A DNA stretch of 38,409 bases, from the NCBI GenBank assembly GCA_038093975.1, contig JBBPTG010000229.1, forward strand, positions 1 through 38,409, given 5' to 3'. The position numbers were made by a program, and so were the translations under genes. A model generated the notes under the pieces. That model saw only the letters and a program-made list of their open reading frames with translations, was not told the DNA's origin and did not search any database. Below, in pieces: positions 1 to 38,409 of this stretch (position 1 is its first letter; every line of letters starts with the position of its first letter). The DNA comes from Chalciporus piperatus. Its lineage: Eukaryota; Basidiomycota; Agaricomycetes; Boletales; Boletaceae.

Positions 1-1158
1 GGGATGTCATGGGATGAATTTCTTCCGTTCCTTGCGACCCGGGTATATGCTGCCTCAGCTGCTCGCTTGGTTGTTGACACCATGCTGTGGCGGTTCTGTG
101 CCAATCCGACGGCGAAATCTGACTCCCTGCCTCTCACAAACGAGGAAGGCTTCAAGTACATGGTTTCGCATGTGCAAGCCTCTCCTTTGCGTGCTTCCGG
201 AAGCCTGTTTATCAAAATGGCTAGGTCAACAGAAGGCGAGGAACAACGTCCGGTAAGTGTTTTGGTGTCTCGGGTGGCAAAAAAGTTGATCTTCAATGCA
301 CGCAGCCATGGGCAGTGAGGGCAGCCCCCAATGTTCCGCCTGCCCTTGATAATGTCGCTACACCAACATCCAAAAAGAGTGTAAGGTGTTCCTTATACCT
401 CGACTGCTCACAAGTTTGATGTTCCATAGATCTCGCTGGATGATAAGCTTGCCCCGTATGTGTCGCAACTTCAGGATACATATCCTGAAGGTCTGTGCGA
501 CATCCATCCACGACTCCGTTGCTTTCACCATGCTCCGACTGACTGGCACTTTGAACTTACGGAGAAACGGGAGAAAGTGTGGGCTTTTGCAATGGTACGG
601 ATGATGTCTTATATATCCTGACAATCACTAACACAAAACTAGTTGAAGAAGCAGACTGACCTTACAGTTCCTCCACTTGGCTCGCCATTCTTCAAGAAGG
701 ATCAGACCATCAAATCTACTGGAACTCTTGATGCCCCCAAAACCCCGCAGCATCATGCTCCTCCGCCAGTCCTACAGCCTGTGACCCCTGTTCATCCTCC
801 TGTCTATCATCCTTACTCAATGCCACCCTATGTCATGCCTCCCTCTCCCTGGGCTCCATATGGTATGTATCCACCAGCACCACCTATGGCACCTCAGGCT
901 ACTCCCTCCACAAGTTCACATGTTCTGTCTTCACCCATCATGGTGTCTTGTACTCTTGATGAGTTCTGTGATCAGACTGGCCTTGGAGACCGCGAGCGGG
1001 ATGGTTTAGAGAAACTTGGATATCAGGTAGGGGATAGACTTGGCGATGTTGAGAAAGAGGACATCAAGGAAGCTGGGTTTCGCGCATTTGATTGGACCCG
1101 GGTTCTTCGGGCTGAGAAGAAGTATCGAGCATTGATGAAGACTGGAGATCACCACTGA
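1..1158 (+). CDS. Proline-rich hypothetical protein with C-terminal helical (SAM-like) domain, 5' end outside window
   Basis: Four exons join in frame: up to 252, 306-380, 430-594 and 643-1158, with three ~50 nt GT-AG introns; TGA at 1156-1158. An ATG lies at 4-6, but the reading frame is open to the window edge, so the true start may be further left. The last exon begins at TTG straight after an acceptor AG, not at a start codon. The middle of the last exon is a Pro/Tyr/Met-rich low-complexity stretch (about 780-900). The C-terminal ~65 residues are charged and predicted helical, with motifs DEFCDQTGLGDRERDGLEKL and FRAFDWTRVLRAEKKY. They resemble small SAM-like helical domains seen in many mushroom hypothetical proteins, possibly mobile-element-associated ones. 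The function is not known. It is tail-to-tail with the Tc1 transposase. Confidence 0.7.
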
Positions 1159-1392
1159 CCCCATTGCTGCCTTACCCTCATATACCCTCAGTGTTATTCT
1201 GATTTCCTTTCAAGGTCACTCATTCAAGTTCACTATCTTATATCACAGATGCTTTAATGTTCTATTCTCCCTTCCACATACTACCATTGGTCTTTTCATT
1301 TGCAAACTTACGATACATTCACAATGATATTTACAGTTTGTGGGAAATGGTGCACACAAGCAAGTATTCAATTCCATTAATCCTAGAGGCTG

Positions 1393-2524
1393 CTAAGGAT
1401 ATCCTGAGCTCCTGTACCAACCACGAGCCTTCTCAGGTGTCACTGCCTCCATACATACTGCAATAAGATCATCAAGGGGTGTCTCACTGTTCTCCAGCCT
1501 GCGCCAATGGCGTCGAAAGGCTGCTTTGACTATGCAGGAAGATCAAGATTGAATTCACAATTATGAGAACATTTATGAACTTACCAACATTGAAACTCTC
1601 CTCAATAGGATTGAAATCGGGAGAATACGGTGGAAGAAAGACAAGGTGACAGCCTGCAATGAAATCGGGTCAAATCAAAATGAATAGTATGAGACCCTTG
1701 TAGTTGAAGCTACCTGCTCCTTCGACGACTTGGCGTAACGCCTCACTTTTGTGAATGGATGCATTGTCCATCACCAATACACTGTTGCGTTGAGGAAACT
1801 GCCCCATCTTGGGAAGCTTAATGGACATATGAGTGTGCAATCCCATTCATACTATGTGAAGTTCACTCACCACATCATTCAAGATGAAGTCAAAGAAGTC
1901 TTCACCATTAACGGAGCCAGAGATCGCACGTAGTGCAATATAGCCATCCATGGTGAGGGCAGGAATGATGGACCAGCGCTCCCCGCGTTTGTGCGTCACG
2001 GACTCAACTGCCCGCTCACCTATGGGTGCACGACCATGAAGTCGAACAAGCGTCCGGCCATCCTTATTGGATTCATCAACAAAGACAAGTTGATGTGATC
2101 CATATGTTGAGAGCATCTTGATGCGCCACTGTGTACGTGCGACTTCGTCCCGCTGGGCAGCTGTACGTTTGAGGACCTTGAGTCGCAGTCCAATGTCACG
2201 TAGATTGTCGTGTAAAGCAGTGGTTGAGATGGGTTGGTCATGATAGACAGCGAGCCAGTCACCAATTTCGTCGAGGAACAGGGAGGGAGTTTCATGAATG
2301 AGGTCATGTAGTTCAGTGAGAACTGCAGCGTTAAGTAATCGGGGTCGTCCGCGAAGAACGGAAGGTGGATCGACTCGACCATGCCCCTCGTAGTTGTCAG
2401 CCCAACGATTGACACTTTGTCTTGACACACCTAAGGCCTCAGTCACCTCTTCCATCTCGCAGCCCATCTCGAGCAGTTCTAGTGCTCGTTGCTTCATGTC
2501 TGGACTGATTTTGCGATATACCAT
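1393..2524 (-). CDS. Tc1/mariner-type DDE transposase with three introns
   Basis: Spliced exons are 2524-1871, 1816-1714, 1653-1585 and 1529-1393, giving 320 residues, close to a normal Tc1 transposase. The N-terminus is a helix-turn-helix region (MVYRKISPDMKQRALELLEM, then GVSRQSVNRWADNY) followed by a GRPR motif. The DDE_3 core is complete: first Asp in FVDESNKDGR, second in VLVMDNASIHKS, and Glu in PYSPDFNPIEE. There are 34 residues between the second Asp and the Glu, a DD34E signature. The C-terminus GWYRSSGYP is typical of the family. The start at 2524 fits the usual family N-terminus; an in-frame ATG at 2623 would add 33 low-complexity residues. No frameshift is seen, so this copy could be functional, although I did not find the terminal inverted repeats. 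Confidence 0.88.
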
Positions 2525-2930
2525 TGTTGCAATCTTGCGTTGTGAGGCTGCTCCGGATTTTCTGAATTTTCTGAATTGTTTGATTTTCTGAATTTCGAAC
2601 GCGTGTTTGCGCCACCCGGACAAGAATTTCCGAAACAGTTGTATCCGGCTGGCTCAGTCGTGTTGAGCTCGTTTCAGGGTCGTTGGGTTTGTGGGGGGTT
2701 AATGGTCTCCTTGTCTGTGCCAGGTGGCTTTGGGGTAGCCGGCTGAGCTCGGTCGTGTTAGGACTCGTATTGCATTTCATTGTGCCCCATCATCTGGGAC
2801 TGTGCCATTTTCGCAGTCTCAGGCAGTGGCTTTCTTGTTTTACTGCGTTGGGGGGGCAGGGGGTAGCCTCAGAGCATCGTCTGCTATTTCCTTGCCCGCT
2901 TTTTTAGCGTGGGAATTTCGACCATGGTAG
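2525..2930. other. Region between transposase start and CHAT fragment
   Basis: It holds short tandem ttttctgaa repeats (about 2557-2598) just upstream of the transposase start. It also has an imperfect ~28 bp direct repeat (around 2644-2670 and 2739-2767). One Tc1 end and the breakpoint that truncates the CHAT gene probably lie here, but I could not place a terminal inverted repeat or a TA duplication. Confidence 0.4.
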
Positions 2931-4454
2931 TGGTTCGAGTTCAAGGAGCCCCCCGCGGAACACTTTCGACATCATACGACACTCGCAGCCTACCAAACGT
3001 CAATCCAAACCCTGGTCCGCCACGTTGCCACCCTGCCATATCTGTCCCTGCATCTTTCCAGGCTGAAGTACCTCGCGTCGTCTCTGGCAGTGGATGCCTT
3101 TTCTGCCTACATGCGTCACAGCTCTCTTACCGATGCTATCGAGCTTCTTGAGCAGGGACGTGGTGTGTTCTGGACTCAGTTGCTCCGTCTCCGTTCTCCC
3201 CTTGACGATGTCATTGCGTCTGGCGATACAGGGAAGGCCTTTGCAGAGAAATTTACAACGCTAAGTTCAATGCTCAGCCTTGTTCCCGATTCCACTTCCA
3301 CGTCACAGTATGATCGAGGATGGCATCTCAGCATTCAACTACAGGACGTCGTCAGTGTCATTCGCAAGCTACCGGGCTTCTCACGTTTCCTTCTCCCCCC
3401 GCTCTTCTCAGACCTCCAAAAGGCTGCCAGCGTGGGCCCTGTAATCATCGTGAATGCTAGCCAGTATAGCTGCGATGCCTTGATCATTCTCCCCGATCAG
3501 GATCCTGTCCCCGTCCCCCTCGCAATCACCAAAGCAACCGTTCGCGAACAGTCTTTGTACCTTTCTAGTCTGACCGAACGCGCCAAAACGAACGATGTGA
3601 CAAAGGATCTCGTCCTCCTTCTCCGGGAACTCTGGAACCTGGTCGTGTTCCCCATAGTCGATATCCTCCTCACTTTACATCCTCGCGGCTCGCGTATCTG
3701 GTGGTGCCCGACCGCAGAGTTTTCCCTGTTGCCTCTGCACGCAGCTGGGGCATACAGAAAAGGGGAACCAAATTTCTCCGACCTCTATATCTCGTCGTAT
3801 ACACCAACCTTGACAGCACTGATTCACGCCAGACAACAGAGCCCGTCGAGCCCCACCACGGAAGGCCGACATTTCGTCGCTATAGGCCAAGCCAAGGCGG
3901 ATGGCGAAAGGGAGCTCGTTTCTGTGCACGCCGAGTTAGCCAATGTAGCAGAGCGTATCACTCCCTTCGCCACGGTGACGTGCCTCCAGGGTCGTGATGC
4001 GACCATTTCCAAGGTGGCAGAAGCGCTACGCAAGAACGAGTATGTGCATCTTGCCTGCCACGGGGTTCCAGACCCTAAACGACCATTCGAATCCGCCTTC
4101 CCGCTCCACGACGCACGCTTGAAGGTCGAAGACATCATGCGACTTAATATGCAGAACCCTCAATTTGCATATTTGTCTGCTTGTCAAACCACTGTCGGAG
4201 ACGAGGAGAGCCCAGACGAAGCCATCCATCTAGCAGCGGCGATGCATTACGCTGGTTTCCGTTCCGTTATCGGCACGATGTGGGCAGTGGACGATGCCCA
4301 CACTACCAAGATTACCACCGCGTTTTATAAGAATATGGTGGATGAGCCTGGGCAGCTAGATTACACCCATGCAGCATATGCCTTGCACAAGACAATGAGA
4401 ACGGTGGCTATACCTTTCGATCAGCGACTTCTGTTCATCCACATAGGTGCATAG
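2931..4454 (+). pseudogene. CHAT-domain (caspase-like) protein, 5'-truncated, TPR part missing
   Basis: The frame is open from 2931, directly after an in-frame TAG, to the stop at 4452-4454, about 507 residues without an intron. The first ~100 residues look like the last helical repeats of TPR-CHAT proteins (IELLEQGRGVFWTQLLRLRS). The rest is a full CHAT domain. The caspase-like dyad is present: His in HLACHG (codon 4059-4061) and Cys in YLSACQT (codon 4182-4184), with GTMWAVDDAHT after it. Mushroom TPR-CHAT proteins normally have many N-terminal TPRs; here the upstream DNA is unrelated, so the gene has lost its 5' part or begins at an acceptor near 2930 whose other exons I cannot see. The peptidase domain itself shows no lesion. 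The family may act in cell death or defence, but no role is shown here. Confidence 0.8.
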
Positions 4455-4624
4455 CAGTGAGTGACCGTGTTAACTCTATCTGTGGCATGCAATGAATCCT
4501 TGTTCAGGATTTCTGTCGGTGAATGTCCTTGCTTCCAGGTTTTTTGCGTACATTTTCACGAGATTCAATTTGTATCTTTAGTTTGGAATCCCTTTGGGAT
4601 ACGTGCCATGTCATGGGGTACTAT

Positions 4625-4848
4625 GCATAGCCCATCGTCACTGAGATCAGCACCCTGAAAGGAAGAGGTAAACGGAGATGGAAATGAGCTAATTTTCATT
4701 GACGCGAACAACGCTTCATGCAAGTTGTCCCCTAGTTGTAGCATCAGATAGCGTGGCATTGGAAAGGTATAGGACACAGTTAGCGACAATGTGATTACAA
4801 TTGAACGTCATACCTATTACCGAGGATCGACGTCGGTAAGTCGACATT
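4625..4848 (-). pseudogene. Fragment duplicated from the adenylation-type gene at 31205-31420
   Basis: The order of short matches (actgagatcagcaccctgaa, gtaaacggagatggaaatga, caacgcttcatgcaagttgt, cgaggatcga) is the same as in 31205-31420 and in the same orientation, with small indels. On the minus strand both encode the LGDNLHEALFA segment. No longer gene continues on either side, so this is a scrap. It sits beside hydrophobin copy A, while its parent sits beside hydrophobin copy C. Confidence 0.8.
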
Positions 4849-5047
4849 CATTCAAAGGTCGCCAATGCCCCAAGCAGAAAGTGAGGCCTGAGACACAACC
4901 CGAAAGCCAGGCGTAAGCCTGCATTCATATACTAGTAGTTGGAGTAAATTAATGATGAAACTCACGGAAAAACCGCAGAACTTCACCGGGTGACGGGCCA
5001 TAACCTGACTCGAAAATAAATGTACTATTTTCGAATTCAAGATACCG
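4849..5047. mobile_element. Possible 199 bp insertion flanked by a 9 bp direct repeat
   Basis: The 9-mer gtcgacatt occurs at 4840-4848 and again at 5048-5056, as expected of a target-site duplication. When the 199 bp between them is removed, the flanks join into a sequence resembling the parent locus near 31410-31435. Part of the insert (about 4880-4960) resembles 28317-28405, including the hairpin-like ccaggcgtaagcctg. No coding capacity or clear terminal repeats were seen. The type of element is unknown. Confidence 0.45.
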
Positions 5048-5284
5048 GTCGACATTGTTAACGAACCTTACCTTAGGATGCAAGTGATGTATGTTGGACA
5101 GATAAATCTTGTAACAAAGCTAGATTCGTTAGTCACCTCAAAAATTTCAGGTCGTCGTGGTCACTGCTCCACACAATGATAGCAAACGAGGTCAATTATG
5201 CAGAAGGATAGCTATACGAAACCAACGCGCAACCCAAAGTATAGAACCGCGTCCATCCTAACCAACTACTGCGACCCTCAAACC

Positions 5285-5721
5285 CTAAGCATTGACGTTG
5301 ATAGGAGTGCAACCAACGTTGACAACCCCGTTCTAAATCCAGATTAAGCACCCAATAAACTCTGGGTAGGCGACAAAAGACTTACGAATTGGTTGTTCGT
5401 GCAGCATACCTGTTGTTGCGAAGCAGCGCAACCCTGACTGGTCCCAATGAGAGTGGGCGCCGAGCAGGTCACGCCGACGAGACCACCAGCACTCTGAGCT
5501 GCCTGGACGGCACCCAATGTGGTGAGCAAGCCAGTAGCCTGAGAAAGCTAAGTCACAGAACAGCGTTAGTCGAGTCCACGGACAGAGGAGATCAGTCAAT
5601 GTACCGTCTGGACACTGTTGCAGCAGCTGATCGAGCCACCGCTGCACTGGTCGCGCGCCTCAAGGTGCGAAGCAGACGCGAGGAGTGCAAGGGGAAGGAG
5701 AGCGAAGACACGAGCGAACAT
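5285..5721 (-). CDS. Class I hydrophobin, copy A
   Basis: Exons 5721-5605, 5538-5386 and 5332-5285 encode 105 residues. The first ~18 are a signal peptide (MFARVFALLPLALLASAS). Eight cysteines follow in the hydrophobin order C-CC-C-C-CC-C: DQCSGGSISCCN, GVTC, QGC, VCCTN and VGC. The long CC-to-C gap of 29 residues marks class I. Intron 1 is 66 nt and intron 2 is 53 nt. Hydrophobins are secreted and self-assemble at the air-water interface to coat hyphae and fruit bodies. The protein is identical to copy B because the gene lies in the inverted repeat. Seven residues lie between the fifth and sixth Cys, slightly more than usual. Confidence 0.93.
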
Positions 5722-5805
5722 CTTGGTTGATACTAGAGGAATGAGTTGATGGAGAAAGCAGAGGATGGGTTGCGAGTCTGGGTTTAGACCTCGCTCTGGC
5801 TGCTC

Positions 5806-5811
5806 TTTATA
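5806..5811 (-). promoter_or_regulatory. TATA box of hydrophobin copy A
   Basis: TATAAA on the minus strand lies ~85 nt upstream of the ATG, in the same context as copies B and C. Upstream, three near-tandem gcgagaaat motifs (5953-5981) are shared by both arms of the inverted repeat. Confidence 0.6.
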
Positions 5812-6779
5812 CCTGGAGGACCCTGTTGTCTAGTCCGACATTACGCAAAAAATGTTCTGCATTTCTCGGCTGTATGTGTTTCGTAAAAATCACGGTCTAG
5901 CTCCAAGTCCACGAAGGATGTGTCGGCATCAATCATTCTGGATGTTGTTCAAGCGAGAAATGCGAGAAATGCGAGAGAAATATAGTAGCATTTGGCAATC
6001 ACGTTGAAATTGCCTGTTGAATCTGAAACGCTGACACCGGCAGTCGATTGAAGTACAACTTGATCGGTCGAGCAGCATAGTCACCTACGTCTTTTCGCAT
6101 GATTTGTGAGCTCTGATTGGTTGGCTCTTCACAAATAAGGGAATTACCTGATAGGCTCTAGCCATAAAGAAAAAAGGGCAGGTTAGTTGACAACCCGCTT
6201 GCAATCATTTACGCAAATAAGCGTGCCCAGTGCCGCCGCCGGGATGGGTCCTCTACTAGGAACGGGTTCCTACTAGTAGCCTTCAGTCCTTGCAAGAACG
6301 GGGGCAAGGAAAACGGCTCGTATTCACCTGGATGTTTCGATACTTTGAGTGGTATGTTGTGGGTCCTCAAGTCTCAAGGACGAGTCGTCGGATGCCAGCG
6401 TGGATTCGCCGCAGAAACGCAGCCAAACATTGCATAAGGTGCCATGATCTTTAATATGCTAAACTTATCTGTCAATCACACCGGGTGCAGCGAGTCTGTC
6501 TGACAAACTTGAACCATGACGTGGCATGACATCGAACTTGGAAAGTTCTACTTATTGCGGAAACGAGGGGTATGACATTGGCTGTATCAACTTGAAGTCC
6601 ATCCATCCATGGTATACTACAATGAGTGCTAACAATGTGAGCATTGGCTATGGGAGACTGGAGTAGGTGATGTTGGATACCTATTGCGTCGGCCTCAGTG
6701 GGAAGCTATTACCAGTGACAGCGTATGATAATAATGATTCTAAACAAACGAAGAAGCATACTGTTCCTCGGCGGTCATG
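5812..6779. other. Hydrophobin A upstream region
   Basis: About 1 kb of non-coding DNA lies between the hydrophobin promoter and the GH79 stop. It is duplicated in copy B and, with more divergence, in copy C. I see no gene in it. Conservation of the whole block in all three copies means each hydrophobin carries its own upstream control region. Confidence 0.6.
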
Positions 6780-7833
6780 TCACCAACGGGTGTTCGTCCG
6801 AATAATTAAAACCGCACCAGCTATGAGCGCTCCAACGCTGGGTAGTAGGGCGTGCGATAGTCTGAAGGCGCTGTTAACCCCTCCGCCTTGGCTCGTGCCT
6901 GCCAATGAATCAGCTAATCCTTCGTTCCCGTTTGACGTCGCCAACGCAGCTGGATCGATTGTTGCGGTGTTGTGGAGTTTAGTGGACTCCCCGACCTCAG
7001 CAACTTGCAGGCGCCAATTTGAGGTGTCGATGAATGGGATACCTGACGACATATGTTGGCAAATGGTCCACCAACGAGAAATCAACTTACCAAGGTACCA
7101 GCGAACGTTGGTGAGGTCGAAGATTCGCGCCATCATCTTGATGATCTCGGCAGTAAAAATCGCCGGCGGGGTGTTAGTCTGAGCATATAACATGTAGCTG
7201 TTAGCAACCATTTATAATGGAAATGATCGTTGTACCGGGTTAGAAGTATCATCGTAAGATTTCTGGAGCGCAGCACCGCCAGGAATGGAATCAACCAAGG
7301 TGGCAGAGTCTTGAGTGTTTCCCCAAAGGCGGACATGGACACTGCCAGCACACGCTCTGAGGTTGTACATCGGGTTGAGGAAGGGGACCTGCAAGAGTGA
7401 ACTGAGGCGGCCTTATTTCAGACAGGTTGTGCTAGGCCAGGATTGGACGCAATCACCTGTTCCGACCGACTGAAAATCTTTCTATCAGTTTCTATGGGAA
7501 ACCTGAGACTCCTACGGGGTACTTACAGACTTGGGTGACCACACTAAACTCTATGCTGAATCCGAAGAACGAACCCTGCTGTGGTATCGAAAGGCCTGGG
7601 ACCGCTCCCGTCTGAAGCTGGACGTTGAAAGACGTGGGTGGGGGTGGATTAGGAACAGGAGGAGGTGTTAGTACGATGTCATCGTAGCTGGCCGCGCCAG
7701 TGTAAGCTGCAGCGGGAGCTGTAGCTGCTCCTGCTTCAAGAGGCTTTTGGACATGAGGACCGTAGACGGTGACGGCCGCCCGTGCGACTCCAGCGATCGC
7801 GAGCAAAAAAGAATGGACAAGGAGATACCGCAT
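6780..7833 (-). CDS. GH79 glycosidase (glucuronidase type) with large in-frame internal deletion
   Basis: Exons 7833-7527, 7469-7457 (13 nt), 7401-7236, 7178-7091 and 7042-6780 give an open frame of 278 residues. The N-terminus is a signal peptide (MRYLLVHSFLLAIAGVARA). The GH79 start of the barrel follows (FFGFSIEFSVV, VPFLNPMYNLRACAG, VRLWGNTQD, FTAEIIKMMARI, NWRLQVAEVGES). The frame then jumps, without shifting, to the family's Ser/Gly-rich C-terminal tail and a hydrophobic anchor (HALLPSVGALIAGAVLIIRT). Family members are usually ~550-650 residues. The missing part includes the catalytic glutamates, the first expected in an NEP motif just after the junction. The product may still be secreted and membrane-anchored, but it should be catalytically dead. 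The last ~120 nt lie in the inverted repeat. Confidence 0.82.
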
Positions 7834-8255
7834 TTTAGCTGCCTATGCCAAGTTAATAAAACCTCAATTCAAACGAAACTGCCAGTGTCCGAGATCTATG
7901 AAGGCCACTCACAACTCCTCAATAAAAATAACTGTACGCACTGTCAAGTAGCGTTAACGAAAGAAGGAAACAACCACTGCTGTGGCACCAAGACCTACTT
8001 ATACCAATCGAACTTTACATAAAGACTGGGTAATGGGCTTCAGGTTGGAGGTCTTGCGGAGGTCACTCAACTTTGTTATGCTTAGGGCCTGTTTGAGATG
8101 CATTGCTTCCGTCACACCGGAACTCGGCTAAGAACGTGATTACCAGCGGGCCCGGGGGCTTCAACTTTTCCCCCACATAGGCGTTTATAATTGCTCGGTC
8201 TTGCCTGAGCGAATCCTCACAAAGTTGTTGAGGAGGTCATTGCCTTGGTTTGACA
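7834..8255. promoter_or_regulatory. Divergent intergenic region between GH79 and acyl-CoA oxidase
   Basis: This is a 422 bp head-to-head promoter region. A tttataatt motif sits ~70 nt before the oxidase ATG, and AT-rich sequence lies before the GH79 ATG. No gene is seen. Confidence 0.45.
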
Positions 8256-10997
8256 ATGGCATTAACTCTCGATTTGAACGCGCAGACGGTCCTTGATTTG
8301 AAGGAGGCGAGAGCCAGGGTCTCGCTTGACTTGCAAACAATTCGCCGCTATCTATTTGGTGACCTATTCGTAATCGGTGCTTCACTCTCCAAACTAACTC
8401 GCTACAGCTGGCAGGCATAACTGGGAGAGTTATGAGCGGATTGAGAACATCCTTAGCAAGGACCCAGCCTTTGACAAGTCTCACAGGTGAGTCACTACAA
8501 CCCACTGCCAGTTTCCAACACCCTTGCTGGGTAGCTTAATGCGCAAATATCAAGGGAGTTCATCGGAAGGGTTGAAGCCTACAAAAGAGCTCTTGCCATC
8601 ACCAAGCGTTTGATAGAATTGCAGAGATTTTATCAATGGACTGCTGCAGAGACATCGCACGCTGTCTCTCTTCTGTCAGAAACCCTTCCAATTGCTTTGC
8701 ACGACCTCGGTATGTTATTAGTCTTCAACCCGTCCAGTTGTTTACTTGTTGTTAGCTTTTCAACCCGTTTTCCTTGGTCAAGGATCTTCAGACTTGTTAA
8801 ACGAGTATTGGGACCTCGTCTCGAACAAGGGAATACAAGGGTGGCTATCCACATGAACGTATGACCATTGATACCTAATCCTGAATCACGTCAGGTGCTA
8901 CCTTCAGACCGAGCTTGGGCATGGTACTAACGTCGCGCGTCTGGAAACAACAGCAACCTATTTGCCTGATTCTATGGAATTCGAGCTCCATTCCCCCACG
9001 CTGACCAGCACAAAGTGGTGGATAGGTGCTTTGGGAAGGACAGCTACGCACGGAATTGTGCAAGCTAAATTGATCTTGCCAGGTGGAAAGGACATGGGTC
9101 CTCACCTTTTCCTTGTTCAATTGAGATCCCTGGGTTTGTTTTCAATTATCTCCTCAATCGCTTCTGATCTTACCTCAGAGGACCATTCACTATGTCCTGG
9201 AATCATTGCTGGGGACATTGGCCCCAAATCTGGCGGAGGTAATACGTTCTGATGACATATGGCTGAGTTTGGGTTTGACCTTGCTCTCAGGTTCGGCTTC
9301 CTTGGACAACGGATTTGCGAGATTCGAGCATGTTAGGATATCCCGGAAGAACATGTTCTCGAAGTTCGCGGAAGTCACCGAGGATGGCCGATACATTAAG
9401 CCGACGAACCCCAAACACAGTTTTGGTGGTGTTAGTATGTCGTAACCCACATTTGCCAGCGTGCTCATCCTACTATCACAGATGATGTATATACGTGCAA
9501 GGTAATTCCCATTCCTCCTGTTGTTGCATCCCGTTCTCGATTCTTCGTTCTTAGTATGGTAACAAGTGCCGGATGGACCCTGGCGAGAGGTGCGGCGCCT
9601 TGGTTTGAGAATTGTTGACAACTAAATTGGAAAGACAGCAATAACTATCGCAATACGCTATACCACTATACGGCGACAGGGAGAACTTAATGCTCACGGA
9701 TTAGAGCGCCAGGTTATCACGTACCCTTCTACCTACTATCGCCTTCTACCCATACTTTCACGTTCGTTTGTGTTCATTGGATTGGGTCGCCAAACAGTTC
9801 GTGTTTCGCTATTGCCAGTGCCATCTAGCTAACAGATTTCTCTAGACCAAAGCGTTCTCTGCACTTAAGGATCGTATCGAAGCAGGCGACTTCGCATACC
9901 TCGCCGAAATCCATGCTACGCTCTGTGGATTGAAGGTCCTCGTCTCCACTGCGACTGTCAAAGATCTCGAGACCGCTCGACGTGCGCTCGGCGGTCACGG
10001 TTACAGCTCATTTGCTGGGATCGGACGTATATACGCGGACTACCTTCCTGCCGCTACGTATGTCGTTTCTACTGGTGAATTCTTGAGGCTCATCCCCGCT
10101 CAGATATGAAGGAGACAACTTCGTGTTGGATGGACAGGTTGTTCGTGCTGCTCTTAAATCTTACGGTCTCTTACATTCGGCACCAAATCGTCCTTTGGGA
10201 TCGCACTCAAACTACCTTCGTTTCCTTGGAGACCAGTCAACTCAACCGGTTATCAATGGGGCAATTTGGCAAGACTCCAGAGCCATTGTACATCTACTGG
10301 AGTGGCGCGCAGCTTTGGCGGTGCAGAATACTTCCCGGAACGCCAACTCGCCCGACCCCGGCATCAATCAGAGACTGTCCAAAGCTATCACAGAAGCATT
10401 CGTAGCGACCCAAGTCGGTGAAATGATTGCCAGCTTGACTCAACTGCCCTCGAACGAAGCTCGTGCTCTCAAGGACCTATATCACCTCGTAAGTTTGCGA
10501 TACTCCCAAGTCAACGCCATTCACAACACTACTTACCTCTTCTAGTATCTATTGACTACCGCGGAAGAAGCTTTGGTCGACTTGTTCTCGTTTGGGTTGC
10601 TGCACCACGACGCTGACGGAATGGACCCGACACGAGAGTTGCGTTCGGCCATCGATTCTGTTTGTCAACAACTTCTGCCCAACGCTGTCGGGTTCACCGA
10701 TGCGTTCGGTTTTTCGGATTGGGCATTGGATAGGTATGTTGCGGTTTCGTCCGCATCCCAGGAGCTAACGCTCTCTCTAGCGCGCTCGGCGCCTATGATG
10801 GACGTGTTTACGAGGAGCTCTGGAGGCGAGCTCAGCTCGAACCCCTTAACCAAGTGAACGGCACTCCTGGGTACGAGGTAAGCCACGCGGTTCTACATCA
10901 TGCAGGCTTTCTTGCTCAAGGGCGTAAAAAGGAGAGTCTTAAGCCAATGTTGGAAGAAGGAAGGAGAATAGCATGCTCAATGAAGAGTCGACTTTAA
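8256..10997 (+). CDS. Peroxisomal acyl-CoA oxidase
   Basis: Fifteen exons reconstruct 673 residues, a normal length: 8256-8358, 8408-8486, 8555-8709, 8756-8840, 8895-9133, 9179-9238, 9291-9430, 9482-9501, 9555-9589, 9639-9796, 9846-10057, 10104-10488, 10546-10733, 10781-10877 and 10932-10997. Family motifs are in order: DPAFDKSHR, the FAD/substrate segment CYLQTELGHGTNVARLETTA, FELHSPTLTSTKWWIGALGR, GGKDMGPHLF, LDNGFARFEHVRI, ARRALGGHGYSSFAG and YEGDNFVLDGQVV. The C-terminus is SRL, a PTS1 peroxisomal import signal. The enzyme performs the first step of peroxisomal fatty-acid beta-oxidation, oxidising acyl-CoA to trans-2-enoyl-CoA with transfer of electrons to O2. It appears intact although it lies in the spacer of the inverted repeat between two broken GH79 copies. 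Confidence 0.93.
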
Positions 10998-11079
10998 GGT
11001 TGTCACGACACATTTATGGAAGCTCTCATCTCTATCAAACCCAGTGGATCAATACCTCGATTTGTAGTTGTAATACAAT

Positions 11080-11150
11080 ACCCTCAAACCGCTTTCATCA
11101 TTTCTTCTTTCCCAATACACACTACCAACTTCTGCCTGACTGACTATGGC
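11080..11150 (+). pseudogene. Short scrap of adenylation-type gene
   Basis: The segment encoding PQTAFII...HTT-F--TDYG matches the equivalent piece of the locus at about 31110-31180 (there on the minus strand). It stops abruptly where the GH79 fragment begins. It shows that adenylation-gene DNA was joined to GH79 DNA here too. Confidence 0.7.
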
Positions 11151-11979
11151 ACCCGCTGCGCTGCTCTGTGGGCCGTCGATTATAGTCTCCAGATGGCATA
11201 CGTGAACTTCACGGACGCGCTGTTCCATGTCGGTGGTGAGAGTCTACTATAACGTGAGTGCCGTTCTTTTGCTGGTCGTCTCTAACAATATTACTTTGTA
11301 GCCTTTCACGCGTAAGTACTTCCTTTGACTTTTGAGATCCCTGATGATTTACGGCGTCGCTAGCACCCGTTACAAATCAATCGTCGTTCCGTCAATGGAC
11401 CGTTGGGCCGCTGTACTATTCAGCTTTGTTCGTTGCTGAAGCTTTGGGACCGTCCAACCAATCACAAGTCCTTGACCTACAGATGAATGGGGGCAACCAG
11501 TACACTCCAGGTTATGCGATCTACGAGAACGGTCAGCCCGTACGCGTTGCTCTAATCAACTTCGTGGACGACAGCTCTGGGGCGAGCAACTACACAGCTG
11601 GCATCTCCATTGGCGGAACAGTCCCAGGACAAGTCAAGGTCAAGTAAGATTAACCTGATTCAATCTTTCCTCAACGTCTTCAGTTCAGATGGGCGGCCCG
11701 TTGGAGGGATGGACGTACAGACCGTCAGCTGCGACCAGATCAACAATGTCTGCAATGTCAAAGTTCCTGCTCTCGGCGCAGCGCTTGTCTTCCTCTCGGA
11801 CGAAGCTCTCGCCGAGTCTGAGCAAGGTCCTACGATGACGTTTGCAACGACCACTAGCCGGCACGAGCCAAGGCGGAGGGGTTAACAGCGCCTTCAGACT
11901 ATCGCACGCCCTACTACCCAGCGTTGGAGCGCTCATAGCTGGTGCGGTTTTAATTATTCGGACGAACGCCCGTTGGTGA
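11151..11979 (+). pseudogene. GH79 glycosidase fragment (C-terminal half), 5'-truncated and frameshifted
   Basis: The sequence begins abruptly at ALWAVDYSLQMAYVNFTDAL, the start of the region after the barrel. It continues through NPFTPPVTNQSSFRQWTVGP (including a 10 nt exon, about 11302-11311) and GYAIYENGQPVRVALINFVD. Near 11242-11247 the expected GESVYYN is shifted by a small deletion. The coding tail then jumps at 11859/11860 into the inverted repeat, losing ~30 codons and shifting the frame, so translation would stop at 11883-11885. The original stop codon survives at 11977-11979 in the arm. There is no signal peptide or catalytic domain, so this is a pseudogene. Confidence 0.8.
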
Positions 11980-12947
11980 CATGACCGCCGAGGAACAGTA
12001 TGCTTCTTCGTTTGTTTAGAATCATTATTATCATACGCTGTCACTGGTAATAGCTTCCCACTGAGGCCGACGCAATAGGTATCCAACATCACCTACTCCA
12101 GTCTCCCATAGCCAATGCTCACATTGTTAGCACTCATTGTAGTATACCATGGATGGATGGACTTCAAGTTGATACAGCCAATGTCATACCCCTCGTTTCC
12201 GCAATAAGTAGAACTTTCCAAGTTCGATGTCATGCCACGTCATGGTTCAAGTTTGTCAGACAGACTCGCTGCACCCGGTGTGATTGACAGATAAGTTTAG
12301 CATATTAAAGATCATGGCACCTTATGCAATGTTTGGCTGCGTTTCTGCGGCGAATCCACGCTGGCATCCGACGACTCGTCCTTGAGACTTGAGGACCCAC
12401 AACATACCACTCAAAGTATCGAAACATCCAGGTGAATACGAGCCGTTTTCCTTGCCCCCGTTCTTGCAAGGACTGAAGGCTACTAGTAGGAACCCGTTCC
12501 TAGTAGAGGACCCATCCCGGCGGCGGCACTGGGCACGCTTATTTGCGTAAATGATTGCAAGCGGGTTGTCAACTAACCTGCCCTTTTTTCTTTATGGCTA
12601 GAGCCTATCAGGTAATTCCCTTATTTGTGAAGAGCCAACCAATCAGAGCTCACAAATCATGCGAAAAGACGTAGGTGACTATGCTGCTCGACCGATCAAG
12701 TTGTACTTCAATCGACTGCCGGTGTCAGCGTTTCAGATTCAACAGGCAATTTCAACGTGATTGCCAAATGCTACTATATTTCTCTCGCATTTCTCGCATT
12801 TCTCGCTTGAACAACATCCAGAATGATTGATGCCGACACATCCTTCGTGGACTTGGAGCTAGACCGTGATTTTTACGAAACACATACAGCCGAGAAATGC
12901 AGAACATTTTTTGCGTAATGTCGGACTAGACAACAGGGTCCTCCAGG

Positions 12948-12953
12948 TATAAA
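12948..12953 (+). promoter_or_regulatory. TATA box of hydrophobin copy B
   Basis: TATAAA lies 85 nt before the ATG at 13038, in the context ccaggtataaagagcagcc. Confidence 0.6.
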
Positions 12954-13037
12954 GAGCAGCCAGAGCGAGGTCTAAACCCAGACTCGCAACCCATCCTCTG
13001 CTTTCTCCATCAACTCATTCCTCTAGTATCAACCAAG

Positions 13038-13474
13038 ATGTTCGCTCGTGTCTTCGCTCTCCTTCCCCTTGCACTCCTCGCGTCTGCTTCGCACCTTGAG
13101 GCGCGCGACCAGTGCAGCGGTGGCTCGATCAGCTGCTGCAACAGTGTCCAGACGGTACATTGACTGATCTCCTCTGTCCGTGGACTCGACTAACGCTGTT
13201 CTGTGACTTAGCTTTCTCAGGCTACTGGCTTGCTCACCACATTGGGTGCCGTCCAGGCAGCTCAGAGTGCTGGTGGTCTCGTCGGCGTGACCTGCTCGGC
13301 GCCCACTCTCATTGGGACCAGTCAGGGTTGCGCTGCTTCGCAACAACAGGTATGCTGCACGAACAACCAATTCGTAAGTCTTTTGTCGCCTACCCAGAGT
13401 TTATTGGGTGCTTAATCTGGATTTAGAACGGGGTTGTCAACGTTGGTTGCACTCCTATCAACGTCAATGCTTAG
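13038..13474 (+). CDS. Class I hydrophobin, copy B
   Basis: Exons 13038-13154, 13221-13373 and 13427-13474 encode 105 residues. The signal peptide, eight-cysteine pattern and both introns are as in copy A, and the predicted protein is the same. The C-terminus is GCTPINVNA. The gene points away from the oxidase and is mirror-image to copy A about the centre of the inverted repeat. An identical promoter block suggests the same expression pattern and a doubled dose. Confidence 0.93.
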
Positions 13475-13679
13475 GGTTTGAGGGTCGCAGTAGTTGGTTA
13501 GGATGGACGCGGTTCTATACTTTGGGTTGCGCGTTGGTTTCGTATAGCTATCCTTCTGCATAATTGACCTCGTTTGCTATCATTGTGTGGAGCAGTGACC
13601 ACGACGACCTGAAATTTTTGAGGTGACTAACGAATCTAGCTTTGTTACAAGATTTATCTGTCCAACATACATCACTTGC

Positions 13680-13820
13680 GTCTTACAGGTTGATTCAAGA
13701 TAGTACAAATATGTTCCTATGCAAAGTGCGACTCAAGTTCTACAGTTCGCCAAAATTAGGCTCGCCTCACGGGGTTGTACAATCATCACAACTTGAAGTA
13801 GTATAACCACACGCTTACGA
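13680..13820. other. Unique DNA beyond the right arm
   Basis: Short non-coding stretch from the outer repeat boundary to the stop of the next gene. Hydrophobin B and the membrane-protein gene converge here. No gene is seen. Confidence 0.5.
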
Positions 13821-14642
13821 CTAGGTTTCGGGTTGTTTCTCCAGCCTAGACTCAGGCTCATGCAATATCTCATCCTTCCCACCTCCTGAGGCATTGGGAA
13901 TCTCTGAATGATTGACTGCGAGGTGTAACACCACACCTGACGTCAAAGCAAAAACCAGGGTAAACCAAGGTAATACTGCTAGCAACCTCACTAATAGAAA
14001 TGTTAGCACCCGTACACCGAACGAGACTTTTGGGACATTCAACCCCACCATAGTATATATCTCTGTACACATAAGTGATGCCGAGGGTTTGCGCGATCTC
14101 TTGGATCACAGACTGTGGAACAGGCACACCGTTGACCGTTGCGCTTACCTGCGCCGAGCGATTGGCGAAGAAGTATTCGAATGGAATGAGCGTCGCAAAT
14201 AACCAAATGGAGCAGAAGAATAGTGTGCAGGATTGGATGCGGAACCAGAATCTTTTATCTTTGACGGGACACCAAGTGAAGGTGAAGAAGACCGCAGCGA
14301 GGACTGCAATGAGCGCACACAGGGTCGTTATGACACCTCCCGCGCTGAAAACATCTTTGGCAGTCCGTCATCGGTGGACGAGTGCGTGGCAAAAATCATC
14401 GTCGGCTGCTCACCGTGGATGTCAATGTTTATAACCGTTCCTTGGGGAGCTACCTTCTGGATGTAGGAGCGCTGCTGATTGAATCTAGAGCACGAAGCGC
14501 GATCAGTATCAGCGTCCATCAATCATGCGGAAGCTCACTTGACCAGTGCATTTAGTCCAATGGAAGCACCAACCGCACCGAAGGTGAAAGACAAAAACAA
14601 AGAACCCAATCTCTCCACTTTGAGAGGCTCTGAGCCTGACAT
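13821..14642 (-). pseudogene. Four-pass membrane protein gene with a 2-nt frameshift
   Basis: Exons 14642-14539, 14484-14049 and 13990-13821 are bounded by good splice sites. The protein starts MSGSEPLKVERLGSLFLSFT and has about four hydrophobic segments: near the N-terminus, GVITTLCALIAVLAAVFFTF, SCTLFFCSIWLFATLIPFEY, and LLAVLPWFTLVFALTSGVVL near the C-terminus. Its tail is acidic and ends in KQPET. It looks like a fungal tetraspan membrane protein of unknown function. In exon 2 the frame breaks at the cgcg run at 14341-14344. One CG dinucleotide fewer would restore SAGGVITTL. This is either a real inactivating change or a base-call error. Confidence 0.65.
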
Positions 14643-15914
14643 GGCTAACTCGGAGGGATATGGACGGTCGAAACAACGTCACTGGCAGAAGTCATGTCGG
14701 AGTTACGGTGGGTTATATGGCTCTCAGTTGGCATGCTCCGGAGCCAAGCAGGAACGATGGAGCCTTTAAGGGAAGTAGATACCTTGTCCGTATTGGTGGA
14801 CGACGAAGCAAACCACAATTCCAAGTGAGTTCAACGAGTGGGTTTCAATGGACTTACGGCGTCTGTGTGGGCGGGGTCAACCGTCTAACTTTGGCAGACG
14901 ACTCGGAATGGGAAGGAAGGGATGAAGCGGGGCTTCTTCTGGTTGGAGAGCTTGAATAAGCTCGAGTTTCCCGTCCCTAGGTACGCATGACTGCCCCAAG
15001 CTATTTGATCAACTGCCTTTGAGCACGCGCCCCGTGAATGGGTGAAATAGATGGTCGAAATCTTGTCGACGCCCAAGCTGCAGTCTGTGACTCTGTGTTC
15101 ATATCCCGGCTCAGGCTGGCGTATGTGACACGGGTACTGGTTCAAACACATTCGGAATGTGGCGTTTTCGATGCCACCAGTGGAACTTGGTGCCAGCAGA
15201 ACACGGCAAGTCTGGCACTGACCGCCCCAATTGCCAGAAACAAGCAAACTCAGTCCCACTGGGCCCGTCGGAGTGTCCCTCACAAGTACTCTGCAATTTT
15301 CGCGTCACTCGCCCCCCTGGCATGATCAGATTCAAGAGTAAGGCAATCCCGATTGCGCATCCACTTCCGATTCTGGACCGCTTCGTCCCATTGGCTATAC
15401 GACATGTCTCTCTTTCAAGGTCAAATTGCATTGCCGCATACTCTTCAGGATTGGATCATGTCCGTTATAGGATTGTTCGAGTTTTTGCTTTATGGGTATG
15501 ACAAACCGAGTAGGTCGTCTCACTCGTCCTTTTTTTCTTGATCAGTGACGGCGGCGAAGGTCAACTTCAACCTGTCCAGCGGTCACCAATGGACACAATA
15601 CCGATTGTCAACCTTCGCGTATCAAAAGGTAGTCACCGACCCGTCGTACCCACAGAAAAAAAAAGAAACTGTAACGCTCGGCCGTCTGATCCAGAAGTAA
15701 GTAACGATGACCGACTGCTTTCGACAAGCTGTTCGCAGGCGGTTTTTGCCTGAAACAACTCAAAGTTTGACAGGTCATCTAATCCAGGCTGTAGCCCCCC
15801 CGCCCCTGATGCAAAGATGCCAAGAGATTGTGCGGCGTACCATGACCGAGGTACTCATATGGGGTTATCGCTATGCAGTGAGACAACGACACCAGGACCC
15901 TTACAAGTGTCGCG
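14643..15914. other. Unassigned 1.27 kb
   Basis: No gene could be supported. One open stretch on the plus strand around 15546-15695 (reading NFNLSSGHQWTQYRLSTFAY) has protein-like composition but no recognised family, and it ends in an A-run. Degraded 5' parts of the amine oxidase may lie in the right half. Confidence 0.35.
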
Positions 15915-17069
15915 GAAATGGTCGTTGCTTACGGTGCACCCGGGTTCCCTCACCCCAGGAAATTCGCCTTTGATTCGTGAGTAATCCCATCCCGTTCCAG
16001 TGGTGAATACGGTATGACTAACGAACTTTCCCTTGGCTGCGACTACCTACGTTGTCCGTGTTGCCGATTGAACAAATGGCTTATTTCGTTGTAGCCCGAT
16101 GCATATGTCACTCGTGGTGGAACAGCGTTCGTCATCAAAAATGTGATCTGCATTCATGAAGAGGATGCGGGTGTTCTCTGTAAACACACCGACTTCTGTC
16201 TGGGAGGTCGTACTCACACCGTCAGAAGCAGACGTCTGGTCGTCAGCGTTTGCACTCTGTCGCTGATCACTGTCCCAACAGAATACATCTAGAACTACCA
16301 CTTCTACCAAGACGGCAACATCGAGCTTAAGATTCGTCTGAGTGGTATTTTACGAATCTATGTTGGTAGTCCTAACGAACCCTCTCCCCACGGGACATAC
16401 GTTGCACCGGGTCTCAACACTCATGTTCAGCAACACATCTTCTCCGTCCGAGTCGACCCTCTGTTCGATGGACTTCAGAACTCCGTCATCGAATCCGACA
16501 TCCTCAGTCTCGAGGCGCCTACCGGTTCGAAAGAGAACTTTACGGGCGATGATTTCTGCGTCAAAGAACGTGTCCTCAAGGATCCTGTCGAAGACGGTGC
16601 ACGCGACTCCGACTGGGCCGCCGAGCGCCGCCGGAAAATCGCAAATACGAACAAGGTGCACTACGCTTCCGACGGGAAACCATCGTCGTATCAGATCATG
16701 ATGAAAGGAGGTTTGCTTCCTCTTTTGTCCCAGACTCGTGATTCATGGATTGCAAAACATGCTTCGTTTGCGCACAAGTCACTTTGGGTCGTGAAGGACG
16801 TCGAGGGACCAAAGGGTGGAATGATGTGGCCTAGTGGAAAGTACTATGTGCCACAGACTCGTGATGAGCCTAGGGACTTTGTTGGCAGATGGGTCAACGA
16901 AGGCAAGGGAAGCATTGATAACGAAGATATCATCGTGCTCCACCTCACTGTCGGTGTACCGATACTAGTAAACCTACCGAGGCTCACACCGACCAACGCT
17001 CGTGAGTTTCCGAGGTATGATAAACCAGATTCAGAGCTCAAATTAAAGCCCGTCTCACTGAGACCGTGA
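15915..17069 (+). pseudogene. Copper amine oxidase pseudogene
   Basis: Clear copper amine oxidase sequence in order: EMVVAYGAPGFPHPRKFAFD, GEYGMTNELSLGCDY, IKNVICIHEEDAGVLCKHTD, HTVRSRRLVVS, FYQDGNIELKIRLSGI, LNTHVQQHIFSVRVDP, EAPTGSKENFTG and SLWVVKDVEGPKGGMMWPSG. Normal enzymes oxidise primary amines using Cu and a topaquinone made from a Tyr in an NYEY motif. Here that motif is scrambled (CTLSLITVPTEYI) and followed by an in-frame TAG at 16290-16292 where Trp is expected. The HQH copper motif reads QQH, the late copper His region is lost, and the end is altered. The 5' domains are missing or unrecognisable, and a 24 nt 'intron' at 15977-16000 is too short. The gene is dead. Confidence 0.85.
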
Positions 17070-17658
17070 GACGAGAACCAAAAACAACCCGAAACAGGTT
17101 TATCCAGCGGGCGACTGGCACATACTGGGCGCTCGATATTCATTGCTCAATGAAACAGCATGCTTATAAAAATAAACATAGATCAGTGCCACGCTCAGCC
17201 CACGTTGCGCCCCATTATAAGCCACAATTCAAGCTGCCCCGGTGACACACACGCGGGAACGTCGCAACAAAGTTAACCTGGCTGAAACGACAAGATGTGC
17301 GAATGCGACCAACTCTCTGCCCTGGCGGCCCGACGATCACGCCAAGTACATAAACGGGTGCGAACTGAACGTTAGATATGTTCATTCAAAAGTGGTCATA
17401 TGGTCTCCTTCCGTCATTCGCAGCCGAGATTATGCACACGTGCCATAAACCGGCGGCAAGTTTCCGTACCATTACATCAACGAACCCATCCATATGCGCG
17501 CCGTGCGCAATCTCGATCGGCTCCTGAAGCAATACATACATGGTCTAGGAGGTTCGCCAGTTTTTTTTAGCAACGCGAATGGGGAGGAAAGAATGAGGAC
17601 GAACCTATCATAAGGTATGTCCACGGTACATATATCCAATAGAAACACGTCGTATCAC
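17070..17658. other. Intergenic, 589 bp
   Basis: It lies between the amine oxidase pseudogene and the ICMT stop. I see no gene, RNA or repeat. Confidence 0.5.
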
Positions 17659-18419
17659 CTAGTACAGACCAGGGATCAACCGATATTTCACCCTTTGCGA
17701 GTACATATCCCATTCCTCCCGGAAGCGCGCTCGCAAGAGAGCGTCTTCGCTCTTACTGCGAGCGTAGCTCAACACCCAGCTGAGGACGTTCTGCATCGTC
17801 CAAACCCCTATGACAAGCTTGCCAAACGTGGTATCGAGCCAGCCACATCTGAGGGTGAACGAGCCCGGACTGGCGATGATCAACGACATACCCAAGGCAC
17901 TGAGCGTGCCGAATAGGTAGCCGGGGTGTCGAACGATGGCGTACGGACCGGTAGTGATCAACTGATGATCTTTCCGAACCGCAAGTTGGTGCGTAAAGTG
18001 GCGTCCGAGTGCTCGAAAGCACCAGACGCGCCCAAGGCTCCCGATGATAGCGAGAATAGAACCGGCCACGAAGTAGCGGTTAATGGTGAAGATGGGAAGC
18101 TGGCCCGAGAGAACCAGTTGGGATACGACCTTGGAAGATATCGCCGACTCGGGATACTTGGCGGCGAGGAGTACGGCCAACTCGGCCAAACAAGGAATGG
18201 ACGCAGATAGCTATCCCCCACGCTTGTTAGTCCGTTATAATCCTCAAGCGAATATGAAGATACCCTATGAAGAAGGGGAAACATAGCAGGGCAAATTCGC
18301 TCGTAGAATGGACCGCCAGATATACGTTCCGAGTCGTCAGGAGGGGCAGTAGGGGACGTGAATGCTGTGTTGAATAGCCAGATGGATGGGATGAGGATAG
18401 GAACTTTGAAGAGCGACAT
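17659..18419 (-). CDS. Protein-S-isoprenylcysteine O-methyltransferase family (ICMT/Ste14-like)
   Basis: Exons 18419-18264 and 18210-17659 with a 53 nt intron encode 235 residues, normal for ICMT. Several hydrophobic segments are visible (VPILIPSIWLFNTAF, LAELAVLLAAKY, YFVAGSILAIIGSLGRVW, GTLSALGMSLIIASPG, VIGVWTMQNVLSWVLSY). The family's SAM/substrate core is HQLITTGPYAIVRHPGYLFG, and the C-terminal motif is EEWDMYSQRVKYRLIPGLY. Such enzymes sit in the ER membrane and methylate the C-terminal prenylcysteine of Ras/Rho-type GTPases and mating pheromones. Mushroom genomes usually have several paralogues, so the substrate cannot be inferred. The coding sequence looks intact. Confidence 0.88.
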
Positions 18420-20004
18420 GATAGCAACTTGGGACGATATAGTACAGTTGGCTGATAGTAGGGCATCAGCATCCCGAGCCTTGTGAGTTTTATGTATGAA
18501 AGATTTCGTACACGTGATGCTGAAGGACCAACATGTCACAAACACGCTCTTGTCCTTAGAGACTACCGGAATTGGTAGAGCGTGTCAGATTGGACGGTTG
18601 GTGTGAGGAGGGTCGGCAACTAACCTATAATGTGGTATCGTGACGGAAGCCAGTTCTGCACACATTGCGCCTCACGGGTTTCTCCAAGGCGTAATGAGAT
18701 CCGGGGATATAATAATTATGGCGACAGGAAGGTTTGGAATGGATGAGACTCCGAGTCGCTTTTCCAGAAGGCAAGGCAAAACACGTCACCTTTGTGGACG
18801 TCTCATTACCCATGGAAACTTAATTTGATTGGTGTCATCCGAACAGCGCCCTGAGACTTCTTTACAACCGTGCCTTGCTTGCCATGGTCACTTGCGCCCT
18901 GGGGCATGGAGGCTCAGCATGCCAGTGGTTGCCCTTCCGCAGGGTCGTCCTGTGAAAAAAAGTGGCAGCCTGATGTACACTATCTCCCATGACGAGATAT
19001 ACCCACGCAATCAGTAGATCTTCCTTACTCGGTGTCAGATGGGGTTCATGGGTGACAAACATTAGTAGTATGTTAGTAACACTGTTTCATCAAACCACCA
19101 TCCCTTCAAGTTGCATTCTGGGGATTGCTTCAATTCCAAGTATGGTGAAGAGCTTTCATCAGTCCTCAAGGGAAGTTGGTCACAACACCACACGGGTCTC
19201 AGTCCCCGTGAACAACCTCTATGAGGCCAGCATCATTCTGCCAGCGTTCTCAACCAAGTGACGGAGATCCCCGAGACATCAACTGATGTGTACGACGTGG
19301 CTTGTCAGCCTGTCGCCTCGTGATTTCGCGCGTGGCAAAACTACCAAGTAAGACATAACTACCAAGTAAGACATAGAGGTGCGGGGTTTTACGTCCGTTT
19401 GCAGTAAAAACCTTATGTTTATCACTTCTCCTTAGGTTTGCGTACTAGTCCTAAATCGTGGACAAGTTATGATAAGACGGGATCATGCAACGTGGGCACC
19501 ACTGGAAAAGATTGGGGAAAAGCTTCAACTTGAAGTTCGGCGGAAAGGAAATGGTTCAAGACGGACACTAATACGCGTCATGGCATGCAAGACGCCGCGT
19601 CGGAGGTGTCGTATCTCCGAAGATCACCTATCATACCAAACGTAGACGGGCGCAGCACTGGAAACTAATAAAGGATCCGCTCCGCTGCTAACTGTCACTG
19701 TGGGTACTACCAGTATGCATATACTTCCAGAGGCTAACAGGGAGCAATTAAGCCAGCGAGTCGTAATATCGAGGGCGCTTGATAGACAACTTCTTTCGAT
19801 TGGCTGGATGGGGACCGCCCCGGGACCATCGCGAGAGTCCTTGCTTGCCGTCGCGAATCACGGACATCCCTTCGAAGGTTCCCCGACAAACAAGGCTTCT
19901 TATAAAGCTGGCCTTCAATTCCGCATTCTAACACGACGACCTGGTGCGTGCATCATCACACAGATTCCCAGTCCCATCTCTAGGTTCAACTCTAACCCTG
20001 GAAC
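18420..20004. other. Gene-poor region with an 18 bp tandem duplication
   Basis: About 1.6 kb with no supportable gene. Two exact 18 bp copies of aactaccaagtaagacat lie at 19339-19356 and 19357-19374. The rest shows only short open stretches without recognisable protein features. Confidence 0.5.
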
Positions 20005-20256
20005 ATGCTCGAACGACGAGCGCGGCGAGTTTTCAAGAAGGATCTATTTTCGTCATCCATCGAATTCGTGTTAGTATTAATACTTGGACGTTTAGGAGTC
20101 AGGCTTTCGACGCGCGCGCTACCAGTTCTCTACGATCCGAATACTAGGAACGTAGCATCCGACGAAGAAGTCTTCTGGAAGACGTTTTTTGAATTCCAGA
20201 AGAGCATCGAACGTGCGCTCTCGCCTGCTGCTTTCAAGTACACTGCTGTTACTTAA
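20005..20256 (+). other. Possible last exon of an unrecognised gene
   Basis: The open frame ends ...DEEVFWKTFFEFQKSIERAL, then SPAAFKYTAVT and TAA at 20254-20256. Its composition is protein-like and unlike the surrounding sequence, but I do not recognise the family and find no convincing upstream exons. It may be a gene remnant. Confidence 0.3.
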
Positions 20257-20999
20257 GTATCTCTCCGCGAACTAGCCTCCCGCTGGACCCAACGCCTAAG
20301 CGAACTTCGAAAGTTTTCTCTCTCTCACTGATAATCAACTCTCCATGTAAGTAGTACGTACTGATCAAGCAGACTCTCCCGAAGAATACCAAAAAACCAA
20401 TGATCAATGATCAATGCTCGAAGAGTAACCCTCGAGAGGACACCCGGGACCTGGTCCATCGATTCCAATCTCCCCCCCACGCGGGAGGGCCCTGAAGGAA
20501 TTCACCAATGACACGTATCGATTTAAGTACAGCGTTGTCACCACCACCACCACCACCTCCTCCCCTGAGTGTGCGGGATTTTCCAAGCGGTCGTTGATCG
20601 CAACAAAGAGTATTGTATCAATCCGTCCAGGATTGTATCCTTGCACCAAATATCCGGGCATTCGAGAGCGATGCATGGTATGGTCTTGGTCACTTATGTG
20701 AGGGCGCAAGTACGCACGGTTGTACCGGACGAACTCACGCGGTCAGGATCGGCACAGTACGGAGTCCGGACGCTGTAAAAGTCACATGCGCGTGAGCAGT
20801 GGGCGATATCTCTCGAGGATGTCATCTTGTAGGTGCCTGCGGGAATTAATGAACCACAAATAAGGCTTGTATTTGCACGAGAGGAAGCACCTCGAGATAA
20901 ATTACATCGTAAGTTATGCGCTATAGTACATATATCACCGCGATGCGTGGATGTGAGAGTCTCTGAGGATCGAAAGAAAGAAAGCCTATCCATCAAAGA
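20257..20999. other. Intergenic with trinucleotide microsatellite
   Basis: It contains a (CAC)n/(ACC)n run at about 20539-20557 and a small tgatcaa repeat near 20400-20414. No gene is seen. Confidence 0.5.
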
Positions 21000-21960
21000 T
21001 CAAAGGGGAACAGGCATGGTCTGGAAGCCAGAATGACCAGCCAACATCCGTTCATCTTTGTACCTTTGGCAGAAACGTTGAAAGCCAGCGGGGTTCAGCA
21101 AGCGAGACGGAGATGCGCCATCGCGAAACAGGCCGACTACATGATCGGCAAACATCAGTGCGGTCTCCGTTGCTTCAAACGTGAGTGGTTTCCCGTCTTG
21201 ACGTATCATGGTCACCTGAGCAGTGTTAGAAACTGGTTGCAAGCCAGGTGAATAAGTTTATGCACCGTTCCTAAGCAGCCTGCACGCTGCCACCTAGAAG
21301 CAGGTTCATTGAATGTTTAACGGGAAAATGGAGAGCAAAGAGCGAACTCACTTCGCTTCTGGATGACCTGTACTTGGGTGCGTCAAAAAGTGAGCGGCTA
21401 TTTGATTATCAAGTGCCATGTCTCGAATCATTGAGACAGGATCTTCGGGGCTATGTCGGGACATGACAAGAGGGAACCCGACTTGATGAAATAATGGGCA
21501 GATAATCCTATTCGTATGTATTTCATGTGATGGATCAATAATCTTGGCTTCGAATGCCCGGGCGCCACGCGCTCTGTCGGCGTTACAGGCGATAGTAACG
21601 CCCAAGACTTTCTGGGGTGGGAAGCGTGCCTCCGGCGGGGCCAGGATACAATTCGTCTTGTGATAAGGCCAGTCTGACACTTGGCATTCATTCGACTGTG
21701 AACCAAAGGAAGCTGTCGATAAACCGAACAGGATGCACGTCGATGAAACGCGCGACTCACACAGTAAATGGTTGACTTGCACCGGGAACAGCGCATGTAT
21801 GACCTCCACTCTCCTTCGGTTGCACATCTGGAACACCTCACCGTCTTCGTCGACCTCGTATTGTGGTCTGGTCTTTGCCGTAGCCTTGATATTGGCCATT
21901 TGACAAGTATGAAGGTCGCCGTATTTGAGGACCATGTTCATGCTGTTGTAATGCGCATGC
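21000..21960 (-). CDS. MYND zinc-finger protein
   Basis: Exons up to 21761, then 21695-21352, 21293-21286 (8 nt) and 21232-21000 join to a coherent C-terminal protein. The MYND finger spans the first intron: CSRC and CSRCKSTIYC in one exon, then SNECQVSDWPYHKTNC. All eight Cys/His ligands are present. Downstream is the extension common in mushroom MYND proteins (MIRDMALDNQIAAHF, then VTMIRQDGKPLTFE and FQRFCQRYKDERMLAGHS, ending MPVPL). MYND fingers bind proline-rich peptides; the biological role here is unknown. The start is unresolved: the frame that encodes the finger has no ATG upstream before a stop near 21930, while the ATG-containing frame next to it runs out of register. The gene is either missing a short 5' exon or frameshifted. 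Confidence 0.72.
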
Positions 21961-22344
21961 AAGTTCTGTCAATTGGCAATGAGTTTGGAGCTTTAGGTGA
22001 GTGTCGGGGACTCCGGGGACGTTCGTTCCGTTTGGTCAATTGTCTCCACTAACATGGACAGACACCCCCAGTGGGCCACGAAGTTCAAGTTCGCGGCTAA
22101 GTATGAAGTGTGTGTGAGAAAGTTACAATGATCAGGTGTTCAGATTCTTCGCCGGTTCATGTGGACGCCGTGGTACACATCGTGGCAACGCAGATACTTG
22201 AAAGGAAGCGGGGGTTGTAATCAGCGTAGCTTTCCCATGGAGCTCGGCGCCTGATTCAGAGAAGCTCCACGCGAATAGACCGGGGTTAGTGCTCGCGCAA
22301 CTCGCCTTAACTCGAGTTCTTCTCGCTTGCCATAACCACCCGCC
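21961..22344. promoter_or_regulatory. Divergent promoter region of MYND and permease genes
   Basis: 384 bp head-to-head intergenic region. No clear TATA box was identified, and no gene is seen. Confidence 0.4.
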
Positions 22345-25188
22345 ATGGGGACCAAGGATGTATTCGACGTCGACCTGGCTGCTCGCGACGGGCTGGAGAA
22401 GCTCGGATACACTCAAGAAATGACGAGGGTTGGTTGGTCTGTTTTATCCGTCTTCCGAGAAACTGACAAGTTTTTACAACATTCAGAGTCGCGGCTTGTT
22501 CCATATTCTGTTCAGTGAGTCATTGGTTATAAGTGAATGTCTTGTTCGGGTGTTCATTACTGTTGCGCACAGTGACATTAGGTTAGTTCGCCCTCGCAGT
22601 CGCTCTTGCATTGACTTGAACTGACATGCTGCTCACATAGCAATCATGGCCGTCCGTGAGTCATTACAGTGCCGTGCAGATGCCTGTTACGCTGACAAGA
22701 ATGAAGCTTATGGTCTCGCTGCACCGATAGCGACGTCCCTCGCAGGTGGTGGTCCCGTGGTGATGCTTTGGGGGTCAGCAGACATGAACAGTCTGGATGA
22801 TATCATTTTGACACTTACCTCAGGTGGATCCTTGTTTCCATATTCACCCAGACGCTTGCGTTATCTCTGGCTGAGATTTGCTCGAAATACCCGACATCGG
22901 CAGGTGCATATTACTGGTGTTTCCGTTTGGCACCTCCACGCTACAGGTTGCTGTTTTCCTGGATCAACGGATGGCTCACTCTCGTCGGAAATTGGACTGC
23001 CACACTGAGTGTTACATTCGGTATCACCGTTTCCTTTCTAGATTTTTCCATTAGACTCACTGCTTCCCCTTTACGGAACCGCTCAGCTAGTTGTTGCCGG
23101 TGCAGGCATCTTTCACCCCACTTGGGTAGCGACCGCCTGGCAGACATGTGCGCTTCCCCTGTCCAAAGACGCGGATTCTAGCTAATGTTTACACAGACGT
23201 TATTTTCTTGGGAGTCACTGCCGTTTCATGCGGATTCTGTCTGTTCATTAACAAATATCTTCCTACTATAGATGTACGCGCTTCTTCTCCGTGTTCTGCC
23301 ACGCTGACACATAAGTAACTGTCATTAGATCGTTTGCGCGTGTTGGACCGCCCTTGGCATCATAGGTAAGGTCGCATTGTCTCATTGCATACATATTTTT
23401 GACCCCATGTTAGTAAACCTGATATGTCTATCCGCGAAGGCAGCCGCAGGCCGTCGCCCTGCATCGTTTGCACTAGGCGGGTTTGAACCCGCTTCGGGTT
23501 GGACCCCTGGTTGGTCGTTCTTCATCGGTCTATTTCCGGTAAGATCCTCCCTTCTACACGTCCATATGAAACGGTTTCATGTGCCGCTGACCGATGTGAT
23601 ACAGCCTGGTATGTCGCATTCCGTTGCGAAGATCTCGTCCTCAGATTCCATCCACAGCTTATACGTACGCCGCGATCGGTATGAGTGAGTGCAGATCAGG
23701 CCAAGTTTTTGATTCATTGATCTCAGTCTTACGATAGTTGCGAGCATGGCGGAAGAAGTGCACAACCCATCACAGATTCTTCCCAAGGCACTCTCGTTCT
23801 CTGTTCCCATTGGGACAATCTCAGGAATCATTTTCCTCCTTCCAATCTTGTTTACATTACCTGACGTCAACACGTTGTTGCAAGGTGTGTTGTCACGAAA
23901 AGTTGAGTTTCGGGTGACCTAAGCGGAGGAATGCCCTCATGCGCAGTTAGCTCTGGTCAACCGATTGGCGTAATGTTCACTCTCATCATGGGTTCCAAAG
24001 CTGGAGGATTTGGTTTGGTGAGTGCCTGCGCAAGACTAACGAAGACGAGCCTGAACGATAACCAAACCTCGTCCTTCTTTCTCTGATGTGGACCCCACCT
24101 AGTGGTTCATCAGTACGTCGTCGCTCGCGCCCCGTGCACGGCCCACAGGGTCACCATTGACATTTTCCTCGTTGACTTTGTTGACTTTTTTAGTCTTCGG
24201 AATCGGCATGTTCTGTGCGATCTCGATCTCTTGTGCCGCATCCAGGGCCACATGGGCCTTTGCTCGCGATAAGGCGATCCCTTTCCATACTCACTTCTCA
24301 AAGATCAGTCCTCACCTTGCGGACGTTCCAGTGAACGCGTTGCTTCTCTCAACCGCCATTCAAGTTTTGTTGGGACTGATCTATCTTGGCTCATCGACTG
24401 CGTTCAATGCGTTCGTGGGCGTTGCCGTGATGTGCCTGGGGGCGTCGTACGCGATGCCCATTGCGATCTCGCTCCTCAGTGGGCGGCGCGACATTGCAGA
24501 CGCGCCGTTCTACCTTGGCAAGTTCGGGACGGTCGTGAACGCGGTCGCGGTGCTTTGGGTCATGTTCTCCATCGTGCTGTTCTCGATGCCGGCCATTATT
24601 CCTGTGACGATGGTGACGATGAGTACGTTCCTCCTTTTTTCATTTCTCCGTGCCATTTCATTTTGCGATCTCTTCCCCCCCGAATCTGCCATGCACTGCT
24701 TCGGCTCGCGTTGGCTTCGTGATCTTGATGGGTGGCGTTCACTGCTTCTTTCATTGTCCATCGTCCACCGTACATTGTCTACTTCTCTCCCTCTCCTCAC
24801 CCCTTTGTGGCATCCCAACGTGGACGTGGCGTGTCGGAAAAAAAACTGATGCGACGTCCTCGCAATGATAAAGATGATGAGCTGACCTGAGCATTCGGAC
24901 AACCTCCATTTTCACAGATTATGCCTCCGTGGTGTTCGTCGGATTCGCATTCATCAGCGCCGTTTGGTACTTGATCAGTACGTATACCATCTCTTAGTCT
25001 TCTCTTCCCACTCTCCTGGGTAGTTTTCAAGGCCCAAATTTGATCTGATCGATCGGACCAACGGACGTTGATGACGATTTTTTTTTTTTGCGTAAGATGG
25101 TCGTTTCCATTACGCAGGTCCGCCAGTACCGCCGTCCTCTGAGTCAGACTCGGTCAAGTCCACGCCGGAGGTCTCCAAGGTCAAGTAA
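22345..25188 (+). CDS. APC-superfamily amino-acid/GABA-type permease
   Basis: Eighteen exons reconstruct a ~12-helix transporter. The start is MGTKDVFDVDLAARDGLEKL (22345). Then follow SRGLFHILFMTLAIMAV, YGLAAPIATSLAGGGPVVML, the APC signature SLAEICSKYPTSAGAYYWC, RYRLLFSWINGWL, YTYAAIGMIASMAEEVHNPS, SRATWAFARDKAIPF, LGLIYLGSSTAFNAFVGVAV and NYASVVFVGFAFISAVWYLI. The tail is PPVPPSSESDSVKSTPEV, ending at TAA 25186-25188. It belongs with fungal GABA/choline/amino-acid permeases of the plasma membrane or vacuole; the substrate is not predictable. Three exons are very short: 9 nt (22573-22581), 4 nt (23605-23608) and 10 nt (TGGTTCATCA near 24102). One intron (24623-24917) is ~295 nt, long for this genome. 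No frameshift is needed. Confidence 0.9.
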
Positions 25189-25621
25189 CCGAGTAAACGA
25201 TCAAGTATTGGAGAGTCGAGAGTTGGATTCGCATGACCATGACTGATATATGGTCGTGATACTCTTGGTGATACATAGTCGTACAAATGCTTTTTTTCTT
25301 CTTGGTATCCGATATCGATTCGCCGTGTAAACCAAACACTGGGCCACTCGTGCAGCGTTCAAAAAACATATTAGATGAAGAGTGGGATATGAGCACAGAA
25401 AAAGTGTTAGTCGGGGACGAGAATGATAACGAGGCAAGAGAGCAAGCAAGGTGCGAAAAAAAAGGATATCGTAAAAAAGAGAGCCGATACATCGATGTTA
25501 CATATCAGTGAACAGCAACTAAGCAGCGTACAAATAACACAAGAATGGATGGATGGATGGAGATGGGTGGATGAAAACAGTAAGGGGGTAAGCAGTAAGC
25601 CAAGACTCCCGGAGCCAGTTG
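25189..25621. other. Convergent 3' intergenic region
   Basis: Lies between the permease stop and the PPTase-like stop. It contains a (ggat)n microsatellite at about 25545-25563 and several A/T runs. No gene is seen. Confidence 0.5.
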
Positions 25622-26545
25622 CTACGCCGTCAACTTTGGAATGACTTTGATCATTTGATCGATGTTGATAAACTGAACCCAGGCTTCCAAGTCTTTTGCG
25701 TTGTCGTGCCAGATGAATTTGGATTCCTTGGTGCCTCGGAAGAAGGCACAAGCGCATTGATAAGATTCTTCGATCACTGTTCCGCCCCGCTGAACGCCAA
25801 GCTGGGCCTTGAACACGCGGAACTCCCATCCTTGTAGAGGATGATCGTCTCCGCGAGCGCTTTCGCCGGGGATGTTGAATTCTAGACGGGACCAGTCGAA
25901 TCCGCGGGATTGTCCGACTGCCTTGATATACGCTGCTTTGAGCGAGAGAAGTATGCAGAGGCGGCGAAGTACGACTTCGTCACCGAGTTCGGGTGCAACA
26001 AAGGTCATCTCTAACGGAGTGAGCTGTGTACCGGAGCGTGTTTCAGCAGAGTTTCAAAGATGATACGGAATAGACGGAGAGACCTTGTGGGCGAACGATT
26101 CTGCATAGGCAGCCACGGATGCGCCTCGAGGCTCCACGCAAAGTTGCTTGAGCCCGAGGCCAATGTTGATGACCTGTCGCTGACGTCCTTGGGTCATGAC
26201 CATCCCACATAGTGAGTTGTCATAAGCGAGGTGGTATCCAATCATCGATTGAAGGAATCTTTCTGGTGGCATGTCGTCGGGTGACTATGAGATGGGGAGA
26301 ATGATTAGCGTCCCCGCCACACGAGAGAGTGTAACACGAGGTTGGCGCACCTGCTCTATCCAGTGTTTTCCATTGGAAGTTTCGCAGTCCTTCCATTTCG
26401 TCCTGGATATTCGTCTGTGTCTCATCATGAGTAGGGGCAACATTTGAGCGATGACCTGGCCTGGTGTAGGTGTGAGTATACTGCGAGGGTGAGTAAGACG
26501 GAGATCGTGGAGACTCACGGAAAGATTCAATTGACGTGCAATCAT
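25622..26545 (-). CDS. 4'-phosphopantetheinyl transferase-like protein lacking conserved metal-binding acids
   Basis: Exons 26545-26351, 26284-26084 and 26023-25622 give an open 265-residue frame. The Sfp/AcpS2-type layout is recognisable: TSNGKHW (as ...TxxGKPY), GYHLAYDNSLCGMVM (as YNVTHDN...), VINIGLGLKQL (as IGVDVxxx), LTPLEM, then LSLKAAYIKAVGQSRGFDWS (as xxxKEAYxKAxGxGxxFD) and GWEFRVF. Active enzymes load coenzyme-A phosphopantetheine onto carrier proteins. Compared with the family, the conserved His is Tyr, the Asp after IG is Gly, and the Glu of KEAY is Ala, so Mg2+ and CoA binding should fail. The frame is otherwise open. The N-terminus is uncertain; the ATG at 26545 is the first that keeps frame. 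Confidence 0.72.
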
Positions 26546-27298
26546 AGTTTATCCTTGCATGGGGTACGCACTCTCGAACGAGGTTGTAGCACTTGTCATA
26601 TTCCTGCCCAAAGTCGAGTTCAAGGCCGATCCATCAGTTGAACGCCACTCGGTAGTTCAGCACACATATTCACCTCTGTCGTAACATCACGATTGAGCGA
26701 AAGCATCCAGACTAGAATTGGGCACTCCATCGACGATTCGTGCGCCAGCGTGTGGTAGTGGTCTAGTATTAATGGAAAACTGATACAGCATTAAGCTTGT
26801 AGGTTCTGGACGAGGATGTTGGTGGCGAGAGGTGAATACCTGAAATGATATAAAAGATCTACCGAGTGATTTGACTGCTTGCGAGAGGGAGTTGGTGTTG
26901 AAATGGATTGAACAGAGGATCGAACAGGCGTAGTGTACAGAGACCATTATAAACTGATCAGAACAAGCAAACTGTACATTTTCGTTCATCCACGTGTTGC
27001 ACTGGAATCCGTCTTCTTGATGGCAGACGCTGATTCAAATTTCCCCATTCCGGCGGCCGGGCAGTCAAACACTCTTCCACTGGATCTACGACAGACAATA
27101 GTCACAATACCATATGTCAACCATTCTGTAGAACGTACCGCACAGCAAACCATCTCCAGCTCGTCTCCGACCAGCGGCTAATTGCCCAAGAACACGATGC
27201 AAGACGGAGCCAATTAACTCGTGCCTTTGGGTTCGAATCTTTGGAGAATATTTCATCGAGGCCGGCGGACCTTGAGGTCAAAATCGCCCGAATTCTCT
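26546..27298. other. Intergenic, ~750 bp
   Basis: No gene is recognised. Missing N-terminal sequence of the PPTase-like gene might lie in 26546-26650. Confidence 0.45.
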
Positions 27299-27584
27299 TC
27301 AGAAGGACGGACTGAGACCGTATTCGAGACCTAATCGCTCGCGCTCATCCACGTTGCCTTGATCGACCTCGACCTTCGATGCTTCCGGTTCATTCGCTCT
27401 CCGGTCCAACAAGAAATGCAAACACTGTCAGAGTTACGATCGTCCAGAATTCCCGGTAAGTTGGTCCGGTTGTCGGGGTATGTACAGTATCAGTAGACAT
27501 CAGTCTAATGAGATGGTGCGAGGCGTGGGTGATGTATTTCCGCGCGGGTCCATACACGAGGCACCTCGTGTATTGCCTGAACAA
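27299..27584 (-). pseudogene. Small single-pass, possibly mitochondrial protein, frameshifted
   Basis: The frame from the ATG at 27584 starts with a basic, Arg/His-rich stretch like a mitochondrial presequence and then GPTYREFWTIVTLTVFAFL, a membrane segment. It then ends in GPESE. In the next frame a well-formed acidic tail follows directly (LLDRRANEPEASKVEVDQG, then ERERLGLEYGLSPSF, stop 27299-27301). Removing one T from the T-run (AAA at 27414-27416 on the plus strand) would join them. The family is not recognised. It could be a true frameshift or a homopolymer error. Confidence 0.45.
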
Positions 27585-28448
27585 GTTGAACTTGACTTGA
27601 TCTCCCTGCCAGTCACTCCCCCGGAGCTATAGCGCATGCCAACGTGTGGCTGTCAAATGCGGACACCTTCCGGGAACATTCCTGTGGATTCCCAATAGTC
27701 AACCCACCGCGCCGCATCCAAAGACGAAAGCGACTCGAGTTCCCTCATCGTCTTGCTAACCCTCTGAGCGACATCCGTAGTGAAACTCGTGAACCCGGCG
27801 GCTTCTGTGTCAATCTGGCCCGATTTTCGGCGTAAAGTTGAGCAGTTCGATTACAGGCTAGTATCATAAATATAGTCAGCGGTCACAAGACGGTTTTCTA
27901 GAATTCTGTTCTGATGGGACTGACCATGCTTTGAGATTCTCCTCGCTTGTATCAGCTGAGGACTTCCACAACCTTTCGACTCATGAGCTGAACGGCTTGA
28001 GCAGAAGGGGCTCTGACGTCAAATGCTTCCGATAAAAAGTACCTCCATGCGATCGGACGGGGTTGCCTCTGCGAACACAACGTGCAGTATTATCATATCC
28101 GATACAGCATGGGGAGGCAGCCATGATGTGACCTTTGGAACGAGTTGGGATTAGATAAAGAAGAAAAAACACTTTGCAACATGTTGATTTACTCGCCCCG
28201 CGGGCTTCCAGAAGCGCGCCCAACATCACATTGGACATGACAATGATGGGAACTACACCTGGCAGTTGGTCATTCAGGCGTTCCCAATGTCATACTGAGC
28301 AGGATGAAAAATTGCCCGAGGCCTGCGACACCCGAGACAGAATCCGAAACCCAGGCGTGAGCCTGTGGTCATATATCACGTTGGAATGATTCGGGGCTAA
28401 TGATTCAGAAAAAAAAAACTGTAGGACTGCGCCCCATGTCGCACTGAA
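27585..28448. other. Intergenic with repeat segment related to 4880-4960
   Basis: No gene is recognised. 28317-28405 resembles the putative insertion beside hydrophobin A (shared pieces gaggcctg, ccaggcgt-agcctg, tcatata, taatgat). An A-run follows at about 28409-28419. Confidence 0.5.
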
Positions 28449-28641
28449 AAATCTTGTAACAAAGTTACATTCGTTAGTCATCATGCATCAGCAAAAACTT
28501 CACGTCGTTGTGTCACTGCTCCGCACGATGATAGCAAACGAGGTCAATTAGGCAGAAGGATATCGATACGAAACAAACGCGACTCGGAAGCCAAAGTATA
28601 GAACCGCGTCCATCCTAACCAACTACTGCGATCCTCAAACC

Positions 28642-29078
28642 CTAAGCATTGGCGTTGATAGCAGTGCAACCAACGTTGACAACCCCGTTCTAAATCCAGA
28701 TTAAGCACCCAATAAACTATGTGTAGGTAACAAAAGACTTACAAATTGGTTGTTCGTGCAGCAGACCTTCTGTTGCGAAGCAGCGCAACCCTGACTGGTC
28801 CCAATGAGAGTGGGCGCCGAGCAGGTCACGCCGACGAGACCCCCAGCACTCTGAGCTGCCTGGACGGCACCCAATGTGGTGAGCAAGCCAGTAGCCTGAG
28901 AAAGCTAAGTCATAGAACAGCGTTAGTCGAGTCCACAGACGGAGGAGATCAGTCAATGTACCGTCTGGACACTGTTGCAGCAGCTGATCGAGCCACCGCT
29001 GCACTGGTCGCGTGCCTCAAGGGGCGAAGCAGTGGCGAGGAGTGCAAGGGGAAGGAGAGCGAAGACACGAGCGAACAT
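28642..29078 (-). CDS. Class I hydrophobin, copy C
   Basis: Exons 29078-28962, 28895-28743 and 28689-28642 encode 105 residues with intron positions and lengths matching copies A and B. All eight cysteines are kept. Differences from A/B are few: the region after the signal peptide reads ATASPLEAR, Lys replaces Gln before VCC, and the C-terminus is GCTAINANA. The frame is intact, so it is probably functional. TATAAA on the minus strand at 29160-29165 lies ~82 nt upstream of the ATG. Confidence 0.92.
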
Positions 29079-30090
29079 CTTGGTTGATAGAGTAGCGAGG
29101 TGAAGAAGAAAGCAGAGGATGGGTTGTGAGTCTGGAGTTAGATCTCGCTCTGGCTGCTCTTTATACCTTGAGGACCCTGTGGTCTGGGTCAGTCCGACAT
29201 TACACAAAAAATGGTGCGTTTCAGAAAATCAGCCTCACCTGCATGTGTGTCGTAAAAACCACGCTCTAGCTCCGAGGCCACGAAGACAACGACAAGGATG
29301 TGTCGGCATCAATCATTCTGGATGTTGTTCAAGCGAGAGAAGCGAGACAAGTATAGTCCAATATAGTAGCATTTGGCAGTCTAAGTTTGACATGACTTAC
29401 ATGTTACTTACAGCACATTGTCAGCACGTTGAGCTTCAAGTTGAAGGCTGACACCGGCAGTCGAGGCTGGAACGACAACATGCAGGTTAATTGAGGTTAA
29501 TTGACAACCCGCTTGCAATAATTCACGCGAGTATGCGTGCCCAGTGCCCACGGATGGTCCTAAGTACCATGCGTGTAAGTTAACGGGTTCCCGGTCTTCA
29601 GTCGTGCAAGAATGGGGGCAAGGAAAGCGATTCGTATTCACCTCAGGGATCTGTTCGATACTTTGAGTGGTTATGTTGTGCGTCCTCAAGTCTCAAGAAC
29701 GACTCGTCGGATGGGCCAGCGTGGATTCGCCGCAGAAACGCAGATCCACCAAACCTTGCGTAAGCTGCCAAGGTCTATCTGTCAATCACACCGGGTGCAG
29801 TGAGGTAGTTGCCGTCTGTCTGACAAACTTGAACCATGTCATCGAAGGAAAGTTCTACTCATTGCGGAAACGAGGGGGTGTATCAAGTCTATCCATGCAT
29901 GGTATACTACAATGAGTGGCAACAATGTGAGCATTAGTTATGGGAGACTGAAGTAAGTGAGGTTGGATACCTAATGAGTCGGCTTCGCAGTCTGCGGTGT
30001 CGGCCACAGTGGGAAGCTATTACCAGTGACAGCATACGATAGTAACGATTCTAAACCCACGAAGAAGCACACTGTTCCTCGGCAGTCATG
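29079..30090. other. Hydrophobin C upstream region
   Basis: Non-coding, homologous to the ~1 kb upstream of copies A and B, with indels such as the reduced gcgagaaat motif cluster near 29334-29350. No gene is seen. Confidence 0.5.
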
Positions 30091-30204
30091 TCACCAACGG
30101 GTGTTCGTCCGAATAATTAGAACCGCACTAGCTATGAGCGCTCCAACGCTGGGTAGGGCGTGCAATACTCCGAAGGCGCTGTCAAAGCCTCCGCCTTGGC
30201 TCGA
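30091..30204 (-). pseudogene. GH79 C-terminal tail fragment, copy C
   Basis: Encodes only the last ~37 residues (SQGGGFDSAFGVLHAL, then the anchor PSVGALIASAVLIIRTNTRW and TGA at 30091-30093). Upstream, the sequence switches at once to the adenylation pseudogene region, so this is a scrap carried with the duplicated unit. Confidence 0.85.
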
Positions 30205-30205
30205 C

Positions 30206-31440
30206 GAATGGCACCACACGCACCAACCGTCGTTCGGCGGAGCCCGTTGTATTCTCTGATTCGGTCTAAAGCGTACTTACTGCCACAGTTTCTGTTCAGT
30301 GGGATTTCGGAAGGTATACGTGATCGCGCAACACTCCGTGGCACCATAAACGGTCGAAAGCTTGACACCAGCGGCGACAAAGCACGCCACCCATCTTTTT
30401 GGCCAGGAGACCACCAGCAAAAAGCCTCCGTGGGAGCGTGTAAGTTGGACGACTAAACGAGAATAATGAGACTTTCGTTGCGTACCACGTATTTCAGCGA
30501 GCAGAGGAGCTCGACAGATAGTGGAAAGGAAGCTCATTCTTCCAAAAACGCAGGCACGATGACAAGCGTGGTCGATTTGGTCAACTGAACAGTTTCGATC
30601 GTGATTTGCGAGATGGGGAAGACACGACCACGCTCTTGAGAGCAGCGATGGGGGAAAAGAGTAGGCCGTACATGCCGGGTGTCCAGGAACAGGGGGAGAG
30701 AAGCTGCAGGGAGATCAACATGTTCGAGAACAGACGCTGATGAACGAGGTCCGCGAAATGAATGAATGAGATCCAGGAAGTCAACTTTGTGAACTCAGAG
30801 AAAGCTCATTGGGTGACGCACCATTGAATCAACGGCGGTCAGGTAGCTGATCGGGATGGGCTTGGTGAATCCGGTGCTTCCTGATGAGTGCAGGTAGTAC
30901 ATGGCATTATACTCTGGAGGGCATTCCTCGGGCTTTAGGTAGGGAACGAACGGCGTGCTGGATGTTTCCTTGTATGGGGTACTAGGCGTGGGCGTTTGGG
31001 CGCACGGCATGCCAGTGGGCGATGCGTTGGCAAGCACGGTGGAACTTGACCATCTCTGGGAGGTACAGAGATCCATCGAGAGGCGGATTGGAAACACCAT
31101 AAGGACTCTTTCCGAAGGCCATAGTCAGTCATCCAGAAGCTGGTAGTGTGTTCCGGGCAAGACAAGATGATGAAAGCGGTTTGAGGGTCGGAGAAGCCAT
31201 ATGCCTGGCCCATTGTCACTGAGATCAGCACCCTGAAAGAAAGAGGTAAACGGAGATGGAAATGAGCGAACAACGCTTCATGCAAGTTGTCCCCTAGTTG
31301 CCCGAAACCGAATATTGTCAGATAGCGTGGCATTGCAAAGGCATAGGAAACAGCTGTTAGCATCAATGTGGTTATAATTGAAACGTCATACCGAGGATCG
31401 ACCTCGGTAAGTCGACTGATGGCATTGTTCACGGTGTCGA
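30206..31440 (-). pseudogene. Adenylation-domain (AMP-binding) gene, broken
   Basis: AMP-binding motifs are visible but in different frames: NAMYYLHSSGSTGFTKPIP (SSGSTG at about 30870-30887), VFPISQITIETVQLTKSTTL, FAGGLLAKKMGGVL, and VKLSTVYGATECCAITYTF (YGATEC at 30331-30348). Fungal proteins with these motifs activate carboxylic acids as acyl-AMP, often as adenylate-forming reductases or NRPS-like enzymes. At least two frameshifts separate the motifs, one between KSVVV and FPIS and one before VAAGVK. The C-terminal half is missing beyond 30206, where hydrophobin unit C begins. The region at 31150-31432 (LTEVDPRYDVS, LGDNLHEALFA, TAFIILSCPEHTTSFWMTDY) is probably its N-terminal part, and it is the parent of the scraps at 4625 and 11080. 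Confidence 0.75.
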
Positions 31441-31657
31441 GCCGGCCACGAGGGAAATAGGATCAGAGCGCAGAACTGGATTCTCATTCCTCGCATGATC
31501 CAAAAAAGGAAACTCACAAGAAACCTCTCGACGCTGACATGCATGGTGGACTCGGAGTTGAAGGCCTCTAAGTATGCTGAAAATTCCAAGAAAATTTCGA
31601 GCTTTTCCTTGCCGAAGGATATACGTGATGCAAGGAGACTGCCATCTCTCCTTGCAG

Positions 31658-33515
31658 CGATGTTATCGAACTCAGCAGTCGCGACAACTTGGCTGGCCCC
31701 GCGTCTAGCAACGACTCGGAGGGGCACATACTCCCCGTCGACGTCAGCCACGATACTAAGCCACCACCTTCCAAGAAAATGAGACATTCGGCATCAACCT
31801 CTACTGCGGGCGCGGGAGCGAAACCAAAGTCCACCGTGAAACCGTTTCGACTCACCGATACCTCCTCCTCCCGCTCCTCCAGAACCACTGGAAACAATTC
31901 AGCTTGATATCAGACTAGGAGGTCAGCTATGAAGTCGATATCGCGGCCGCAGCCAAAGCCTCCGGTCAACGACCGTCAACTCCGCCTCCTGCTAAACCAC
32001 TCATTAGCGAGAGCGAAGGCGAAGAGACTCACGATGACCAAGGAAAGCCGAAAAACGAGGTATATGAGACGATGCCAATTATCCCTATATAGGACTAAAC
32101 TTGTTTCCAGAAGAAACATGCGACCACGGAATACTACGATGTCACTGACCCGTTCATCGACTCTGAATTGAACATCGATAATCGAACACACTTTGCGCCT
32201 AGAGATCGTGTATGTGTCACGACGATCCTCAAATCAGAAGCCGTCCACCCTGTTGTCCTCCGAGGGTTCGAGTTCAAGCAGGAGGATGGCACAAAGGAAC
32301 ATCCTCTCAATCTGCTTGGGGACGAGAAGGTCGGGAAGAAGCGGAAGAACTACACTGTCATCGAGGAGAATGGCAAGAAGCGCAAAGTTGTCGACTTGGT
32401 ATGGCTCTCTGCCATATGAATCCTTATCGTGTCTTACCCCCCCATTGTCAGTGCGAGTTTCATCCCGAATTGCAGGTCGCCATCGAAGTATTCAAGGTCG
32501 CCATTTCGAAAGGTTCGTTGCGGTACTGTTGTGTCCGTCATCTTGACCAAGTCGACCATCATTACAGAGTCATGGGACGTCAAAGGGAAATTTCCTCTGG
32601 CGATCAAACCTGTCCTCGCCGATGTGGCTTTGAGAGCCGTCGGACTCGGAGATTACGACGACGACTTTTTCAGCCTCATGCACGTACTGCTCCCGATGAC
32701 CGTACGTCTCTCTTCTCTCCGTACTCGTTGTATCGGGCCTGACGCGCGTTCCCAGAGACTTATTAAGCGGACTATTTTCCACGACCACCTCAAGGTCCTT
32801 ACGGACAGACATGAAGAGCTGTTGGTACAACTCGCGACCCTCACGACGGACGGGTTCCCCAAAGCTAAGGAAGAGTGGGAGAAGAGCGTGGTCGCCTGGG
32901 GTTCGTCTTAGTACGGCTTACCACGCACGCTGGGTTGACCTAAACTCACCCAGAGAAACGACAGGAGAAAGCCAAGGCGGAGTCAGAAGCGGGGACTGCT
33001 TCAACACCCACGGTGATGCTCAGAGCCACTGGCGAGGGTGTTTTTGGGATGACCAAACACGAGGGCGGAAAGGATTCGCATCCTCTAGCAGAAAAGTATT
33101 GTTTGATGGAGGCGATGAAGTTGATGATATGGCAACTTTCATGTTGAGCAACGAATGCTGTTGGTTGGAGAACGAAAAGAAGTGCGTCGTGCCCTTGGCT
33201 TCGGTTTCACGAGTTCACGTCTGACTTCCTTTACAGCGAGCTGGAGGGTAGTAATGCCCAAGTCAGCGAGCAAGGGTCGCGGAAGGTGCTTTATCAAAAG
33301 GTTCGTCGAGGACGTCCGTACCCCAGCGTGAAATCTAATGCTGTTCTCGCAGATCGTCGCGGCTTTCCCTACCGGTTGGCTCAACTCGGGTCAGATATTG
33401 AGAGAAGGTCCGTGTGCGACAATATATATAGACTTCACCCGCTCACCTCCCTACCTCTTTTGTCCTTTTAACAGTCAGTGCGATGAAAAAGAAACACGAG
33501 AAAGAAGCAATGTAG
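31658..33515 (+). pseudogene. HPC2/ubinuclein-like histone chaperone subunit, with frameshifts
   Basis: The Hpc2-related domain is clear (YYDVTDPFIDSELNIDNRTH). The ubinuclein middle domain follows: FHPELQVAIEVFKVAISK, ESWDVKGKFPLAIKPVLADV, LIKRTIFHDHLKVLTDRHEE, LNSGQILREV. It ends KKKHEKEAM with TAG at 33513-33515. Introns are at 32398/32454, 32511/32566, 32701/32755, 32900/32954, 33181/33236, 33301/33352 and 33410/33478 (approximate). In other fungi this protein is part of the HIR complex, which deposits H3-H4 outside S phase. HPC2 homologues tend to be single-copy, so damage would be surprising. I see register shifts near 31860, 31924-31927 and 33142-33146 (one T short of CLSNECC). The start exon was not found. 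Either this is a pseudogene or the assembly has small indel errors. Confidence 0.72.
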
Positions 33516-34133
33516 CAAGACGGCTGATTCCGCCGTCTGTGCCCATCCTCCGTTGTCTACTCCGATCACTGCTCCGCCTCATCCGTCTGCTGTTCACGCT
33601 CGTTCCCATAACATTATTGGTACATGTTACTCTTTTCTTCTATTTCTCGGTCAGTTCCCTCTTCAAGTTACTGTGTATGAGCTCTGTCTACATCTACTCC
33701 CCGCATCAAATGTGTGCTGTTGCTAGTCCAAGTACATTGTCTCCACTTATTACTCTCGACATGTTAGGCACTTTTTATTCTGCTCCTTTGCTGATTCTAT
33801 GCTGTAACATTCACATCAATCTACTTCTCCTGTGCACCAAAGACATTCTTGATTGATGGCAATACAGACTCAACACCAGATGACACAATACTCGAATCAG
33901 GGCTAGTATGAACACATGGGTTGAACCATGAAGGAAAGAGAAATACAAGGGTTGAACCATTGGGGAAAGAGAAAGAAGTACTATCACTATTGTTTTTTTC
34001 ATTTTTGTCAGAAGGAGTCAATCCATGAAACAAGGAGTTTGAACAAAGCATAGAGATGAAGAAAACCCTTCACATTCCAACCTGCATTGCAACCTCTGTT
34101 GAAGAGTTTGCCAGTCCCTTCTCTGGACATAGG
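33516..34133. other. Convergent 3' region
   Basis: Lies between the HPC2-like stop and the stop of the microexon gene. On the minus strand 34042-33821 is open and protein-like (NSLFHGLTPSDKNEKNNSDS). It could be another exon of the neighbouring gene, but I could not connect it. Confidence 0.4.
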
Positions 34134-34873
34134 TTATGTCCTTTTGAAGAGCTTTCTAGCAAGCTTCCTGACTTTTTGAGTAAAGGACTGAGGTTGAGGC
34201 CAAGGTTGAGGTTGAGGCTGAGACTGCTTGAAGACATGTTTCTCATCTTGATTGGATGCTAGATGAACCAAGTGAAATAGACAGGCTTGGAAAACTGACC
34301 TGAGCAGCTAGTGACAATCTTGATGATCTCTTCACATAACAAATCCAGGTCATCCTCATACTTCTGAGTGGCTTCAGAAATAGACTGAATCACAGCAGGA
34401 AGCTGAGGAGACTGAAGATAGTGCTTGATAGAGGAGGCAAGAATATCACCCTTCTCTTCTCGATCCCAAGAATAGAAAGAATGATCAATAATGATCAAGA
34501 AGGCTAGACACAAAGGGTTATTGAATATCATAGAAACATATAATGCATGTGCATACATGCAGAAAGAATAGCTGTTTGATTGAGGCTAGAACCCTGAATC
34601 TGAAACATTGGAGTAAGCATACAAAGACATAGGGCAGGAGGGAAACTAACCAAGGAATGCAGACCAGATTGAACAGCAGAAATATGATGGTCTTGAATCT
34701 GAAAAAAATGCCCAATATCAATGGAAATATAAGGGAAGAAAGACATGTATTTACCCTCTGCACAATGAAAATTGAGGATTGAGGGTCAAACAAAATATAA
34801 ATAGTTCATACCATCTGTAAATAGAATTAGATATAAATTCAATGAAATAATTATCAGAATAAAATCTTACTAG
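34134..34873 (-). CDS. 3' exons of an unrecognised gene fed by 3-nt microexons
   Basis: Read on the minus strand, four ordinary exons (34698-34651, 34599-34557, 34503-34300, 34258-34134) join in one frame through clean GT-AG introns of 41-53 nt. They encode IQDHHISAVQSGLHSL, IQGSSLNQTAILSA, a helical segment with FYSWDREEKGDILASSIKHY and KYEDDLDLLCEEIIKIVTSC, then a Gln-Pro repeat (QPQPQPWPQPQ) and a basic end KVRKLARKLFKRT, with TAA at 34134-34136. Immediately upstream come 3-nt exons flanked by AG and GT: AGG (34757-34755), ATG (34814-34812) and CTA (34873-34871), then the tandem array. If the ATG exon is the start, the product is 141 residues. If the array is also translated, it adds one residue per unit. 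I do not recognise the family. The perfect frame through four exons argues for a real gene. Confidence 0.65.
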
Positions 34874-37800
34874 CTTGAGCACACAAGAGTGAGCACAGAT
34901 TCAGAAACATGAACAGAAGCACATCAACTTACCATCTATGAACACACAAGGAATAGAACAGCAGTGAGCATGGATTGAGATGCATCAACTCAAGCAAATC
35001 AACTTACATACTATGAACACACAAGGAATGGAACAGCAGTGAGCACAGATTCAGAAACATGAACAGAAGCACATCAACTTACCATCTATGAACACACAAG
35101 GAATAGAACAGCAGTAAGCATGGATCCAGAAACATGAACAGAAGCACATCAACTTACCCACTATGAACACACAAGGAATAGAACAGCAGTGAGCATGGAT
35201 CCAGAAGCATCAACTCAAGGACATCAACTTACATACTATGAACACACAAGAAATACAGCAGTAGTGAGCATGGATTGAGATACATCAACTCAAGCAAATC
35301 AACTTACCATCTATGAACATACAAGAAATACAACAGCAGTGAGTATGGTTTGAGATACATCAACTCAAGCACATCAACTTACATCCTATGAACACACAAG
35401 GAGTTGACCGGCAGTGAGCATGGATTCAGAAACATCAACTCAAGGACATCAACTTACATCCTATGAACACAAGGAATAGAACAGGAGTGAGCATGGATCC
35501 AGAAACATCAACTCAAGCACATCAACTTACATCCTATGAACACACAAGGAGTTGACCAGCAGTGAGCATGGATCCAGAAACATCAACTCAAGGACATCAA
35601 CTTACCCGCTTTGATGAACATACAAGGAATAGAACAGCATTGAGCATGGATTCAGAAACATCAACTCAAGCACATCAACTTACCATCTATGAACACACAA
35701 GGAATAGAACAGCAGTGAGCATGGATTCAGAAATATGAAGTCAAGGACATCAACTCACATACTATGAACACACAAGGAATACAACAGCATTGAGCATGGA
35801 TTCAGAAACATCAACTCAAGCACATCAACTTACATCCTATGAACACAAGGAATAGAACAGGAGTGAACATGGATCCAGAAACATCAACTCAAGCACATCA
35901 ACTTACCTCCTATGAACACACAAGGAATTGACCAGCAGTGAGCATGGATCCAGAAAAATCAACTCAAGGACATCAACTTACCCGCTATGATGAACACACA
36001 AGGAATAGAACAGCAGTGAGCATGGAGTGAGATACATCAACTCAAGCAAATCAACTTACCATCTATGAACATACAAGGAATACAACAGCAGTGAGTATGG
36101 TTTGAGATACATCAACTCAAGCAAATCAACTTACCCGCTATGAACACACAAGGAATACAACAGCATTGAGCATGGATTCAGAAACATCAACTCAAGCACA
36201 TCAACTTACATCCTATGAACACAAGGAATAGAACAGGAGTGAGCATGGATCCAGAAACATCAACTCAAGCACATCAACTTACCTCCTATGAACACACAAG
36301 GAGTTGACCAGCAGTGAGCATGGATCCAGAAACATCAACTCAAGGACATCAACTTACCCACTATGATGAACACACAAGGGATAGAACAGCATTGAGCATG
36401 GATTCAGAAACATGAACAGAAGCACGTCAACTTACCTCCTATGAACACACAAGGAATAGAACAGCAGTGAGCATGGATTGAGATACATCAACTCAAGCAA
36501 ATCAACTTACCATCTATGAACATACAAGGAATTGACCAGCAGTGAGCATGGATCCAGAAAAATCAACTCAAGGACATCAACTTACCCGCTATGATGAACA
36601 CACAAGGAATAGAACAGCAGTGAGCATGGAGTGAGATACATCAACTCAAGCACATCAACTTACATCCTATGAACACAAGGAATAGAACAGGAGTGAGCAT
36701 GGATCCAGAAACATCAACTCAAGCACATCAACTTACCCGCTATGATGAACACACAAGGGATAGAACAGCAGTGAGCAAGGATTCAGAAACATCAACTCAA
36801 GGACATCAACTTACCTCCTATGAACACAAGGAATAGAACAGGAGTGAGCATGGATCCAGAAACATCAACTCAAGCACATCAACTTACCCGCTATGATGAA
36901 CACACAAGGGATAGAACAGCAGTGAGCAAGGATTCAGAAACATCAACTCAAGGACATCAACTTACCTCCTATGAACACAAGGAATAGAACAGGAGTGAGC
37001 ATGGATCCAGAAACATCAACTCAAGCACATCAACTTACCCGCTATGATGAACACACAAGGAATAGAACAGCAGTGAGCATGGATCCAGAAACATCAACTC
37101 AAGGACATCAACTTACCTCCTATGAACACACAAGAAATAGAATAGCAGTAAACATGGATTCAGAAACATCAATTCAAGGACATCAACTTACCCGCTGTGA
37201 ACACACAAGGAATAGAACAGCAGTAAGCATGGATCCAGAAATATAAATTCAAGGACATCAACTTACCCGCTATGATGAACACACAAGAAATACAGCAGTA
37301 GTGAGCAAGGATTCAAAAACATCAACTCAAGGACATCAACTTACCACCTATGAATACACAAGGAATAGAACAGCAGTGAGCATGGATTGAGATACATCAA
37401 CTCAAGCAAATCAACTAACCCGCTATGAACACACAAGAAATAGAACAGCATTGAGCATGGATTCAGAAACATCAACTCAAGGACATCAACTTACCTCCTA
37501 TGAACACACAAGAAATAGAATAGCAGTAAACATGGATTCAGAAACATCAATTCAAGGACATCAACTTACCCGCTATGAACACACAAGGAATAGAACAGCA
37601 GTGAGCATGGATTGAGATACATCAACTCAAACAAATCAACTTACATACTATGAACACACAAGGAATAGAAAAGCAGTGAGTATGGATTGAGATACATCAA
37701 CTCAAGCAAATCAACTTACCGGCTGTGAACACACAAGGAATAGAACAGCAGTAAGCATGGATCCAGAAATATGAATTCAAGGACATCAACTTACCCGCTA

Positions 37801-38409
37801 TGATGAACACACAAGAAATACAGCAGTAGTGAGCATGGATTCAAAAACATCAACTCAAGGACATCAACTTACCACCTATGAATACACAAGGAATAGAACA
37901 GCAGTGAGCATGGATTGAGATACATCAACTCAAGCAAATCAACTAACCCGCTATGAACACACAAGAAATAGAATAGCATTGAGCATGGATCCAGAAATAT
38001 GAAGTCAAGGACATCAACTCACATACTATGAACACACAAGGAATAGAATAGCAGTGAGTATGGATCCAGAAATATGAATTCAAGGACATCAACTTACCCG
38101 CTATGATGAACACACAAGAAATACAGCAGTAGTGAGCATGGATTCAAAAACATCAACTCAAGGACATCAACTTACCACCTATGAATACACAAGGAATAGA
38201 ACAGCAGTGAGCATGGATTGAGATACATCAACTCAAGCAAATCAACTAACCCGCTATGAACACACAAGAAATAGAATAGCAGTGAGCATGGATCCAGAAA
38301 TATGAAGTCAAGGACATCAACTCACATACTATGAACACACAAGGAATAGAACAGGAGTGAGCATGGATCCAGAAATATGAAGTCAAGGACATCAACTTAC
38401 CCCCTATGA
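34866..38409 (-). repeat. Tandem array of ~75 bp intron-like units with 3-nt spacers (continues past window)
   Basis: On the minus strand each unit runs GTAAGTTGAT...(C/T)ATGCTCACTG...TTCATAG, then exactly three bases, then the next GTAAGT. I count 48 junctions. Donors are GTAAGT except three GTGAGT and three GTTAGT; acceptors are TAG except two AAG and two CAG. All remain valid GT-AG. The three bases vary: CGG 15, GAG 7, ATG 6, TAT 6, GAT 6, GTG 3, TGG 2, and CTA, CCG and GGG once each. Intron-like length is ~70-75 nt, the normal size for this genome. A yTyAy motif ~30 nt before the AG could serve as branch site. Unit length varies through an extra cat before tag (78 nt) or loss of two bases (73 nt), changes inside the intron-like part only. 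Confidence 0.9.

Follow-up and report, generated by a model that had tools for sequence, protein, structure and literature searches.

A tandem array of putative intron-plus-codon units within a predicted GTPase gene family of Chalciporus piperatus

On the minus strand of contig C229 from the fungus Chalciporus piperatus, short units that begin with a splice donor and end in AG follow one another with 3 nucleotides between them, raising the question of whether such an array is a plain repeat, a single long intron, or a series of exons each 1 codon long. The window analyzed here is the entire contig (38,409 bases). A first-pass annotation had described 48 units of ~75 bp; their GT...AG anatomy and exact 3-nt gap were borne out, with AG plus exactly 3 nt before the next GT in 46/46 units, and the count was slightly high, as a motif count gave 47 GT[AGT]AGT donors with 46 complete units between them. 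Unit length was 75 bp in 30 units, 78 bp in 10, and 73 bp in 6, and the donors were GTAAGT (40 units), GTGAGT (3), and GTTAGT (3). The triplets following these units were CGG (15), GAG (7), TAT (6), GAT (6), ATG (6), GTG (3), TGG (2), and CCG (1). Tandem Repeats Finder delimited the array at 34888-38409, with a period of 75 and 46.7 copies. With the contig ending where the window does, the assembly truncates the array, which runs off the contig end; the length seen is a minimum.

Under a spliced reading of the minus strand, the window gives 1 open frame of 50 single-codon and 4 conventional exons, with array introns of 54-75 nt. The satellite part (34933..38409) consists of the 46 complete units, each an intron of 70, 72, or 75 nt plus 1 codon, as well as an incomplete unit where the contig stops; the first single-codon exon, GGG, lies there at 38401..38403. 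A splice parser placed further single-codon exons past the satellite: CTA (34871..34873), flanked by a shortened satellite-like intron of 59 nt (34874-34932) and by one of 56 nt (34815-34870); ATG (34812..34814), whose flanking introns (56 and 54 nt) are non-satellite by eye, with ATG as its positional counterpart in both C122 copies introduced below; and AGG (34755..34757), between introns of 54 and 56 nt, likewise non-satellite by eye, with ACG as its counterpart in both C122 copies. Together with the triplets of the 46 units, these 4 bring the total to 50 triplets of 11 kinds. The frame continues through the conventional exon directly after the array, IQDHHISAVQSGLHSL (34651..34698, phase 0), a second conventional exon, IQGSSLNQTAILSA.. 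(34557..34599), and a third, FLIIIDHSFYSWD...IVTSCS (34300..34503), which belongs to the C-terminal helical part, to a final coding exon (34134..34258) that closes with TAA at 34134. Rfam and tRNA scans of the whole window and a bacterial promoter scan of 33000-34000 returned nothing relevant.

We identified 7 further arrays in the same genome, for a total of 8: C229 (the window), C110, C220, C128, C20, C259, C122a, and C122b. In 7 of these, the array separates the WFP exon of a paralogous GTPase gene from its next conventional exon, and the eighth is that of the window, where the 5' half of the gene is missing. The splice parser, which required GT (or GCAAGT) and AG, left exon length free from 1 to 40 nt, and carried a penalty of 0.05 per exon base (a slight bias toward shorter exons), returned 3-nt exons in 228/252 cases over the 8 arrays: 49/49 in C229, 16/16 in C122b, 45/46 in C220, 37/38 in C128, and 20/21 in C110. 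In C110, C220, C128, and C20, the parser split a long first intron, adding a 4- or 7-nt exon, that we read as 1 intron (120 nt in C110 when read whole). Three arrays were damaged, namely C20 (3-nt exons 19/22; one of the 3 exceptions is the split first intron), C122a (28/34, with 6 exons of other lengths), and C259 (14/26, with 12 exons of other lengths and a long insertion). Intron lengths took 3-18 distinct values per array. Extra single-codon exons outside the satellite, with at least 1 non-satellite flanking intron, recurred among the paralogues. C220 had no P-loop exon in the stretch read, the P-loop exon of C259 was in pieces, and a search for the C-terminal part of C259 found no match. 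A GTPase copy on C3 had no array in the stretch read; among neighboring diverged GTPase genes, 2 stretches had no run of 4 or more single-codon sites, and a third, on the minus strand, had no run of 3. A short-pattern search gave 164 matches versus 6 for its control; among the matches listed, 1 fell outside the arrays, at C122:5821, in a stretch with no run of 3 single-codon sites.

The sequence is best read as placing the array in the middle of a protein-coding gene that would belong to a large uncharacterized family of Agaricomycete P-loop GTPases. The Pfam model MMR_HSR1 (PF01926) matched the first exon of C110 at 23.9 bits against a cut-off of 21.9, the window itself being without the 5' half; over 4 homologues, P0047 (23.7) and P0002 (22.4) scored above the cut-off and P0036 (20.1) and P0021 (19.6) below it. 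At its junctions with the flanking exons the array was in phase 0, both 5' and 3' in C110 and at the 3' end in the window. The absence of stops from the triplets, another claim of the first-pass annotation, was borne out, with 0/50 stops in the window and 0/228 over the 8 arrays, against ~9.4 expected from column composition, and the other 2 frames of the joined 228 codons contained 10 and 43 stops.

No unbroken array was more diverged than C110, whose 19 introns (58-80 nt) had a mean identity of 0.72. Its 15 introns of modal length did not vary at GT, at AG, or at the A within a CTNA-like branch motif. Among modal-length units, splice dinucleotides had zero entropy in 7/8 arrays, C122a being the exception (0.27 bits, at the T of GT), and different codons can follow identical introns. 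Codon positions 1 and 2 were the 2 most variable columns in C229, C122a, C122b, C220, and C128 (5/8 arrays) and ranked 1 and 3 in C110, 3 and 3 in C259 (n 7), and 17 and 2 in C20 (n 5); these column statistics use units of the commonest length and overstate the evidence, since repeats within 1 array are not independent. An unconstrained satellite or minisatellite, in which no position is protected, does not fit a pattern of nearly fixed GT/AG and most variable codon positions 1 and 2.

That the spacing goes beyond plain repetition, as the first-pass annotation had argued, did not follow from the window by itself but did from the diverged arrays. In the window, the sense-strand 3-nt runs of the strict motif YAG-n-GTRNG had lengths of 3, 6, 23, and 9, kept short because GTTAGT donors and 1 AAG acceptor break them. 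Antisense AG-n-GT runs with other spacing (1, 2, and 7 nt) also occurred, those with 2 nt reaching 9 in the window and 23 in C122a; any motif present by chance recurs throughout a homogeneous satellite, and the window taken alone is thus not proof. On the sense strand, the diverged arrays C110, C220, and C128 kept 3-nt runs of 18, 45, and 37, respectively, whereas antisense runs did not exceed 7 in C220 or C128 and were absent from C110, and simple chance was rejected as the source of the 3-nt spacing.

We compared the array with 185 homologous proteins, of which 18 came from short JGI or Logan contigs (1.1-2.6 kb), hand-picked by source and contig size, and 167 were genome derived; they were drawn from 3 lists, the first 2 being the best 120 of 991 and the best 120 of 1210. 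The short-contig proteins are presumably RNA derived, judging by their shortness and intronless coding sequence. Eleven of the 18 extend into the C-terminal part and have a hypervariable segment at precisely the array position, with 13-61% identity among 7 close relatives versus 76-97% upstream and 61-91% downstream. The amino acid composition of 10 such segments correlated with that of the 228 array codons (r 0.78), and the share of K+Q+I+V was 4.8% and 5.7% in segments and array codons versus 22% in the GTPase part.

Among the genome-derived models, 159/167 had no recognizable C-terminal part and 91/167 ended before the WFP motif, although some of the latter may be genuinely short and the patterns used to recognize the WFP motif and the C-terminal part were loose. 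A WFP-like motif was identified in 76 models (~5 of them loose pattern matches elsewhere), and in 45/76 V[SR] occurred within 6 residues of it, against a background of 0.45% per position, as would be read from a donor site translated through. P0121 carries the P0036 segment plus 17 residues (ASR...YQ), as expected from a retained 51-nt GCAAGT...CAG intron, and P0026, P0039, and P0126 stop within the segment at VS.., as expected from a retained GTNAGT intron. The Suillus models P0022, P0029, and P0086 have little or no segment at the junction, possibly through skipping or as a prediction artifact. Phase and read-through suggest single-codon exons in the short-contig homologues as well.

These observations make it very probable that the array is a multiplied satellite of introns and codons within a protein-coding gene, spliced into a hypervariable linker of a GTPase. 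We favor this reading, the first of those put forward in the first-pass annotation, because of the phase-0 genic setting, the open frame, and the matching hypervariable segment of the short-contig homologues. Each repeat would be 1 short spliceosomal intron plus 1 codon; ordinary short-intron splicing would remove ~50 or more introns successively, and the codons left would form a linker, hypervariable and for the most part charged and aromatic, that connects the GTPase domain to the C-terminal helical part. As whole units are duplicated, lost, or converted and bases within the codon change, the linker would then be altered by whole amino acids with no frameshift. That the window copy is expressed and fully spliced, and in what order its introns leave, we infer from the genomic sequence.

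The family trait could be real and the window copy nonetheless a decaying pseudogene that recombination keeps homogeneous, an account we regard as unlikely, if the strongest of the competing ones. The GTPase exon of the paralogues was constrained (dN/dS 0.16-0.51 in 8/9 pairs, 1 undefined), whereas for the C-terminal exon, where dN/dS was computable for 4/7 pairs, values were 0.57 for C110 versus C20 and 0.95, 3.0, and 1.4, from few changes, in the window's own subfamily. The latter values, ~1 or above, show no purifying selection, and the window copy could therefore be decaying; the 5' half is also absent from the contig, and C122a and C259 are damaged. Against decay, the frame stays open across all 50 single-codon and 4 conventional exons to the TAA, and 46/46 window units are intact.

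A plain satellite in a long intron, skipped in a single splice from the WFP exon to the exon that follows the array, with its triplets never translated, is very improbable. Every triplet being 3 nt, skipping any number would keep the frame, the 3 Suillus models are almost without the segment, and chance antisense motifs also recur in homogeneous arrays. Such a satellite nevertheless leaves unexplained the 0/228 stops and the phase-0 fit, the GT/AG that never varies in C110 at 72% identity, the single-codon exons lying beyond the satellite, and the hypervariable segment in 11/18 short-contig homologues. The recursive-splicing ladder that the first-pass annotation had offered, in which the 3-nt steps would do no more than restore splice sites, the codons being lost with the intron, is disfavored more strongly still. 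Classical recursive sites have AG directly adjoining GT, whereas 3 nt intervene in 46/46 window units, and a ladder accounts neither for the absence of stops and the phase agreement nor for the residues kept by the short-contig homologues. After each removal the exon would adjoin the next GT, making stepwise 5'-to-3' removal mechanically natural, and stepwise splicing is a possible processing route of the array. Least credible, and practically to be set aside, is an introner-type element inserting into itself in tandem, a likeness drawn in the first-pass annotation: introners (PMC9860276) are likewise near-identical intron sequence that multiplies, but as described there they reach many genes, and some families leave a constant target-site duplication, whereas the copies here are only tandem, at 1 position of 1 gene family, with the 46 and 51 matches of 2 DNA searches (best candidates scored, a few stray copies being possible) all on the 7 array contigs, the triplets on the 2 sides of 1 intron usually different, and a unit order in C128 and C220 that fits block duplication.

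The intron-plus-codon reading has partial counterparts in other organisms. Schistosoma micro-exon genes, described with exons of 3-81 bp and introns of up to 5 kbp (PMC10526429), similarly encode proteins built largely from very small exons, and the 3-nt exons of the arrays (228/252) fall within that range; in contrast, the array exons are exactly 1 codon long, the host is a fungal GTPase gene, and the introns of the window are 54-75 nt and tandem copies of one another, where those of the Schistosoma genes are long. Aphid bicycle and megacycle genes are described as fast evolving, with ~17 exons on average and 1 gene with >100 microexons (PMC9168663); rapid evolution and many microexons are shared, but their internal exons are almost all phase 2, unlike the phase-0 array, and no tandem satellite of introns and codons is described for them in the parts of that account drawn on here. 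In plants and filamentous fungi, microexons down to 1 nt are reported to be spliced, and those of plants are often missed by annotation (PMC8831610, PMC11121469, PMC12940212); as described, they are isolated or 2 adjacent, unlike arrays of dozens. Searches of open-licence literature, a scope outside which most subscription papers and preprints fall, turned up no report of tandem single-codon exon arrays.

The linker would most likely serve recognition of a variable partner. More tentatively, the array may be a diversity generator at the scale of single amino acids: with near-identical introns around every codon, unequal crossing-over or gene conversion could shuffle, add, or delete codons free of frameshift, the diversified linker on an expanded GTPase family may help to recognize nonself or a partner, and 1 gene could yield more variants through partial skipping. 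If confirmed, ~50 consecutive introns, 1 at every codon, would go far past the usual assumed lower limit of exon size, challenge usual assumptions on exon recognition, and provide an extreme natural test of intron definition and splicing order. A satellite of intron-plus-codon units would also be a newly proposed route to protein hypervariability, by which the fungus could gain, lose, or exchange single amino acids with the gene unbroken. With 159/167 models lacking the C-terminal part and 45 bearing a putative read-through donor, mushroom genomes may contain a large class of variable proteins hidden by mis-annotation.

The window spans contig C229 in full, and the assembly containing this contig comprises 35.5 Mb in 484 contigs. 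At the end of the window, on the minus strand, we identified an array that continues past the contig end; its 46 complete units measure 73, 75 or 78 bp, and each consists of GT...AG plus exactly three nucleotides. Satellite regularity ends near 34,933, and beyond this point on the same strand lie the 3-nt exons CTA, ATG, and AGG, whose surrounding introns measure 59, 56, 54, and 56 nt; by eye, the 59-nt intron is still satellite-like and the other three are not satellite copies. The AGG exon is followed by four conventional exons (minus strand, TAA at 34134). When joined, 50 single codons and the four conventional exons form one open frame that starts G-YRVRYRVRPYRERVRR... and finishes ...KLFKRT-stop, with the 5' half of the gene lying outside the contig. 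Elsewhere in the window, an ORF at 1847-2623 (minus) resembles by eye a Tc1/mariner-type transposase, and one at 3090-4454 (plus), likewise by eye, a CHAT-type protease domain protein.

Searching this genome at the DNA level identified seven related arrays, 2 on contig C122 (C122a and C122b) and 1 each on C110, C259, C220, C128, and C20, all located 3' of exons of a P-loop GTPase gene and 5' of the same kind of conventional exon. The P-loop exon was absent from C220 within the stretch read, and the N-terminal part of C259 was in pieces. The C-terminal query matched C110, C20, C220, C128, C229, and both C122 copies, with no match in C259. No array was found in the stretch read around an additional GTPase copy on C3. 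In C110, joining the exons gave an open frame of 434 residues. Its 20 consecutive single-codon exons, which encode IDNLFRDNDDCSDISCEQLE, lie between ...ASWFPHIY and LSYLRGPQARRPLHTM...; the array is in phase 0 with the exons at both flanks, a phase set by the reading frames of the GTPase and C-terminal parts independently of the array. The junction 5' of the fifth exon in this model is ambiguous, which leaves the array unaffected. Single-codon exons also occur 3' of the arrays in paralogues, being TTG then AAG, GAG, ATG, or AAT, or ATG then ACG. Diverged GTPase genes near array-bearing copies (C122:18323-18496, C122:66279-66455, and C110:25404-25613) had no arrays within the stretches scanned, and loci with both kinds of copy look like small clusters. 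At C122:5821-5835, an isolated hit to the intron-start pattern away from the arrays had no run of units around it.

To test whether the arrays are coding, we parsed all eight, requiring GT (or GCAAGT) and AG, with exon length free from 1 to 40 nt and shorter exons slightly favoured. The exon was exactly 3 nt in 228 of 252 cases, with 3 to 18 different intron lengths per array. The 228 codons include no stop, against 9.4 expected from three-column composition, a count to which no p value is attached because array units are not independent; the shifted frames of the joined codons contain 10 and 43 stops. Among modal-length units (those of the commonest length in an array), the two columns with the highest variability in C229, C122a, C122b (where codon position 3 ties), C220, and C128 are codon positions 1 and 2; these positions rank 1 and 3 in C110, 3 and 3 in C259 (n=7), and 17 and 2 in C20 (n=5). 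The GT/AG columns of these units are without variation except for one C122a column, and different codons can sit beside identical introns. Of the unbroken arrays, C110 has diverged most (mean identity 0.72), and its 15 modal-length introns show no change in GT, AG, or the A of a CTNA-like branch motif; C259 (0.69) and C20 (0.68) are broken. As a control, a strict splice motif also showed chance recurrence on the antisense strand where arrays are homogeneous; in the window, this motif split the sense run into 3, 6, 23, and 9. Long runs in the diverged arrays were only sense and 3-nt, with 18 in C110, 45 in C220, and 37 in C128.

Two protein searches returned 991 and 1210 GTPase-family matches, with Suillus, Boletus, Pisolithus, Rhizopogon, Serendipita, and Phlegmacium among the matches listed (best 120 of each). 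Of 167 genome-derived homologues, 91 stop 5' of the WFP-like motif, which marks the conventional exon directly 5' of the array, and part of these may be true short proteins. A further 45 carry V[SR], as a read-through GTNAGN or GTNCGN donor would encode, within six residues of the motif (background 0.45% per position); the remainder are short otherwise (23, a few being loose pattern hits) or have some C-terminal part (8). Among homologues from short contigs (JGI or Logan), 11 of 18 reach the C-terminal part; their contigs are 1.1-1.85 kb long, contain the coding sequence uninterrupted by introns, and so are probably RNA-derived. These 11 homologues carry hypervariable segments at the array position, for example WARYYYDDVRDLDVLDLLRDLDVLLLLKREK and TSDGFWTTHYYYSSYLYHPE. 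In seven close relatives the segments are 20-43 residues long with 13-61% identity over aligned residues, against 76-97% over the 150 upstream residues and 61-91% downstream. In composition, ten segments correlate with the C. piperatus array codons (r 0.78), and segments and array codons correlate more weakly with the GTPase part (r 0.33 and 0.46, respectively); K+Q+I+V make up 4.8% of segments and 5.7% of array codons versus 22% of the GTPase part. P0121 and P0036 differ by 17 residues in the segment, as expected from a retained 51-nt GC-AG intron, and P0026, P0039, and P0126 terminate as VS... within it. An intron-like repeat of different sequence is read through in Suillus models, as two copies in P0060 and as one copy or slightly more in P0085, P0167, and P0173.

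Introns in fungi are short, and their recognition is thought to take place across the intron, so a 3-nt exon need not be recognised alone. Of the 50 array introns in the window, 41 carry the strong donor GTAAGT; the donors of the three introns that separate the four later exons are GTTAGT, GTATGC, and GTCAGT. The array would be removed intron by intron, joining the single codons, and removal is probably stepwise because splice sites 3 nt apart could hardly be occupied simultaneously. The P0036 segment (residues 297-330) is predicted with confidence below 50 in a structure model that places it after the GTPase domain and ahead of C-terminal helices.

Against this reading, damaged units or insertions are present in C122a, C259, and C20, and some annotated homologue models bridge the array site with hardly any segment or none. 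In C122a (minus strand, within the examined stretch C122:8500-18000), damaged and intact units sit side by side, the defects including GC donors, one lost AG, and one 5-nt gap. At about 2500-4540 of the examined stretch (C259:25000-32813), the C259 array is interrupted by a long non-array insertion, with several intact single-codon units on either side. Among nine paralogue pairs, GTPase-exon dN/dS was 0.16-0.51 in eight and undefined in one. C-terminal dN/dS, computable for 4 of 7 intended pairs, was 0.57 for C110 versus C20 and 0.95, 3.0, and 1.4, from few changes, in the window's subfamily, so the window copy may be decaying, or selection on it may be relaxed or diversifying.

Earlier reports describe micro-exon genes, introners, and single microexons as short as 1 nt (PMC8831610, PMC11121469, PMC12940212, PMC10526429, PMC9168663, PMC9860276). 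No description of a tandem one-intron-plus-one-codon satellite was found in the open-licence literature searched. C128 and C220 have the same units at either end of the array and diverge in between, where short unit blocks recur, a pattern that fits change by duplication and loss of units. Judged from the protein-search matches, the GTPase family is widespread in Agaricomycetes, and the many matches per Suillus species among those listed suggest that it is expanded and fast-evolving.
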